From contig QIFC01000064.1 in the NCBI GenBank assembly GCA_003228685.1, forward strand, positions 1-64,000: a stretch of 64,000 bases of DNA. The letters are read 5' to 3'. Position 1 is the first letter of the stretch. Every line of letters begins with the position of its first letter. This stretch comes from Chloroflexota bacterium. GTDB lineage: Bacteria > Chloroflexota > Dehalococcoidia > DSTF01 > RBG-16-68-14. The translations under genes and the position numbers were made by a program. Positions 1 through 64,000 of the stretch are shown here, in pieces. The notes under the pieces were generated by a model. The model made no database searches and was not told where the DNA came from. It saw only the letters and a program-made list of their open reading frames with translations.

Positions 1-2482
1 GCGCGGGCACGGGCTGGGAAACGCCAACGTCTGGAGCCGGAGCAGTGGCCGTAGCCTGGCCATCGTGCAGGCCGATGCGCGGCAAGAGCCTGTCCAACCA
101 CCCCGGGAACCACCAGTTCGCGTCTCCCTGCAACTGCATGATCGAAGGTACCAGGACGAGGCGCACGAGCGTCGCGTCGAGGAAGATCGCCACGGCGAGG
201 CCAATGCCGAACTCCTTGATCACGCGCTGTTCGCTGAACGCGAAGCTGAGGAATACAGCGATCATGATCGCGGCCGCGGCTGAGATCACCCTCGTCGTCG
301 CGGAGAGCCCGCGCGCCACCGACTCCGCGTTGTCGCCGGTCTCCAGGTACTCTTCCTGGATCCGGCTCACCAAAAACACCTCGTAATCCATCGAGAGGCC
401 AAAGAGCACGGCGAACATCATCATCGGCAGGAACGACTCGATCGGGCCGGTTCCATCGACACCCAGTATGCCGCCGAACCAGCCCCACTGGAACACGGCC
501 ACCAAAACGCCATAAGCGGCCCCGACCGACAGCACATTCATGATCGCCGCCTTGATCGGGATCAGCACGGAGCGGAACACGGCCATCAAGAGGATGAAAC
601 TGAGCCCGATGACGGCAGCGAAGAACAAGGGCATGCGAGCGCGTATCTTGTCGCCGACGTCGATGAAGACCGCGGTCGTGCCGCCAACGGCCGTCTCGAT
701 CCCCGTCCCCTCCACGGCGGCGGGCACGATCCTTCGCAGACGCTGAACGAGGTCGTTCGTCTCCTCGGTCTGCGGCGCTGTCTCCGGTACGACCATGATC
801 GTAGCCGCGGAGCCGGATTCGTTGAACGACGGTCCTGAGACTGCGGCGACGCCGTCCTCCGTTCCGATCACAGGCAGCAGGTCTTCCACAGCCGCGGCCG
901 CTCCCGGCTCGTCCAACCCGAACCCGACCAGCACAGGACCGTTGAATCCTGGACCGAATCCTTCTGACAACAGGTCGTACGCCCGCCTACTCGTAAGAGA
1001 AGTCGGCCGGCTGCCGGCATCGGAGGAACCGAGCCGCATCGCCAGCACAGGCGCGGCGAGCAGTAGCAGTATTCCGAGCGAGATCAGGAAAAACACCAAG
1101 GGCGTTCGCTGGATCGCGCGGCTGAGCCGGTAAGCGAAGCCGGTCTCGCTCTCATGGGCAGACGCCGCAAGAAACGGGATTCGCCACTTATCAATGCGCG
1201 TCCCGACGAGACCGAGGATGGCGGGCAGCACGAGGATAGCAACGATCACGGAGAGAGTGACCACGACGGCCCCCGCGGAGCCCATATAGGCCACGAACGG
1301 AATCCCCGCCGCCCAGAGACCGAGCAGCGCGATCACGACTGTGAACCCGGCAAACACAACTGAGCGGCCGGCCGTAGCCGACGCCTGCACGATCGAGTCT
1401 TCGGCGTTGAGGCCCCGCGCGAGGCCCTCCCTGAACCGTGTGATGATCAATAGCGCGTAGTCAATGCCGACGCCGATGCCGATCATCGCCGCGAACTGAG
1501 TCGTCATGGACGGGACGCTGAAATAGGACGCGCCGAGGCCAACCACGAAGAAGCCAGCCATCAACGCGAGCAGCGCGACGAGAATCGGAAGACCCATCGC
1601 AACGACGGAGCCGAAGGCGATCATCAGGACGATCACGGCGGCGCCGATGCCGATCAGTTCCGTCTTGCCGGGCCCTTCGTGCTCGGCGGCTCGCGCCACG
1701 GCACCACCGGCTTCCACCTGCAGCTTCGCGGTCGAACGCTCGCTCCGGAGGTCCAGAAGCGCGTCGATGCTCGCCTGCTCCATATCCTCTGTGCGCTTCT
1801 CATACTGGACCGTCATGCGGGCGATCGTACCGTCGACCGAGATCGCGCCAGGCTGCTGATACGGCGACATCGCGCCGAGGACGTCGGGCAGAGCGTTCAC
1901 CTCCGCTACCAGCGAGTCGATCTGCATGCGGATTTCAGGGTCGTCGACGCCCTCAGGCGCTCGTACCACAATCGTTGCGGTGTCTCCTGCCGTCGAGGGA
2001 AAGCGTTCATCCAACAGATCGATCAGGCGCTGCGATTCGGTTCCGGGCAAGGTGAAATTGTCTGTGTACTGGCCTCCGAAACGCGTGAACAGCGTCCCCA
2101 GAACGACCATCACGATGAGCGTTCCTATGAGGACTCGCCATGGATGACGCGCGGCCATGCGCGGCCACCGCTCAAACAGCAAGGACCGGGGCTGGGGACC
2201 GGCGTCTACTTCATGAGGGACGATGCGTGCTGGGGACGGCGGCCGTTCGGGCTCGTCGCGCTCCCACCAGCCGCGAGGCGCCTGGACGCGACGCACGGCC
2301 GCCTGCATCGGCATGGTGGCGATCGGCGGCAGGTGCCGGCCGTCCAACGACGACCACAACCCGTTCGTCCGCACCTGGATCGTTGCCCGAGCGGGCAACG
2401 ATCCAGCGCGCTTCTCCACGCGGAGCCGGACGTGTGGCCCGGGCCGTGCCTGCTCGTGATTAAACTGACCGTTCGTTGCCAT
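1..2482 (-). CDS. MMPL/RND-family transporter, truncated by window edge
   Basis: An open frame of 827 codons runs off the left edge of the window. It reads as an MMPL-type RND exporter with two repeats of one transmembrane helix, an extracellular loop and five further helices. The canonical N-terminus (FERW, then ARHPWRVL) lies at residues 103-117. Conserved helix-4 and helix-10 motifs are visible as GIGVGIDYALLIITRF and GLSMDYEVFLVSR, whose Asp-Tyr pairs carry the proton relay in this family. The natural C-terminus is probably only a few codons beyond the edge. The ATG at 2482 has an AGAGG box 5 bases upstream. However, the first 100 residues are unlike the family and contain a perfect 15-bp inverted repeat, so a start near 2314 is possible. 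Substrates in this family are usually lipids or drugs; none can be named here. Confidence 0.9.
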   Translation of the reverse strand, partial: MATNGQFNHEQARPGPHVRLRVEKRAGSLPARATIQVRTNGLWSSLDGRHLPPIATMPMQAAVRRVQAPRGWWERDEPERPPSPARIVPHEVDAGPQPRSLLFERWPRMAARHPWRVLIGTLIVMVVLGTLFTRFGGQYTDNFTLPGTESQRLIDLLDERFPSTAGDTATIVVRAPEGVDDPEIRMQIDSLVAEVNALPDVLGAMSPYQQPGAISVDGTIARMTVQYEKRTEDMEQASIDALLDLRSERSTAKLQVEAGGAVARAAEHEGPGKTELIGIGAAVIVLMIAFGSVVAMGLPILVALLALMAGFFVVGLGASYFSVPSMTTQFAAMIGIGVGIDYALLIITRFREGLARGLNAEDSIVQASATAGRSVVFAGFTVVIALLGLWAAGIPFVAYMGSAGAVVVTLSVIVAILVLPAILGLVGTRIDKWRIPFLAASAHESETGFAYRLSRAIQRTPLVFFLISLGILLLLAAPVLAMRLGSSDAGSRPTSLTSRRAYDLLSEGFGPGFNGPVLVGFGLDEPGAAAAVEDLLPVIGTEDGVAAVSGPSFNESGSAATIMVVPETAPQTEETNDLVQRLRRIVPAAVEGTGIETAVGGTTAVFIDVGDKIRARMPLFFAAVIGLSFILLMAVFRSVLIPIKAAIMNVLSVGAAYGVLVAVFQWGWFGGILGVDGTGPIESFLPMMMFAVLFGLSMDYEVFLVSRIQEEYLETGDNAESVARGLSATTRVISAAAAIMIAVFLSFAFSEQRVIKEFGIGLAVAIFLDATLVRLVLVPSIMQLQGDANWWFPGWLDRLLPRIGLHDGQATATAPAPDVGVSQPVPA
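2375..2406. repeat. 32-bp perfect inverted repeat
   Basis: Two perfectly complementary 15-base arms (2375-2389 and 2392-2406) are separated by two bases. The repeat lies inside the atypical N-terminal extension of the MMPL frame. It could be an operator or a hairpin upstream of a later true start. Confidence 0.6.
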
Positions 2483-2806
2483 GTAGCCTCTAGCCTAAGA
2501 CGCGCGCAGCAAGCGGAGCCTGGAGATGCGCCGAAGCGAATCTCCGCAGTCCTCCGCGTTGACATAGTAAACTTATCAATTGCTAGATTAGGAGCGATAG
2601 GTGCCAGATGGCAGGTCGTGGGCATCGTATGCGGTCTTCGTCAGCTATGTGGGCAAGGCTCGTTTACCACCTCGTGGCTGGGCGGTGTGTGTGATCACGG
2701 TCTTGTTCCCAACAGCCAGCCTAGAATAGTCTATTCGGCACTATACGTGGTACCAGGACGCGCGTAGCTTATGCTTGGCAAGGCTTTTCAGACAAGGAGG
2801 TTATTG
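2483..2806. other. Intergenic region, divergent promoters likely
   Basis: This 324-base stretch lies between the divergent MMPL and phasin-like genes. It is more AT-rich than its surroundings around 2560-2600. A TTGACA hexamer sits at 2559-2564, with TAGATT-like sequence about 19 bases downstream. A 28-codon frame starting near 2606 lacks a well-placed ribosome binding site and is not called. No other structure is evident. Confidence 0.4.
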
Positions 2807-3310
2807 ATGGCCGGTACAACTCGCGACAAGTTCTTTGACGCCCTCAACGAAAGCTACGACGCTCTGCTCACAGCTGTCGAAGCGGCGGAGGCTCGAGGAC
2901 ACAAATTTTCGAACGCCATCATTGATGAAGCGAGGCAGGGTGAGACGGAAGTGGTGGCGCTCGCTCGAACATGGTCGGACGCCCCAGGCAACGTGTTCGA
3001 GAACCTTAAGGCGATGGTGGAAGTGCAGGGGCGCGCTCAGCGGCGCGGACTCGAGCTAGCACGCGATGCCTTGGGAGGCGCTGGCGAGTTCGGCAACGAC
3101 GTTCAGGAGGCCCTTCGCCGGGTGATCAAGGCAAACGCCAGGGCCGGTGAGGCGACGGCGGAGGTGGCTCAAGACGTGGTTCACAAGGCATACACACGCG
3201 TCCGAGGCGGCGAAGAACCAGAGCCCGGCGGACCTAAGCACTCGAAGGCGACCAAGGTGCCCGTTGCCGCGGGTTCCGGCGCCAACTCCGGCGAGGCCGC
3301 CGACAGCTAG
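2807..3310 (+). CDS. Phasin-like coiled-coil protein
   Basis: This 167-residue soluble protein is rich in Ala, Glu and Arg and predicted to be almost wholly helical. The C-terminal 35 residues are a low-complexity Gly/Pro/Ser/Ala tail. The amphipathic helical region (about residues 5-130) resembles phasins, or polyhydroxyalkanoate granule-associated proteins, in size and composition, but I see no diagnostic motif. The start at 2807 is chosen because AAGGAGG ends six bases upstream; an ATG at 2771 lacks such a site. It stands alone and is divergent from the MMPL gene. No PHA synthase is in the window, so granule association is a guess; an apolipoprotein-like or stress role is equally possible. 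Confidence 0.55.
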   Translation: MAGTTRDKFFDALNESYDALLTAVEAAEARGHKFSNAIIDEARQGETEVVALARTWSDAPGNVFENLKAMVEVQGRAQRRGLELARDALGGAGEFGNDVQEALRRVIKANARAGEATAEVAQDVVHKAYTRVRGGEEPEPGGPKHSKATKVPVAAGSGANSGEAADS

Positions 3311-3430
3311 AGCCGCCTCTCGGCGGCGGGCCTATTGTTGGGATGCCAAGGACGGCGCCAACCGGGGTGGGCCGGCCACGCATCGCATCGCATGGGTCCG
3401 CAAGGGTTCCGGCTCTTCTGGAGTAGCGCG

Positions 3431-4156
3431 ATGGTGGTAAAGACTGGCTTCAAGAACGGGCGCGGCACAGACACGATGGCCGCAGAGCCGCACCGCTGGG
3501 CGCTCAGCCTCTGGGCGCGGGGCTACCGGCGGCTCGCACGGCCCTGGGTCGTCACACGGCACGTCCGGCGCTTTTGCCGGCCATTCGATGTGGACGGCGC
3601 GGAGCACATCGAGCGATTTTCAGGCCCGGGCCTGATTGTGGCGAACCATACGAGCCATTTCGATACGGCGATCGTTCTCTCGCTCCTCACGACGTCCCTG
3701 TATGATCGCACGGCTGTCGTGGCCGCGGCGGACCGCTTCTACACGTCGACGATCAAGGGCGCCTGGTTCTCGCTGCGCTACAACGCGTTTCCTATCACTC
3801 GAGGCGGCGGTTCCGGCGCGCTGAACTACTCAGAATGGCTCCTCCTGCACGGATGGTCCCTGCTCATGTTCCCGGAGGGGACGCGGTCTAAGACAGGTGA
3901 GCTGCTTCGCTTTCATCCCGGCCCGGCGATTCTGTCGCTGCGCCAGCGCGTACCCGTGCTGCCGATTCACATCGACGGCGCTGCCGATATTCTCCGTCCC
4001 GGGACCTGGGAGTCGAAGCCGGCGCCCGTCCACGTCCACGTCGGGCCGCCGGTCTCATTTGAGGAAGGCGTCGACACGGCGAATGCGACCCAAGCGTTAC
4101 AAGACGCCGTTCGCGCCCTCATTCCAACCAGGCATCGCGTGCCCAGCCTGGCTTAG
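3431..4156 (+). CDS. 1-acyl-sn-glycerol-3-phosphate acyltransferase (PlsC family)
   Basis: This is a 241-residue LPLAT-family acyltransferase that would acylate lysophosphatidic acid, or a related lysophospholipid, at the inner membrane face. The catalytic motif NHTSHFD (HX4D) is followed about 70 residues later by the substrate-binding motif FPEGTRS, and then by the PVLPIHIDGA strand typical of PlsC. Length and motif spacing are normal for the family. The start at 3431 is supported by a GGAG box; ATG 3476 is an alternative that would still keep all motifs. It lies between the phasin-like gene and a small phosphatase gene on the same strand, with no clear operon link. Confidence 0.85.
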   Translation: MVVKTGFKNGRGTDTMAAEPHRWALSLWARGYRRLARPWVVTRHVRRFCRPFDVDGAEHIERFSGPGLIVANHTSHFDTAIVLSLLTTSLYDRTAVVAAADRFYTSTIKGAWFSLRYNAFPITRGGGSGALNYSEWLLLHGWSLLMFPEGTRSKTGELLRFHPGPAILSLRQRVPVLPIHIDGAADILRPGTWESKPAPVHVHVGPPVSFEEGVDTANATQALQDAVRALIPTRHRVPSLA

Positions 4157-4327
4157 GATCGCGCGCCCCTAAACATACGAGCTGTTCCAGCGCCCTGTAG
4201 GTCTACATCTGCTACAAACGAACGAGGTAGCCGTGGTTTCACAAAGGTGCTAGCTTCCATAGAAGCGAGCAAGGAAGCGAACGGTATCATCCATGCTCCT
4301 AAGATTCGTGGGAGGCGATAAGCGGGC

Positions 4328-4831
4328 ATGCATCGTAGCCTGAGTCTAATTAGATGGCCGTTTCAGCGACTGGCCGTCCGCGCGCTGCGAGCGAAGTTCG
4401 CCTGGATCACACCTCAGCTCATCCAAGGCCCGTCATTCCCCAGCAAGCAAGCTCCTCTGCTGGTGGAGTTGGGAATCGACAGCGTGTTGGACTTACGCGA
4501 ACCCGGCGGCCATGACGCTGCGACAATAGCTGCGGCAAACGTCCACTACTACCACCACCCGATGCGGGAGTTCGACCCGCCGGCGCTGGCGCAACTTGAG
4601 GAAGGCGTCCGTTGGTCGCTGGCCGAGATGGCGCTTGGAAGAAACGTGCTCGTCCACTGTAGAGTCGGCCAGAGCAGAAGCGCTTGTATGGCCTGCGCCA
4701 TCCTGATCGGACAAGGCCATGGACTAAGCTCGGCTATCCAAACCGTCAAAGCGGCTCGCCGAGACATGATCCTGTCAAACGAGCAGACTTCCTTGCTGGA
4801 AGAGCTTGATTCTCGGTCACGATCCGAGTAA
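4328..4831 (+). CDS. Dual-specificity-type protein phosphatase
   Basis: This 167-residue protein has the cysteine phosphatase P-loop HCRVGQSRS (Cys-X5-Arg) at about residues 112-120. A general-acid region with an Asp (REFDPP) lies about 35 residues upstream, and an early SVLDLRE strand matches compact DSP/PTP folds. Substrates in bacteria include phosphoproteins, phosphoinositides and phosphorylated sugars, and the sequence does not discriminate among them. The gene follows plsC at a 170-base gap and converges with the exopolysaccharide locus. The start codon has a GGGAGG box that is somewhat distant (about 11 bases). Confidence 0.8.
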   Translation: MHRSLSLIRWPFQRLAVRALRAKFAWITPQLIQGPSFPSKQAPLLVELGIDSVLDLREPGGHDAATIAAANVHYYHHPMREFDPPALAQLEEGVRWSLAEMALGRNVLVHCRVGQSRSACMACAILIGQGHGLSSAIQTVKAARRDMILSNEQTSLLEELDSRSRSE

Positions 4832-4881
4832 TCAACTCCCGGCGGCAACTAGGAACAAGCATGGGGTTACGCCCCGCGGTC

Positions 4882-4902
4882 AGCCCCTGCCAGAGCAGGG
4901 CT
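4882..4902. terminator. Possible bidirectional terminator hairpin
   Basis: AGCCC-C-TGC pairs with GCAGGGCT around a four-base loop, with one bulged C, in the 70-base gap between convergent genes. It touches the stop codon of the minus-strand epimerase. There is no T-tract, so this is tentative. Confidence 0.3.
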
Positions 4903-6029
4903 CACCTCGTGCCGGCGCTCGCCGTACGCAACACGCCGGCGGCCTCCATTACGGCCCGGGCTTGGGCAAAGCTGTCCTCGAGGCCGGGTTGCTCGGCCGC
5001 CCAAGCAAGATACTCCCGCACCATCTCCCGCTGCGAGACCCGTGGCGCCCATCCCAGCGCACGAAGCTTCGATACGTCTGAGAAGATGTGGCGCGAGTCT
5101 CCGACGCGGTAGAGACGCGAAATCTCAGGTTCGAAATCGCCTCCGGCGGCCTCACTCACCAGGTGGGCGAGACGGCGCACGTTCACCTGCCGGTCACCGC
5201 CGACATTGAAGACCTGGTAATCGGCCCTGCTGTCCCCTAATACGAGGAGATTCGCCTCGATCACATCGTGGATCGAAACGTAATCGCGCAGCTGTTCGCC
5301 ATCCTCGTAGATCACCGGCGGCTGGCCGGTGAGGACGCGCACAGCGAACGAGCGTAGCGCGCCCGAGTAGGCGTTGCGGAAGGACTGTCGCGGGCCTTGG
5401 ACGATCGAGTAGCGCAGGGCCACGCTGGGAACTCCGTAGCGATGCCCCAATTTGATCGCGATGTCCTCCTGATCCCGCTTCGAAAGGGCGTAGCTGTTGT
5501 GTGGGGCCACCACATGCTCGTCGGTCTGGAGCGCCTCCATGGGGGCTGCACACTGTGAGCACAAGACCGCCCACTCCCCTAATTCCAAGTTAGCGGGCGG
5601 TCGTTGGTCGGGATACTGGATGTCATGATCTTGGCAGCGATACCTACCCTCGCCGTAAATCGCCTGCGAGGAGGCAACGACCACCTTCCGAACTGGTAGC
5701 CGCTCATTGACGATCAGCTCGTAGAGGAGTGCGGTGCCGGCGCTGTTGGTGAGGAAGAAGTGCGAGAAATCGGTCAGGTAGTCCTGGTAGGCGGCGAAGT
5801 GGAATACGGCGTCAACTCCTTCGAGCGCTTCGCGCAGTTCGCTGCGGTCGGTAACGCTGCCACAGATAAACTCGACTTCGGCGGGGAGATATCCTGGGCG
5901 CTCGCCATCGTGGACCGGTGCCACGAGTGCGTCCAGCACCCGCACCCGAAACCCACGCCCGAGGAGCGCGTCGACGGTGTGCGAGCCAATGAAACCGGCG
6001 CCACCTGTAACGAGGATTAGCTCGTTCAT
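4902..6029 (-). CDS. NAD-dependent sugar nucleotide epimerase (SDR family)
   Basis: This is a 375-residue extended-SDR epimerase/dehydratase. The NAD-binding GGAGFIGS motif is at residues 8-15, and the catalytic YALSK sits in the usual place after an SSQAIYGE strand. An insertion with paired cysteines (CSQC, and a single Cys earlier) resembles that in dTDP-L-rhamnose 4-epimerase-like and WbmF-like enzymes. It would interconvert an NDP-hexose used by the glycan locus. The start ATG overlaps the stop of the upstream sugar-phosphate transferase by four bases (ATGA), so a longer upstream frame is not used. It is the last gene of the 21-kb minus-strand locus. The precise sugar is unknown. Confidence 0.85.
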   Translation of the reverse strand: MNELILVTGGAGFIGSHTVDALLGRGFRVRVLDALVAPVHDGERPGYLPAEVEFICGSVTDRSELREALEGVDAVFHFAAYQDYLTDFSHFFLTNSAGTALLYELIVNERLPVRKVVVASSQAIYGEGRYRCQDHDIQYPDQRPPANLELGEWAVLCSQCAAPMEALQTDEHVVAPHNSYALSKRDQEDIAIKLGHRYGVPSVALRYSIVQGPRQSFRNAYSGALRSFAVRVLTGQPPVIYEDGEQLRDYVSIHDVIEANLLVLGDSRADYQVFNVGGDRQVNVRRLAHLVSEAAGGDFEPEISRLYRVGDSRHIFSDVSKLRALGWAPRVSQREMVREYLAWAAEQPGLEDSFAQARAVMEAAGVLRTASAGTR

Positions 6030-6775
6030 GATGCGCCTCGCGAGCGGACGACCGCAGGGATAGTCTGGATCAAGATTTTGATATCGAGCCAAAGGGACCA
6101 GTCTCGGATATACGCTAGATCCAGTCGAATCCACTCGTCAAAATCGTGAATATCGTTCCGTCCGGAGACTTGCCAGAGGCAGGTGATACCGGGCTTGGAG
6201 AGTAACTTCTGCTCTTGCCAAGGAGAAAAGAGAGCGTACTCTCTCTGCAACGGTGGCCGCGGCCCCACCAAGCTCATGTCTCCCTTGAATACGCTCCAGA
6301 GCTGAGGCAGTTCGTCGAGGCTGAACTTGCGCATGAAACGGCCCACGCCGGTGACCCGCGGATCGTCTTTCATTTTGAACATCGGACCGGTCATTTCATT
6401 CTTGTCTAGCAACTCCTCTTTTAGCTCATCAGCGTTGGCGACCATCGTGCGGAACTTGTAGCTGGTGAAGTGCCGTCCTCCCAGGCCGACAACGCGCCAT
6501 ATGTAGAAGGCCGGCCCAGGCGAAGTCAGCTTGATGGCGAGGGCAAGGAGCGTAAAGAGCGGCCAAAGTATAGCGAGGCCGATACCAGCGATGGTGATGT
6601 CCATGGCGCGCTTTAGCGCGCGCTGGAGGGGGCCGCCAGCCGTGGATCTGGCCAAATCATCGGCTCCATCGCTCATCATGGAGCCGACCGAAGGCGCCAC
6701 CTCCCCATCGGTGGGCCTCTCTTCCGGACCAACCCGGCCGTGGGCGCGATATTGCTCTTCCAACATGCGTGTCAT
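6026..6775 (-). CDS. Undecaprenyl-phosphate sugar-1-phosphate transferase
   Basis: This monotopic polyprenyl phosphotransferase (WcaJ/PglC-type catalytic domain) transfers a sugar-1-phosphate from an NDP-sugar to undecaprenyl phosphate and so starts repeat-unit synthesis. One re-entrant hydrophobic helix (DITIAGIGLAILWPLF) follows about 55 polar residues. YKFRTMV, the catalytic SLDELPQLWSV with its Asp-Glu dyad, GDMSLVGPRPP, and GITCLWQVSGR are all intact. The frame begins with an ATGA overlap onto the upstream glycosyltransferase stop; ATG 6766 has a better-spaced GGAG. It is short (about 249 residues) because it lacks the N-terminal multi-helix domain seen in the second, degenerate homologue at 17553-19022. 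It is translationally coupled to the epimerase downstream. Confidence 0.93.
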   Translation of the reverse strand: MTRMLEEQYRAHGRVGPEERPTDGEVAPSVGSMMSDGADDLARSTAGGPLQRALKRAMDITIAGIGLAILWPLFTLLALAIKLTSPGPAFYIWRVVGLGGRHFTSYKFRTMVANADELKEELLDKNEMTGPMFKMKDDPRVTGVGRFMRKFSLDELPQLWSVFKGDMSLVGPRPPLQREYALFSPWQEQKLLSKPGITCLWQVSGRNDIHDFDEWIRLDLAYIRDWSLWLDIKILIQTIPAVVRSRGAS

Positions 6776-7944
6776 CTCCAATGCTTGAATCCGACAGGCT
6801 GATCCGGCCGGAACTCCGGACGCGAACCTGCAGCGGCAACCTCTTGAGAAACAATGGAGCAGAAGAAGCGGTCGTACTCGTCAGCAATGGTTTCCCAAGA
6901 ATAGTGGACTCGCACGCGTTCGCGCGCCCTTGCCTGCAGCGCTTTGACGAGATCGGGCCGTTCCAACAGCTCCTCAAGCCGGCGGCGCAGGTCCTCTTCG
7001 GACTTGCGCCAGAGCAAGCCCGCGTCTCCGACGACTTCACCGTTGAACGGGACGTCGAGGGCCGCCACACAACAGCCAGACCCCATGGCGTGGAGGAGAG
7101 CGGGGTTTGTTCCGCCTACCTCATGCCCGTGGATATAGGTATACGAATTAGCGTAGATCTCCTCGATGTGGCCGGGCTCATAAATGCCGCCCAGGAACTT
7201 CACCCGCGGGTCAGCGCTCTGCTGCAATTCCTGTACATAGCTGCTCTCGTAGTTTACGCCTCCCACGATTGCCAGCTGCTTGTCCGTTTCCACCTGAGCG
7301 AACGCTCGAACGATGAGATCGGCGTTATTTTCTGGTTCGACGCGCGCCACGACGAGGAAGTACTCGCCTGGAGTGAGGCCATACTGTTCGACAATAGACG
7401 GCTCCTTCGATTCGAAGAGATTGGCGCCATAGCTGATAAACGTAGTGTTCCGGCCGTATTCTTCGCGAAAGTATGGCTGGAGCGCCTGGGAATCGCAGAT
7501 CAAGTGCGAGGCCGCCCAGCGACACCCGATGGCTTCCCCTAAGCGCAGGTAGGTGCGCGCAAGGCGGCCCCACTTTCGGCGCTGCCAATCGAAGCCGTCG
7601 GTGTTCATCACAACCGGTATGCCAGCGACACGCGCCGCCAAATACAGGAAGCTCGCACGGAACCCCAGGACGTAGAGGACATCGTAGTTCGCTCGCAGTG
7701 CGTGCGCGGCGCTCAGTGTCTCGTGGGAGAGGCTTTCGAGCGACTTGGTGTAGAGCGCAGGCAGGTAGCGGAGCTGGACGCCCTGGTGGGTCACCGGCCG
7801 GGACGGCAACGAGTAGCGCGGCCGGCAGTAGACGGTCACATCGTGCCCGCGCTCTACCAGCCGCGGGGCGAGCTCGGCAGCGACCGTTTCAAAGCCGCCC
7901 CATAGAGCCGGGAAGCCGCGACTGCCGATGATTCCTATGCGCAT
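6772..7944 (-). CDS. Glycosyltransferase with DUF1972-type N-domain
   Basis: This 390-residue GT-B glycosyltransferase opens with MRIGIIGSRGFPALWGGFE, typical of the DUF1972 N-domain found in rhamnosyl- and related transferases of surface polysaccharides. The C-terminal donor domain shows the EVGGTNPALLHAMG region that corresponds to the GT4 donor-binding helix. There is no signal peptide or membrane segment, so it acts on the cytoplasmic membrane face. Its stop overlaps the start of the sugar-phosphate transferase. A 57-base gap separates it from the methyltransferase upstream. Donor sugar and linkage cannot be read from the sequence. Confidence 0.85.
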   Translation of the reverse strand: MRIGIIGSRGFPALWGGFETVAAELAPRLVERGHDVTVYCRPRYSLPSRPVTHQGVQLRYLPALYTKSLESLSHETLSAAHALRANYDVLYVLGFRASFLYLAARVAGIPVVMNTDGFDWQRRKWGRLARTYLRLGEAIGCRWAASHLICDSQALQPYFREEYGRNTTFISYGANLFESKEPSIVEQYGLTPGEYFLVVARVEPENNADLIVRAFAQVETDKQLAIVGGVNYESSYVQELQQSADPRVKFLGGIYEPGHIEEIYANSYTYIHGHEVGGTNPALLHAMGSGCCVAALDVPFNGEVVGDAGLLWRKSEEDLRRRLEELLERPDLVKALQARARERVRVHYSWETIADEYDRFFCSIVSQEVAAAGSRPEFRPDQPVGFKHWR

Positions 7945-8001
7945 GGTGAGATCACCTTCAGGCTTCTGCTGGTCGATTGCCAGACGACGCGCTCTCTCTC
8001 C

Positions 8002-8787
8002 TCAACGGCCATCTCTCTGCCCGGCCGTTGATGCCGGCTTGTGGCCGATCACCCACATCTGGTCAGACCCCTCACCGATGAACTGGTCTACCATCAAGCC
8101 AGCAAGCTCGGCGGTTCTGCGGACTTCCGTGGCAGAGAAACGCGTGCCTCGCCAGGCCGCCGCCAGCGTATAGCCGGGATCGACGTGGCCTAACCCTAGG
8201 TAGCGACGTGCTGACGAGTAAAGCGACCGCAGGACATACTTTGAGCCAGTGAAGAGGCGCGCGACATCCCACGCTCGCTTGCCGTTGAACTGGAAGGCGA
8301 ATCGCCCACCATGGTTGAGGATCCGCCCAGTCTCCAGAAGATACGTCCGGATAACCTCCCGCGACGGGATATGGCGAAACACGAGTTCAGAGCAAGCGTA
8401 ATCGAACCTCGCGTCAGGGAATTTCTTCAGATCGATTCCATTTGTCACGTGGAAGCGTACGTTCTTAATGTTTGCTAAGTCCCGTTCTGCGATACGCACC
8501 ATTTCGCTAGAGACGTCAATCGCGTCGACGAACGCAAAGCGTTTTGCCAGTGCCTGCGTGATGCGCCCGGTGCCACAGCCAATCTCTAGCGCACGCGCGC
8601 GTTCCCCTGGTGTCCAGCCAGCATGGAGAAACATAGCGGAGACGGCGTCCTCACCACTCCCATAATAGCGATCGTAATCGATGTCGTCGCCTAGGTACTG
8701 CGGACCCGAAGCCACACAGAAATAGGGATGGTTTCGGGCACCTCCGTCCCAGCTCCGCTTCATTTGCTCAGACAAGTCATTCATCAT
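8002..8787 (-). CDS. SAM-dependent methyltransferase
   Basis: This 261-residue class I methyltransferase carries the motif I ALEIGCGTGRITQAL (about residues 64-78). Asp in VDAIDVSSEM binds the SAM ribose, and a post-I strand DYACSELVFRHI follows. It probably methylates a sugar hydroxyl or a nucleotide sugar for the glycan locus. The start at 8787 (ATGATG) is chosen because GGAG lies eight bases upstream; a start at 8814 is possible but lacks this site. The acceptor is unknown. Confidence 0.8.
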   Translation of the reverse strand: MMNDLSEQMKRSWDGGARNHPYFCVASGPQYLGDDIDYDRYYGSGEDAVSAMFLHAGWTPGERARALEIGCGTGRITQALAKRFAFVDAIDVSSEMVRIAERDLANIKNVRFHVTNGIDLKKFPDARFDYACSELVFRHIPSREVIRTYLLETGRILNHGGRFAFQFNGKRAWDVARLFTGSKYVLRSLYSSARRYLGLGHVDPGYTLAAAWRGTRFSATEVRRTAELAGLMVDQFIGEGSDQMWVIGHKPASTAGQRDGR

Positions 8788-8841
8788 AATCTCTGCTCCT
8801 TCTGCACCCGACATCTATGCGCGAAAAGGGGAGCCGACCAC

Positions 8842-10032
8842 CTAGCCAGTATGGCTGAACGGTTCGCCGCTCCATTCCTTGCTCGTATCGCCTATGGCTT
8901 CCCGGTAAACCTCCAGCAGCTTCGCGACGTGCCGCTCGAGTGTGAAGAGGGCTCGTACTCGAGCCGCGCCAGCCCGCCCCATGGCACGACGCGTTTCCTC
9001 CGAGCTGAGAAGTGTGGTGATTGCCGCAGCCAGCGCCGCAGGGTCGTCCGGCGGCACTAGCAGGCCGGTAACCCCATGCTGCACCACGTCCAGCGGTCCG
9101 CCTTGGTTGGTAGCAACAACCGGCTTGCCACAAGCCATCGCCTCTAGCATCACAATGCCCAGCGGCTCAGGAGCACTGCTGGGAAGCACAAAGACGTCGT
9201 AGCTGGCCAGGAGCCGGGCAACTTGGTCATACGGCAGATAGCCCGTCAGCGTCAGGTGGCCGTCCAGTCCTAGCCGTTCGCTCAGCGCGACAATCTCGTC
9301 TCTCAACGGCCGATACACTTCGAGACACTCGCCGACGATGAAGAGGCGTGTGTCCGGAAACAATTGTCGGACTCGCGCTGCCGCCTCCACGAATGTCCGC
9401 TGTCCCTTCCACGGATTGATACGTGAGTTCATGCCCACCCGTGGCGAATCCAAACGCGGCTCCCGCACTTGCGCAGTCTCCAGAAATTTGTCAACATCGA
9501 TGCCATCCGCCACCAGACGTAGTTTCTGCTGCTGCTCTGGAGAACGACTGCCGAACTGATCTTTGACGGCCATGCTAATGCAGACCACCCTGCGGGACAA
9601 GCGAGGAATGAGCCAGCGAAGAAAGGCGGACAGCGCGCCCCTCGGCGGCAGCATCTCGCGGACGTGCCAGACATGTGGACGCCTAGTAAGCAGCGCCGCC
9701 ACGGCGCCAGCGAACACAGCGCTCGAGTTGCTATGTACCAGGTCAATGCGTTCGCGCCTGATGAGACGCGCCAACTGCAGGACAGCCGGCAACTGCTGAA
9801 ATAGCCGCAGGAGTAGCATGGGCGACCGGAGTTCGGTGCGGCTACGCGCCACGCCCAACTCTATGATTCGCACGTCGATCCCCCGTGCGGTCAACTCGAC
9901 CGAGAGTCTACCGGCATCGGGAACCACAACAATAGGCCGCACCGGACCCTGTGCCAGCGCCGACGTCGCCTCCAACAGGCATCGCTCTGCGCCGGCGAGC
10001 CGGCCCCCGGAACCAACGAACAGGACGTTCAT
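8842..10032 (-). CDS. Glycosyltransferase family 4
   Basis: This is a 396-residue GT-B retaining glycosyltransferase. The N-terminal acceptor domain begins MNVLFVGSGGRLAGAE. The C-terminal donor domain has the EX7E motif (EPLGIVMLEAMACGKPVVA) that holds the nucleotide sugar. The middle strand (SPRVGMNSRINPWKGQ) matches the RxxxxKG linker of the family. It overlaps the O-antigen ligase gene by four bases (ATGA), and the methyltransferase follows after a short gap. It adds one sugar to the lipid-linked repeat unit; which sugar is not deducible. Confidence 0.87.
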   Translation of the reverse strand: MNVLFVGSGGRLAGAERCLLEATSALAQGPVRPIVVVPDAGRLSVELTARGIDVRIIELGVARSRTELRSPMLLLRLFQQLPAVLQLARLIRRERIDLVHSNSSAVFAGAVAALLTRRPHVWHVREMLPPRGALSAFLRWLIPRLSRRVVCISMAVKDQFGSRSPEQQQKLRLVADGIDVDKFLETAQVREPRLDSPRVGMNSRINPWKGQRTFVEAAARVRQLFPDTRLFIVGECLEVYRPLRDEIVALSERLGLDGHLTLTGYLPYDQVARLLASYDVFVLPSSAPEPLGIVMLEAMACGKPVVATNQGGPLDVVQHGVTGLLVPPDDPAALAAAITTLLSSEETRRAMGRAGAARVRALFTLERHVAKLLEVYREAIGDTSKEWSGEPFSHTG

Positions 10033-11492
10033 CCTCTTAACTCCTCACGCTCCTCCATCTCAGTTGTCTCCGCGACAGCCGCCTGTCCAGCCATTGGGAC
10101 ACCGCCGCCCCGCGCCTGCAATTGAGCGACGCGCACCGCTGCCATCAGCAGAGCCAGGTGGACCCAGGTAAACCCCAGCCAGAACGCGTCCGTGGCTTGA
10201 AAGGCAACGAGCAGGCCCAAGAACGAGAACAACAAGGCGATCACCAGCGTCGTCTCCGGCCTGTCTCCAGCTTTCAAAGCAACGGCGAACGCCCGCCCCA
10301 TGAAGGCAAGAAGCAGCGTGGCGAAGAGGATGAAACCCACGAGGCCGGTATCGTACAGGGCGTTGAGCTGCGGACTGGGAAGCGCCGAACGTATCTCCGG
10401 ATGCTTAGTATGGAATCCGTCAATTCCCCAACCCAGCCATCGGCTTTCTTGCCAGTCTCGTAAGGCAAGTTCAGAGTTCGTGAGTCTGGATATGACGTTG
10501 GTTTCCTGGGACGCAACCGGCAACGTCTGGAGGCGATTCGCCACGTCCTCAAAGACCCCACCCGGGTTCACGCTGCTGAGGACAAGCAGCGCCAGCGCGC
10601 TCCCCGCCAATACCATCCCCAGGTTCCGAAACCGGAATTTCCCCATGAACAGCACAACGAAGACGGCGCTGACGCCAAACCCCACCCACGACGCTCGTGC
10701 CAGGCTCAGAAGCATCGCCACTGCGGTCACCGTGAAGACCAGCGACAGGAACCAACGACTGACGACGCGCTGCCCGGAAAGCAGCAGCACCAGGCTTGCA
10801 CTGGCAGCCGACATGACATAGGCCCCGAAGATGTTGGCCTCCCACAGCGTACCGTAGGGAATCCAGGTGCGGTCGATAGTGTTGTACTGAAGGCCGATAT
10901 TGAGCCCCGCCAACCGCCAGGCGACGGCTGCAATGATGCCGTAGACTGCCGCCCCCGCCGGCACGGCCAGGAAGATCCTCACCGTCTGCCAGAGGCGCGC
11001 ACTGTCCCGAACGTGATTCACGATGAGGACGTAGCCCGCGACAGCCAGACCCATGCGCGTGAGGATCCGTACGCTCTTATACAGGTCCGGTGAATTGGCG
11101 ATGGAAGCGAAGAGGCTCAACCCAAGGAAGGCTCCGATCAGCGCCGCCAACGGCCACCGTTCAATGCGATCCTGCCTTAAAAAGAGACGCAGACCCCATG
11201 CCAACAGCACCAGAAGCAGCACCATATGCTCGATCTTCATCTGCCAACCGGCCACCTCAAAGTTGTAACGATTCAGCGCCGTGGCCAAGACGAAGGCCCA
11301 CATGCCCAGCTCCAGGCGCCAAGTGAACAGGATAAAGCCAGCCACGGCGGCTAGGGAAACCAGCACGATCAACGGCCGGTCGATCATCGGCACCGCGAGC
11401 CCGACGATTCCCGCACCGATCACTGTCGCGCCCAACAGACGGAAGGGAATCTCTGGACTGCTCTGTCTTAGGCGAACGGCGGACGCGAGCAT
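10029..11492 (-). CDS. O-antigen ligase/polymerase-like membrane protein
   Basis: This 487-residue protein has about ten to twelve hydrophobic helices. The large periplasmic loop near residues 300-360, after the SLARASW segment, is typical of Wzy_C/O-antigen ligase (WaaL) and Wzy polymerases. The GWGIDGFHTKHPE sequence in that loop places a His close to the conserved catalytic His of the family. It would polymerise or ligate undecaprenyl-linked repeat units outside the membrane. It overlaps the neighbouring glycosyltransferases by 4 bases downstream and 25 bases upstream, so it is in the same transcript. A polymerase role is slightly favoured because no other Wzy candidate is present and lipid A is unlikely in this lineage. 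Confidence 0.85.
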   Translation of the reverse strand: MLASAVRLRQSSPEIPFRLLGATVIGAGIVGLAVPMIDRPLIVLVSLAAVAGFILFTWRLELGMWAFVLATALNRYNFEVAGWQMKIEHMVLLLVLLAWGLRLFLRQDRIERWPLAALIGAFLGLSLFASIANSPDLYKSVRILTRMGLAVAGYVLIVNHVRDSARLWQTVRIFLAVPAGAAVYGIIAAVAWRLAGLNIGLQYNTIDRTWIPYGTLWEANIFGAYVMSAASASLVLLLSGQRVVSRWFLSLVFTVTAVAMLLSLARASWVGFGVSAVFVVLFMGKFRFRNLGMVLAGSALALLVLSSVNPGGVFEDVANRLQTLPVASQETNVISRLTNSELALRDWQESRWLGWGIDGFHTKHPEIRSALPSPQLNALYDTGLVGFILFATLLLAFMGRAFAVALKAGDRPETTLVIALLFSFLGLLVAFQATDAFWLGFTWVHLALLMAAVRVAQLQARGGGVPMAGQAAVAETTEMEEREELRG

Positions 11493-12703
11493 TTAGCCTC
11501 CTCGTTGTGTTCTGGCGCAGAAGTCTGTGGTGCGGCCGTCTGGAGCACGCGCCGATAAACCGAAGCCGTCTCCTCGGCGGTCCGTTCCCATGTGAACGCG
11601 GAGGCACGTGCCAGTCCTCGCTCAACCATGCGGTTTCTGAGTTCGGAGTCGCTTAGGACAGTTGCGATCGCCTCTGCTAAGGCACGGGCATCCCGCGGAG
11701 CTACAAGCAAGCCAGCGTCGCCCACTACCTCTGGTAGCGAGGTGGCGCCTGAAGCGACCACCGGCGTCTCACAGGCCATTGCCTCCAATGGCGGGAGGCC
11801 GAACCCCTCATACAGCGAGGGCATTACCAACAGGTCGGCCAGGTGATAGAGCGCCGGGATGTCCTCGTCTGGAACGTGGCCCAGGAAGACAACATCTTCC
11901 TCGAGGCGCAATTTTTCGACAGTGGCCTTCACCTCGACGTGACCGGCGAGTCCAGGGCTCACGCCGCCGGCCAGGACCACACGTCTGCCGTGCCAGAAGC
12001 CCGATTTCTTCAAGAGGGAAACCGCTTTCAACAGCGTAGGAATGTTCTTCCTAGCGGCCAGAGTGCCCACGTGCAGGATGAACGGTACATCGAGGCCGTA
12101 ACGGGCAGCCACCGGCGCCGTCTCGGATGCAGCCAGGGGCCGGAAGCGGCCATGGTCCACGCCCAGGTATATGGTATGGACCTTATGGGGCGGCAGGTTC
12201 AGGCGTTGCTGAATATCGCGCTTGGTGTGTTCGGAGATGGCGATGACGGCCGCCGCGCGACGGGCCACCAACGGAACGAGAACCTTCGTGTACCATAGCC
12301 AGGGCGTGCTGTAGTGATTCGGGTAATGAAGGTACGCCAAGTCATAGATGGTAACCACCAGCGGGCAGTCGGCAACTAGTGTACTGACGAACGCCGGAGC
12401 GTGCAGGAGGTCTGGCTTCAGCCGCCGCAACTCCCCCCTTAGGCCGAGTTGGGTCCATGTCACTTGGTGCGCACCGCGCAGCATTCTCGCATAGGGACGT
12501 GCGCTCCCGTCCAGGAAGCGTGGCGCGGCGACCTCGCTGACGCGCACGGCTTGCACCCTCTCCAGCGCGCTCATCAGGCTCCGCGCATATACGCCGGTAC
12601 CGGTTAGATTTCGACCGGCGTGGGTCATGTCCCATGCGACATGTGGAGAATTAGCTGTTGCAGGCGCGGCCGCTGGCCGCAGCTCCTTATCGCGTGCCAG
12701 CAT
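11468..12703 (-). CDS. Glycosyltransferase family 4
   Basis: This glycosyltransferase of about 411 residues has N-terminal [17 protein letters not shown], matching mannosyl/rhamnosyltransferases of the GT4 group. The C-terminal donor motif is [20 protein letters not shown] (EX7E), and [15 protein letters not shown] marks the interdomain linker. The start is uncertain: the open frame reaches 12748, overlapping the upstream gene by about 60 bases. ATG 12703 leaves a 17-base overlap and fits the domain boundary, although its ribosome binding site is weak. It overlaps the ligase gene by 25 bases. Confidence 0.85.
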
Positions 12704-14078
12704 CTTCACCAATACCTTCCTGCGTCGATGCGACGCCAAGAGCCTCACGGGAGCTGCCTCTTCGAGGTATATTACTCTCTCCCTCCCTACGAGATGAGGC
12801 CCCTTTTGGCACTCTCACCGCAGGCGTCTGGCCCCGTGACACACCAGGGCTCCCGCCCCCGAGAAGCGCAATGCTCTCTTCGAAAGTCCCTAGCATAGCC
12901 TGAGCATACCGTCGCCAGGACAGCGTATCGAAGACGTGCTGGCGGCCACGCTCTGCAACAGCCATCCTGAGCTCAGGGCTGTCTATGAGACGAGACAGTA
13001 CTGCGGCGATGGCGTCCGGACGACGTGGCGGTACCAGGAACGCAGTCTTGCCGTCCTCCAGGATCTCCTGCACGGCTGCGCCGGTGGATACGATGACAGG
13101 CTTGCCACGGGCCATTGCCTCGGTGACGGCCAAGCCCCAGGTCTGACTTTCATTGGGGAAGAGGAACGCATCGCAGGCGCGGTAGTAGAGCGGCAGTGTG
13201 TTCTCCGAAACAGCGCCTGTGAAGGTGACGCGTTGGCTTAGTCCTAAGTCATGGGTCAGCGATCGAAGGCGCTTGGCATAATCGGGATGCAGAAGTGGAG
13301 AGCCGACGATTAAGTAGTGGATGTCGTGGCCCTCAGCGACGGCTTTGGCGACTCCAGCCAGGCCGTCCTCCAGCCGGCGATGGGGCATGAGGATGCCCAG
13401 GGACAAGAGAAGGAATGTCTCGGGCGATATCCCATGCTCCGCCCGAATGTCAGTTGACTCCGCCGGGTCATCGGTTAGCAAGGGAGCTGGGTCGACTCCA
13501 CTCCTGATTACCGTGCTGTCGGTTCCATAGGTCGCGTCGACTTGGCGCTTGGCATAGCGAGACAGCACGACAATCTTCGAGACGTCGTGAGTCGTGCGAA
13601 GGTCATGCCAGCGCTGTAGACGAATCATGAGCCGCCGTAATGGCGATATCAGGCCACGAAGGCCGGAGGTAGAACCATCTGACAGTGAGGGCGGGTGCCA
13701 GGGCGGGTCATTGCACATCCAGACAACCGCTGGCGGCGGAGAGCTCCGGCGTGCGGCCCGCACCGCCGCCCAGTGAGGAGGCCAGTGATGAGGATTGAGA
13801 ATGTCAAAGGGCCCGCGCAGGTAACGCACGAGGTGACGCATGTCCAGATAGTCGCGAAGCCGCTTCGACGGAATAGGCAGGCGTGCCAACGTATGGTGTC
13901 CAGTGACTACGATACGCAGTTGATTGCAGACCTCAGAGTAACAGCGCTGCGGATCGGCAGCCGTGGTATACACCACCACTTCGTGACCCATGTCCTGTAG
14001 CTCTCTCGCCAGATAGACAGCCTGGCGCTCGCCCCCGCCCTGCCGTATAAGCTCCGCGATGAGGATTGCGATTCGCAT
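12687..14078 (-). CDS. Glycosyltransferase family 4
   Basis: This 463-residue GT-B enzyme begins MRIAILIAELIRQGGGERQA, whose glycine-rich loop contacts the acceptor or donor phosphate. The donor motif is ESQTWGLAVTEAMARGKPVI. The last 60 residues are a low-complexity Arg/Gly/Ser tail with no counterpart in the family core, overlapping the start of the next gene. It lies two bases after the upstream methyltransferase. Donor and linkage are unknown. Confidence 0.85.
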   Translation of the reverse strand: MRIAILIAELIRQGGGERQAVYLARELQDMGHEVVVYTTAADPQRCYSEVCNQLRIVVTGHHTLARLPIPSKRLRDYLDMRHLVRYLRGPFDILNPHHWPPHWAAVRAARRSSPPPAVVWMCNDPPWHPPSLSDGSTSGLRGLISPLRRLMIRLQRWHDLRTTHDVSKIVVLSRYAKRQVDATYGTDSTVIRSGVDPAPLLTDDPAESTDIRAEHGISPETFLLLSLGILMPHRRLEDGLAGVAKAVAEGHDIHYLIVGSPLLHPDYAKRLRSLTHDLGLSQRVTFTGAVSENTLPLYYRACDAFLFPNESQTWGLAVTEAMARGKPVIVSTGAAVQEILEDGKTAFLVPPRRPDAIAAVLSRLIDSPELRMAVAERGRQHVFDTLSWRRYAQAMLGTFEESIALLGGGSPGVSRGQTPAVRVPKGASSRREGESNIPRRGSSREALGVASTQEGIGEDAGTR

Positions 14079-14080
14079 GC

Positions 14081-14782
14081 CTAATTTGCCTCTCCCTGAG
14101 TTCGCTCACTGGCTAGTACAGGTTTCCTGGCCACAGCGTGGAGTGCTGAACCAAGCTCCGCAAAGACGGGCACATGCCGGAGGCCAAGGAGCCAGCGGGC
14201 CGCCTTGGACGTAAGCCACCGGCTACCCAGGTATGGCGCCAGCGTGTACGAGCGCTCAACGACGAATCCGGTTCGGACGAGGAGTTCAACCAGATCAGTT
14301 TCCGAGTAGATCCTGCGGTGGTCCGGATCATAGAAGAGGTCCGGATCTGGATACTTGCCATTTGGCGTAGCCAACGCCACTCGACCTCCCGGCCGGAGCA
14401 CCCGATGCAATTCTGTCAGGAGCGCGTCCCCGTCGTCGAGATGCTCTAACACGTGCTGGCCCACTACGCTGTCAAGCGAGTTGTCTTGCATGGGAAGTGT
14501 CAGCCCGTTTGCGCGGATGACGGACGCTGAGGGCTGGCGTTTCCGCACAAGCCGCAGCGCACTTTGATTCGTGTCCAAGCCCACGGGCTCTGCGCCGCGT
14601 TCTTCACACAATTCCAAGAGTGCGCCACCGCCGCATCCAACTTCCAGCACACGCTCGCCCGGCTTTGGATTCAACAGAGAGCACAGGTAGCGCGTTTCCA
14701 CATTGAACATCGAACTCGTGTGGCGATCAGAGTAGTACTGCTCTGAATACGGCACGCTTGTAGCTGTCGCTCCTATCCTCAT
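14081..14782 (-). CDS. SAM-dependent methyltransferase
   Basis: This 233-residue class I methyltransferase has VLEVGCGGGALLEL as motif I and GLDTNQSAL as the acidic ribose-binding strand. SVVGQHVLEHLDDGDALL and HRVLRPGGRVALATPN complete the Methyltransf_11 pattern. The ATG at 14782 overlaps the stop of the upstream methyltransferase by four bases, which is why the longer frame to 14848 is rejected. It likely decorates a glycan residue or caps a chain. Confidence 0.82.
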   Translation of the reverse strand: MRIGATATSVPYSEQYYSDRHTSSMFNVETRYLCSLLNPKPGERVLEVGCGGGALLELCEERGAEPVGLDTNQSALRLVRKRQPSASVIRANGLTLPMQDNSLDSVVGQHVLEHLDDGDALLTELHRVLRPGGRVALATPNGKYPDPDLFYDPDHRRIYSETDLVELLVRTGFVVERSYTLAPYLGSRWLTSKAARWLLGLRHVPVFAELGSALHAVARKPVLASERTQGEAN

Positions 14783-15663
14783 GAACTCGACCGCGCCTGA
14801 TCGGACAATGCGGGTTTCACTCCCACCGCCATCAGGCTCCACCCCCAAGCATTTGTGAACACGTTGTCGGCTGCGTCAAACCACTTGACGAACGGTGATG
14901 CCCGCCCCATCAAGCTCATATACTTCTGCTCAAGCGACTCCGGCAGACCCAGCGGCGGGAACGGCCGGATGCCCCACACCCTGACATCCGTCAAGCCCGC
15001 CTGCTCTAAGACTCGCCGGCAGCCGTTCCTCCCCAGGGGCTTCTCGTAAAAGTCCGGCACAAGCTTTCGCCAGCTCTGGAGCGCTTTTCGGACTCGCAGC
15101 TTGGCCAGGTTATACGACGCCGAAGCGGCCATATCGAACAGCCGGCCTGCAACGAGCGCTGAGGGCCGGAAGGACACTACCTCCGCCACGAACAGGCCGC
15201 CCGGGCGGATTGTTCGTACCATGCCATCCATCACCGGCCCCATGTCTTTGAAGTGTTCCAGTAATCCGAAGCTGGTAACGACGTCAAACGAGCCGTCCGG
15301 TACCGGCGGCGCCTCAACGCGGCCGACCAGCAGCTTCAACTCTTCCCCCAGGCCGTGAGACGCTGCGTTCCGGGCGGCCATCTCCAAGGCGTCCTCAGAG
15401 ACGTCCAACCCGGTCACACACCAGCCTTTCAGCCCAAGGTCGATGCCAATACCAGCCGTCCCGCATCCGCACTCCAGCACCGTGCTGCCGGGGCCATGCC
15501 CCTCTTTCACGAGCAAGTCACGCATCAGATCGGCCTTGATCCTTTCCAGGAGCTGCCACTGGTTGCGAGGGCTCTCTGCGGGGTACGTCACGTCATACTC
15601 TGCGGCGGCCACGTGGGTTTGCCACTGCTTTCGAAAGTGATCGATGCTTCCCGTAGCGTTCAT
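14779..15663 (-). CDS. SAM-dependent methyltransferase
   Basis: This is a 294-residue class I methyltransferase with motif I (VLECGCGTAGIGIDLG), acidic residue (TGLDVSEDAL) and FDVVTSFGLLEHFKD. The C-terminal 100 residues contain a hydrophobic stretch and a Pro-rich PFPPLGLPES segment, which may place it at the membrane. It overlaps the flippase stop and the next methyltransferase start, both by ATGA, giving three consecutively coupled genes. The substrate is unknown. Confidence 0.82.
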   Translation of the reverse strand: MNATGSIDHFRKQWQTHVAAAEYDVTYPAESPRNQWQLLERIKADLMRDLLVKEGHGPGSTVLECGCGTAGIGIDLGLKGWCVTGLDVSEDALEMAARNAASHGLGEELKLLVGRVEAPPVPDGSFDVVTSFGLLEHFKDMGPVMDGMVRTIRPGGLFVAEVVSFRPSALVAGRLFDMAASASYNLAKLRVRKALQSWRKLVPDFYEKPLGRNGCRRVLEQAGLTDVRVWGIRPFPPLGLPESLEQKYMSLMGRASPFVKWFDAADNVFTNAWGWSLMAVGVKPALSDQARSSS

Positions 15664-17366
15664 AACTTCCCTCCATGTTGCGCGCCCGATTGGAGCAGCG
15701 ACGACGAATTGGCAGGGTGCAGGCGGTCAACCAGGCCCCGTCGTCGAGGCATCGGCAGTATCTTCCAAAGAACGGCGACCTCCTGTACCCCAAGTCCCGT
15801 GGAGACGAGTAGATACACGCAAGCGCTCGCCACCAGGAGGACAAGCTGCTCTCCTGCGCCAACGACGTACGAAGGCGAAGCATGAGCCTGATCTATTGCC
15901 AGATTGGCTGCAGTGTAGAAGGCCACCATGCCAATCCCGGCCAGCAGCGGCCTGATGGCGAAGGACGCTAGTTTTCTCAGCGATGGCACCCCTGGGGCAC
16001 GCCTGGCTATCCAAAACGTGAGGAGCATGACCAGAGCAAAATGGACTGTTCTGGCCAAGGCAAGCCCTACCACGGACCAGATCTGGCTCAGCGCCACGGC
16101 CAATGCGACATAGGGCCCCAAGGCCAGCACCTCTACCTTGAGCGGGGTCATGAAATCCCCCGTTGCGTAGATACCTCTCTGCAGAATCTGGGTCAACCCT
16201 ACAGCAGTGAGGCCGATCACGTATACAGCCAGAAAGGCTCCACCGGTGCGCACATCCGCTGACGATACGTTCCCGGGACCATACGCCAGCCTGGTCAAAG
16301 GGCCGCTGGCAACCATAATGAGCAGAGTGGCTGGTATCAACGCGACCAGAACCAGCCTCGATGCCTGCATCAATGCGTCGCCAAGCTCGGCTCGGGCCTT
16401 GGCGGCAACGCGAACGAACTGCGGATAGACAATGACGCCCAGTGAAGCGTTGAATACGAGCGCGGGGAAAGCAAAGATGGTGACCGCGATCGCCACAATG
16501 GACACAGTGCCTTCAGCCAGAAATGAGGCCAGCAGCCGCTCGATCAGCGGCGCGAAGTACGCCACCCCCATGTAGCCGAATAGCGGCGCCGAGGTGAGGA
16601 GCACGCGTCGTACACCGGGATGCGCCAAACGTATGGTCGGAGAGTAGGATATCTCCATCCTTCTCATCCAGATTGCTAGCAGCCCGACGTGCGCAAAGCC
16701 GCCCAACAGGACTCCCACGGCTGCTGCGACAACTCCCATGGTCCCACCCACGACCACGATGAAGGCGATTGTGAACGCGTTGAGAATTAGCGCACTCAGA
16801 GCGGGCGTGAAGAAGTGACCTTTGGCGTTGAGTACGGGGCCAATGAGAGCCGCCACGCACAGAGGCACCAAGAGCGGTAAGGTGAAGCTCATAAGATGGG
16901 AGCTCAACCGGGCGCTCTCCGCGTCTAGACCAGGGGCGATAGCGCCAACGAGCTGGCGGCTGAATACGATGCCCAGCACCGCCACTACCGCAAGACCGAT
17001 GGACAGGACATTCAGGATCGAACTGAAGGTGATGCGGGCGTCCTCCAGTTTCCCTTTCTCGATGTAATTGACGTAGACGCGGACCAGAGCCGGCGATATG
17101 GCCCCGTAGACCAAGACCGCCTGCAGGGTAATCGGGATGAATATGGCGACAAAGTAGGCGTCGGTTTCCCCCGACAAGCCGAAGACTGAAGCAATAGAAG
17201 CGTTGCGGGCATAGCCGAGGAGGCTGCCCACTAGAGTCAGCATCCCTACGAGACCAAGCAGACCGTACAGGCGTCCCATCCCGCCCGAACCGCGTGCGCC
17301 CGCGTCCCAACGGGGGGCGTGGTCACTCACGGCAGGACCAGCGCGCAGTGGACGCCAACTTCCCAT
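15660..17366 (-). CDS. MurJ/MviN-type lipid-linked oligosaccharide flippase
   Basis: This is a MOP-superfamily flippase of about 568 residues with some fourteen hydrophobic helices. GYARNASIASVFGLSGETDAYFVA is the signature first loop and helix 2 of MurJ/MviN proteins, including the Arg and Asp of the central cavity. In this locus it probably exports the undecaprenyl-linked repeat unit (a Wzx role); a housekeeping lipid II role is less likely given the neighbours. A GTG at 17396, ATG 17366 and ATG 17282 are possible starts. ATG 17366 was chosen as the longest ATG; the first 28 residues are polar and may not be real. Confidence 0.85.
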   Translation of the reverse strand: MGSWRPLRAGPAVSDHAPRWDAGARGSGGMGRLYGLLGLVGMLTLVGSLLGYARNASIASVFGLSGETDAYFVAIFIPITLQAVLVYGAISPALVRVYVNYIEKGKLEDARITFSSILNVLSIGLAVVAVLGIVFSRQLVGAIAPGLDAESARLSSHLMSFTLPLLVPLCVAALIGPVLNAKGHFFTPALSALILNAFTIAFIVVVGGTMGVVAAAVGVLLGGFAHVGLLAIWMRRMEISYSPTIRLAHPGVRRVLLTSAPLFGYMGVAYFAPLIERLLASFLAEGTVSIVAIAVTIFAFPALVFNASLGVIVYPQFVRVAAKARAELGDALMQASRLVLVALIPATLLIMVASGPLTRLAYGPGNVSSADVRTGGAFLAVYVIGLTAVGLTQILQRGIYATGDFMTPLKVEVLALGPYVALAVALSQIWSVVGLALARTVHFALVMLLTFWIARRAPGVPSLRKLASFAIRPLLAGIGMVAFYTAANLAIDQAHASPSYVVGAGEQLVLLVASACVYLLVSTGLGVQEVAVLWKILPMPRRRGLVDRLHPANSSSLLQSGAQHGGKL

Positions 17367-17552
17367 CTCACGCACCCCGCGAAACTCGCACCACACTAGT
17401 TGACGACGCGCCTTCCCGTGGCGAGAGGCGCCTCAGCGCCATCACCAGTCCCACGTACCCGCACCCGGCCGCGCAGATCTTCCGGGCTGGTACTCGACAT
17501 CGCCGTGCTTCACTACGCTCACTCGACTGCCCTTGCTTCCCTCGGCCCGCCG

Positions 17553-19022
17553 TCAGGCGGCGAACCTCTCTGCGGAATCTGCTGCCGGGTCTAGCTGCTG
17601 GTCCGTTGGGGGTAAAAGGCGCAGCCCGGTGCGCGACCCGAGGCGCTGCCCTGCTAGAGGCGCAATTACTGGGTTCCACAGGTCACTGCGCTCGATGCTC
17701 GCTGACCGGCGATCACGCCGAGCCGATATGCCTCTGTGCCAAAGCACCTGAAGGTCGCGCCAGATTGAGTAGCTACGTACGTAATCCAGCTGAATTGCGA
17801 GCGCCGCATCATCGTCAAGATGTTCGTCGTCTGAAAGCACGACCGATGTGAGCCCCGGACGCAGGAGCCGCAGCTCCGCGCTAGCGACTTCCTGTCCACC
17901 TTGAACGGGCGGCGGCCCCACGATGCTCATTTGGCCCCGCAAGACATTGATCACAGCCGGGAGCTTCGATACCACGCGGCTGCCTTCGCCTGCCAGCGAG
18001 TAGACGGTCATGGGCGCGGCGTCTCTCCCCTGGACTTCATGCCGCTCAATGAGCGGCTGCCGCCGGACCGCACCGGCGATCAGTCTTAGCGTGGCGAACG
18101 GCCCAACAATGACCACCAACGCAATTGCAACCGCCACATCGAAGGACCGCTTCACACCGGCCTCAAGGCCGGTGATGCGCGCTGTCTCAATCGCGTATAC
18201 GGGGACATGCGCTCGATGACTCACCTTGACACCTGCCGTCAAGGCGCCTTCGCGACTCGCCAACACACGAATATCAAAACGTCGCTGCTCTGGGAACTCC
18301 AAGACCGCCTGCCTGCTCTCCCAGGAGATAGCGGAAGGCACAACGACGATCTCATCGACATCAAGCCGGTCCAGCCGGCTTAGCTGCGAAGCGGAACCGA
18401 GAACGCGCCAGCCGTTCCCGCCCAGAGAAGAGCCGGGCGAACGATAGTCGTCCAAGAAGCCCAGCACCTCAAACGCCGAGGTTTCCAGGTGCCGGGCGAG
18501 TTCGACAGCGCGCTGGTCAGCGCCTACGATGATGACTCGCGAATGGAACAGCCCCCAGCGCCGAGCGCCGTAGGCCACCCGGCGCGCCACGAACCGGGCC
18601 AACCCGGTCAGTCCCACCAGGCTCACCCAGAACAGGCCCAGCCAGGCTCCGGAGATCGCGTTCGATTCGACCACGAAGTCCACCAGAACGATACCCACAA
18701 GCACGAGCGTGCTCGCCTGCACCACTCGCGCGTACTCGTCGGTACCTCCCAGCAACAGGTCGCGATCGTAGAGGTTGAGGGACCGTGTTGCAGCCAACCA
18801 GGCCACGAGCACAACCGCCCCGAGAAGCGCGTAGCGAGCCGGCGATACGTCTGCTGTTCGGAACACATCGCGCACCGCTTCAGACCGCAGGTAGAACGAC
18901 AGGGCAAGCGCGCCGATCGCCGCGGCGGCATCGACGAGCACCAGCGCGATAATGTAGGCGCGCCAGTCCCGGCGGACCGACCCGTCCGGCCGCATGAAGC
19001 TGCTAGGTAGTAGCCAATGCAT
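17553..19022 (-). CDS. Polyprenyl glycosylphosphotransferase-like protein, catalytic dyad lost
   Basis: This protein of about 489 residues has the full architecture of WbaP/WcaJ-type initiating transferases. Four N-terminal transmembrane helices come first, then a CoA-binding-like Rossmann domain (SRVIIVGADQRAVELARHL), one further hydrophobic helix (KRSFDVAVAIALVVIVGPF) and the C-terminal transferase domain. The catalytic block normally reading [22 protein letters not shown] is here VSKLPAVINVLRGQMSIVGPPP. Asp and Glu of the catalytic dyad are thus Ser and Lys, and the Arg of GPRP is Pro. It is probably a non-catalytic paralogue, perhaps a regulator or scaffold for the intact enzyme at 6026-6775. 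The start could be 19022 or 18995; neither has a strong ribosome binding site. Confidence 0.85.
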   Translation of the reverse strand: MHWLLPSSFMRPDGSVRRDWRAYIIALVLVDAAAAIGALALSFYLRSEAVRDVFRTADVSPARYALLGAVVLVAWLAATRSLNLYDRDLLLGGTDEYARVVQASTLVLVGIVLVDFVVESNAISGAWLGLFWVSLVGLTGLARFVARRVAYGARRWGLFHSRVIIVGADQRAVELARHLETSAFEVLGFLDDYRSPGSSLGGNGWRVLGSASQLSRLDRLDVDEIVVVPSAISWESRQAVLEFPEQRRFDIRVLASREGALTAGVKVSHRAHVPVYAIETARITGLEAGVKRSFDVAVAIALVVIVGPFATLRLIAGAVRRQPLIERHEVQGRDAAPMTVYSLAGEGSRVVSKLPAVINVLRGQMSIVGPPPVQGGQEVASAELRLLRPGLTSVVLSDDEHLDDDAALAIQLDYVRSYSIWRDLQVLWHRGISARRDRRSASIERSDLWNPVIAPLAGQRLGSRTGLRLLPPTDQQLDPAADSAERFAA

Positions 19023-20016
19023 TGAGAAGTACGGTTGCCCCTCTGCTTTCGAATCCAAAGTTCATGGAGAACAGCCCCTCGCCTTCAAGCCTGGACGTGA
19101 TCTCCTGCTGTCGGCCTTCTTCCGCGAACATCATGAGAAAACCTCCACCGCCCGCCCCTGCTATCTTGCCTCCAAGGGCGCCGGCAGAGCGCGCAATTTC
19201 GTAAAGGCGATCGATTTCCGGATTAGTGGCCCCCAGCGATGCGCGCTTCTTTGCTTCCCAGGCCTGATCGAGGAAGCAGCCGAACTCATCCAGCTTCCCC
19301 GCCTGGAGCAACTCTTGCGCCTGGTATGCTTGCGCCTTGATTTCGTGCAGCGCCTCCAGCGTCTCCTCATCGTCGCCCAGTATCTGCGCTCGCTGGTCCG
19401 AGAGAATCGAGGATGAATTGCGAGCCGTCCCGGTGAAGAACAGCAGTACGCGGCGCTCCAGCTCCAGCAAGAGCGGGAGAGGCAGATCAAGAGGCTTCAC
19501 CTGCACCGAACCGTCCTTGAACTCGACTAGGTTGAGACCGCCGAACGCAGCCGCGTACTGGTCTTGCTTGCCGCCAGGCTGGGCGAGCTGGCCAATTTCT
19601 ACTTCGCACGCGATCTCCGCGACGCTGGGCGCATCCGCAGGCTGCCCCACGGACGTGGCCAGCGCCTTCACAAGCGCCACGGTTACGGCTCCTGAGGAAC
19701 CTAGCCCCGTTCCTGGGGGAATTTCGGACGCGAGGAAGATCGACAACCCTTCGTAGACGCGGAACCGATCCAGAACTGCCTTCGGCAAGCGAAGATCATC
19801 ATCGTCTTCGGAGAGTGCCATTTCGGAATGGCGGAAGAAGGTGCGGTAATCCGCGGAGAACACTTCAACAGCTCCCTCAGCATGGCTAAGAATGACGTAG
19901 AAGTGTTTGTTGATAGCGGTACTCAGAACAGCCCCACCAAAACGCTGATAGTAGGCTGGCAAGTCTGTGCCGCCACCAAAAAAGCTGATGCGGACGGGTG
20001 CGCGGGCGATCAGCAT
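19003..20016 (-). CDS. hddA: D-glycero-alpha-D-manno-heptose 7-phosphate kinase
   Basis: This 337-residue GHMP-family kinase opens with ARAPVRISFFGGGTDLPAYY, characteristic of HddA and fucokinase-like sugar kinases. The ATP-binding PPGTGLGSSGAVTVAL lies at about residues 100-115, and GAGGGGFLMMF is the C-terminal motif 3. In the GDP-heptose route it phosphorylates heptose 7-phosphate at C1. It lies two bases after the HddC-GmhA fusion and slightly overlaps the degenerate transferase gene. Neighbouring GmhA, GmhB and HddC functions make this assignment stronger than the family alone would. Confidence 0.88.
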   Translation of the reverse strand: MLIARAPVRISFFGGGTDLPAYYQRFGGAVLSTAINKHFYVILSHAEGAVEVFSADYRTFFRHSEMALSEDDDDLRLPKAVLDRFRVYEGLSIFLASEIPPGTGLGSSGAVTVALVKALATSVGQPADAPSVAEIACEVEIGQLAQPGGKQDQYAAAFGGLNLVEFKDGSVQVKPLDLPLPLLLELERRVLLFFTGTARNSSSILSDQRAQILGDDEETLEALHEIKAQAYQAQELLQAGKLDEFGCFLDQAWEAKKRASLGATNPEIDRLYEIARSAGALGGKIAGAGGGGFLMMFAEEGRQQEITSRLEGEGLFSMNFGFESRGATVLLNALATT

Positions 20017-20018
20017 GT

Positions 20019-21416
20019 CTACGCCGCCTGCCTCTCTTCACCAACGCCGGCCGCTTCAAGCGTGTGGCTGGTCTCTTGAGCCAGCTCAGCGTCATCTGCA
20101 GCTTCCGCCGCCATACGAATCTCGGTCGCCAGGAGATGGCCGAGCAGCAGTTGGATGTCCTCCACCGGACCGTACTCGTCGCTCGGAACCACAACGGCAA
20201 CGTCAGCTAGCTCCGCGAGCTGCCCACCGCCAAATCCGACAAAGCCGGCGACTGAAGCGCCGTGCCTACGCGCAGCGTTGACGGCGGCAATAATGTTGGG
20301 TGATCGGCCGCTTGCGGAGATCGCGATGAGCAGATCACCCGGCTCAACCATCTGCTCCATCTGCAGCTGAAACGCCGACTCGAAGCCTACATCGTTTGAC
20401 CATGCCGTGAGCGCCGGCACATTGTCGGTAAGCGAACGGCACCGCAGCGGCGGCCCGGAGGAGACGGAGGCGGCCCTCGTTAGATCCGCGGCCATATGAC
20501 TTGCAGTCGACGAACTCCCGCCGTTCCCCGCAATGAAGACTTGACTTCCCCGTGCCCGGACATCGAGGAGCAATTCAGCGACCCGCGCGATGGCATGTTG
20601 ATCCAGCCCGGCGATGGCTTCTTGAACCGAGGCGAGATACCGGCCAGCGACGGCGCCGATCTTGGTCCGGCGCGGCTCTCGGCCCGCCTCCATGCGCAGC
20701 CAGTCCTCGGCCAGCCTGAGCCGTTCAGCCGAGCCGACGTCCCAGAACACCGCGTCAGAACGGAAGCCGGCCAGCCCACCGCCGTTCCCGGCAAGCTCCG
20801 GGAATACATCCTTGCCAAAGTCTTGGTGAGCCTCCCTTCTGATCCGTTGCAGCAATGCCGGCTCCATCACGTAGATCCCTGCGTTCGCCCAGGCGTCCAC
20901 TGTGGATCCGTTAGGTGGCTTTTCGATGAAACTGGTGACCCAGCCATCCTCGTCTTGTTGAACAACGCCGCAGCGTGTGAGATCCTCCGGCTGGTAGAGA
21001 GCGATGGTTGCCATGGCGCCACAATCGCGATGGTGTGCCAGCAGCGAGCCCAGATCCAACCGAGTCAGGACATCACCGTAGACAACGTAGAACGGTCCGT
21101 CCTTGAAAAACTTCTCCAGTTCTTTCACTCCGCCAGCCGTACCCAGCAGTTGCGGTTCGAACGAGTAGGTAAGGCTGACGCCGAAGCGAGCCCCGTCACC
21201 AAAGTGTTCCGTGATGGCGTCAGCGTGCGCATGCAGGTTCACTGCAATTTCGCGTACGCCATGTTCGCGCAGGAGTTCGATGTTGTATTCCAGAAGCGGT
21301 CGACCGTCCACGGGGACCATCGCCTTCGGCATCCGGTTGGTCAGAGGCCGCAGCCTGGTTCCCTTGCCGGCCGCCAGGATCATCGCTTTGGGAGCACGGT
21401 GATTCCGGCCGTTCAT
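20019..21416 (-). CDS. Heptose-1-phosphate guanylyltransferase fused to phosphoheptose isomerase (HddC-GmhA)
   Basis: This 465-residue two-domain protein starts with a nucleotidyltransferase (about residues 1-235): AMILAAGKGTRLRPLTNRMPKA binds the NTP and YGDVLTRLD the metal. The second half (about 255-440) is a SIS-domain sugar isomerase of the GmhA type: FIAGNGGSSSTASHMAADL holds the phosphosugar and ISASGRSPNI is the second phosphate loop. GmhA makes heptose 7-phosphate from sedoheptulose 7-phosphate, while HddC makes GDP-heptose, so the fusion joins the first and last steps of the pathway. The start overlaps the gmhB stop by ATGA. GDP rather than ADP specificity is inferred from the presence of hddA. 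Confidence 0.88.
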   Translation of the reverse strand: MNGRNHRAPKAMILAAGKGTRLRPLTNRMPKAMVPVDGRPLLEYNIELLREHGVREIAVNLHAHADAITEHFGDGARFGVSLTYSFEPQLLGTAGGVKELEKFFKDGPFYVVYGDVLTRLDLGSLLAHHRDCGAMATIALYQPEDLTRCGVVQQDEDGWVTSFIEKPPNGSTVDAWANAGIYVMEPALLQRIRREAHQDFGKDVFPELAGNGGGLAGFRSDAVFWDVGSAERLRLAEDWLRMEAGREPRRTKIGAVAGRYLASVQEAIAGLDQHAIARVAELLLDVRARGSQVFIAGNGGSSSTASHMAADLTRAASVSSGPPLRCRSLTDNVPALTAWSNDVGFESAFQLQMEQMVEPGDLLIAISASGRSPNIIAAVNAARRHGASVAGFVGFGGGQLAELADVAVVVPSDEYGPVEDIQLLLGHLLATEIRMAAEAADDAELAQETSHTLEAAGVGEERQAA

Positions 21417-22075
21417 CCTGCTTGCCTTTCTGCGCGCGCCTCAACGACTGCGCCTTCCTGTTCGAGAATCCACCGGGAGGCTTCGGCGATGGTATCGGCA
21501 AGCCCGTCCACCTGTCCCGCAAGGGCGGGTTGCTGGGCAAGCGATGCCGCGCCGAGGCCACTGCGAACAAGCACGAACGTCATGCCAAGCCGGCGAGCGG
21601 CGCCGAGATCGCTCGGTGTGTCGCCGACGAAGTAACTCTCTGATAGCTTCAGGTTCAGCCTCGCTGCCACGTCATGAAAGAGGCCGGACTCGGGCTTTCT
21701 GCACAGGCACTCGTCTTCTGGCGTATGCGGACAGTGGACAACGAGATCGATCCGGCCGCCGGCGAGCTCGACCCGCGCCACCATGCGCCGATGAATTTCG
21801 GCTAGACCATCCGCGCTCAGCAATCCTCGCCCCACGGCGGACTGATTGGTCGCAACAACGATCGGCAAATCGAGCAGCGTGAGCCGGCGTATCGCCTCGA
21901 GCGCGCCCGGAAGAAACTGAAATGCGGTCCAACCGGTTACATGGCCGGGCCGCAGTGCGTTAATGACGCCGTCGCGGTCCAGGAATATGGCTCCTCTCTC
22001 CTGGGGTGGTGAAGCAATCAGCGGGGTCAGGTGTACTGCCGCACGCATGGGCCTTATCGTCTCCGAGTACTTCAT
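21413..22075 (-). CDS. gmhB: D-glycero-D-manno-heptose 1,7-bisphosphate 7-phosphatase
   Basis: This 220-residue HAD-IIIA phosphatase has the nucleophile motif FLDRDGVIN (about residues 31-39), ATNQSAVGRG as motif II, and CPHTPEDECLCRKP. That last stretch supplies the zinc-binding His/Cys loop diagnostic of GmhB/HisB-N proteins. YFVGDTPSDLGAA provides the metal-binding Asp residues. It removes the C7 phosphate in the GDP-heptose pathway. The ATG at 22075 overlaps the DUF4012 gene stop by four bases, so the longer frame is not used. Confidence 0.9.
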   Translation of the reverse strand: MKYSETIRPMRAAVHLTPLIASPPQERGAIFLDRDGVINALRPGHVTGWTAFQFLPGALEAIRRLTLLDLPIVVATNQSAVGRGLLSADGLAEIHRRMVARVELAGGRIDLVVHCPHTPEDECLCRKPESGLFHDVAARLNLKLSESYFVGDTPSDLGAARRLGMTFVLVRSGLGAASLAQQPALAGQVDGLADTIAEASRWILEQEGAVVEARAERQAG

Positions 22076-24036
22076 GAGCGGCGACTCAGTTCGAATTCCA
22101 GCGACCAATCTCGGTCGAGTACGAATTCAAGCTCCGCGTCCACCCTAAAGACGTCCCCGTTCCCCACTGCGGACGTGATCTCCATCCGTTCTGGTGGCAC
22201 CACCGTCAGCGTGACTGGCAAGGGCTGCTGGCCTGGCTGTTTCGACAACTCAAGCTTGTACTGCCATGTGTCGCTCCTCGTCCCGACGGCTGCGGGCACG
22301 ATATACTCGAACACCAGCCGCTGTTGCGTATCCCGAGGGAGGGCGAAGAAGCGACCGAAGACCGTTAGGCCCAACTCGTCTCCGAACTCCTCCAGCCCTA
22401 TCTCATGACGCTCGTCGCGCACCGAAACGATGCGGCTTCCCTCCGGCACAAACAGTCGCAGGTAGCCACCATACAGTCCGTCCAACATCAACTTCCGCAC
22501 CAGTTCTGGGTCCCGTCCCTCCACCCACGGTGCGAGGTTGTTGGTGTAGTCAACGGTCACAAAGGTCCGCGCCGAGCCGGCATTGCTGAGACGCACCTCG
22601 ATGTCGATCGTCTGCTCCAGCACGACGTTTAGTTTTGTGCTGTTCACGCTGGCGTCGACCAGCATGAGGAAGTCGCCGGAGGAGTCGTTCACCTCACCGT
22701 CCCACCCAAACTCCCGAATAAGCTCCTGCTGCCCGGAATCGTGGGAAAAGAGGAGCAGGTCCTTCTTATTGCCAAGGTCCTGGATGGCATCGACGAGCGG
22801 CGACCACATCCCCGGCGCCGGCCGGAGCACGCGCTTCAGCACCTCGTCAGCGAGCAGCGCCACGAACTCCTTGCGGTCTCCCTTCGGCTCGAAGGGGACA
22901 CGAGTGTGTTCCTCGGTCAGGTCGAAGGCGTTCTCGCTCGTGACCGTGACTCCGTAGTCATCGACCGTCACCGGTCCGGTCACACCAAGCAACCGTTCCA
23001 GCGTGCTTACATTGATCCCAATCACGCCATCGACCGGGAAGCCTCCGCCAAGTTCAAAAAAGCGTTGAGCCTGCCTGGCAGATGTGGGGAAATCCGGAGA
23101 CCAATTTGAGACGTCCAGATTCCAGGTGAAGTCCTTGAGTAGGTACTGCTGAAGCGGCGCCGGCGGCTCCACATACGTATCGCTGCTGAGCCTCCACCGG
23201 CGGCTAAACTCGACGGCATCCTCAAACTCGAGGTCTTCGATCCGGCCATTCTCCACGCGCATGGTGCCGATCACGGACACCAGCCCACCCGTGGGCAGCA
23301 GTTCCGCATTGTTGTGCGCCAGGATCAGGTATGTCTTCGGCCCCGAGAAGCCAAGGAACTCCGGCACGAACGCTCGAGCCCGCCGATAGGTGGCAACGAA
23401 TTCGTCCAACGTCTCTCGGCCTGCATCGAGTTCACCGACCGCCGACCGCACGGAAGGCAGCAGCCCCCCATCGCCGATCTCCTCGCGGAGGGCGTCGACG
23501 GCGGCCAATCGCCTTTCGATGGCCGCAACGTGCGGATCTGTGCGCTCAAAGATCGTCATGGTTCTCTCGGGCAGCGTCCCTTGCTCCTGCGTTCGAATCT
23601 CCGCAAACTCCTCGGCTGCGCTCACACCCTCCACGCCGATTCCGGCAGCCTCCTCGCCTATTTCTGCCAGGCTGGCAACGGTCTGTACTTGGCCTCCGAT
23701 AATCGGCAGGCGCCCAAGGGCCCACACAATGGGGTCATGTCGTAGGGCCGAGCGTGCTGAGGCGAACTTCTCTTCCGCCGCTTCAAAGTCCTCCCTTGCC
23801 ACGACGAGTTCCTCTTCTGTCGCGTCAAGCCGCTTCGTCTCCAGCAAGTCCTGTCCCGATCGCACCAACTCCTGCGCCCTATTAACCTCGCGAACGATTC
23901 CCACAGCGCGGTACGACTCGACACCCCCGACGATCGCCAGCGCTAACAGCGCCAACAACAGGAAGTGACGGCCACGTAGCCTTCCCCGCAGCCTCGTCGC
24001 GACAGACAGAACGCTAGATGGAAGCTTGCTCTTCAT
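22072..24036 (-). CDS. DUF4012 membrane-anchored protein
   Basis: This 654-residue protein has one N-terminal membrane helix (HFLLLALLALAIVGGVESY, about residues 24-42), a coiled-coil region (about 45-110) and a large extracytoplasmic part. Central features such as YLILAHNNAELLPTGGLVS and NWSPDFPTSARQAQRFFE match DUF4012, a family of unknown biochemical role often seen next to polysaccharide genes in Actinobacteria and Chloroflexota. It sits between the anchored surface protein and gmhB, coupled to the latter by ATGA. LytR-CpsA-like glycan attachment has been discussed for similar architectures, but I see no catalytic signature and call no activity. Confidence 0.8.
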   Translation of the reverse strand: MKSKLPSSVLSVATRLRGRLRGRHFLLLALLALAIVGGVESYRAVGIVREVNRAQELVRSGQDLLETKRLDATEEELVVAREDFEAAEEKFASARSALRHDPIVWALGRLPIIGGQVQTVASLAEIGEEAAGIGVEGVSAAEEFAEIRTQEQGTLPERTMTIFERTDPHVAAIERRLAAVDALREEIGDGGLLPSVRSAVGELDAGRETLDEFVATYRRARAFVPEFLGFSGPKTYLILAHNNAELLPTGGLVSVIGTMRVENGRIEDLEFEDAVEFSRRWRLSSDTYVEPPAPLQQYLLKDFTWNLDVSNWSPDFPTSARQAQRFFELGGGFPVDGVIGINVSTLERLLGVTGPVTVDDYGVTVTSENAFDLTEEHTRVPFEPKGDRKEFVALLADEVLKRVLRPAPGMWSPLVDAIQDLGNKKDLLLFSHDSGQQELIREFGWDGEVNDSSGDFLMLVDASVNSTKLNVVLEQTIDIEVRLSNAGSARTFVTVDYTNNLAPWVEGRDPELVRKLMLDGLYGGYLRLFVPEGSRIVSVRDERHEIGLEEFGDELGLTVFGRFFALPRDTQQRLVFEYIVPAAVGTRSDTWQYKLELSKQPGQQPLPVTLTVVPPERMEITSAVGNGDVFRVDAELEFVLDRDWSLEFELSRRS

Positions 24037-24129
24037 CTTTGATCCTCATTCATCCCGCGTGGTCGCCATGGTGCCGCCCGGCGCGTTCGCCCGGTTGGCT
24101 CGCGACGCCGGCCGTCCTTGTTTCTCCAG

Positions 24130-24693
24130 CTATGCCGTGCGCCTGATCGCGCCAGACGCCAGCAAAACGGCACCGGCGGCCGCAAGAGCGATCGCCAACT
24201 GGGCGAACCATGATCCGGCGCCGCCGCTTGCTACGCCCATGCCAGTATTCGGCAGGCTAGCGGGCGGCGATGCGGGCCCGATGGCTCCCGCAACGACAAC
24301 CGTGCCACTTGCAGAGAGAACTTCACTAGAGCCGGGCCCCACAGGGCAGACAGCAGTGACGACCACGTTACCCAGGCTGCCGCCGACGTTGAGAGATCCC
24401 GTAATTCCGCCGTTCGCGTCCGTCTCAGCGCTGTTCTGAGTGACGCTGGCGTCGGAGCCCGGCTGACCGGTAATACTCATCGTGCAGGTCGCGTTGGCCA
24501 CCGGGTTCCCGGCGGCATCTAGCACGATCAGCGTCAGCGCCACACCTTGGCCGGGCGCTACGGTAGTATTCGCTACCTCGAATGCCACGCTCCCATTGGG
24601 GGGCGGGTAGTCGGCGAGAGCTGTGCGGGAGAAGGCTCCGGCCAACAGCATCGTCACGACAGCTAGGACGCCAAATGCAATTTTGATCTTCAT
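24130..24693 (-). CDS. LPNTG-anchored surface protein with one Ig-like domain
   Basis: This 187-residue precursor starts with a signal peptide (MKIKIAFGVLAVVTMLLAGA..., predicted cleavage after ALA near residue 27). A single bacterial Ig-like (Big_1-type) domain covers about residues 30-130: an APGQGVALTLIVLDAAGNPV strand and a NVVVTAVC ending. The C-terminus has LPNTG, then a hydrophobic helix and RRTA, which is the layout of a sortase sorting signal. Ribosome binding site AAGGAG is 7 bases upstream. No sortase is in the window. As part of the glycan locus it may be the protein carrier or a surface partner of the polysaccharide. Confidence 0.75.
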   Translation of the reverse strand: MKIKIAFGVLAVVTMLLAGAFSRTALADYPPPNGSVAFEVANTTVAPGQGVALTLIVLDAAGNPVANATCTMSITGQPGSDASVTQNSAETDANGGITGSLNVGGSLGNVVVTAVCPVGPGSSEVLSASGTVVVAGAIGPASPPASLPNTGMGVASGGAGSWFAQLAIALAAAGAVLLASGAIRRTA

Positions 24694-24791
24694 GTTTGAT
24701 CTCCTTTGTCCTGTTTTGTCACCATATTCCTGCCGGCGCGTCCGCCTCCCTGGCCTGCTACGCCGGCGTTCGTCTCTTTCTCCATAAGCAT
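24690..24791 (-). CDS. Possible 33-codon leader ORF coupled to the surface protein gene
   Basis: An ATG-initiated frame of 33 codons, rich in Gly, Lys and Gln and without a membrane segment, ends in a TGA that overlaps the ATG of the LPNTG protein by four bases. A GAGGG box precedes it. The overlap matches the coupling seen throughout this locus, but no homologue or motif is recognised, so it may be fortuitous. Confidence 0.3.
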   Translation of the reverse strand: MLMEKETNAGVAGQGGGRAGRNMVTKQDKGDQT

Positions 24792-24822
24792 CACCCTCTG
24801 ATGATTAGCCGGCAGATCACAG

Positions 24823-26292
24823 TTAGGCTGCCTCAGCCTTCTCTTTCGCGTCACCGCTCGCGGGTCCGAGGAATGGTTCCTCCGAGTTGGATGACTGCGG
24901 CTTCGTATTCGAACTTGAACCGCCAGTCGCGGCGGCGGAAGAGTAGTAGTAGTGGTCGTAAGAGTGGTCACTCTTCCTTACTTTGTTCAGAACGACGCCG
25001 AGGACGGTTGCGTTGGCGGTGGTCAACGCCTGGAGCGCCTTTCTGACCGCCCCGGCCCGCGTCCGGCCGCTGTCTATGACCAGGATGGTGGCGTCCGCTT
25101 TGGCGGCTAGGATGCGCGCATCGGCGACCACCAGCACGGGCGGACTGTCCAGAACCACCAGATCGACATCTCGCTTGAGCCGCTCCAGCAGGGCATCGAA
25201 GCCCTCCCAGTCCAGCAGCTCAGCTGGGTTGGGGGGCAACGGACCGCTGGTCATCAGGCGGAGGGTGGCGTACGGAGCTGGCCGGAACACGTCGCCGAGA
25301 ATCGGTGTGTCCTTGAGAAGCGCGGTGGTTAGGCCAACACGATTCTCTAATCCAAAGGCTTCGTGAAGAGAGGGCCGGCGCAGGTCCGCGTCCACCAGGG
25401 CCACCTTCTTGCCGGTCTCGGCGACTGCGGCCGCAAGATTCGCGGCCGTTGTCGACTTGCCTTCGCTGGCGTTCGCACTCGTTACCAGCAGGACTTGCAT
25501 GGACTTACCCAATGTGCTGAAACGCACGTTGGTTCGGAGCATGCCATACGCTTCCCTTTCTGTTGCGCGTTCACCGCGCTTGACCAGGTGGATTTCATCC
25601 TTTTGACTGGACCACCGCCCTACTTCGCCCAAGATCGCCAGGCCGGCCACGGCCCTGACGTCGTCCGGTGTTTTCACGGTATCGTCGAGATATTCCAACA
25701 CTAGAGCGAGGACACCACTGAGAATGAAGCCGACCGCGACGGCCAGTAAGACATTCAGGCGCAGGTTAGGAGAGATCGGGAAGTTGGGGAGTTCAGCGCT
25801 TTCGACGATACTCACCGTGCCCGAGCGCGTTAGGGAAAGCGCGTTTTGCTGTGCCACGAATGTTGTAGCGACAGTGTCTGCAAGCCGAGTGGCCTGATCC
25901 GGGTCTTGATCCGTAATCGAGACCGTTAGCAACTGTGTATCGCGGGTGATGCTCACGTCGAGATTCTTGCGGAGGTCATCCACGGTCAACTCAGGAAACT
26001 CGCCCTCGGAGAGCACGCCGTCAAGCACCGGTCGTTGGGTAATCAGCTCACCATAGGTCTTGGTGAGGCGCTCGCTGGCGAGGATGTCGTTATAGACGAC
26101 CGTGCCGGGCTGCTGAGTGAGATCGACAAGAAGCGTCGCTGAAGCGCTGTACGTCGGCGTGATCGTCCTCGTTACCAAATACGCGGCGACGCCCGCGATC
26201 ACGGCTCCTGCGATAAGCAGCCACCACCACCGCCTTAACATGGCAAGGTACCCAGACAGTTCTGTACGGCTCTCAGGGGTTTGTCGGGCCAA
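24823..26292 (-). CDS. Wzc-like polysaccharide co-polymerase/BY-kinase
   Basis: This 489-residue fusion joins a Wzz chain-length domain to a bacterial tyrosine kinase. Two membrane helices (about residues 25-43 and 180-200) flank the periplasmic domain. The kinase has Walker A SANASEGKSTTAANLA, Walker A' VALVDADLRRPS and Walker B VDLVVLDSPPVL. A C-terminal tyrosine cluster (YDHYYYSS) is the autophosphorylation tail. It sets chain length and export of the polysaccharide. The start is TTG: AAGGAGG lies exactly six bases upstream and no better start exists. It is the first gene of the 21-kb locus and carries a 0.7-kb leader or promoter region. No cognate Wzb phosphatase is adjacent; the phosphatase at 4328-4831 is a distant candidate. 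Confidence 0.93.
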   Translation of the reverse strand: MARQTPESRTELSGYLAMLRRWWWLLIAGAVIAGVAAYLVTRTITPTYSASATLLVDLTQQPGTVVYNDILASERLTKTYGELITQRPVLDGVLSEGEFPELTVDDLRKNLDVSITRDTQLLTVSITDQDPDQATRLADTVATTFVAQQNALSLTRSGTVSIVESAELPNFPISPNLRLNVLLAVAVGFILSGVLALVLEYLDDTVKTPDDVRAVAGLAILGEVGRWSSQKDEIHLVKRGERATEREAYGMLRTNVRFSTLGKSMQVLLVTSANASEGKSTTAANLAAAVAETGKKVALVDADLRRPSLHEAFGLENRVGLTTALLKDTPILGDVFRPAPYATLRLMTSGPLPPNPAELLDWEGFDALLERLKRDVDLVVLDSPPVLVVADARILAAKADATILVIDSGRTRAGAVRKALQALTTANATVLGVVLNKVRKSDHSYDHYYYSSAAATGGSSSNTKPQSSNSEEPFLGPASGDAKEKAEAA

Positions 26293-26996
26293 GATCTGCC
26301 TCCTTGCTACCGAAGCTGTCTCGCATCCTCAGAGAGACTTCCGCGATTCATCGCTGAGCAACCTTGCAGACCGCCGCCAATCAGCGGCGGTGGCTGCTCC
26401 ATACAGTCACTATCGAGTACTGAGGCAGCGGATAGTATCATGGATATCCCCAATTCCAGGTGGCCTGCCCCTGAAAGCGCGCTTAGTCGTTCGTGACATC
26501 GAACGGCTACTCTCGCATGCCTGTACCGGTTCCGCATCGGTCCTACGTCGAAGATTCTGAGTCTGATGGGTTAACAATCAGGCCAGAACCCGATGTCTTC
26601 CAAGCCAATCCCAACACCGTGAGCGATCGCGTAGCTGCCATTCTGTTTTGTATGGGCGCTTCCGCTCGTGCCGAAGCCGGCACCCACAGGCCATCAAGCA
26701 TGGCTTGCTCAGCCAGTTGCGCGAATCTCCGCCATAGCCAACATCCATAACTACTATCAACCATGCTTCGGCTGCCAACTACGCCAGCTGGCATAGGTAT
26801 TCATAGGCAACTAGGTTCCAGGCACTGAGCAATCGGTATAGCCAGGCCCCTGTCCCCTGACGGATACTAGGGGCGCTAAGGCCGTCAGTCTGAGATTGCT
26901 CATCGCAATTAGGGCCGAATGGCAGTGCGTATCTGACGGCCGGGGCACAAAGTGGCTGAGCGAGAGCCTATTTGAGAGCGGTTAAGGAGATGCCGT
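26293..26996. other. Non-coding regulatory region between wzc and the LuxR regulator
   Basis: About 700 bases separate two divergent genes. I see no convincing gene. It holds a hairpin with 8-base arms (26370-26391, ACCGCCGC/GCGGCGGT) that would lie in the wzc leader, a 10-base palindrome GCCAGCTGGC (26783-26792), and three CTGACGG elements near the regulator. Short frames here lack ribosome binding sites. Promoters for both transcripts probably lie inside, but none has clear consensus hexamers. Confidence 0.5.
26857..26941. promoter_or_regulatory. Three CTGACGG elements, operator-like
   Basis: CTGACGG occurs at 26857-26863 and 26933-26939, with its complement at 26882-26888. The last two extend to a 9-base inverted repeat (GGCCGTCAG/CTGACGGCC) spaced 44 bases apart. 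They lie 55-140 bases upstream of the LuxR-type gene and could bind that regulator or another. Confidence 0.35.
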
Positions 26997-27701
26997 CTGC
27001 TATCTAAGAAAACACCACGCATCCGCTTGTTGATTGCCGAACCTGCGGAACTGATTCGCGAAGGCATCTGCAATGCCTTGTCGGCCGACGAGAGCTACCT
27101 GATCAGTAGCCGGGTCGACCACCTCCAGGAAGCTCTAGCGAGCTGGGTCGGCGCGCCTCCGGAAGTTGTAATCATCGGCCTCACTCGCAGCGGTGCCGCC
27201 AGCCAACTCGACCCCACCGCAGCGCTCCGGATGATTGTGGAGCTCTGGCCAAGTGCTCTCGTCATCGCGCTGGCTCATAGAGACAGCGCGGACAATCTGG
27301 TTCGTGCCGTGGAACAAGGAGCAAGGGGCGCTCTCCTGCTCGACACGTCGGCAGCTGCGCTACGCCAAGCGGTCAGGGATGTTCTCGCCGGAGGGTGCGT
27401 CCTGGATCCTCGCCTCACGGACCGCATGTTTGCATCCGTGAGTTCCACGGCAGAAACCGCCGTGCACAGTGCCGCGGTTCCACCCTCCGGCACATTGCGA
27501 CGCCCCCTTAGCGCAAGGGAGCTTGAGGTTCTTCGCGAGCTTTCGGCCGGCCTGCGCAATAAAGAGATCGCAGGGCGGCTGGGCATCTCTGCCGGAACGG
27601 TAAAGACTCACGTCGCCAGCATCTTCGAGAAGCTCCAGGTCAACGATCGAACGGCAGCGGCGGTCGCTGCCATCCATTTGCATCTGTTAGACGCTGCCTA
27701 A
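26997..27701 (+). CDS. LuxR-type response regulator with aspartate-less receiver; probable CTG start
   Basis: This is a NarL-family protein of about 234 residues. The receiver-like domain begins KTPRIRLLIAEPAELIREGI and keeps the fold, but the acidic pair is Glu-Pro. The phosphoacceptor position reads VVIIGLTRSG (no Asp), and the conserved Lys (GYLLK) is replaced (GALLLD). The C-terminal HTH is intact: LSARELEVLRELSAGLRNKEIAGRLGISAGTVKTHV in pieces. It cannot be phosphorylated in the usual way. The TTG at 27027 would cut off the first beta strand. The only near-cognate codon in frame above it, after the TGA at 26973, is CTG 26997, which has AAGGAG seven bases upstream. It lies divergent from wzc and may control the glycan or chemosensory loci. 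Confidence 0.8.
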   Translation: MLSKKTPRIRLLIAEPAELIREGICNALSADESYLISSRVDHLQEALASWVGAPPEVVIIGLTRSGAASQLDPTAALRMIVELWPSALVIALAHRDSADNLVRAVEQGARGALLLDTSAAALRQAVRDVLAGGCVLDPRLTDRMFASVSSTAETAVHSAAVPPSGTLRRPLSARELEVLRELSAGLRNKEIAGRLGISAGTVKTHVASIFEKLQVNDRTAAAVAAIHLHLLDAA

Positions 27702-27721
27702 CTCGCCTTCGCCGCATTGTA

Positions 27722-27762
27722 TATCTGCCACTTTGCAGATGCTCACTCTCCCGTTTGGCAGA
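27722..27762. promoter_or_regulatory. Operator-like ATCTGC/GCAGAT half-sites
   Basis: ATCTGC (27722-27727) and GCAGAT (27734-27739) form an inverted repeat with a six-base spacer. GGCAGAT (27756-27762) repeats the second half-site. The cluster lies between the two LuxR-type genes, about 80-120 bases before the second, and suggests binding by a dimeric regulator. Confidence 0.4.
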
Positions 27763-27843
27763 TACACGAGCCGCGTGCGGCAAACGACAACCAATTAAGA
27801 CGATTCACATTGCGAGTCTAAGTAGCGAACAGGAAGTCGCATT

Positions 27844-28242
27844 ATGCCCCTACGCAGTTCGAACCTCACCAGCAACATGGCGCCAGACCCAATCGCTCCT
27901 CCGAACACCACCCAACCGGATGCCTCCAAGCCCGGCCCACGCGAAGGTGAGGGCTTGGCTGCCTCACTTCCACCCTCCCAAGAGTTGGTTACCTGGAACA
28001 AGCTCACTGCACGCGAGCGTGATGTTCTTTACGGAATCGCTCGAGGTCAGAGCAACAGAGAGATTGCGGCATCACTGGGCATCGGGCTGGGGACAGTCAA
28101 GGCACATGTGAAGCGTCTGTTTCTGAAGCTCGGCGTCCACGATCGCGCACGCGCGCCACTGGTTGCGGTGGGAGAACTCGAGCGCGCGGCCCAGCTGCCG
28201 CGCGCCCGCCGAGGGCGGCGCAGCCAACCCATCGCGTCCTAA
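27844..28242 (+). CDS. Stand-alone LuxR-type HTH regulator
   Basis: This 132-residue protein has a disordered Pro-rich N-terminus (about residues 1-45), a LuxR/GerE HTH (LTARERDVLYGIARGQSNREIA, then GIGLGTVKAHVKRLFLKLGV, about 54-110 in total) and a basic C-terminal tail. It has no receiver or ligand domain. AGGAAG lies seven bases before the ATG. It follows the Asp-less regulator on the same strand after a gap carrying operator-like repeats, so auto- or cross-regulation is likely. Its target is unknown. Confidence 0.75.
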   Translation: MPLRSSNLTSNMAPDPIAPPNTTQPDASKPGPREGEGLAASLPPSQELVTWNKLTARERDVLYGIARGQSNREIAASLGIGLGTVKAHVKRLFLKLGVHDRARAPLVAVGELERAAQLPRARRGRRSQPIAS

Positions 28243-28382
28243 CTGCCAACTCCGAGGCGAGGCGTGCCACAGATAGGGCGAACTCCTCTCCCTACCTGTC
28301 GCCACGTGTCCGCTCATCGAGGCGATGCTACGAGCACTGGCAGCATGTGCTGCCGGCGGCTGCCGGACTATCGAGCCTCCGG

Positions 28383-28934
28383 CTACGCGGCCTCTGATTC
28401 GACAGCTACAGCGCCGCTCTCTTCTGTGACCCCGTCTTCCGCCGTCACATCTTGGGCGATGTCTTCCAGCAGAGACGCGAACGTCGCCGGCTCTACATCG
28501 ATGCCGTTCCTAATAGCGCGCGCGTGGTCTATGTCCAGGATCAGGCGGTCGTCCAATCGGGCCACAGACTTCAGATAATCGGCGTTTCCGATATCCGCTG
28601 TCACAGCCTGGAACACGTCCTTGGCGAGCGTGATCACTTCAGCAACCCCGTCCACCACGAGGCCGACTTTGCTGTCGCCGTAGCTGACGAGAACGATACG
28701 AGTTTCGCTCCCGAACTCGGCCGGTTCGTAGCACAGGCATGCCCTGAGGTCGACCACGGGTATGACGGAACCGCGGACGTCGGTCACGCCCAGCATATTC
28801 CTCGGAGACTGGGGGACCGCCGTAATCTTCTGCGTCGGAATGATCTCATGGACGGCATCTATTTCGATCCCGCACAAGACGTCAGCGACCTTCGTGATCA
28901 CGAGCTGCCGGTTGGTATCTGATTGCGTCTCCAT
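28383..28934 (-). CDS. cheW: CheW-type chemotaxis adaptor
   Basis: This 183-residue protein consists of one CheW domain plus an acidic, Ala-rich C-terminal tail. CGIEIDAVHEIIPTQKITAVP, VTDVRGSVIPVVDLR and VGLVVDGVAEV follow the CheW pattern. The adaptor would couple a receptor to CheA. The start at 28934 has a GGAG box eight bases upstream; the long open frame to 29366 adds unrelated sequence. It is transcribed divergently from the main operon across a 660-base gap, the only chemotaxis gene here on the minus strand. Confidence 0.88.
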   Translation of the reverse strand: METQSDTNRQLVITKVADVLCGIEIDAVHEIIPTQKITAVPQSPRNMLGVTDVRGSVIPVVDLRACLCYEPAEFGSETRIVLVSYGDSKVGLVVDGVAEVITLAKDVFQAVTADIGNADYLKSVARLDDRLILDIDHARAIRNGIDVEPATFASLLEDIAQDVTAEDGVTEESGAVAVESEAA

Positions 28935-29135
28935 GCTTGCGTCTCCTCTATTTCTTGTTGATGGTGGGGGATGTCCTAATGCCTTCTCCTGTGTATCGGC
29001 TCCCGATGTCGGACTCTGAACATCATTGTCATCCTGGCGGCCAGCTACTAGGGCGATCTGGGACTCTGCACATCTCCGCACCTGCCGCATGCTACGGAGG
29101 ATGTTCCGCTTCGAAGAGAACTGACCTGCGCCGCA

Positions 29136-29149
29136 GCGAAACGTTTCGC
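29136..29149. promoter_or_regulatory. 14-bp palindrome resembling a LacI/PurR-type operator
   Basis: GCGAAACGTTTCGC is perfectly palindromic around a central CG, like operators of the LacI/GalR family (for example the PurR pattern GCAAACGTTTGC). It lies in the divergent region of the chemosensory locus, about 200 bases upstream of the minus-strand cheW. Confidence 0.45.
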
Positions 29150-29569
29150 GGGACGCCCTTCGCAGCTCCCTTACCTGAAACCCGCCCCTCAAATCAGCGA
29201 TTGCCCTGATACCCCCGCTCATTCGACGAGCGAACATTACCAAGTGACTAGGTGAAGCAATGGCGGCCGGCCTAGCACGCCAGGAAGCTGCCACGCACAA
29301 GGAGGCCGTCTCACGATACGAGAGGAGGCTTCTAGAACGAAGGCACGGAGCCGCAAACGGCCGCATGAAGGGTGTGCGGCCCGAGAGCGGCAGCGAAAGC
29401 TGAGATTTCGTAGTAGTCGCCCGAAGTACCGAAGCGCAGAGCAGCTACCCAGTCGTAAAGAGAAGGAGAACCACGGAATATGGCCAGGCCAACGGTACAA
29501 GACAGGATGGCAGCCTAACATCCCAGGTGTGAGGGGGTAGCCCGAGCCGGAACCGGCCGGGCCGCCCCT

Positions 29570-29588
29570 CCCCTTGTAACGGAAGGGG
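29570..29588 (+). promoter_or_regulatory. Hairpin occluding the cheW ribosome binding site
   Basis: CCCCTT (29570-29575) pairs with AAGGGG (29583-29588) around a seven-base loop. The 3' arm is the only Shine-Dalgarno-like sequence before the GTG start at 29596, seven bases away, so translation may be gated by RNA folding. Confidence 0.45.
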
Positions 29589-29595
29589 TAAGCGT

Positions 29596-30174
29596 GTGAC
29601 TTCAGAACAAGCAGCAATCACAACCCTAGAGCCGACCTCCGGCAGCACTTCGGATGGCGCGTCGAAGACGCACGCCAGCTGGCGGACCGGCGAGGACGCC
29701 CATGTCGTGATCCTCAGGTCCGGAGACGGGTTCTTCGGCATCGATATCACCACAGTTCAAGAGATTGTCCTTATGCAGGAGATCACCACGGTGCCCGCCA
29801 GTGCTACACACATCGCGGGGATAACCGACTTGCGAGGAAGAGTTGTGCCGGTCGCGGACTTCGCGACTTTGCTGGGCCGGACTCCGGGTGACCAGACCGA
29901 CGAGACGCGTGTGCTCGTCGTCGAGCAGGGAGGCGGCCACATCGGATTGATCGTTGATGCCGTCACGGAAGTAATGATGGTTGGCGGCGAAGAGATCGAA
30001 GACGCGAAGACGATTGGCGAGGAGGACCACGGATTCATCGTGGCCGTCGCGAAACTAGAAGGCAATCTGATCTCGCTCGTAGACATCGACGCCCTGCTCG
30101 TGGCGGCGAAGTCGAACTCGGGGCGAGAAGCGGTTGTCAACGAGGCCGCGGACGCGTCCGCTGCGACCGCGTAG
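29596..30174 (+). CDS. cheW: CheW-type chemotaxis adaptor
   Basis: This is a 192-residue CheW with an unstructured N-terminal 30 residues and an acidic/Ala tail. GFFGIDITTVQEIVLMQEIT, ITDLRGRVVPVADF and IGLIVDAVTEVMMV mark the domain. GTG is the start, as its in-frame position follows the AAGGGG arm of a hairpin. It is the first gene of the main chemosensory operon; a 167-base gap precedes the next small gene. A functional difference from the other two CheW copies cannot be read from sequence. Confidence 0.88.
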   Translation: MTSEQAAITTLEPTSGSTSDGASKTHASWRTGEDAHVVILRSGDGFFGIDITTVQEIVLMQEITTVPASATHIAGITDLRGRVVPVADFATLLGRTPGDQTDETRVLVVEQGGGHIGLIVDAVTEVMMVGGEEIEDAKTIGEEDHGFIVAVAKLEGNLISLVDIDALLVAAKSNSGREAVVNEAADASAATA

Positions 30175-30341
30175 CGCCAGTACATGACTGCCCGCGCGTG
30201 CGGGCGGCCAATTGTGCAGCAGACGAACGTCGCCTCACGCGTCTGAGCGTGGGGAGATGAAAAGCTTGCGCACAGAGACCATATGGAGCGCGCAGAGGAT
30301 GCTGGCGCCGCCAACGAAGATGCTCTCAAGGAGGGACCCAC

Positions 30342-30602
30342 ATGAGCACGAGCAAGCCAAGGCGCCTCCGCGTTCTGGATGCTTTCGACCGGCGCTTCCT
30401 CAACGAGATGCAGGACTGCTTCCCGCTTGCGCCCAACCCGTTCCTGGAGTTGGGCACAAGCGCCGGCCTAGCCGAAGAAGACGCCATTACGCGTATGCGG
30501 GCGCTGTGCGTCAACGAGCGCTTTACCGAGGCAAGGCGGCTCATGCTCACAAATCTGGGACTAGCGAACCTATGGCAAGAGGAGACTGTGGTTAATGGCT
30601 AA
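30342..30602 (+). CDS. Small AsnC/siroheme-decarboxylase-like HTH protein
   Basis: This 86-residue protein resembles the N-terminal winged-helix domain of AsnC/Lrp-type and AhbA/NirD siroheme decarboxylase proteins: RVLDAFDRRFLNEMQDCFPL, then PFLELGTSAGLAEEDAITRM, a typical helix-turn-helix. The downstream ligand or catalytic domain is absent. AAGGAGG lies just upstream of the ATG, and the stop overlaps the next cheW start by eight bases, so it is translated as part of the operon. A DNA-binding or protein-protein adaptor role is possible. The relation to decarboxylases is by motif impression only. Confidence 0.65.
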   Translation: MSTSKPRRLRVLDAFDRRFLNEMQDCFPLAPNPFLELGTSAGLAEEDAITRMRALCVNERFTEARRLMLTNLGLANLWQEETVVNG

Positions 30603-31080
30603 CGAAGAGACCGCCCAAGATGGACGGCATCTCGTCGTCTTCCGCCTTGGCAACGAAGCGTATGGCATCGACGTGAGGACTACCCGTGAGATCTTCCATC
30701 TCCAGGGCATCACACATGTTCCGAACGCACCAGAGTACGTCGAAGGCGTGATAAACCTGCGAGGCAAGGTTGTCCCCGTCATCGACCTGCGCAAGCGCTT
30801 CGGTGTTGAAGTGACCAAGGCCACGACCGACAGCCGAATCGTCGTCGTGGAGTACGACGGCGAAGACGTCGGGTTGATCGTGGACGCGGTGGAAGAAGTG
30901 CTTACCGTCGAAGCGGATCACGTTGCAGCAGCGCCGGAGGTCACGGAACAGGAGGGTACCAGCCTCACGCAGGGATTCGCCCAGCTCGACGATCAGCTGG
31001 TCATCCTAGTCGACATGGAGACGGTGCTAGGCGAGAAGGAAGAGGACAGCCCACCGCAGGCGCGTAAGGCCGCTGCCTAG
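30595..31080 (+). CDS. cheW: CheW-type chemotaxis adaptor
   Basis: This 161-residue single-domain CheW is the most canonical of the three: VVFRLGNEAYGIDVRTTREIF, VEGVINLRGKVVPVIDLRKRF and GLIVDAVEEVLTV. It lies directly upstream of cheA, with a 22-base gap, and overlaps the small HTH gene. It is the best candidate for the core adaptor of the signalling array. Confidence 0.92.
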   Translation: MANEETAQDGRHLVVFRLGNEAYGIDVRTTREIFHLQGITHVPNAPEYVEGVINLRGKVVPVIDLRKRFGVEVTKATTDSRIVVVEYDGEDVGLIVDAVEEVLTVEADHVAAAPEVTEQEGTSLTQGFAQLDDQLVILVDMETVLGEKEEDSPPQARKAAA

Positions 31081-31102
31081 GCGTTGGGAACGGATTGCGA
31101 CT

Positions 31103-33220
31103 ATGCCGGATATCGATCCAGAAGAACTGAAAGTCTTCCTGCAGGAAGTAGACGAGCAGCTTCAGCTTCTCGATCAGGACATTATCCGCCTGGAGAAGGA
31201 GCCGGACGACGCTGATCTGATCCAGGAGATCTTCCGGGCGGCGCACACACTCAAGGGTTCATCCGGCATGCTCGGCTTCAAGAAGATGGCGGGGCTTACG
31301 CATGTCATGGAAGACACCCTGGACCGCGTCCGCGGCGGCAAGCTTGCCGTTAGCGCCGAGCTAATCGACAGCCTCCTGCTGAGCTTGGACGCACTCAAGG
31401 CCATGACCGCAGGCCTGGAATCAGGAGAAGAGAGTACCTTCGAGATCGAACCGATGGTCGCATCGCTGCGTCAAGCGGCCGGAGATGAACCCGAGGCCGC
31501 AGCCGGCGCTGACGTGGAGCCGCGGGAGTCGATCGCGGCGCTGGTGGCTGAGGACGCCGAAGTGACGGAACGTATAGAGGCTGCTCTGGCAGACGACTCC
31601 ACGGTACGCGCCGTCCACATCGCCATCGTCAAGGGAACGGAATGGGCGGCCGTCCGCTGCCTGCAATCCCTGAATGAGCTGTCAACCCTGGGCGAGGTGA
31701 TCTTCTCGTCTCCGTCTCAGGAAGAGATCGAACAGGAGAAGGCGGACTCTCACCTGGACGTGATCATTATCGGCGGTGAGAATCCCGACGCCTTACGCGA
31801 CATCGTGTCAGCCATTGAAGACATCGAGCATGTGAGTGTCGAAACGTGGGCCGGCGCGAGCAACTCTACCGACGAACGGAAGGCTGATGACGGGCCTGTG
31901 GACGATGAAGAGCAGCGAGCCATCGATTTGGGTCCGGAGGCGCGTGGAAAGGAACCACGCGAGCAGTTGGAGATGGCAGGCCAGAAGATCGAGACGCTGC
32001 AGTCGATTCGTGTCGACATCGATCGCCTAGACGTCCTCATGAACCTGGTCGGTGAGTTGGTCATCGACCGCACCCGAATCGCCCAACTCAGCAGAACGCT
32101 GCGGACGCAGTATCGCGACAGTGAAGAGATTGAGGCGCTGAGCCAGACCTGCACACACATTGAAAAGATAGTCGACGAACTGAACGAAGGCATGATGGGC
32201 GTGCGCATGCTCCCGATAGGGACGCTGTTCAGCAAGTTCCCGCGCCTCGTGCGCGATGTCGCCCGCACCACTGGAAAGGCCGTGGATCTGGTCACCGAAG
32301 GCGAGGGAACAGAGATCGATCGCTCCGTCATCGAAAAGATCAAGGATCCGCTCGTCCACATGCTCCGGAATGCCGTCGACCATGGCATTGAAAGCCCGGA
32401 GGAACGTGAAGCCGCTGGCAAGCCAACGCCTGCGCAGGTCTACCTGTCTGCCCAACACGAGCAGGGCAACATCATTCTCACGTTACGGGACGACGGCAAA
32501 GGGATTGACCCGCAGGTGATGCGAGCGAATGCCGTCAAGAAGGGCATCCTCACGGCGGATGCGGCGGAACGCCTATCTGACGCCGAGGCTATCGATCTCA
32601 TCTTCGAGCCCGGATTCTCCACCGCGGCGAAGACCACCAATGTCTCAGGCAGGGGCGTCGGCATGGACGTTGTCAGGAGCGGTGTGGCGGCCGTGAACGG
32701 CCTGGTCAAGGTCACCTCTGAGGTCGGCAAGGGCACGACGTTTACACTCCAGCTCCCGCTGACGCTCGCCACATTCCGTGGCTTGCTTGTCGAGTCAGGA
32801 AACGGCGTGTACGCTTTCCCGCTCAGCTACGTGCAAGAGACCGGACAGCTAGATCCGGCGGATGTCGACGCAATCGTCGATGCGGAAGTACTGAAACGCA
32901 GCGGCGATGTGCTGCCGCTTCTACGTCTGGGTGACGCCTGCCAGAACGGCTCAGCGAACGGTGACGGACTGCGGGATCAGTTCGTTGTCATCGTCAAGGC
33001 GGGCGATCGGCCGGTGGCCATCGCCGTGGACGCGTTGCGAGAACAGCAGGAAATTGTGGTGAAGTCACTGGGCTCGTACATCGGCCAGGCCGACAATATA
33101 GCGGGCGCAAGTATTCTTGGGGATGGGCAAGTCGTGCTCATTCTCGATGTGGCAAGTCTCGTGAAAGAAGTGGCGCAGGGGAACCGGCGTGCGACAGAGC
33201 TTGAGAGGAGCATCTCTTGA
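31103..33220 (+). CDS. cheA: Chemotaxis histidine kinase CheA
   Basis: This 705-residue kinase has all five CheA domains. P1 contains the phosphorylated His48 in FRAAHTLKGSSGMLGF. A P2-like CheY/CheB-binding domain covers about residues 150-250. P3 dimerisation begins with SIRVDIDRLDVLMNLVGEL. P4 has N-box HMLRNAVDHGIESPEER, G1 DDGKGIDPQ and G2 GRGVGMDVV. P5 is a CheW-like domain. It phosphorylates CheY and CheB encoded downstream. The stop overlaps cheC by four bases (33217-33220). All catalytic residues visible are intact. Confidence 0.95.
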   Translation: MPDIDPEELKVFLQEVDEQLQLLDQDIIRLEKEPDDADLIQEIFRAAHTLKGSSGMLGFKKMAGLTHVMEDTLDRVRGGKLAVSAELIDSLLLSLDALKAMTAGLESGEESTFEIEPMVASLRQAAGDEPEAAAGADVEPRESIAALVAEDAEVTERIEAALADDSTVRAVHIAIVKGTEWAAVRCLQSLNELSTLGEVIFSSPSQEEIEQEKADSHLDVIIIGGENPDALRDIVSAIEDIEHVSVETWAGASNSTDERKADDGPVDDEEQRAIDLGPEARGKEPREQLEMAGQKIETLQSIRVDIDRLDVLMNLVGELVIDRTRIAQLSRTLRTQYRDSEEIEALSQTCTHIEKIVDELNEGMMGVRMLPIGTLFSKFPRLVRDVARTTGKAVDLVTEGEGTEIDRSVIEKIKDPLVHMLRNAVDHGIESPEEREAAGKPTPAQVYLSAQHEQGNIILTLRDDGKGIDPQVMRANAVKKGILTADAAERLSDAEAIDLIFEPGFSTAAKTTNVSGRGVGMDVVRSGVAAVNGLVKVTSEVGKGTTFTLQLPLTLATFRGLLVESGNGVYAFPLSYVQETGQLDPADVDAIVDAEVLKRSGDVLPLLRLGDACQNGSANGDGLRDQFVVIVKAGDRPVAIAVDALREQQEIVVKSLGSYIGQADNIAGASILGDGQVVLILDVASLVKEVAQGNRRATELERSIS

Positions 33221-33813
33221 ACGATCAAGAAATCGCGTTCTGGGCAGAACTCGTGAACAAGGGCACGAACAATGCCATGAACAACCTGTCACAAATGGTG
33301 GGCCAAGACATACAAGTGACTTCATTCGGCCTGAGGCAGATTCCGGTTGCGGAGACATCGCAACTTATGGGCGGGGCTGACGTGGAAGCGATCGGTATCT
33401 ACTTAACTGTCTCCGGCAGCGCGGATGGCCACATCATGCTGATGTACGACCCAAGAATGGCCTATGGCTTCGTTGACCTACTCATGGGCCAGCCAGAGGG
33501 AACCACAGAGGCTCTTGGGGAAATGGAGAGTTCAGCATTGGGAGAGCTCGGGAACATCATGGGATCGTCGTTCCTCAACGCACTGGCGGACGCCACGGGG
33601 CTGACGCTGATGCCTTCGCCGCCGCACGTCATGACAGACATGGCCGGCGCTCTTCTGGACATCATCGCCGCCGACATTCTGCAAACGCAGGATGACGCCT
33701 TCGTGGCAGAGGCAACATATCAGGCACCCGGTCGAAACATTTCTGGCATGTTCTTCGTCATTCCAACCCAGAACTTGCTGCAAGTGCTACTTGACACCAG
33801 GACGGCAGCGTGA
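33217..33813 (+). CDS. cheC: CheY-P phosphatase CheC
   Basis: This 198-residue CheC/CheX-fold protein has both CheC active-site repeats: AELVNKGTNNAMNNL near residue 10 and GELGNIMGSSFLNAL near residue 110. Each carries the conserved Glu and Asn of the E-x-x-N site. CheC removes phosphate from CheY and interacts with CheD. It starts with TTG in an overlap with cheA (the sequence reads CTCTTGAACG), consistent with coupling, and its stop overlaps cheD. In Bacillus and Thermotoga, CheC and CheD form an adaptation loop, likely also here. Confidence 0.88.
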   Translation: MNDQEIAFWAELVNKGTNNAMNNLSQMVGQDIQVTSFGLRQIPVAETSQLMGGADVEAIGIYLTVSGSADGHIMLMYDPRMAYGFVDLLMGQPEGTTEALGEMESSALGELGNIMGSSFLNALADATGLTLMPSPPHVMTDMAGALLDIIAADILQTQDDAFVAEATYQAPGRNISGMFFVIPTQNLLQVLLDTRTAA

Positions 33814-34313
33814 CAGTACAGAGTGCCACACAGCGAACTGACGTCGTCCTTGGCCTCGGCCAGATGCGCGTCACCAACGAGGCGGAGACGACCCTGGTCT
33901 GTCTAGGCCTCGGCTCGTGCGTGGCCGTCTGCGCGTACGACCCAATAGCCAAAGTAGCGGGAATGGCACATGTCGTGCTTCCAGCCAGTAGTAACGGCGC
34001 GGAGGCGCATCCGAAGTTTGCGGACGCTGCCATCCCGATCATCATCGAGCAGATGCAGGAGTTGGGCGCACTGAAGGTTCGAATGGTCGTCAAGATCGCT
34101 GGTGGAGCGCAGATGGTAGGCAATAACAGCACCATTGGCGTGATGAACATCGGCGACCGTAATGTGGAAGCCGTCACGGACGCCGTCAGGCAACATGGTC
34201 TTAAATTGCAGGCGGCCGATACCGGCGGCAACCACGGTCGCACGGCACGGTTCTTGGTGGGATCGGGCACGGTTCTCGTCTCGCAAGCAGGTGGGGCGAG
34301 CCATGAACTCTAG
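33810..34313 (+). CDS. cheD: Receptor glutamine deamidase CheD
   Basis: This 167-residue CheD shows LGLGSCVAVCAYD with the catalytic Cys and GMAHVVLP with the catalytic His, followed by KIAGGAQM. CheD deamidates or modifies receptor residues and stimulates CheC. It starts at GTG in a GTGA overlap with cheC. Its presence implies that receptors (MCPs) exist elsewhere in the genome, since none is in this window. Confidence 0.92.
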   Translation: MTVQSATQRTDVVLGLGQMRVTNEAETTLVCLGLGSCVAVCAYDPIAKVAGMAHVVLPASSNGAEAHPKFADAAIPIIIEQMQELGALKVRMVVKIAGGAQMVGNNSTIGVMNIGDRNVEAVTDAVRQHGLKLQAADTGGNHGRTARFLVGSGTVLVSQAGGASHEL

Positions 34314-34361
34314 GTTCAAGAAGGAAGCACGAACAACAAGTAGCGAACGGAGGTGCCGCTC

Positions 34362-34718
34362 ATGGCGACAGTCCTAGTGGTAGACGACTCTTCTTTCATG
34401 CGCATGCGCTGCGTATCGACTGTGAAGGAGCTCGGGTACGACACGGTCGAAGCAGGCGATGGCGCGGAAGCGATTCAAACATACAAAGACCAGAAGCCGG
34501 CTGCCGTGTTGATGGACATCACGATGCCCGGCACGGACGGCCTGCAGGCGCTCAAGGAGATCATGGCCTTTGATGGCAACGCCAGAGTGGCGATGGTCAC
34601 GGCTATGGGCCAGCAGAGCATGGTGATGGAGGCCATGAAGTCCGGCGCTAAAGACTTCGTGGTGAAGCCATTCGAACCAGACCGCGTGAAGGCGGCGCTG
34701 ACCAAGCTCCTCGCCTGA
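34362..34718 (+). CDS. cheY: Single-domain response regulator CheY
   Basis: This 118-residue receiver domain starts MATVLVVDDSS. The acidic pair (Asp-Asp), the phosphoacceptor in VLMDITMPGTDG, the Thr of MVTAMG and the Lys of VVKPF are all present, so it is phosphorylatable. The ATG at 34362 has GGAGG eight bases upstream; a GTG nine bases earlier is less likely. It lies between cheD and cheB and is the predicted output of CheA. The FliM-like peptide protein at the operon end is a candidate target. Confidence 0.93.
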   Translation: MATVLVVDDSSFMRMRCVSTVKELGYDTVEAGDGAEAIQTYKDQKPAAVLMDITMPGTDGLQALKEIMAFDGNARVAMVTAMGQQSMVMEAMKSGAKDFVVKPFEPDRVKAALTKLLA

Positions 34719-34729
34719 ACTGAGGAGTG

Positions 34730-35788
34730 ATGCAGAACAAGATTAGGCTACTCGTCGCGGACGACTCAGCGTCGGTGCGTAAGGTGCTAACCGAGGGCAT
34801 CTCCAGCGATCCCCAGGTCGAGATCGTTGGCGTTGCGCGTAACGGTATCGAGGCAGTCGAATTGGTCGGCAAGCTGAAACCGGACGTGGTCACGCTAGAC
34901 GTGGAGATGCCACGCATGAGCGGCATCGAGGCGCTTGAGCGGATCATGGCGGATCAGCCTACACCCGTCGTCATGGTCAGCAGCCTGACCGGCGAGGGCA
35001 CCGCAACGACGATACGAGCGCTGGAGTTAGGCGCCGTAGACTTCGCTCTGAAGAAGGCGTCCCATGGCTCGGTCGCGGTTCGTGACCTGATCGACGAACT
35101 GCTTGAAAAGATCCACGCTGCGGCTGCCTCGAACGTGATTGGGCTGGCCGAGAGTAAGAGCGCAGCGGATGAGAGCGCGCAGGATGACGACCTGCAGCTT
35201 GCCTCATCCCACATTCGCGTGGCGCTTATCGCCAGCTCAACGGGTGGCCCGCAGGCGCTCCGGATGGTGATCCCGGCGCTGCCGAGAGACTTGGCAACGC
35301 CGGTCTTGGTGGTTCAGCACTTGCCAGCCGGATTCACGGCACGGATGGCAGCGAGCCTGGACACAGCCTCGCCACTGAAAGTAGAAGAGGCGAAGCCTGG
35401 CGTGCGGCTTGAAGCCGGCAAGGTCCTGATTGCGCCGGGAGGCGTCCACATGCGAGTGTCGAAGATAGGAACGATCCGGCTGAGCCTGGAGGACCGCGAA
35501 TGTGGCGTGCGGCCCTCCGCGAACCCAACCATGGAATCGCTCGCCGAGGTATACGGTGAGGCGACGCTCGGCGTCGTGCTGACAGGCATGGGCACGGACG
35601 CCACGCGGGGCGCCGGCCTCATCAAGGCCGCCGGGGGCACGATCATCGCCGAGGACGAGTCGACGTGTGTCGTGTACGGCATGCCGAAGAGCGTGGCGAC
35701 AGCGGGGTACGTAGACAAAGTCGTGCCGCTGACCCGCATGGCGTCGGAGATCGCAAGGCGGTGTCAGGTACAGGAGCGCGCAGCGTGA
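34730..35788 (+). CDS. cheB: Protein-glutamate methylesterase CheB
   Basis: This 352-residue protein has a receiver domain (LLVADDSASVR, phosphoacceptor VVTLDVEMPRMSG) and a C-terminal methylesterase domain. The catalytic triad motifs are ASSTGGPQAL (Ser), VVQHLPAGFTARMA (His) and VVLTGMGTDATRG (Asp). It demethylates and deamidates receptors. ATG 34730 is preferred over GTG 34727; GGAG lies just upstream. The stop overlaps cheR (GTGA). Confidence 0.93.
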   Translation: MQNKIRLLVADDSASVRKVLTEGISSDPQVEIVGVARNGIEAVELVGKLKPDVVTLDVEMPRMSGIEALERIMADQPTPVVMVSSLTGEGTATTIRALELGAVDFALKKASHGSVAVRDLIDELLEKIHAAAASNVIGLAESKSAADESAQDDDLQLASSHIRVALIASSTGGPQALRMVIPALPRDLATPVLVVQHLPAGFTARMAASLDTASPLKVEEAKPGVRLEAGKVLIAPGGVHMRVSKIGTIRLSLEDRECGVRPSANPTMESLAEVYGEATLGVVLTGMGTDATRGAGLIKAAGGTIIAEDESTCVVYGMPKSVATAGYVDKVVPLTRMASEIARRCQVQERAA

Positions 35789-36603
35789 ACGAGACAGAAT
35801 ACAGCCTGCTCAAGAGGAGAATCCACGAGCTGTTGGACATCGACATCAACGCGTACAAGAGCAAACAGATGCGCCGGCGATTGGAAGCGTTCGTTGATGG
35901 CAATGCGCCGCGTGGCGTGTTCCCGTTTTGCAAACAACTGGAGGAGAATCCTGAGCAGCTCCAGGCCTTGCGAGACATGCTGACCATCAACGTCTCCGAG
36001 TTCTTCAGAGACGAGCCGCAGTTCGCAGTCCTGCGCTCAACGGTGCTCCCCGATCAGCTTCGTAAGGGGGGCAAGCTCAACATCTGGACGGCCGCCTGTT
36101 CGCACGGAGCGGAGCCCTACTCGGTCGCGATCTTGCTGGACGAACTGCACGCGGGGGCTGGACACCGGATCTTGGCGACCGACATCGACCGGACGATCCT
36201 GGCGCAGGCAAACGCGGGAGGTCCCTACCAAGCGAACGAGATACGCAATGTATCCAGGGGCCAACTGGCGAAGTACTTCTCGCCGGAGGGAACAGGCCAC
36301 CGGATTGAGGAGGCGATACGCGAACGCGTGGAGTTTCGCGAGCATAACCTGCTTTCCGATCCGTTTGAGGAAGGCTTCAGTTTGATCTCATGCCGCAACG
36401 TGATGATCTACTTCTCGGCGGAAGTGAAGCGGCAGTTGTTCCAGCGGTTCCACGCTTCACTCAAGCCGGGAGGCGTGCTCTTCCTGGGCGGCACCGAAGC
36501 GATGCTTGGTGAAGATGCCGCCGGATTCGAAAGACTGTCCACGAACTTCTACCAAAAGGATGACTCGGCCGAGTCAGCGCCCCGCCAGCGCATGGCGGCA
36601 TAG
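35785..36603 (+). CDS. cheR: Chemotaxis methyltransferase CheR
   Basis: This 272-residue CheR has an N-terminal helical domain followed by a SAM-binding domain. TINVSEFFRDEPQF, WTAACSHGAEPYSVAILL (SAM motif I, with Ser/His in place of the more usual Ser/Thr-Gly) and ISCRNVMIYF are diagnostic. It methylates receptor glutamates. The start is a GTG overlapping the cheB stop, with AGGAG nine bases upstream, so the longer open frame is not used. No C-terminal receptor-tethering extension is visible. Confidence 0.92.
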   Translation: MNETEYSLLKRRIHELLDIDINAYKSKQMRRRLEAFVDGNAPRGVFPFCKQLEENPEQLQALRDMLTINVSEFFRDEPQFAVLRSTVLPDQLRKGGKLNIWTAACSHGAEPYSVAILLDELHAGAGHRILATDIDRTILAQANAGGPYQANEIRNVSRGQLAKYFSPEGTGHRIEEAIRERVEFREHNLLSDPFEEGFSLISCRNVMIYFSAEVKRQLFQRFHASLKPGGVLFLGGTEAMLGEDAAGFERLSTNFYQKDDSAESAPRQRMAA

Positions 36604-36633
36604 CTGCCGGCCGGGGTCTAAGGAGCAATCGCA

Positions 36634-37707
36634 GTGCGTCGTGCGTCAATCCGGCAAGTAAAAGCGGGGATGGTCCTGGGCAGGGCCGTCTACGATATCC
36701 GTGGCCGGCTTGTCCTGAGCGAAGGCGAGAAGCTCACGAAGGACAGTCTTGGCCTGCTTGCACGATCCGGGGCGGCCGAGATTCTGGTTGAGGACCCGCG
36801 CGTCGCGGACGTCATCGTCGGTTCTCTCTACCCGGCAAGGGTGGAGGCCAAGGCCGTCCAGGCGCTCCGCCTCCTCATCACGACGATCGAAGGCCAGGCG
36901 GATGGGATCTCCGAGAACGACATCATCGGCATCTATCCACAGGTGAACGATATGGCGAAACGCCTCGTCCCTGAGATCGCCGGCGAACCGGAAGTCTCCG
37001 GACCCCTGACCTTGCAGGGCTACGATCCCATCCACGCCGTAAAAGTCACGGGGGTCGCCATGCTGCTCGGCCGGTACGCGGAGATGGGGCGCGAAGAGTT
37101 GGTCGAATTAGGCATGACCGCAATGCTCTCAAACATCGGCTACGGAGCGCTACCACCCGGCCTACTGGACGAACCGAAGCCGCTCGAAGAACACGAGCGA
37201 GAGACGCTCCACACGCATCCCGTAGAGGGCGCGAAAATGCTGATCGATTCTGGGCTGAGCGACCTAGCACTCCGCGGAATAGAACAACATCATGAGCGCT
37301 GGGACGGCTCCGGCTATCCCGAAGGGCGCAAGGGCGATGAGATCTCACGCTACGCGCAGCTCATCGCGATCGCCGACACGTACCACGCGATGCTCTCCAA
37401 GCGGCCCCATCGTCCGGCGTTCAAGCCACACGAGGCGGTGGAGTTCGTCGTCGCTTTCGCCGGCCAGCTCTTCGAGCCTGGGCTATCACAGCTTTTTGCC
37501 AGGCGGATGCCCCAGTACCCGTCCGGCCTTGGCGTGAAGCTCAGCACCGGCGAGATCGGCATCATCTCTGATCCGAACGCCGGTCATATTGCCAGACCGA
37601 TTGTTCGGATCTGTTTCGAGAACGGTGCGGCTCTGGACGATCCGTATGACCTTGACCTCTCCAATGAGGAGACCATGAACAAGATCATCACCGAGGTGCT
37701 GCTGTGA
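36634..37707 (+). CDS. HD-GYP-like protein with degenerate HD motif
   Basis: This 357-residue protein has an N-terminal DUF3391-like region (RQVKAGMVLGRAVYD... GRLVLSEGEKLT) and an HD-GYP-type domain (about 130-290). The GYP half is well kept: HHERWDGSGYPEGRKG and AIADTYHAM. The metal-binding HD of the usual LHDIGK is replaced (MLSNIGYG), and the preceding His-Ala segment is partly changed. Phosphodiesterase activity on cyclic di-GMP is therefore doubtful; binding or scaffolding is possible. The GTG start has AAGGAG eight bases upstream. It follows cheR by 30 bases and overlaps the FliM-peptide gene by four, so it is part of the chemosensory operon. Confidence 0.82.
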   Translation: MRRASIRQVKAGMVLGRAVYDIRGRLVLSEGEKLTKDSLGLLARSGAAEILVEDPRVADVIVGSLYPARVEAKAVQALRLLITTIEGQADGISENDIIGIYPQVNDMAKRLVPEIAGEPEVSGPLTLQGYDPIHAVKVTGVAMLLGRYAEMGREELVELGMTAMLSNIGYGALPPGLLDEPKPLEEHERETLHTHPVEGAKMLIDSGLSDLALRGIEQHHERWDGSGYPEGRKGDEISRYAQLIAIADTYHAMLSKRPHRPAFKPHEAVEFVVAFAGQLFEPGLSQLFARRMPQYPSGLGVKLSTGEIGIISDPNAGHIARPIVRICFENGAALDDPYDLDLSNEETMNKIITEVLL

Positions 37708-38240
37708 GTGGTGAGGTGATGTCCCAGGAGGAGATCGACGCGTTGGTCGGCTCGGAGCCCGATCCATTGACGGCAGCCGCTGCACCAGAGCCAGCGCCGA
37801 CAGTCCCAACTCCAGGGCCAACACCCGCGCCCGTTGCGGCGGCCGCTGCTCCAGCACCAGTCCCGGCGGCGGTACAAGCCCCCGCCCCGACGCCAATACC
37901 AGCCAGCCCCACGCCGACTCTCATGGTTTCAGCGGACAGCTCTGACACGTCGGACATTGCCCGGCGAGTAGCGAGTTTGGAAGCCAGCGTGGCAGCGCTA
38001 CAGCAATCCGTTGGAGGCGGCCAAAACGATGCTGTGATACAGGCATTGAGTCAGCAGGTGCAGGCGCTAAGCGCGCAAGTGACGCAACTAGGGCCGCATC
38101 TCCAGAACAGCCTAGGCTTCGGTCTACGCGGCTCGTTCCAGTGTGGTTCCTGTGGCACGCAGGGCGCGGTCGGCTCGCGCGTCTCGTGTATGCACTGCGG
38201 CACGGAGTCCTGGATCGGCTGGTCGGAGCAGAGCGCCTAG
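37704..38240 (+). CDS. FliM-like CheY-binding peptide, Pro-rich linker, coiled coil and zinc ribbon
   Basis: This 178-residue protein starts MSGEVMSQEEIDALV, close to the FliM/FliY N-terminal consensus (LSQDEIDALL) that binds phosphorylated CheY. Then follow about 55 residues of Pro/Ala linker, a coiled-coil segment (DIARRVASLEASVAALQQSV, about 90-135) and a C-terminal zinc ribbon C-x2-C-x11-C-x2-C. None of the FliM middle or FliN-like SpoA domain is present. GTG 37704 overlaps the previous stop; ATG 37719 would start directly with the peptide. It is the last gene of the chemosensory operon. I infer a CheY-P-responsive output adaptor; a vestigial FliM fragment is the alternative. Confidence 0.75.
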   Translation: MSGEVMSQEEIDALVGSEPDPLTAAAAPEPAPTVPTPGPTPAPVAAAAAPAPVPAAVQAPAPTPIPASPTPTLMVSADSSDTSDIARRVASLEASVAALQQSVGGGQNDAVIQALSQQVQALSAQVTQLGPHLQNSLGFGLRGSFQCGSCGTQGAVGSRVSCMHCGTESWIGWSEQSA

Positions 38241-38555
38241 GCGAGATAACTCAAGGGCGGACGGTCCGTTCCATGATCCTTCAGGCCTAAGACAGCCTTC
38301 GCTCACGTTCCACGCGGCGAGGCGATAGAAGCGTCGCCACAAACTAGGAGGAGGCCGAGGGCAATCCTAGCCGCTCGGCCTCCTGGCGGGGAAGCACGAG
38401 CATACGGTTGAAGTGCCGAATCGCACATGGCGAGGGTTGGGTATTCTAATAGCGATTCTTAGGTAGTCAGTCACGTCCAAGTTGCTCATATCGGGCCGCT
38501 TGGTAGCATGCCATAAGTGCATAGTTATATCGGCACCTCCCAATTTCGGCGCTGA
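38241..38555. other. Intergenic region after the chemosensory operon
   Basis: This 315-base gap holds the hairpin listed at 38349-38384 and otherwise nothing recognisable. The last 100 bases are AT-richer and probably contain the promoter of the desaturase gene, though no clear hexamer pair is seen. Confidence 0.4.
38349..38384. terminator. Strong hairpin, probable end of chemosensory operon
   Basis: AGGAGGCCGAG pairs perfectly with CTCGGCCTCCT (11 bp) around a 14-base loop, about 110 bases after the last stop codon. No T-run follows on the plus strand, so it may be a factor-assisted terminator or a 3'-end stabiliser. Confidence 0.5.
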
Positions 38556-39686
38556 ATGGTCACCACAAACGCTGCAGCCAACCCAGAGACGAACGCGCCA
38601 AACGGCGCGGGCCCGTACGGCTCCCGAGACGCCTCCAGGCAGGTCGAGCCGTTCGTCGACCCAGCGACCAACCCCGCCGTCTTGCAGCAGCAGGACTATG
38701 CAGAGCTAAAGCGTCGCATCGTCGCGGCGGGGCTGCTTGAGAAGCAGCCGCGTTACTTCGCCGTAAACGCGTTCGTCCGGCTCGTGCTCCTCAGCGCGAG
38801 CATCGCGCTCCTGTTCATCATCGACAACCTCTGGTTGCAGTTCCTCAACGCCGCGTTTCTGGCGTTCGCACTCACACAGATTGGATATCTTGGGCACGAC
38901 GCCGGCCACCGGCAGATCTTCCGCGGCGCGTCCCGCAACGATGTCTTCGGGTTAGCGATCAACTTTCTCCTCGGAATCAGCCGCACGTGGTGGGTCGATA
39001 CGCATAACGAGCACCACGTTGATCCGAATGATTTGGACCGAGACCCGCACACGGCATTGCCCGTCTTCGCCTTCTCCGAGGAACAAGCTCGCACCAAGAA
39101 AGGGTTCCTCCGCCGCATCGTTGGCTATCAGAGCTTTTACTTCTTCCCCATCCTTCTCCTTGAGGGAGCGGGCGCGCGTCTGGCTGGTATCAACTTCTTG
39201 CTGGCAAAGGAAGTACGCGGGAAGTGGTGGGAAGTAACGGCGATAGTCCTCCATTTCGTCATCTACTTCGGCCTGTTGTTCTACGCGCTGAGTTGGTGGC
39301 ACGCGGTGCTCTTCGTGGTCGTCCACCAATCGCTGCTGGGGCTCTACATGGGTTCCGTCTTTGCGCCAAACCACAAGGGCATGCCGACGTTCACCCGCGA
39401 GGACGACATCGATTTTTTCCGCAGGCAGGTCCTGACGAGCCGCAACGTCACCAGCAATCCGGTTTCCGACTTCTGGTATGGCGGGCTCAACTACCAGATT
39501 GAGCATCACCTGTTCCCGAGCATGCCGAGGAACAAGTTGAAGGAAGCTCAGCCTATCGTTAGGGCATTCTGCGAGGAGCGCTCTGTCCCCTACGCGGAAA
39601 GCGGCGCTTTTCGCTCGAACGTCGAGATCCTTCAGTACCTACACGAAGTTAGCGCATCGCTCCGGCACACTCCCGAACGGGCATAA
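38556..39686 (+). CDS. Membrane fatty acid desaturase
   Basis: This 376-residue integral desaturase has the three His boxes HDAGH (about residue 110), HNEHH (about 150) and QIEHH (about 312) that bind the di-iron centre. Four hydrophobic helices surround them. The QxxHH third box is typical of front-end/delta-6-like acyl-lipid desaturases, but the N-terminal cytochrome b5 domain of those enzymes is missing; an unstructured 45-residue N-terminus takes its place. It would introduce a double bond into membrane acyl chains using an external electron donor. It stands alone between intergenic gaps. Confidence 0.9.
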
Positions 39687-39807
39687 CACCAATGGCCGCA
39701 TTGCTACCCGTGGCGGTGGCGAACGATCAGTATCGCTGAACCTGAGCCACGCGGAAGCAAGCCTCGTTTGTACTGAAAACGCTATGCTTATTTCTGGAGG
39801 TGTGCAC

Positions 39808-40866
39808 ATGTTCTTCAGTAAGCACCAAGACGAGGTCGTCGCGCCGGAGAAGGCGCTGCCCGGCCGGGACCGCCCCGCCTTTTCTGTCCCCGCCAAGCAC
39901 GCCGTCCTTGGCACACCCCTTCAGCCACCGTTTCCTGAAGGTGTAGAGACGGTCGTCTTCGCCCTCGGTTGCTTCTGGGGCGCCGAGCGTATCTTCTGGC
40001 AAACGCCCGGCGTCTACACGACGGCAGTCGGGTACGCAGGCGGCTACACGCCCAACCCAACGTATGAGGAGACGTGCTCAGACCGGACGGGCCATGCGGA
40101 AGCCGTGCTGGTTGCGTTCGACCCCGGCCAAATCTCGTATGCCTCGCTCGTGAAGATCTTCTTCGAGACGCACGATCCGACCCAGGGCATGCGACAGGGC
40201 AACGACCGTGGTACGGCATATCGATCCGCCATCTACTACGCGGACGAAGAACAACAGCAAACCGCCCAGTTGGCGCGCGAGATGTACACCGAGGCCCTCC
40301 AGAAGCGAGGCTTCAGCCCGATCACGACCGAGATCGCGCCGGGCGGCCCCTTCTACTACGCGGAAGACTACCACCAGCAGTATCTGCACAAGGTCCCGAG
40401 CGGCTATTGCGACATCGGCGGAACGGGCGTGACGTGCCCAACACCAGCGACGTCCGAAGCCGGTGAGACTCTCGAGCCAATGCCCTCAAGCGATGAGGAG
40501 TGGCGAACGCGCCTGTCGCCGGAGCAGTACGCGGTGCTGCGCCAGGCTGGCACAGAGCAAGCGTTCACTGGCGAATACGTCGACACCGTGGATGACGGCG
40601 TCTATCGCTGCGGCGCCTGTGGGAACGTCGTCTTCGATAGCCGGACCAAATACCACTCAGGCTGCGGCTGGCCCAGTTTTACAGAAGCGGTCGCGCCGGA
40701 TGCGGTTGAACTGCTCGTAGACGGCTCGCACGGCATGGAGCGTACGGAGGTTCGCTGCGCACGCTGTGACTCTCACCTCGGCCACGTTTTTGATGACGGA
40801 CCACGAGATGCCGGCGGCCGGCGCTGGTGCATCAACAGCCTTGCGCTGGACCTCAAGGCCCGCTGA
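39808..40866 (+). CDS. msrAB: Peptide methionine sulfoxide reductase MsrA-MsrB fusion
   Basis: This 352-residue protein joins MsrA (about residues 48-200; [11 protein letters not shown] with the catalytic Cys, [14 protein letters not shown]) to MsrB (about 225-350). In MsrB, two CxxC pairs bind zinc (CGACG and CARC), and [10 protein letters not shown] carries the catalytic Cys. It repairs both S and R methionine sulfoxides. The N-terminal 45 residues contain no signal peptide. ATG 39808 is chosen because GGAGG lies seven bases before it; the ATG at 39784 has no ribosome binding site. Confidence 0.95.
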
Positions 40867-40946
40867 CGCTCGACTGCCCTACCAGCGCGCCGGTGTGTGG
40901 CGTATGGCTCTGCCCTCACGAGCAGCGTAATGCTACCGGAGCAGAG

Positions 40947-41402
40947 ATGCTGACTGAACGGTTCTTGGAGGAACAGCGAGTCGCCCGCCTGGCAACGGTC
41001 GATAGCCAAGGTCGGCCTCACATCGTCCCGATCGTATACGTCTACGCCAACAATGTCCTGTACACGCCCATCGACCTAAAGCCCAAGGCAGCGCCGCCTG
41101 AGCGTCTACGACGTGTGCGCAACATCCTGTCCAACCCGCAGGTACAGGTCCTCGTCGATCACTACGACGAAGACTGGCAGCGTCTGGGCTACGTCCAACT
41201 CCGGGGCCGGGCCGAGATCATTCAGCGCGGAGCTGAGTATCGTCGGGCGATTCAGCTACTCGAAGGAAAGTATACGCAGTACCACCGGGAGTTTCCATTG
41301 GAAGGGCGCCCTGTGATCAAGATATTCGTTGAACGGTCAGTAGCCTGGGGCATATCCGTGGCTAGCGGCGAGCCCCCTACTCCTGGGATGAAAAACGGCT
41401 GA
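40947..41402 (+). CDS. PPOX-class, probable F420-dependent oxidoreductase
   Basis: This 151-residue split-barrel flavin/F420-binding protein begins ERFLEEQRVARLATVDSQGRPHIVPIVYV, the PPOX signature. LDLKPK-like sequence (PIDLKPKAA) and VLVDHYDEDW match the TIGR03668-type F420 group. The substrate is unknown. ATG 40947 is chosen because a longer frame adds unrelated sequence overlapping the intergenic region. The 3' end overlaps the convergent SDR gene by 26 bases, unusual for this otherwise loosely packed region. Confidence 0.8.
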   Translation: MLTERFLEEQRVARLATVDSQGRPHIVPIVYVYANNVLYTPIDLKPKAAPPERLRRVRNILSNPQVQVLVDHYDEDWQRLGYVQLRGRAEIIQRGAEYRRAIQLLEGKYTQYHREFPLEGRPVIKIFVERSVAWGISVASGEPPTPGMKNG

Positions 41403-42078
41403 ACATCGGGTAATCCTGCTCCTCGAAGAAGGTGCGACCGCTTGGGCCGCCAGACGGCAGCGTTACAAGCATGTTCGCGGTTGGATAGGAGGTGTCCGGC
41501 GGCAATGTGCCGCGCGGATTCATCGACGTCTTGGTTGGACCCGGAATCAGGTTGTTGACGAGAATGTCGCTGCCCCGCAGCTCATGCGCCAGCGTTCGCG
41601 TTGCGGCGACCAACGCGGCCTTGGAGGCGTTGTAGCCGACGAGCCCGGGCGGGCAGATTTCGGCGTTTCGCGATGCAAGGGCCACAATCCTGCCCTGTCC
41701 CTGGTCACGCATTGCTGGCAGGACCGCCCGGATCGCATGGAGGACGCCGAACAGGTTGACGCGGATCACCAGCTCGATGTCGTCCCATGCGCCGTCCTGT
41801 ATTGTCGCCAGCTTGGCGGCCCCAGCGTTCGCGATCAGTGCATCGATGTGCCCGAATCGGTCTACGACCTGGGCCGCGAACGCATTCATCTCTTCGGAGT
41901 TCGTCACGTCAGCGGCTACGGCTAGATCGCAAGCCACGCCGGCAGCCTCGAGCGCGTGCGGCAAGTCGCAGCCAGCAACGAGCGCGCCGTCTTGCCGGAA
42001 GCGGCCTGCCAACGCCTCCCCAATGCCGCTCCCCGCACCGGTGATGACAATGATGCGCCCGCGCACGTCCGCTGTCAC
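41377..42078 (-). CDS. Short-chain dehydrogenase/reductase
   Basis: This 233-residue classical SDR has the TGAGSGIGEAL cofactor loop, the NAG motif (ALIANAGAA), catalytic Ser in VALASRNAE and YNASK. The Ser is followed by an atypical Arg-Asn, but the YxxxK is intact. The acidic residue after strand 2 (GCDLP) suggests NAD preference. GTG is the start. It follows the Baeyer-Villiger monooxygenase gene by 12 bases and is probably co-transcribed; it could supply the ketone from an alcohol. The last 26 bases overlap the convergent PPOX gene. Confidence 0.87.
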   Translation of the reverse strand: MTADVRGRIIVITGAGSGIGEALAGRFRQDGALVAGCDLPHALEAAGVACDLAVAADVTNSEEMNAFAAQVVDRFGHIDALIANAGAAKLATIQDGAWDDIELVIRVNLFGVLHAIRAVLPAMRDQGQGRIVALASRNAEICPPGLVGYNASKAALVAATRTLAHELRGSDILVNNLIPGPTKTSMNPRGTLPPDTSYPTANMLVTLPSGGPSGRTFFEEQDYPMFSRFSSQE

Positions 42079-42090
42079 GCGTCAAGCATC

Positions 42091-44010
42091 CTAGAGGAAC
42101 ACGTAGTCTGAAGGGTCCGGCTCTCGCGTCTGCTTCCAGTAATCGATCAGGTTGAACGGCCAGTTCTGCGACACGCGGCCAAACTCGTTCTTGTACCAGC
42201 TGTTGACGTCTGAAGCCCCCCAGACACGTTGGAGGTTCGCCTCATCAATGCGCTCGTTGTACGCATCATGCACGACCTGCTTGCAATCCATCGCCCGACG
42301 CCCGTCCTTTACCAGCATGCGCAGACATCCCATCACGTACTGCACCTCGCACTCCGAAAAGAAGATGATGCTGCCGTTCACCACGATGTTTGTGTTCGGG
42401 CCGTAGAGCATGAACAGGTTCGGGAAGTTCGGCACCGTGATGCCCAGGTACGCGCGGGCGTCTCCGGCCCACTGTTCCTTCAGCACGATTCCGTCTCTAC
42501 CCACGATGTCCATCGGCATGAGAAATTGCGATGCGTGGAAGCCCGTACCATAGATGATCACGTCTGTTCCAATGAGCCGGCCGTCCTCGGTCACCACGCC
42601 GTCTCGCGTAATCTGCTTGATTCCGTCTGTGATTAGCTCAACATTGTCGCGCTTGAGCGCCGCGGGCCAGGTCCCATTGTCCAGCAGGAAGCGCTTGGCT
42701 GCGGGTGGATACGTCGGCAGGACTTTCTCTAGCACGTCCGGCCGGTCTTCGTACTGGGCGTTCAGTGCCATCGTGAACAATTGGCGCACCTGGTCGTTCG
42801 CGGCACTGATAGAGGAGCCTTCAGACTGCCAGTCTTCATCGACGATGGAGGCCGGCAGCAAGCCTTCCGTTGAGGTCCAGAAGACCCAAAACCGGTACCA
42901 GTGCATGAAATGGGGCACGTGGAGAAACAGCCACTCCAGCCCGGCAGGCGTCGCGTCACGGTAGTTCGGTACGGGCACGAACCAGGCGGGCGTACGCTGG
43001 AAGACCTTCAACTCGGCTACCTGTTCCGCAATCTCGGGGACAAACTGGACGGCGCTCGCACCAGTGCCGATCACGGCGACGCGCTTCCCGGCCAAATCGA
43101 TGCTGTGGTCCCACTGCGCCGAGTGGAACGATGGGCCGCTGAACGTCTCTCGACCAGCGATGTCCGGCAGCTTCGGCCGGTTGAGTTGCCCCACTGCGCT
43201 GATCACCGCCTGCGCCTCGATCACTTCCTCAACTCCGGCCGAAGATCGCAATCGAAGCGACCAGGTGCATGCGTCTTCGTCGAACGTGGCGGACGCCACC
43301 TCGGTGTTGAAGCGAATCTGTTCGCGAATACCCTGCTCCTCGGCGCAATCGCGAAAGTAGTCCAATAGCACATCCTGCGTAGAGAACGAGTTGGGCCAGT
43401 CGATCTTCTGCGCGAACGAGTAGCTGTAGAACGCGCTCTGGACATCCACGCGCGCCCCGGGATAGGTGTTCTCGAACCATGTGCCACCGACATCGGCGTT
43501 CTTCTCAAGGATCACGAACGGCACGCCCGCCTGCTTCAGACGAATGCCGGCAAGAATCCCCGACATGCCCGCGCCGATGATGGCCACGCTTAATCCGGGC
43601 TCATCGCCGGCGTGCCATGTGGGAGCGCGCGGGTCTTGTCCCGCGGTAGCCGCCTCTTCAACCAACAGCGGGATGTAGTCGTCGGACGCGGGTGAGGACG
43701 TCATCCATTTGAAGATTCGGCGCACGTCGTCTTCAATCGGCCGCTGCTTGGCGTTTACACCGCCGTCACGCAAGACCTTGAGCGCATCAAACGCAACGTC
43801 CCGAACGGCCGATTGCTGTTCCTCGGACATGCCGCCCTGGACCATTCCAGGGGCGGCCGCAGGCGGGCGCAAGTCGTGCCGCAACAGGGCAAAGTCGCCG
43901 GTCGCCTGGGCGAGCGCCGGGAGCAGTGCTGGAAGGAACGCATCGTTCAGCGCACCGCGGATGGCCTCGTCATTCGCCGTAATCGGCTCCGTCGCCCGGG
44001 ATGTCGTCAC
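42091..44010 (-). CDS. Baeyer-Villiger-type flavin monooxygenase
   Basis: This FAD/NADPH monooxygenase of about 639 residues has IIGAGMSGILAGIRL (FAD), the BVMO fingerprint FSGPSFHSAQWD (FxGxxxHxxxWD) and VIGTGASAVQFVPEI (NADPH). An N-terminal helical extension of about 140 residues precedes the FAD domain, as in 4-hydroxyacetophenone monooxygenase. It would insert oxygen next to a ketone. The GTG at 44010 has GGGAGG seven bases upstream; a frame to 44139 is open but non-conserved in character. The SDR gene follows directly. Confidence 0.9.
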   Translation of the reverse strand: MTTSRATEPITANDEAIRGALNDAFLPALLPALAQATGDFALLRHDLRPPAAAPGMVQGGMSEEQQSAVRDVAFDALKVLRDGGVNAKQRPIEDDVRRIFKWMTSSPASDDYIPLLVEEAATAGQDPRAPTWHAGDEPGLSVAIIGAGMSGILAGIRLKQAGVPFVILEKNADVGGTWFENTYPGARVDVQSAFYSYSFAQKIDWPNSFSTQDVLLDYFRDCAEEQGIREQIRFNTEVASATFDEDACTWSLRLRSSAGVEEVIEAQAVISAVGQLNRPKLPDIAGRETFSGPSFHSAQWDHSIDLAGKRVAVIGTGASAVQFVPEIAEQVAELKVFQRTPAWFVPVPNYRDATPAGLEWLFLHVPHFMHWYRFWVFWTSTEGLLPASIVDEDWQSEGSSISAANDQVRQLFTMALNAQYEDRPDVLEKVLPTYPPAAKRFLLDNGTWPAALKRDNVELITDGIKQITRDGVVTEDGRLIGTDVIIYGTGFHASQFLMPMDIVGRDGIVLKEQWAGDARAYLGITVPNFPNLFMLYGPNTNIVVNGSIIFFSECEVQYVMGCLRMLVKDGRRAMDCKQVVHDAYNERIDEANLQRVWGASDVNSWYKNEFGRVSQNWPFNLIDYWKQTREPDPSDYVFL

Positions 44011-44207
44011 GATGTAGCCTCCCGTCGAATACTGTTCATACCGGCATACTTTAACCGACCGCAGCGAAGAATCCCAACTACGACAGGAGCTGCGCTCCCA
44101 ACAGACTGCCCAGTCCCCTACCCCATCGATGACGGCCAACTCGCATCGAGTTCAGGAAAATCGCAACACCTAAGGAGTTGGATAGCGATGCGTAACCGCG
44201 CCCGCGG

Positions 44208-44615
44208 TCAGTTCGAGCCGTCGTCCTGAAAGACCAAGGCATCGCCGTTCAGCACAACGACGCCGTCTTGGTTCTTGACCTCGAACTCCAGCTCAGCCAT
44301 GTTGCGCTTCGCCCGCACCGACGTTACAGTCGCTTCCGCGCGAAGCGCATCCCCGATATAGACCGGCGCCGGGAAGCTCCAGCTCTGCCGCACAAACACG
44401 GAGCCCGGCCCGGGCATCACCATGGCCACCAGCGCATGCAGCAGTCCGGTCGCGATGCCACCCTGCGCCATCAAGCGCCCGAATCGCGTCTTAGCGGCGA
44501 ATTCGGCGTCAAAGTGAAGCGGATTGTAGTCGCCGGTGATCTCCGCGTACTTGCGTACCATCTCTTCATCGACCGCCAACTCTCTGGTCGCTTGCTGGCC
44601 TACCTCAAGCTCCAT
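44208..44615 (-). CDS. MaoC-like hot-dog dehydratase
   Basis: This 135-residue single hot-dog protein has ITGDYNPLHFDAEFA, holding the catalytic Asp and His of (R)-specific enoyl-CoA hydratases, then GGIATGLL. GAGAGG lies seven bases before the ATG. It is divergent from an enoyl-CoA hydratase gene with a shared 124-base promoter region. A role in hydrating enoyl-CoA esters from fatty acid or ring degradation is likely; thioesterase function is less so. Confidence 0.85.
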   Translation of the reverse strand: MELEVGQQATRELAVDEEMVRKYAEITGDYNPLHFDAEFAAKTRFGRLMAQGGIATGLLHALVAMVMPGPGSVFVRQSWSFPAPVYIGDALRAEATVTSVRAKRNMAELEFEVKNQDGVVVLNGDALVFQDDGSN

Positions 44616-44699
44616 AGTCAGGCCTCTCTACTAGTGCGTTATTCTTCCACGCCAAACGGCATCCATGATAGCCAACGACCACCGGTCTGTATACTACGG

Positions 44700-44705
44700 A
44701 TGCCC
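44700..44705 (+). promoter_or_regulatory. Putative -10 element of enoyl-CoA hydratase gene
   Basis: TATACT preceded by TG (extended -10 form) lies 35 bases before the ATG at 44740. No convincing -35 hexamer is visible. Confidence 0.35.
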
Positions 44706-44739
44706 GCAAACCTAATCTCTCACCCAAGGAGGCCACCAC

Positions 44740-45549
44740 ATGGGCGATTACGAGTTCATTAAGACCGAGCGGCGAGACGCGGCCATGATAGCGCGCCTGG
44801 ATAACCCCCCGCGTAACCTCCTGAACGCGAAGATGGTGGTCGAACTCGGCGCATTGGTCAACGCCGTCGAAGCGGACGGCGCCACCCGCACGCTGATTCT
44901 CACCGGCGCCAGCGAGGGCACGTTCATCCTGCACTACGACGTGGGCGAGCTATCGAGCGCATCGGACTACGCACGGAAGCAGGCTGCGCCTCCGCCAGCC
45001 GCAGCAGATGACGAACTCCACGGCATGCATAAGCTGCTGCTGGCACTGCAAGACATGTCGAAGCCCGTGATCGCGGCGATCAACGGAATCGCGATGGGTG
45101 GCGGCTGTGAACTCACGCTAGCCTGCGATTTCCGATACATCGCCAAGGGCGGCATGATCGGGCTGCCGGAGGTGCGCGTGGGCATTCTGCCCGGCGCCGG
45201 CGGCACGCAGCGCATGGCGCGCCTCCTGGGGACGGCGAAGGCGCTGGAACTCATGCTGCTGGGCGAGGTCGTCTCCGCGGATGAGGCAGAGCGAATCGGC
45301 CTCGTGCACAAAGCTGTCGATCCGGACCAACTGTTAACAGCGGCCCTGGAGTTAGCCAGCGAGCTTGCCGGCCGACCGCCGCTCAGCCTTGCGCTCATCA
45401 AACAGTGCGTGCTGAAAGGGTCAGAGCTACCTCTCATCGACGGCCTGCGGCTCGAGCAGGACGCATTCCAGCAGACGATGCGCTCCGACGACGCTTCCCG
45501 CCTCATGCGTGAGTACCAGCAGGGCGACGTGCCGCTCAACGAACGATAG
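44740..45549 (+). CDS. Enoyl-CoA hydratase/isomerase family protein
   Basis: This 269-residue crotonase-fold protein has INGIAMGGGCELTLACDFR (oxyanion-hole Gly and CoA loop) and GLPEVRVGILPGAGGTQRMARL. The two Glu residues (CELT and LPEV) that activate water are in place, which favours hydratase over isomerase activity. AAGGAGG lies eight bases upstream. A patatin gene follows after 24 bases, probably in the same transcript. Confidence 0.9.
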   Translation: MGDYEFIKTERRDAAMIARLDNPPRNLLNAKMVVELGALVNAVEADGATRTLILTGASEGTFILHYDVGELSSASDYARKQAAPPPAAADDELHGMHKLLLALQDMSKPVIAAINGIAMGGGCELTLACDFRYIAKGGMIGLPEVRVGILPGAGGTQRMARLLGTAKALELMLLGEVVSADEAERIGLVHKAVDPDQLLTAALELASELAGRPPLSLALIKQCVLKGSELPLIDGLRLEQDAFQQTMRSDDASRLMREYQQGDVPLNER

Positions 45550-45573
45550 TCCACGTTACGGGGAGACACACAC

Positions 45574-46437
45574 ATGACATCACACGCGCTGGTTCTTGGC
45601 GGTGGCGGACCTGTAGGTATCGGTTGGGAAGCAGGCATAATCAAAGGGCTGGACGACCAGGGCATCCACCTGGCAGACGCCGACCTCATCGTCGGCACGT
45701 CCGCCGGCTCAGCCGTCGGCACGCAGATCGCGTCCGGCGTGACACCGGCGGTTTTGTTCGAAGAACAGCTCGCGCAGGTGGAATCCGAAACGAAGATGGA
45801 GTTTACGCCCGATCTTCCGGCGCTCGTAGCAATCGGCGAACTATGGGTCGGCGGCCTGCACGTCTCGCAGGATGTCCGGGCCGAGATCGGCGCGCTGGCG
45901 ATCAACGCGAAGACGGGCGAGGAACAGGCATGGATCGCCACGTTCCGGACCTCTCTACCCTCGCCCGACTGGCCGGACCGCAGGCTCCTCATTACAGGCG
46001 TCGACGTAAGCACGGGCGAGTTCATGGTCTGGGACCGTACATCCGGTGTTAAGCTCGAACTCGCCATTGCGGCTAGCTGCTCTGTGCCCGGGATCCTCCC
46101 TCCCGTCACGATCGATGGCCACCGCTTCATGGACGGCGGCGTGCGCTCCGTCAGCAACGCGGACCTTGCGAAAGGCTACGACCGCGTCGTCGTGATCGCG
46201 CCGAGTGGCTCCGCGGACAACCCATTCGATCGCAACACCCTCCTGCAGCTCGAAGAAGAGACGCAGACACTACGGGACGGTGGAAGTACGGTCGAGGTTG
46301 TGCTGCCGGACGCTGAGGCGCTTGCGGCCTCCGGACCCAATCGGATGGACATGGCCTTTCTCAGGCCGGCGGCCGAGGCGGGCCTACGTCAGGCTACGGC
46401 CATTGCCGGCCAGATACGAGCCGCCTGGCAAGGGTAG
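45574..46437 (+). CDS. Patatin-like phospholipase/esterase
   Basis: This 287-residue protein has the oxyanion-hole GGGGPVGIGWEAG, nucleophile GTSAGSAVG (GxSxG) and the catalytic Asp in FMDGGVRS. No signal peptide is seen, so it is cytoplasmic. It probably hydrolyses acyl esters; the neighbouring enoyl-CoA hydratase supports a lipid-degrading role. The second patatin in the window (61329-62255) is only distantly similar. Confidence 0.9.
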   Translation: MTSHALVLGGGGPVGIGWEAGIIKGLDDQGIHLADADLIVGTSAGSAVGTQIASGVTPAVLFEEQLAQVESETKMEFTPDLPALVAIGELWVGGLHVSQDVRAEIGALAINAKTGEEQAWIATFRTSLPSPDWPDRRLLITGVDVSTGEFMVWDRTSGVKLELAIAASCSVPGILPPVTIDGHRFMDGGVRSVSNADLAKGYDRVVVIAPSGSADNPFDRNTLLQLEEETQTLRDGGSTVEVVLPDAEALAASGPNRMDMAFLRPAAEAGLRQATAIAGQIRAAWQG

Positions 46438-46470
46438 CAATCCCCGCCCTCATCCCACCAAAGAACATGC

Positions 46471-46520
46471 GGCGCCCCGCGATACAAACTCCCTTAACAA
46501 GGCCTGCATCGCGAGGCGCC
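46471..46520. terminator. Hairpin between convergent patatin and LuxR-ATPase genes
   Basis: GGCGCC-CC-GCGAT can pair with ATCGC-GA-GGCGCC across a 24-base loop. It lies 34 bases after the patatin stop, in a 217-base convergent gap. There is no T-tract. Confidence 0.35.
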
Positions 46521-46654
46521 AACTCTCGGTAGGGACAGGGCGGGGCCCCCGCCAAAGTGTCCCATCCAGACTCGCATCAAGCATAAGCCAGCGATACGCG
46601 ACTTTTATCCGTAGAATTACCTGTTCGCACCTAGAATGGGGTACGAGAGTTGCG

Positions 46655-49558
46655 CTAAGGGCTAGCTGGCGTATCCGCTTGCGATGGGTGTCGAGCGAGC
46701 CAGACGATGGCCGCCGCGCGGCTGTTAACGTCTAGCTTCCCGTAGACGTTCTGCAGGTGATATTCGACCGTGCGGCGGCTGATGAAGATCAACGCTGATA
46801 TCTCAAGATTGCTATGCCCCTCCGCCAGCAGCCTTAAGATCTCCCATTCACGAACTGTAAGATCCCCCGGGATGCCGCCATTTGAACGAACCGACCGCCG
46901 CTTCGGCAGGAGACGCTCGGCCCTGTCCCGCATGTAGTTCATCCCAAGCTCAGCGAACGATGTAGCCGCCTGCTCAACGAACGCGAGGCCCCGCTTTCGA
47001 TCGTCTCCCTCGCGGCGCTCAAGCAGCATCACGCCGTACTGATAGCGACCGACCGCGAGGAAGCAGCGCTGCCCATTCTCCTCGCAGCGCTTTATGCTAC
47101 GAACGAAGCACGTCTCAGCCGCGGGCCAATCCTCTAGCAGTGCGTAAGCGCGCCCCAACTCGATATCAACGCAGTGCCAATCGAACATCCCGCCCGAGTA
47201 GCGCTGGAGTGCGTCGATCCACTGTGCGACGCTCTTATCGCGAAGCGTCACGAGCGCGGCGGCCAACGGCAGCGCCATCGACAGCCAGAAGAGCCCTCGG
47301 CCGTCAGAGGGAAGTAGCTCCATGATAGCGGTCACGATGCTGACGGCTCCCTTCTTGTCACCGCCCTCAGCCAGCAAGACCGCCTGAAGCGGCTCGTCTC
47401 GAAGGGAGGTCCCATCCGGCAGCAAGTCTTCCGTATTCGCCGGCCCGTGCCGCCAGACGTGCTGGAGCGCGATGGCTCGCTGGGCGCCCTGGCCATACAT
47501 CGTGGAGCCACCCATCTGCGCGCTCATGGCATCAAGGCGCTCTGCCTCCCTCACGGCCGCCGGCCAGTCGCCCTCCTGCGTCAGGACGAGCGTGCGATAA
47601 GCGCACAGTTCCGCCACGACTGTGGGGCGAGAGGAGCGCTCGGCCAGCACGACGCCCTCAGCCCAGGCTTCCCGAGAGCGTTCAACATCCCCTAGCAGAT
47701 ACGCGGCCACAGCTTGATCCGCAGCGATCTGGCCCGCGGTGCCGTCGTGCCCAATCTTGATGAAATTCGCCCGGGATTCGTCATAGCTCCGCATCGCTTC
47801 CTCAGGGTCGCCGATGCCCCAACTACTGTGCTGAGCGCGCACATGATGAGCTACTGCCTTGGTCTCCACGTCGAAGCTCAACTCCTGTAGCCTCTCTGAC
47901 CACGTGGCCGCATCCTCAAACCGGCCGCGAACAATTGCGGCCATCGCATGGGCGCCGGCCAGCGCAACGTATGCGGCTGTACGAACGGCAGTGAAGCTGC
48001 GCAGCGCCTTCTGCGTTGTAGCAGCGGCCTCATCCCACCGCCCGTATCGCAACAGCGTCGTCGCGATCCAGCGACTGCAATCGACTTGGCCCTCTTCATC
48101 ATCCAACGCCTGGTATGTCGCTAGCGCGCTACCATAGGCCGTCAACGCTTCGTCCGGATGCCCCAACATCGTCTCCGCGTACCCCTCCTCGAGAAACAGT
48201 CTCGCGCGGAGTCTAGGGGCGTCAAACGAAAGCCTCTCAAGCGCGGCGTTGCCGGCCCGCGCCAGGCGGCGCATCTCGTCCGACGCGAACAGCGCCCGCG
48301 CCTGCTGCGCGCCCAGCCCGCAATAATTCGCCGTGCGGCCCGCGTCAGCGAGCCCGCCCGCCGAGATCAGATGATTCGCGATCTCACGCGCATGGCGAGT
48401 CGCTCCAGCACCATAGCTTCGTTCCAAGGCCGATGCGACGCCCGCGTGGATGGCCAATCTGTTCGCGGCGGGGATGGCAGCATAGATCACTTCGCGCAGA
48501 AGCGGATGACTGAACGCCAGCACACCAGGCGCGATTTCCTCGACGACGGCGGCGGTCGTCGCCTCCGAAAGAATCGCTGAAAGCTCGGCCCGCTCGAAAC
48601 TCGCGATTTCCTCGAGTAGGAGCAGATCGAAGTTCCGTCCGACGCAGGCTGCCAACTGCAATAAGTAGTGGCACTCGCTGCTGAGCGCGGAGATGCGGCC
48701 GGCCATGATGTCGCGTACGTTGTGTGGGAGGTCCTGACGAAGCGCTTTTCCAAGCCCCGCGAGCGTCGGCAGCGCGCCTCCACTGCTCGCGAGTTGCCTG
48801 CCAATCTCCTCGATGAAGAGCGGATTGCCCTTGGTGAACTCGCAGAGTTCCTGCGCCGAGGACGCTGCCGCTGGAGTTCCGAGCACACTCTCGATGAGCG
48901 CTCGCGTGTCTTCCCAGCCTAAACCGGCAAGCTCTATCTCTGCGAAGCTCGAGCCTCGTAGCGCTGTCAGCGCGCGACTGAGGGGAGCATCCGGCTGGGC
49001 CGCGGCTCCACGAACCACCCCCAGAACGATGAGCGGCAGTTCGCGAACCTTGCGACAGATGAACAAGAGCAGATCGAGACTACTCGCGTCGGCCCACTGT
49101 AGGTCGTCCAAGACGAGGACCACCGGCGGGCCTGCCGCGCACGCGGCTTCCAGGAGGAGCCAGACCCCCCGCCACAAGCCGTACTGATCCTCTGCGTCGA
49201 CTGGCGAAGCGTCTTCCAGCCCGAGAGCGCTCGCGATCTCCGGACCCAAGATCGCGAGTTCCCTCACATGTGGGTCGTTCAGGTCCAGGCCACCCTGTAG
49301 CAACCGTGTTTGAGCTTTCAGGAGCTGGGCGAGGCACTCTTGGAAGCCAACATAAGCAGGCACGTGAGGCGATTCGTACCACGTTCCCCTGGCAACCGTG
49401 CACCCGCGTTCAGCGGCGAGTTCCGCGCACTTCTGGACGAGCCACGTCTTGCCGACTCCCAGCTCACCGTAGACGCAGACAGCAGAGCCTTCATCTCGCG
49501 CGGCATCCAGCCGTTCCAGGAACGTCGACTGTTCTGCCTGTCTGCCAAAGAACTCCAT
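46655..49558 (-). CDS. Large ATP-binding LuxR-family regulator (LAL type)
   Basis: This 967-residue protein has an N-terminal AAA/NACHT-like ATPase: EFFGRQAEQ start, Walker A GELGVGKTWLV and Walker B VVLVLDDLQWAD. A long TPR-like helical middle (about 400-850) and a C-terminal LuxR HTH (LTVREWEILRLLAEGHSNLE) follow. Such regulators sense an inducer or partner through the TPR region in an ATP-dependent way. It lies downstream of the P450 gene on the same strand and near acyl-CoA dehydrogenase genes, so it may control this catabolic region. The HTH has IFISRRTVEYHL where LGISxxTVxxHL is usual. Confidence 0.9.
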   Translation of the reverse strand: MEFFGRQAEQSTFLERLDAARDEGSAVCVYGELGVGKTWLVQKCAELAAERGCTVARGTWYESPHVPAYVGFQECLAQLLKAQTRLLQGGLDLNDPHVRELAILGPEIASALGLEDASPVDAEDQYGLWRGVWLLLEAACAAGPPVVLVLDDLQWADASSLDLLLFICRKVRELPLIVLGVVRGAAAQPDAPLSRALTALRGSSFAEIELAGLGWEDTRALIESVLGTPAAASSAQELCEFTKGNPLFIEEIGRQLASSGGALPTLAGLGKALRQDLPHNVRDIMAGRISALSSECHYLLQLAACVGRNFDLLLLEEIASFERAELSAILSEATTAAVVEEIAPGVLAFSHPLLREVIYAAIPAANRLAIHAGVASALERSYGAGATRHAREIANHLISAGGLADAGRTANYCGLGAQQARALFASDEMRRLARAGNAALERLSFDAPRLRARLFLEEGYAETMLGHPDEALTAYGSALATYQALDDEEGQVDCSRWIATTLLRYGRWDEAAATTQKALRSFTAVRTAAYVALAGAHAMAAIVRGRFEDAATWSERLQELSFDVETKAVAHHVRAQHSSWGIGDPEEAMRSYDESRANFIKIGHDGTAGQIAADQAVAAYLLGDVERSREAWAEGVVLAERSSRPTVVAELCAYRTLVLTQEGDWPAAVREAERLDAMSAQMGGSTMYGQGAQRAIALQHVWRHGPANTEDLLPDGTSLRDEPLQAVLLAEGGDKKGAVSIVTAIMELLPSDGRGLFWLSMALPLAAALVTLRDKSVAQWIDALQRYSGGMFDWHCVDIELGRAYALLEDWPAAETCFVRSIKRCEENGQRCFLAVGRYQYGVMLLERREGDDRKRGLAFVEQAATSFAELGMNYMRDRAERLLPKRRSVRSNGGIPGDLTVREWEILRLLAEGHSNLEISALIFISRRTVEYHLQNVYGKLDVNSRAAAIVWLARHPSQADTPASP

Positions 49559-49726
49559 ATGCCCTCGCTCGCGAAACGCCAGACCCGGACACGTCCAGCG
49601 CCGGGCTAGACTACTCGCCGGGCCCCTAACTTTACACGGTCGCGGGAACGGTTGTCAGCCGAGCGCTAGTCGACGCCACGCCGACAGGCGGCCTTATGCG
49701 CCACGCCGCGGCATGGCTCGCCAAAC

Positions 49727-50902
49727 CTATTCGAGTTCGAAGTGAACTCTGAGCGAATTTGGGCCTCCGGGGAGAAGCATCTCCCCGGCATTGTCATCCA
49801 GAATCGCTACGCTCTGGATTTTCGGGAGCAATGTGTTTAGCGCGATGCCGCCTTCCAGGCGAGCGAGAGGCGCGCCAACACAGGAGTGGATGCCGAAGCC
49901 AAACGCGATGTGTTTGTTGCTGCCGCGATCGAGACGAAACTCCTTCGGGTCCTCAAAGACGTCCTCGTCACGATTTGCGGACGCGAGGAGGACGAGGATG
50001 CGATCGTCCTTCGCGATCTTCTGGCCGCGCAGTTCGAGGTCCTTGGTCGCCCGGCGAATCGTCGCCTGGAACGGCGCGTAGTAGCGCAGCGCCTCCTCGA
50101 CGGCGGCAGGTATCAGGTCAAGGTCCTCCTTGACCTGATGAAGGGCGTCTGGGAACTCCGAAAACGCTCGCATGGAGTTCACGATCAGGCCTGTCGTTGT
50201 CTCATTCCCCGCCACCAGGAGCAGAACGCAGAACATGAGCAGCTCGGCCTGAGTCAATCTCCCCTCGTCGGTCTCGATATAGACAAGTGCGCTTAGGAGG
50301 CTTTCGTCGGGCTCTTGGCGCAGCTTCTCGAGCCGTTCACCAAAGTAGGCCTCGAACTCTACGTTGGTTTCGCTCACTCCACTATCATCGCCATTCAGCA
50401 GCGCCGGGCCGATGTTCTGGATGATGACGTCTGACCAGCGCTTGAACGTCGCCATGTCGCCGTCCGCGACGCCCAGCATATTGGCGATCACCATGACCGG
50501 CAAGGGATAGGCAAGCGAGGCGACGAGGTCCGGGTCATCCTCGGCCAACATCTTCCCCACAAGTTCTTCGCAGTAGGCCTGAATGCCCGGTCGCTGCAGC
50601 TCCACAACCCGTGGCGTGAACGCCTTCTGGATCAGGCCGCGCAGCCGGGTATGGATGGGCGGGTCGTTGAAGATCATGCCGCTCGCCGGCTCCTCGCCCG
50701 AGATCGCCTTCGCACCCACAATCGAGGAGAAGGTCTCCCAGTCGCGGAGAATCATGTTGACGTCCTCGAACTTGGCGACAGCCCAGAACGTATCGCCAAG
50801 GCGGCTCACTGGAGCTTCTCGGCGCATGCGCTCATACGACTCATAGGGATCGCTGCCCGCGTCGCCGCCAAACACGCCTTCGTATTGGGTTTCAGTAGTC
50901 AT
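49727..50902 (-). CDS. Cytochrome P450
   Basis: This 391-residue soluble bacterial P450 has the haem-binding loop FGFGIHSCVGAPLAR with the Cys ligand, and the I-helix VAGNETTTGL with an Asn-Glu-Thr-Thr variant of the usual acid-alcohol pair. Size and lack of a membrane anchor are normal for CYP107/CYP125-like bacterial enzymes. Electron partners are not encoded nearby. It is divergent from the acyl-CoA dehydrogenases across 285 bases, suggesting joint regulation and hydroxylation of a hydrophobic growth substrate. Confidence 0.92.
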   Translation of the reverse strand: MTTETQYEGVFGGDAGSDPYESYERMRREAPVSRLGDTFWAVAKFEDVNMILRDWETFSSIVGAKAISGEEPASGMIFNDPPIHTRLRGLIQKAFTPRVVELQRPGIQAYCEELVGKMLAEDDPDLVASLAYPLPVMVIANMLGVADGDMATFKRWSDVIIQNIGPALLNGDDSGVSETNVEFEAYFGERLEKLRQEPDESLLSALVYIETDEGRLTQAELLMFCVLLLVAGNETTTGLIVNSMRAFSEFPDALHQVKEDLDLIPAAVEEALRYYAPFQATIRRATKDLELRGQKIAKDDRILVLLASANRDEDVFEDPKEFRLDRGSNKHIAFGFGIHSCVGAPLARLEGGIALNTLLPKIQSVAILDDNAGEMLLPGGPNSLRVHFELE

Positions 50903-51187
50903 GCTGCCTCCATCGAGCCATTGTGCGACGACCTAGCGAGCTTGCCAAGGGCCACTTGGCCCTGCCGAAGACCGTGCACTGTACAGACTCAGCCTAGTAT
51001 TGCACATCGCACGAACAGACGCTTTCCAGGATCCCACGCGGTCGCGTCGGAAGGCTGCGGCGCCGCAGATACAGTAATGACGGCAACACGCGCCAGACTG
51101 GCGGCGAGGTGAGAAGCCCAGTTCCCAGCCAGCTTGACGCTCTATTACGGCACTCAGTAAGCTTCGACAGCTAGGAGCGTGTCACAT

Positions 51188-52302
51188 ATGAATTTTGGCC
51201 TAACTGAAGAACAGGAAGTACTACGCAGCGTCACTAGACGGTTCCTTGATGAACGCGCGCCGATGGCGACCGTTCGCGAGATCATGGAATCGCCGGAAGC
51301 GCTGGACGAGAAGCTCTGGACCGGCATGGCTGAGTTGGGCTGGCTCGGGCTGGTCATCGATGAGGACCACGGCGGCGCCGGCCTGGGCTGGGTCGACCTC
51401 GTCGTCCTCCTGGAGGAGACGGGGCGCGGCCTGCTGCCGTCTCCCCTCATCTCTACCTCGCTGGCGCCCGCCGCGATCTCTGAATTCGGCACCGCCGAAC
51501 AGAAGCAACGCTACCTGCCATCGCTCGCCGATGGCAGCGCGATTGGGACGCTCGCGGTGCTCGAAGAAAGCGACGTCGTCGGCCCTGACGGAATCGCGCT
51601 CTCCGGCACCCCGGACGATGGCGGGTACCGCCTGAACGGTACCAAGCGGTTCGTTCACGACGCCGGAGCTGCAACGCTCTTCATCGTGCCGTTCCTCGCG
51701 GACGGCAACGACATCAAATTGGGCATCGTCGAGGCGAACGCGGAGGGCGTCGCGACCAAGAGCTACGCGACCATGGACGAGACGAAACGCATGGCCGACA
51801 TCGCGTTCGACAATGTGCCGGTCTCGTCAGACGCCGTCCTCACCGGAGACGGGACGGCCGCGCTCGCTCGATTGCTGGACCTGGCAGCCGTCGCCGTCAC
51901 GGCGGAGATGGTTGGCGCGATGGATAAGGACCTAGAGATCACCAGCCAATACGCGAAGGACCGCGTTCAGTTCGATCAGCCGATCGGCAAGTACCAGGGC
52001 GTCAAGCACCCGCTCGCCGAGATGTACGTGGACGTCGAAACCAGCAGGTCGTTGCTCTATTACGCCGCCTGGTGCGTCCAGGAACAGCCCGAGAGTCTGC
52101 CGCTGGCGGCCGCGCGGGCGAAGCGTACGCGAGCGAGTCGTTCGTCCGCATCGGCATCGATGGCGTACAGCTGCACGGCGCCATCGGTTTCACGGCGGAG
52201 TACGACGTTCAGCTGTATCTCAAACGCTCCAAGTGGGCGCTTCCGGCGTTCGGAAACGCCGACCACCACTACAGTCGCGTAGCGAGTCTGGGGGGCTACT
52301 AA
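51188..52302 (+). pseudogene. Acyl-CoA dehydrogenase interrupted by a frameshift
   Basis: The first 310 codons encode a typical acyl-CoA dehydrogenase (FGLTEEQEVLR start, DEDHGGAGLGWVDLV, KDRVQFDQPIGKYQGVKHPLA). Near 52120 the frame changes: the original frame becomes non-conserved and stops at 52282. The next frame continues with the proper C-terminus (SFVRIGIDGVQLHGAIGFTA, then YLKRSKWALPAFGNADHHY) and stops at 52302. That stop (TAATG) overlaps the following gene by one base. A single missing base, real or a sequencing error, explains this. The ATG at 51188 has a GGAG box about 10 bases upstream. The catalytic Glu position is likewise non-consensus, as is common in FadE-like paralogues. Confidence 0.85.
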
Positions 52303-53468
52303 TGGATTTCAACCTGACGCCGGAGGAGGAAGCGTTCCGCGACGAGGTGCGCTCGTTCATCCGGGAGCACCTCTCTCCGGAAGGGCGCAAGGACCCGAAC
52401 TTCATGGGTAACTGGCTCAAGAGCGTCCGCGAGAAGCGCTGGGTGGGCTTCAACTGGCCCGCCGAATACGGCGGAGGTGGTGGCGGCATCATGGAGCAGG
52501 TCATCCTCAAGGAGGAAATGTCTAAAGCCGGCGGCCCGCCGCTGGGTACGTCGATGATGGGTCTCCAATGGGTAGGGCCCGCGATCATCGAATACGGGAC
52601 CGAGGAGCAGAAGCAGCAGTTCCTGCCCGACATCCTCGACAGCGCGTACCAGTGGTGCACGGGCTATTCGGAGCCGGGCTCCGGCAGCGACCTCGCCTCT
52701 CTCCAGTGCAAGGCTGTGCGCGACGGCGATGAGTACGTGGTCAACGGCCAGAAGATCTGGACGTCCGGCGCATCCTACTCCAAGTGGATCATCCTGCTCA
52801 CGCGCACGGACTCCGACGTGGAGGACAAGCACGACGGCATCACATGCCTGCTCGTGGAGATGGATTCTCCCGGCGTCGAAGTGCGGCCGATCAAGAACAT
52901 GGCAGGCAGCTCGCACTTCGCGGAGGTCTTCTTTGACAACGTTCGCGTGCCCGTGAAGAACCTGCTCGGCGAAGAAGGAAAAGGCTGGGCCGTCACCGTG
53001 TCCGCCCTGGCGCATGAGCGCTCCGGCATCTCGGAGGTCGCAGGGCTGATCAGTCAACTCGCACAGGTCGTACAGCTGGCGAAGCGGACACGGAAGAACG
53101 GACGTCCAGCTTCCGAGGACCCCGGCATCCGCCGCCGCCTGTCCAAGGCCGACGCCATGATCGAAGGCATGCGTTTGAACGGCCAGCGCTTCCTCACGAA
53201 GCAGCTCAAAGGAGAAAAACTCTCCAGCGAAACGTCGATCAACAAGTTGCACCGCGCGTTCCTCGCGATCGAGTTCGGCGAACTCGCGCTGGAGATTCAG
53301 GGCAGCGCGAGCCAGTACACGAGCCGTCCTGCTGATGAGGATGACGACGATCTGGGCCGCTGGGCATCCGGCGCCCTGGGCTGGCCGGCCGTGGTGATCG
53401 GCGGAGGCACGCCGAACATTCAGCGCAACATCATCGCGGAGCGCATCCTCGGCCTGCCCAAGGACTAG
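52302..53468 (+). CDS. Acyl-CoA dehydrogenase
   Basis: This 388-residue FAD enzyme has MDFNLTPEEEAFRDEVRSFI, GYSEPGSGSDLASLQC (the FAD/substrate loop) and DVRVP-type FDNVRVPVKNLLGEEGKGW. It starts with ATG in a TAATG overlap with the frameshifted dehydrogenase. Two-gene ACAD pairs of this type form heteromers that dehydrogenate side chains of sterols and similar substrates, which could explain the tight coupling; this is an inference. GH3 glycosidase follows after 48 bases. Confidence 0.92.
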   Translation: MDFNLTPEEEAFRDEVRSFIREHLSPEGRKDPNFMGNWLKSVREKRWVGFNWPAEYGGGGGGIMEQVILKEEMSKAGGPPLGTSMMGLQWVGPAIIEYGTEEQKQQFLPDILDSAYQWCTGYSEPGSGSDLASLQCKAVRDGDEYVVNGQKIWTSGASYSKWIILLTRTDSDVEDKHDGITCLLVEMDSPGVEVRPIKNMAGSSHFAEVFFDNVRVPVKNLLGEEGKGWAVTVSALAHERSGISEVAGLISQLAQVVQLAKRTRKNGRPASEDPGIRRRLSKADAMIEGMRLNGQRFLTKQLKGEKLSSETSINKLHRAFLAIEFGELALEIQGSASQYTSRPADEDDDDLGRWASGALGWPAVVIGGGTPNIQRNIIAERILGLPKD

Positions 53469-53516
53469 TCGCGCCAAATCGGCGCCGCTCCGAAGCGGTG
53501 CGGTTGAGCCATCAAG

Positions 53517-55883
53517 ATGACGACCGAGAACGTCCATCTCTATAGAGACACCGATCAGCCGGTGGTCCTGCGCGTAGAAGACCTGCTCGGCCGCATGACG
53601 CTGGACGAGAAGCTGGCGCAGGCTGGCTGCGTCTGGTCGAACGTGCTCGTCGAAAACGGCGCGTTTTCGGAGCAGAAGGCGCGCGAACTGCTCGCCAACG
53701 GCACCGGCCACATCACACGTATCGGCTCCACGACCGCGCTGCGCCCTCGGGAGAGCGCGGCCTTCATGAACAACATCCAGCGCTTCCTGCTTGAGCAGAC
53801 GAAGCTCGGCATTCCGGCCATCCTTCACGAAGAGAGCTGCGCCGGCTTCACGGCCCGCGACGCGGCGCAGTTCCCCCAGGCGATCGGCCTCGCGAGCACG
53901 TGGGAGCCGGAACTGACCGAGGCTATGGGCGCCGTCATCCGGGAGCAGATGCTCGCGGTGGGCGCCCGCCACACGCTCGCCCCCGTGCTCGATGTCACAC
54001 GCGACCCTCGTTGGGGCCGCATGGAGGAGACCTACGGTGAAGACCCCTATCTCGTCTCGCGCATGGGCGTGGCATACGTGCGGGGCGTACAAGGAGACGA
54101 ACGAAACGTTGGAGTCGTCGCCACGGGCAAGCACTTCCTGGGCTACGGCGCGCCAGAGGGCGGCATGAACCATGCGCCCGCCCATATCGGGCCTCGCGAG
54201 CTGCGTGAGACGTTCGCACGCCCATTCGAAGCCGCCATCCGTGAGGCCGGCCTCGCGTCGGTCATGAACGCCTATAGCGAAGTCGATGGCCTGCCCTGCG
54301 GCGGCTCCAAAGAGATACTCGACGACCTGCTGCGCGGTGAGCTTGGGTTCGAGGGCGTCGTCGTCGCCGACTATTTCACAACACGGCTCCTGGAGACGCA
54401 CCACAAAGTGGCCGAGGACCGAGGCCACGCAGGACAGATCGCGCTGGAGGCCGGCATCGACGTCGAGCTGCCGCAGCTCGACTGCTACGGTGAGCCGCTC
54501 AAGGAGCGCATCGAGCGCGGGGACCTCTCAGTCGACGTGCTGGACCGCTCCGTCCGCAGGCTGCTCCAGATGAAGTTCGAGCTGGGACTGTTCGAGCGGC
54601 CTTATGTCAAAGAAGAGGCCGCCTCGGACGCCTACGGCCGGCCCGAGCAAGTCGCCCTCGCCCGTGAGATTGCGACGAAGTCGATCGTGCTGCTAAAGAA
54701 CGACGGACCGCTGCTCCCGCTCGATCCGCATCTCGGCAGCATCGCCGTGATCGGGCCGAGCGCCGACGACGGCCGTCTCCAGCAAGGCGACTACAGCTAT
54801 CCCGCGCACGTAGAGATGATTTACAAGCGAAGCGCGGACGGTGACACGGAGCCCAACTTGTCAGAGGAGTCTTCCTTCCAAGCGGGGCCATACTACGTGC
54901 CGATGGTGAGCGCCCTTGACGGCATTCGTTCTGTCGTGTCTGCTGACACCGAGATCCTCGTCGCGCGCGGCTGCGACATCTCCGGCGACGCGACCGATGG
55001 CTTCGATAAGGCCACGGACGCCGCGCGCCGAGCGGAGGTCGCTGTCGTCTGCGTCGGCGGGAAGTCGGGCCTGACGCCGGACGCCACAAGCGGCGAGTTC
55101 CGCGACGCGTCCGACCTGGGCCTCACCGGCGTGCAGCAGCAGCTCGTGGAGGCAGTGGTGGCCACCGGCACGCCCACCGTCGTTGTGCTGCTAAACGGCC
55201 GGGCCTTCGCTCTACCCTGGATTGCGGAGCACGTACCCGCGATCCTCGAGGCCTGGCTACCAGGCCAGGAAGGCGGCCATGCCGTCGCCGGCGTGCTCTT
55301 CGGCAAGAGCAATCCCGCCGGGCGGCTACCGATCTCGCTGCCCCGTTCGGCCGGCCAGGTACCCGTCTATTACAACCACAAGTCGGGCGGTGGACGCAGC
55401 CAGATGCTCGGTGACTACATCGACGGCTCGACGAAGCCGCTCTACCCGTTCGGGCACGGGCTCAGCTACACACAGTTCTCCTATGACAACCTCGACATCG
55501 ACCCGCCAGCGCCATCACCACGCGATGTGGTCCACATCGCGATTGACGTGACGAACGTAGGCGACATACAGGGCGAGGAGGTCGTCCAACTCTATGTCCA
55601 CGACCCGGTCGCCAGTTGCACACGTCCCATCAAGCAGCTTGCAGGCTTCAAGCGACTGGCCTTCGACCCGGGCGAGACCAAGCGCGTTACGTTCCTGCTC
55701 GACCTGAGCCAGCTCGCCTTCTTCGACCAGCAGATGCGCTTCGTTGTGGAGCCGGGCGTGATCGACGTGATGGCCGGCGCGTCTTCCGATGACATCCGAG
55801 CAACCGGCGCGTTCGAGATTCAGGGTGACGCGCGAGAGCTAAGCACCGCCGACATCGTTCCAACGTCAGCGGAAGTCGACTAG
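53517..55883 (+). CDS. Glycoside hydrolase family 3 (beta-glucosidase-like)
   Basis: This 788-residue protein has the GH3 N-domain (LDEKLAQAGCVW; DPRWGRMEETYGEDP), nucleophile Asp in VVVADYFTTRL, the GH3 C-domain (SIVLLKNDGPLLPL) and a C-terminal fibronectin III-like domain. It lacks a signal peptide and so would act in the cytoplasm on imported oligosaccharides or glycosides. The acid/base residue cannot be placed with certainty. It is flanked by lipid catabolism and kinase-like genes, without obvious sugar transporters. Confidence 0.92.
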   Translation: MTTENVHLYRDTDQPVVLRVEDLLGRMTLDEKLAQAGCVWSNVLVENGAFSEQKARELLANGTGHITRIGSTTALRPRESAAFMNNIQRFLLEQTKLGIPAILHEESCAGFTARDAAQFPQAIGLASTWEPELTEAMGAVIREQMLAVGARHTLAPVLDVTRDPRWGRMEETYGEDPYLVSRMGVAYVRGVQGDERNVGVVATGKHFLGYGAPEGGMNHAPAHIGPRELRETFARPFEAAIREAGLASVMNAYSEVDGLPCGGSKEILDDLLRGELGFEGVVVADYFTTRLLETHHKVAEDRGHAGQIALEAGIDVELPQLDCYGEPLKERIERGDLSVDVLDRSVRRLLQMKFELGLFERPYVKEEAASDAYGRPEQVALAREIATKSIVLLKNDGPLLPLDPHLGSIAVIGPSADDGRLQQGDYSYPAHVEMIYKRSADGDTEPNLSEESSFQAGPYYVPMVSALDGIRSVVSADTEILVARGCDISGDATDGFDKATDAARRAEVAVVCVGGKSGLTPDATSGEFRDASDLGLTGVQQQLVEAVVATGTPTVVVLLNGRAFALPWIAEHVPAILEAWLPGQEGGHAVAGVLFGKSNPAGRLPISLPRSAGQVPVYYNHKSGGGRSQMLGDYIDGSTKPLYPFGHGLSYTQFSYDNLDIDPPAPSPRDVVHIAIDVTNVGDIQGEEVVQLYVHDPVASCTRPIKQLAGFKRLAFDPGETKRVTFLLDLSQLAFFDQQMRFVVEPGVIDVMAGASSDDIRATGAFEIQGDARELSTADIVPTSAEVD

Positions 55884-55938
55884 CGCCGCCCTACCCTACT
55901 CTGACGGTCTTCCGGCGTCGCCTCAGCTATTCTGAGCT

Positions 55939-56823
55939 ATGCAAGACGGCCCGGTCCTCCAGCGCTTCTCACTGAGCCAGGACGACTTCCTCGGCTTCGG
56001 CGGCGAGTCGCGCGTCTACGCGCTTGACGACGAGCGCGTACTGCGCGTCTACGAACGCGACGCCGATCTCGGCTACGTCGATCGGCTGCGCGAGTTCTAC
56101 GAACGCCTCGACCGCCACGATCTGCCCTTCGAGATACCGGTCATCATCGAGATCGACACGCATGGCGATCTGCTCTATTCGATAGAAAAGCGCATCCAGG
56201 GCGACCGCATGAGCAACTTCCTAACGACGGCGACTGGCGAAACGAGAACGCGATCGTTGGTCAGCTACGTCGATGCAGCGAATCGCGTCCAAGAACTGCC
56301 GGTCGACGGCGATGAGTTCGGCGAACTGTTATTGCCGAAGCCCATGCGCAGGTCATCGTGGCCCCAGTACCTCGCCGCTCGCGCGCGCGACTCGCTCTCC
56401 AGAGGTGAGGCCGACTTAGCCCAAGACGTGCCCTGTTTGGCGGACATCGTCGCCGGCTGGGAGACGGAGCTAGACATGCTCTCCGACGTCACGACGCCAA
56501 GTCTCGTCCACGGCGACTACTTTCCAGGCAACGTGATGGTTGACCAGCGCGGGCAGGTCATCGCGGTGATCGACTTCAGCCCGATGAGTGTGGCTGGCGA
56601 TCCTCGGCTAGACGTCCTTTGCGCGCTGATCTTCGTCGAGGTTGACGATGGCTGTCAGTCGGGCGACTCGGAGACAGTGCGCCAACTGATAGCAGAGCGC
56701 CACCGTGAGGACATGCTCAGGCTCGAGGACGTCTACCGAACCTACTACTCGCTCTACTTCTCGCCCGTAAAGAGGAGCGACCCCAAGCTCTACGCGTGGT
56801 GCGTCGCGAACCTAACCAGCTAA
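55939..56823 (+). CDS. Aminoglycoside phosphotransferase-fold kinase
   Basis: This 294-residue APH/choline-kinase-like protein has the catalytic loop LVHGDYFPGNVMVD (Asp, Asn) and the metal-binding VIDFSPMSVAGDPRLDV. An N-terminal GGESRVYALDDERVLRVYER resembles the glycine-rich loop and ATP-Lys region, with Arg in the Lys position. Substrates of such proteins include antibiotics, sugars and small alcohols; none is indicated. The stop overlaps the end of the convergent DUF2332 gene by four bases. Confidence 0.85.
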   Translation: MQDGPVLQRFSLSQDDFLGFGGESRVYALDDERVLRVYERDADLGYVDRLREFYERLDRHDLPFEIPVIIEIDTHGDLLYSIEKRIQGDRMSNFLTTATGETRTRSLVSYVDAANRVQELPVDGDEFGELLLPKPMRRSSWPQYLAARARDSLSRGEADLAQDVPCLADIVAGWETELDMLSDVTTPSLVHGDYFPGNVMVDQRGQVIAVIDFSPMSVAGDPRLDVLCALIFVEVDDGCQSGDSETVRQLIAERHREDMLRLEDVYRTYYSLYFSPVKRSDPKLYAWCVANLTS

Positions 56824-57902
56824 CCTTCGCCGCCGTCCAGCCACTCCAGCCAGTAGCCATGTGGGTGACAGTTGGCCAGGTCGACGGTGCGCCGGTCGCC
56901 GTTCTCGTAGATCGTCAGCTTCAGCTCAGAATGGGCGTTGCCCGTCCCTTCCATCGAGATGAAGTACACGGGACGAGATTCGGAGTACGCCTGCATCGCC
57001 TTGTAGAGCGTGACCAGGGCGTCTCTCGAGAACTGGTACAGAACGTGGCTGGCGAAGACACAGAGCGTCGCATCCTTCGGAGCGCCCTCCAGTAGCGCCG
57101 GGAGTTTCGCGTTGGCGTCGCCCTCGATTACGCTCGGTGGGCATTCCTTCGCCACGTCGATCGCCGCTGAGAGCTGGTGCTGCAGCTCCAGATTCTCAGG
57201 CCAAACCAACGAGCGTAGCCACAGTACGGCGTCTTCGTCGGCCAGGGAGACAGGATGAAGGTCGATGCCCACGCTCCATGAAGCGCGCAGGGACTCCGCC
57301 AGGTCCGGCAGCGGAACACTGCCCCGCCGCTCCGTGGACAGCCGCACGGGAGATGCCGCGTCACCCCACACCAACTCCGAACCATAGTCGTAGTGGTAGC
57401 GCTCCCAGAGGAGGTTGAGGCCCGCACTCGAGCCGACCTCGACCTGAGCAAGCGGGCGGCCCCCTCCCAGCTCAGCGACGAGCGCATACGCCGGCACCAG
57501 GCATGTCGATCGGCGGACAACGTTCGTCTGCACGGTCTTCGTCGCCATCAGCTCCCGAAGCTCAGCCTCGTGCTCAAAGCAGAAGTCGCGGAAGGCGTGA
57601 TAGGCTTCATCCGTCGGCGCCAGCGCTGAGTCCGTCAGGGCCGGGTAGTAGCTCCTCAGATGATGCTCGACGCCTCGGAGCAACAGGTACTGCGCGGCTC
57701 CGTAAAGCACGTTCGGAGGTGGTTGCCCTTGGATGCGGTCCGCGGCTAGCTGGAGCATCTCTTCATCGTTCGCGACCCCAAACGAGAAGCGCTCGTAGAG
57801 CGGCGACCTAATCTGCTTGCACTCCACCTCGCCAAACCGGCGAAACACCTGCGACAGCACATCCAGATCTGTGCTGAAATGAGGCCTGCGTTCGGTGGTC
57901 AT
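56820..57902 (-). CDS. DUF2332 family protein
   Basis: This 360-residue protein has the DUF2332 hallmarks: a helical N-terminus with SPLYERFSFGVANDEEM and a Rossmann-like centre with VEVGSSAGLNLLWERYHYDYG, reminiscent of a methyltransferase fold. No function is established for the family. It is convergent with the APH-fold kinase gene and lies just 35 bases beyond the stop-proximal side of the FHA-ABC transporter gene. Confidence 0.85.
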   Translation of the reverse strand: MTTERRPHFSTDLDVLSQVFRRFGEVECKQIRSPLYERFSFGVANDEEMLQLAADRIQGQPPPNVLYGAAQYLLLRGVEHHLRSYYPALTDSALAPTDEAYHAFRDFCFEHEAELRELMATKTVQTNVVRRSTCLVPAYALVAELGGGRPLAQVEVGSSAGLNLLWERYHYDYGSELVWGDAASPVRLSTERRGSVPLPDLAESLRASWSVGIDLHPVSLADEDAVLWLRSLVWPENLELQHQLSAAIDVAKECPPSVIEGDANAKLPALLEGAPKDATLCVFASHVLYQFSRDALVTLYKAMQAYSESRPVYFISMEGTGNAHSELKLTIYENGDRRTVDLANCHPHGYWLEWLDGGEG

Positions 57903-57937
57903 GAGTGCTATTGTGCGCCGCCGCGTGCCTGTTAAGC

Positions 57938-60358
57938 CTACGCCGGGCGGCGGCGCCAGAGCTGGAAGCCTGCGAGCCCGATCAGCACAACCGCCATCAC
58001 CACCAGCGCCGCCCAGTGGATGAGCAGGTCGCTGGACGCGAACCCACTAGAGGCGTCTTCCTTGTACGGAATGCCAGCCGTAATCTTGATCGCCTCTCCA
58101 GCCCAACGTGTGGTTGTGAAATTGGAGATGAACTGACCAGCCGAGCCAAGGCTGGGTCCACCGATGAAGATCATCTGTGGGATCAAGATAATCGGTACCA
58201 GGCTTTGCGCTTGATCGGGATTTCCAGCCAACGCCGAGATGAGCAGCCCAATGCCAATAGCGGCGAACGATGCCAACGTGAGGCTGATCCAGATCTCCAG
58301 CGGACCCCACATGAGGACGCCGGACGACGGCATGTCCACCCTCAGGGCCAGAATTGCAATCAGGATGGTCGTCTGCACGACACAGAGAGCCGCCAGCACA
58401 ATCACTTTCGACAGTAGGTAAGGCGCCACCTGCAGTCCGGACAGCCTATCGCGCAGGAAGATCGGCAGCTCTTTGACAATCTCCTTTGACGCGTTGAACG
58501 CTCCGAACCACGTGGCTGCCACTACGGCCATGATGATCAGCGGCGCGGCGAGCTTGGCTGCCGGGATCCCCAGATCGAAGGCTATGTCGATCGCTGCCTG
58601 CGGTGGAGGCGTGAAGTCCGCCGGCTTGGCAATGAGCGCAAACAATACCGCGATAATCGGCGCCTGCGCCAGCAGCATGAGCAACGTAGTTCTGTCACGC
58701 CACATTGTTTCCGCGTAGCGTTGCACCGACACGGAAAACTGACGCCAGACCGAGACGGACGACTGCCTGCGGCCTACGACTACGGTGTGACCGTCATCTT
58801 CCTCATCCGCCTCATCGCTGCTCTCCTCCTCTGCCCGGTGCGTGAGCAGCGGCAACACTTCGGTCTTATACTGTTCTGACTCCTCGAAACGCTCCTGCCA
58901 AACCTCTGAATCCTCAGCTTCTACCTTGGGATACACGTCCGCAAAATCGTCGACCTCGAAGTACTCAAGCGCCCGTTGGGGAGGTCCAATGTATGCCACT
59001 TTTCCGCCCGACGCGAGCATCACCATCCTGTCAGCCGCCTGGATGCCCTCCACGTCGTGCGAGATGACGACGACCGTGCTGTGCTCTCCGGCCATGATCC
59101 GCATGATCTGCGAGACACGCCGCGCCAGACCAGGGTCGAGTCCGGACGTGGGCTCGTCTAGAAAGAATAGTCCCGGCTTGGAGATCAGCTCTGCCGCGAT
59201 GCTGGCGCGCTTCTGCTGGCCGCCGCTGAGGCTACCGAGCGTGACATCACGGCGGTGGTACAGATCCAGGCTGCGCATCACGTCCTCGACGCGTTCGTCC
59301 AGCTCCTCGCGACTCACATCAGACGGCAGTCTGAGCCGAGCCACGTAGTGAAGCGCTCGCTCGACAGGGAGCTGAAGCGGCAGAATGTCCTTCTGCGGTA
59401 CGTACCCTAGCAGTGGCTGCAGCGCGTCGAACCGCTCGTACAGGTCGGCGCCGTTCACCATGATCCTGCCGTTCGTTGGCGGGATGATGCCTGTCAACGC
59501 GTACAGGAGCGTTGACTTGCCGGCGCCGCTGGTCCCCGCAATCGCCAGCACCTCTCCTGGGCTCGCGCTGAACGTGATGCCGTCCAGGATCTGCTTGCGT
59601 CCGATCATGCGGCTGACGTGGTGGGCGTCCAATTGCACGGACTGACGGTCGTCTTTGTACTCGATCGTGTCATCGCCGAACTCGATCTTGAACGGGCCCA
59701 CCCGTACGACGTCGCCCACGGCGATCGCTTGGTGAGGTACGCGCTTGCCGTTTACGTAAATACCGCTCGTATGCCCGATCTCCGATATTGTTGGCTGCCC
59801 GCTTACGATGTCCAATCGCGCATGATGACGGGAGACCATCAGCGCCGGCAGGATCAGATCGCAGTCGGGTGAACGGCCCAGGATCAGCGTTCCATTCGCG
59901 GGGAGGTCCAACCGCCACACCTTGCTTGCGGCGGTCGCCTCTTCCGTGCTCGTGCCGGGTGTGGCCCTCAGGTCACCAATGACGATGCTTCGAGGCGCCT
60001 CAAAGACCAACGTGACCGCCTGTTCCGTACCCGGCCCGATCTCTAGCTCATCGTCGGGTTGCAGCAGATAGTCGTCGACCGGCTTGCCGTCCAGCAGCGT
60101 TGGCAGGATCTTACTCAGCTGGTGAAATCGGAACGAGCCATCCTCGCGCAGGAGGCGGGCGTGCACATCGTCGATGGCATCGGAGTCGATGGTCACCTCG
60201 TTCTTGGCGAGGCGACCGATCGTAAGCTCGTCCTCGATCAGCGGCACAACCGTCTCACCATGAGACGTGGTGATATGAAGAAGCGCGGCACGCTCTCTCC
60301 CGCTCACCGGATTGCGAGAACTCATGCTGGAAGGCCCGTCCACCTGATCATCGCTCAT
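57938..60358 (-). CDS. ABCG-type ABC transporter with two FHA domains
   Basis: This protein of about 806 residues has two N-terminal FHA domains. The first (LTIGRLAKNEVTIDSDAIDDVHA) lacks the phosphothreonine-binding Ser; the second (LILGRSPDCDLILPALMVSRHHA) is canonical. An ATPase follows with Walker A GTSGAGKST, signature LSGGQQKR and Walker B LFFLDEPTSGLDP. A charged linker leads to six C-terminal membrane helices. FHA-ABC proteins like mycobacterial Rv1747 are controlled by Ser/Thr kinases. No kinase is adjacent. ATG 60358 is preferred over an upstream GTG at 60376. Confidence 0.93.
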   Translation of the reverse strand: MSDDQVDGPSSMSSRNPVSGRERAALLHITTSHGETVVPLIEDELTIGRLAKNEVTIDSDAIDDVHARLLREDGSFRFHQLSKILPTLLDGKPVDDYLLQPDDELEIGPGTEQAVTLVFEAPRSIVIGDLRATPGTSTEEATAASKVWRLDLPANGTLILGRSPDCDLILPALMVSRHHARLDIVSGQPTISEIGHTSGIYVNGKRVPHQAIAVGDVVRVGPFKIEFGDDTIEYKDDRQSVQLDAHHVSRMIGRKQILDGITFSASPGEVLAIAGTSGAGKSTLLYALTGIIPPTNGRIMVNGADLYERFDALQPLLGYVPQKDILPLQLPVERALHYVARLRLPSDVSREELDERVEDVMRSLDLYHRRDVTLGSLSGGQQKRASIAAELISKPGLFFLDEPTSGLDPGLARRVSQIMRIMAGEHSTVVVISHDVEGIQAADRMVMLASGGKVAYIGPPQRALEYFEVDDFADVYPKVEAEDSEVWQERFEESEQYKTEVLPLLTHRAEEESSDEADEEDDGHTVVVGRRQSSVSVWRQFSVSVQRYAETMWRDRTTLLMLLAQAPIIAVLFALIAKPADFTPPPQAAIDIAFDLGIPAAKLAAPLIIMAVVAATWFGAFNASKEIVKELPIFLRDRLSGLQVAPYLLSKVIVLAALCVVQTTILIAILALRVDMPSSGVLMWGPLEIWISLTLASFAAIGIGLLISALAGNPDQAQSLVPIILIPQMIFIGGPSLGSAGQFISNFTTTRWAGEAIKITAGIPYKEDASSGFASSDLLIHWAALVVMAVVLIGLAGFQLWRRRPA

Positions 60359-60434
60359 GAGGCCATAGTAAACCACAAACCCTTAGATCATACTAACCTC
60401 GCTTCCAATCGACCGTTCCTTTACCGTTCTTCTC

Positions 60435-61256
60435 ATGCTGCAGGAAGTTCCCACCACAAGATTGGACCGGCTGCGCCCGCTCTTCGCAAACCTGCCGGGT
60501 CTACACGGCTGCCTTCACGCTGCGCTGGAAGGCCAAATGGGTACCGTCTTCGCGGACGGTGCTGGACAGCCAACGATGGCTCTGATCGAGCTTGACTTCT
60601 ACTTGCTGGGGGGCGACGCTCCTGTGGGGAACGCCGGACGGGCGCTTCGCTACCTGGTGGGAGGCAACGCCCGCGTGGTGGATGCCGAACGAACCCTACG
60701 CGAAATCGAGTTGCCTGCTAGCATCATCGCAGGCTCTAGCTGGGAGCCGCTGTTGCGATGCGTCTGGGGCGACGCGTTGCTGACGCGAACGCGCGTCGCG
60801 TTTAGCCCCGGCGACTGGGACCGCCGGCGGCTTCGCGCGTTCGGCGATGCGCTGCCGGACGGCATGGCCGTTCGCAGAATCGGATCAAGAGACGCGCGTG
60901 GCTTCGAAGAGCTTGCTGAATCGCTCGTCTACAACTTCGATTCGCTGGACGACTTCGTAAAGCGCGGGGTGGGGTTTGGCATTGAACACGAGGGGCGGTT
61001 CATCTCCGGCTGCTCATCGTTCGCTATCAGCAGCCACAGCCTCGAATTCGAGATCCAGACGCACCCCGACTACCGGCGGCGGGGCTTCGCCACAGCAACC
61101 GCCGCAGCCTTGATCGAGTACTGTCTAGATCAAGGCCTGGAGCCATGCTGGGACGCCCACAACAGCATGTCGGCGGCGCTCGCAACGAGGCTCGGCTTCG
61201 TCGACCCAACACCCTACACGGCCTACGAACTGCCGGCCGATGCGCAATCGCTCTGA
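60435..61256 (+). CDS. GNAT-fold acetyltransferase
   Basis: This 273-residue protein has an N-terminal unassigned half and a C-terminal GNAT domain. FEIQTHPDYRRRGFATATAAALI contains the acetyl-CoA pyrophosphate loop (RRRGFA), and NSMSAALATRLGF is the last strand. The arrangement matches the GNAT_acetyltran_2 family. Substrate unknown. It is divergent from the FHA-ABC transporter. Confidence 0.85.
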   Translation: MLQEVPTTRLDRLRPLFANLPGLHGCLHAALEGQMGTVFADGAGQPTMALIELDFYLLGGDAPVGNAGRALRYLVGGNARVVDAERTLREIELPASIIAGSSWEPLLRCVWGDALLTRTRVAFSPGDWDRRRLRAFGDALPDGMAVRRIGSRDARGFEELAESLVYNFDSLDDFVKRGVGFGIEHEGRFISGCSSFAISSHSLEFEIQTHPDYRRRGFATATAAALIEYCLDQGLEPCWDAHNSMSAALATRLGFVDPTPYTAYELPADAQSL

Positions 61257-61328
61257 GCAGCGGCCCCGAGTGTAAGCATCCCCACAACCAGGTTCGCAGT
61301 CTGTTCGCTATAGTCGAACTAGGAGCGG

Positions 61329-62255
61329 ATGATGAGCCATCACAACGTACGACAAGAGCGCATCGAATGGCCGAAGCGGCTGACCGACGCTGCCAATGTG
61401 GGGCCTGTGCTCGTGTTGAGTGGCGGTGGCGCGCTGGGCGCTCTGCAGGCGGGCTTCCTCCGCGCGCTTGTTCGAAGCGACTTCCGGCCGTCTCTCATCA
61501 TTGGAACCAGCGCAGGCGCGCTCAACGGCGCTTTTCTCGCCTTCAACCCAAACGAGGACGGCATCGAGCAGCTGATCGAGATCTGGAGGAGCTTACGAGA
61601 CCGTAGTCTGTTTCTCTTCAATCCGCTACGTGTCGCGTATCAGGTCATGTCGAAGCAGTTATGCCTGACGAACAGCGACCACCTTGAACTGCTGATCAAA
61701 GACTATGCTCCCCAAGACGACTTCTCCGCGACAGACGTACCACTCTGTATCACTACGACGAACTTGACGGCGGGCCGCAAGGAGGTCATTCACGAGGGAA
61801 CCATCTCCAAAGCGCTGCTCGCCTCCACAGCCCTCCCTGGCATCTTCTGCCCCGTCGAGATCGAAGGAGAGCTGCACGTTGACGGCGGTATCCTCGCGAA
61901 CCTCGATCTCGAGACGGCGATTGACCTTGGTGCGAGCGAGATCCTCGCGATCGATCTCTCACGCTGCGTTGATGGGCGCCGGCCTGACAGCGTTATCGGC
62001 GTTTGGATGCGGACGCTGGATGTGATCCAGCGCGACCGCGTCGACCGTGAGATGGACAGGCTGGAACACAGAGCGCACATCACGCTCATCCAGCCGGTTG
62101 TGGAGTCCAGCGTCTCGCTGACGAACTTCCTGGCAGTCGATCGACTCCTGGAGGAAGGCGAGCAGCTCGGCGAAGACGTCATCCGCCAATACCGGTGCGC
62201 GGACGGCCGCTTCCAGGCTGGTACGATCCATTCGCCTCTTCACATCCACAGTTAG
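61329..62255 (+). CDS. Patatin-like phospholipase
   Basis: This 308-residue protein has LSGGGALGALQAGFLRAL (oxyanion hole), GTSAGALNG (nucleophile Ser) and the catalytic Asp in LHVDGGILANL, which fit the NTE/RssA-like bacterial patatins. No signal peptide or membrane helix is seen. The frame starts at tandem ATGs, with AGGAG a few bases upstream. NnrE follows after six bases and is likely co-transcribed. Confidence 0.9.
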   Translation: MMSHHNVRQERIEWPKRLTDAANVGPVLVLSGGGALGALQAGFLRALVRSDFRPSLIIGTSAGALNGAFLAFNPNEDGIEQLIEIWRSLRDRSLFLFNPLRVAYQVMSKQLCLTNSDHLELLIKDYAPQDDFSATDVPLCITTTNLTAGRKEVIHEGTISKALLASTALPGIFCPVEIEGELHVDGGILANLDLETAIDLGASEILAIDLSRCVDGRRPDSVIGVWMRTLDVIQRDRVDREMDRLEHRAHITLIQPVVESSVSLTNFLAVDRLLEEGEQLGEDVIRQYRCADGRFQAGTIHSPLHIHS

Positions 62256-62261
62256 CCTGCT

Positions 62262-63002
62262 ATGCAGTCGGACATTCCAGACGTCGATTCCGGCTCGCTG
62301 CCGTCCGTCACGCGCGACCAGATGCGTGAAGTAGATCGGCTCATGATCGAGGAGTACGGCATTCGGCTCATGCAGATGATGGAGAACGCGGGTCTGCAAC
62401 TCGCGCGGCTGACACTGGAATACCTCGATCGACCGGTCCACGGCCATCGTGTCCTTGTGCTCGCGGGCCGAGGCAACAACGGCGGAGGCGGGCTCGTCGC
62501 GGGACGCAGACTGGCGGCGTGGGGAGCGGATGTCGCGGTCTTGCTTGCGACTGCCCCAGACGCCGTGAAGGGCGTACCGCTCCAGCAGCTCGACATCCTG
62601 CAACGCATGGACGTGACCGCGCATCAGTTTGCGGGGACACTCCCTGAACATGATGTCGTGATCGACGCGTTGATTGGATACGGCCTCCAGGGCTCACCAC
62701 GGGCGCCGGTGAGCCGGATAATCGATGCGGCGAACGACACCACGGCTCCTATCGTGAGCCTCGACGTCCCAAGCGGCGTCGACGTCGACACAGGAGAAGC
62801 GCCCCGGAGCGCGATCCGCGCCTCGGCGACGCTCACGCTCGCGCTGCCAAAGGCCGGGCTGGTGCGGCCCGAAGCGCAGCGCTTCGTCGGCGAACTCTAC
62901 CTGGCCGATATCAGCGTCCCGGCGGCGCTCTACGAGAGGCTAGGACTCGGAACCATTCTCCCGTTTACAGCGGGACCTGTCGTAAGAGTCGCTACGACGT
63001 AA
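62262..63002 (+). CDS. nnrE: NAD(P)H-hydrate epimerase domain protein
   Basis: This 246-residue YjeF_N-domain protein converts R- to S-NAD(P)HX, a repair of damaged nicotinamide cofactors. AGRGNNGGGGLVAGRRL and VIDALIGYGLQG, plus SLDVPSGVDVDTGE, cover the substrate and potassium sites. The usual fused dehydratase (NnrD) domain is missing, so the dehydratase must be encoded elsewhere. It follows the patatin by six bases. Confidence 0.9.
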   Translation: MQSDIPDVDSGSLPSVTRDQMREVDRLMIEEYGIRLMQMMENAGLQLARLTLEYLDRPVHGHRVLVLAGRGNNGGGGLVAGRRLAAWGADVAVLLATAPDAVKGVPLQQLDILQRMDVTAHQFAGTLPEHDVVIDALIGYGLQGSPRAPVSRIIDAANDTTAPIVSLDVPSGVDVDTGEAPRSAIRASATLTLALPKAGLVRPEAQRFVGELYLADISVPAALYERLGLGTILPFTAGPVVRVATT

Positions 63003-63097
63003 CAATCGGTTCGACAGGCTCCCGGCCACCGTGGCTCCTACCTAGTTCGCATCGCCGCCTACTTGCAACGCCTCCTAGTATTCGGCGTTATCACTGG

Positions 63098-63103
63098 TAT
63101 AAT
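63098..63103 (+). promoter_or_regulatory. Putative -10 element
   Basis: A consensus TATAAT lies 18 bases before the ATG at 63121. It would give a leader of about 12 bases. A matching -35 hexamer is not evident. Confidence 0.45.
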
Positions 63104-63120
63104 TCGCCGCAATAGTAGCC

Positions 63121-63342
63121 ATGGTTGAGACGAGAACGCAATCCTTCTGGCGAACACCGCCGGCGGCCATCGCCGCGTTACTGGTGATCATCAGCGTATG
63201 GGTCTCGCTAACATCGCAGGTCTCCGCCGGGGGTACGCCGACAATCAGCGTGAGCACGAAGAAGCCCTCACGAGAGCGCTTGAAGAAACAGCACGTTGAT
63301 CGTCGCAGTGCGAATTTGGTAAGACATCACCAAAGGTTGTGA
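63121..63342 (+). CDS. Small secreted or membrane peptide
   Basis: This 73-residue frame has a hydrophobic helix (residues 14-30, AAIAALLVIISVWVSLT) and then VSAGG, a plausible signal-peptide cleavage site, followed by a basic tail. A consensus TATAAT precedes it, but there is no clear ribosome binding site. It is not recognised. It could be a short secreted protein with the same N-terminal layout as the repeat protein downstream. Confidence 0.4.
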   Translation: MVETRTQSFWRTPPAAIAALLVIISVWVSLTSQVSAGGTPTISVSTKKPSRERLKKQHVDRRSANLVRHHQRL

Positions 63343-63381
63343 CAACCGAACGACAGAGTAGACATAAAGTAAGGACGTGCG

Positions 63382-64000
63382 GTGCGCAAATCTCGCCTCA
63401 CCATTCCGCCCTTGATCGGCCTGGCAATGCTAGCGGTCACTGCAATGCTCGTGGCCACGGCCATGTTCTCCGCACCGGCAGAGGGAGCCCCCGCCGTCCC
63501 ATCGGGCTGTGGTGAGGAGAGTGCACCAGGTTGTCCGCCTCCGCCTCCGCCTCCGCCGCCGGGAGGTCCGCCGTGCGCGTGGCCATGCCATCTTCCGGAC
63601 CCACAGACGCCCACGCCCGTCCCACAAGTACCCACCGACACGCCGGTACCACAAGTACCCACCGACACGCCGGTACCACAAGTACCCACCGACACGCCCG
63701 TCCCACAAGTACCCACCGACACGCCCGTCCCACAAGTACCCACCGACACGCCGATCCCACAAGTACCCACCGACACGCCCGTCCAGGGCCAACCAACCGA
63801 CACACCCATTCCCGTCCAACCGACTAACGCGCCCGTCCTCGGCCAGCCGAATGATCCCGTTCCAAACCAACCAACCGGCACGCCGACACCAACCGACACG
63901 CCAACGCCAACCGAAACACCAGCCGACAGTGAACCGACGCCACGTTCAGGCACGCCGGAAGCGACGCCTGACACGTCGCCTTCGCCAACGCTCACGTCGG
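63382..64000 (+). CDS. Secreted proline/threonine-rich repeat protein, truncated by window edge
   Basis: The frame runs to the window end (206 codons). A hydrophobic signal sequence (PPLIGLAMLAVTAMLVATAMFSA in two halves, about residues 9-32) is followed by two Cys pairs around a Pro-rich run. Six copies of the 9-residue repeat VPQVPTDTP come next, then degenerate PTDTP/PTGTP units to the edge. GTG is the start, with AAGGA six bases upstream; the antisense strand also reads open, which is an artefact of the repeat. It is likely a surface or stalk protein or an anchor linker. No homologue is claimed. Confidence 0.75.
   Translation, partial: MRKSRLTIPPLIGLAMLAVTAMLVATAMFSAPAEGAPAVPSGCGEESAPGCPPPPPPPPPGGPPCAWPCHLPDPQTPTPVPQVPTDTPVPQVPTDTPVPQVPTDTPVPQVPTDTPVPQVPTDTPIPQVPTDTPVQGQPTDTPIPVQPTNAPVLGQPNDPVPNQPTGTPTPTDTPTPTETPADSEPTPRSGTPEATPDTSPSPTLTS
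63619..63786 (+). repeat. Six tandem 27-bp coding repeats
   Basis: The core CAAGTACCCACCGACACG starts at 63625, 63652, 63679, 63706, 63733 and 63760, an exact 27-base period with near-identical units. It encodes VPQVPTDTP. Nucleotide-level conservation suggests recent amplification. Confidence 0.85.

Follow-up and report, generated by a model that had tools for sequence, protein, structure and literature searches.

Which protein could receive the output of a complete chemosensory operon in a bacterial genome without FliM? The question arises in a 64,000-nucleotide stretch of DNA from a Chloroflexota bacterium (contig QIFC01000064.1 of assembly GCA_003228685.1; hereafter the window), where a che operon ends in a small gene, here called the adaptor gene (37704-38240, plus strand, 178 amino acids). 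An initial annotation made from the sequence alone had read its product as a receiver of phosphorylated CheY (CheY-P) that serves a non-flagellar machine. Functional archaella in bacteria were shown only in 2025, and how chemotaxis might control them was not settled, CheF being absent: the archaeal protein, which binds CheY near its phosphorylation site and passes CheY-P to ArlCDE (PMC9126983), is reported missing from Chloroflexota, where another component between CheY and the archaellum may exist (PMC12488501, a 2025 paper).

A FliM-type peptide and a zinc ribbon in one small protein

The che operon of the window is complete and lies entirely on the plus strand. It comprises cheW (30595-31080; PF01584, 133 bits), cheA (31103-33220; PF02895, PF01627, PF07194, PF02518 and PF01584), a cheC/cheX-like gene of the CheY-P phosphatase family (33217-33813; PF04509, 45 bits), cheD (33810-34313; PF03975, 97 bits), cheY, encoding a Thermotoga-type receiver (34362-34718; PF00072, 97 bits; 124 bits to T. 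maritima CheY, 1tmy/4iga), cheB (34727-35788; PF01339, 200 bits), cheR (35791-36603; PF01739, 183 bits; start approximate, the ORF being open from 35665), an HD-domain gene (HD_5, 36634-37707; PF13487, 93 bits) and, last, the adaptor gene. The latter starts at a GTG that overlaps, as GTGA, the stop codon of the HD gene; a GAGG stands a few bases 5'. This arrangement bears out the proposed coupling of the adaptor gene to the end of a complete che operon. Two more CheW-like genes adjoin the operon (28383-29366, minus strand; 29596-30174, plus strand), and an 86-amino-acid NirD-like/AsnC-type HTH protein is encoded immediately 5' of cheW (30342-30602, plus strand).

Read from the GTG, the N-terminus is MSGEVMSQEEIDALVG, a FliM-type CheY-binding peptide. 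The initial annotation had given it as MSQEEIDALV; the likeness to FliM stands, as judged by a weight matrix and by alignment, but that start had been placed at an internal ATG. The peptide itself, MSQEEIDALVG, occupies residues 6-16 (37719-37751, plus strand), is predicted by AlphaFold 2 to form a helix over residues 8-16, scores 18.4 bits with the matrix and has a Q8 and a D12 that are invariant in the alignment of relatives. It is followed on the same strand by a Pro/Ala-rich linker predicted to be disordered (residues 17-79; 37752-37940), a coiled coil of two predicted helices (residues 80-138, helices 80-102 and 109-134; 37941-38117) and a zinc ribbon (residues 139-173; 38118-38222). The ribbon cysteines, Cys147, 150, 162 and 165, form a C-x2-C-x11-C-x2-C motif that is invariant in 11 aligned relatives, and likewise in an alignment of 15 rows. 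Conservation among relatives is higher in the peptide (56%) and the ribbon (44%) than in the linker (28%) and the coil (20%).

The AlphaFold run on the adaptor gave a low overall confidence, with pLDDT below 50 over most of residues 19-81; when the C-terminal part was modelled separately, the ribbon was short-stranded with pLDDT of about 82-86. The linker, coiled coil and ribbon described at the outset are seen both in the sequence and in these predictions, and the reported lack of a FliM core and of SpoA domains holds, Pfam recognising neither in the protein. The adaptor falls into no family of Pfam or NCBIfam, the sole matches being sub-threshold hits to coil or low-complexity models. A fold search with the ribbon against the PDB gave nothing significant, a PDB profile search yielded mainly coiled coils and further chance matches, a search of the accessible literature found no description of such a protein, and the plasmids searched contained no match.

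The weight matrix was built from eight distinct FliM peptides of class-mates and, being made from FliMs only, is independent of the adaptors. All intact adaptors score between 9.0 and 31.5 bits, the lowest value belonging to the G202 peptide, scored from its observed sequence; the best of about 1,200 other scored ORF N-termini reaches 7.3 bits. A chance motif is ruled out by this matrix. On sequence grounds, the identity of this end of the protein as a FliM-type peptide is well supported.

The genome of the window encodes an archaellum cluster

A search for related loci yielded a single relative, in a MAG of the Dehalococcoidia which corresponds to class-mate G181, and the class of the genome follows from it. 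The window belongs to a 3.53 Mb draft genome, 87% complete, of the Dehalococcoidia (G000), in which the FliM domain has no match. A hidden flagellum is ruled out on this ground, and the observation that would have refuted the initial annotation, a flagellar motor with its own FliM, was not made. On another contig (C17) of the draft lies an archaellum cluster encoding an archaellin (PF01917, 91 bits), ArlH (NF052589, 222 bits against a cut-off of 215), ArlI (NF058587, 642 bits against 550) and an ArlJ-type protein that is the best match yet remains under its cut-off (426 bits against 570). Archaellin, ArlH and ArlI exceeding curated cut-offs within one cluster is the criterion for archaellated Chloroflexota, which is met here. 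The cluster also includes a 337-amino-acid protein with a coiled-coil-like start; the proteins of 241-436 amino acids adjoining the archaellin are not recognised by Pfam, so that they can be labelled ArlCDE-like by position only. Since the genome lacks FliM and carries this cluster, the non-flagellar machine that receives the signal is probably the archaellum.

The adaptor follows the joint presence of CheA and ArlI

We identified an intact adaptor in 12 of 294 Dehalococcoidia genomes (G000, G202, G012, G145, G113, G131, G143, G190, G090, G283, G213 and G181). In all 12 it ends a che operon, and all 12 keep the N-terminal motif, whose lack of conservation would have spoken against the initial annotation. 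Where the end of the operon is intact, the adaptor is preceded by an HD gene, which was not found in FliM operons; the exception is a second, ribbon-less copy in G190 that adjoins the first. Of 14 further genomes that matched the family profile, among which 11 have an intact adaptor, none has FliM. The homologues occur with che operons lacking a flagellum, as had been anticipated.

CheA is present in 39 of the 294 genomes and ArlI in 50, including one fragment and one match just below cut-off. All 10 genomes having both, which represent seven family-level groups, carry an intact adaptor, compared with none of the 40 that have ArlI without CheA and a single one (G213) of the 29 that have CheA without ArlI. 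FliM exceeds its cut-off in 20 of these 29 and in 0 of the 10 archaellated genomes with CheA; none of the 20 has an adaptor, and FliM and the adaptor were never found together in one genome. Fisher's test among the genomes with CheA gives p = 1.7e-8, uncorrected for kinship (seven family-level groups). Most archaellated Dehalococcoidia are without detectable CheA, and the archaella of those 40 genomes apparently run without a CheA pathway.

In two genomes, G213 and G181, an intact adaptor is accompanied by type IV pilus ATPases, and no ArlI was detected, so that an archaellum is not necessarily the target everywhere: either the archaellum was lost, or the dock is able to serve a pilus. CheA of G181 is seen only as a fragment because the contig ends inside cheA. 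In a related genus (g122; G170 and G149), a ribbon-less protein with the FliM peptide (L133, 6845-7357; L225, 613-1110) and a conserved C-terminus of its own, VLNKKLxxLG, closes the che operon. In G226, a collapsed che region (L045, 4000-4900) consists of cheY, the tail of cheB and a frame-broken remnant of the adaptor ribbon. Outside the class we found only weak matches; of those inspected, one adjoins a FliN-like ORF that carries an LSQEEIDAL peptide of its own, and another has a start of the FliM type. In 400 genomes of the phylum, ArlI was not found outside the class, so the archaella of Anaerolineae are not covered.

Genomic neighbourhoods of the che and arl genes

The che operon, the adaptor and the arl cluster adjoin on one contig in three genomes, G012 and G145 (L040, L041) and G113 (L048), and che and arl lie apart in the other adaptor genomes. 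In G012 and G145 the che genes are followed by HD genes, the adaptor, three regulator genes and the archaellum cluster, in that order; in G113 adaptor gene and arl cluster face each other, about 150 bases apart. G113 also has two tandem ArlI genes (L048, 3676-7167), and two neighbouring ArlI copies are found in each of G068, G063, G175 and G219. In G131, a second, divergent set of CheA, CheB and CheD (L137, contig C57) adjoins a KaiC-type protein and pilin-like ORFs, and the T2SSE ATPase of this locus scores 366 bits to the ArlI model.

Three archaellated f64 genomes, G143, G131 and G226, encode proteins that combine the same coil and zinc ribbon with a hydrophobic segment at the N-terminus and lack the FliM peptide (L043, 9334-10782; L046, 9811-10824; L045, 2924-3607), which fits a coil-ribbon module working at a membrane motor. 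Each adjoins a small membrane-type protein of 161-173 amino acids.

Related che systems with a possible exchange of receivers

In their alpha4-beta5-alpha5 region, CheYs from operons with the adaptor closely resemble those from operons with FliM, and T. maritima CheY resembles both. The solved CheY sequences closest to that of the window are those of T. maritima, among them 4iga, which we take to be the entry of T. maritima CheY with the FliM N-terminus. A structure of this complex is attributed to Ahn 2013, as cited in PMC9126983. In the CheA phylogeny, all adaptor operons fall into one supported group, within which the FliM-bearing G110 and G289 are nested (98/97); a single clade of adaptor operons is disfavoured, if weakly (AU test, p = 0.044). 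We read this as an exchange of the receiver: che systems that are related to one another would drive a flagellum in some genomes and an archaellum in others.

Discussion

As a CheY-P adaptor, the protein would play a role of a known kind; its architecture and wiring are new. With FliM and FliY it shares the N-terminal CheY-P-binding helix LSQxEIDxLL, a FliM-binding-type CheY and the position at the end of the pathway. In contrast to them, it has neither the middle domain (PF02154) nor a SpoA/FliN domain, in place of which stand the linker, coil and zinc ribbon, and it occurs in genomes without FliM. With CheF it would share the task of linking CheY-P to the archaellum motor. CheF consists of two PH-like domains (PMC9126983), and neither these nor the C-terminal tail of CheF have a Pfam or NCBIfam match in the adaptor, whose hook is instead a FliM peptide predicted to sit on the alpha4-alpha5 groove of CheY, where FliM binds (PMC9126983). 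The report on Chloroflexota archaella (PMC12488501) names no adaptor; G000 has such an archaellum cluster, the probable target.

We put at roughly 70% the probability that the protein is an output adaptor carrying the CheY-P signal to the archaellum. CheY-P (34362-34718) would bind the N-terminal helix LSQxEIDxL through its alpha4-beta5-alpha5 groove, as with FliM, and the flexible linker would allow the captured CheY-P to reach the motor, while the coil would oligomerise and the zinc ribbon dock on the archaellum. The adaptor would then stand in for archaeal CheF, its hook for CheY being of the bacterial FliM type. Sequence data establish the peptide and the ribbon motif, the che operon and the archaellum cluster, the lack of FliM and the co-occurrence; CheY-P binding and oligomerisation are inferred, without binding data. 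Least certain among the inferences are what the ribbon, which has no known binding partner, docks on and how rotation is affected. Weighing against this reading are G213 and G181, the ribbon-less proteins of their relatives G170 and G149, and, in G000, the two Tad-type ATPase loci and the placement of che operon and arl cluster on separate contigs of a draft. The proposal of a CheY-P receiver for a non-flagellar machine is supported by the absence of FliM, the conserved motif and the flagellum-less che operons, its binding and docking steps being likewise inferred.

Could the same observations arise without a link to the archaellum? If the machine reached by CheY-P through the adaptor were instead a pilus, of the type IV or Tad kind, its co-occurrence with the archaellum would merely reflect shared motile lineages. 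This is unlikely, though some room is left for it by G213 and G181, whose adaptors accompany PilB-type and shorter T2SSE ATPases, and by the two Tad-type ATPase loci of G000; against it stand the presence of the adaptor in every genome with both ArlI and CheA, its adjacency to arl in three of them, and the fact that, besides ArlI, the ATPases of G000 are of the Tad type only. That the peptide binds CheY-P and relays nothing to a motor, the adaptor being a CheY-P sink or an array-localising factor, we consider quite improbable. No motor contact has been shown, and the gene is encoded within che operons and follows CheA rather than ArlI, as the absence of intact copies from archaellated genomes lacking CheA indicates; but a sink would be equally useful in the 20 genomes with CheA and FliM, none of which has the adaptor, and the operons already encode a CheC-type phosphatase.

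There is very little to recommend a decayed FliM or FliY whose N-terminus persisted once the flagellum was lost. The peptide is FliM-like, and archaella and flagella are mutually exclusive in Chloroflexota (PMC12488501), as such a history would have it, yet peptide and ribbon are conserved over eight family-level groups, and nothing in FliM corresponds to the ribbon, which is found also on separate membrane proteins.

We therefore retain the output adaptor as our reading, and regard the family as a strong candidate for the CheY-archaellum link reported as missing in Chloroflexota. It is also rather probable that it constitutes the missing link between bacterial chemotaxis and the horizontally acquired archaellum, a new family that grafts the FliM hook for CheY-P onto a zinc-ribbon dock, such that one che lineage drives a flagellum through FliM or an archaellum through the adaptor. 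A small family that tracks CheA and ArlI and bears a FliM hook is a testable candidate for archaellum control and, if the proposal is true, the transfer of a single short peptide would have re-wired a two-component output to an unrelated motor.
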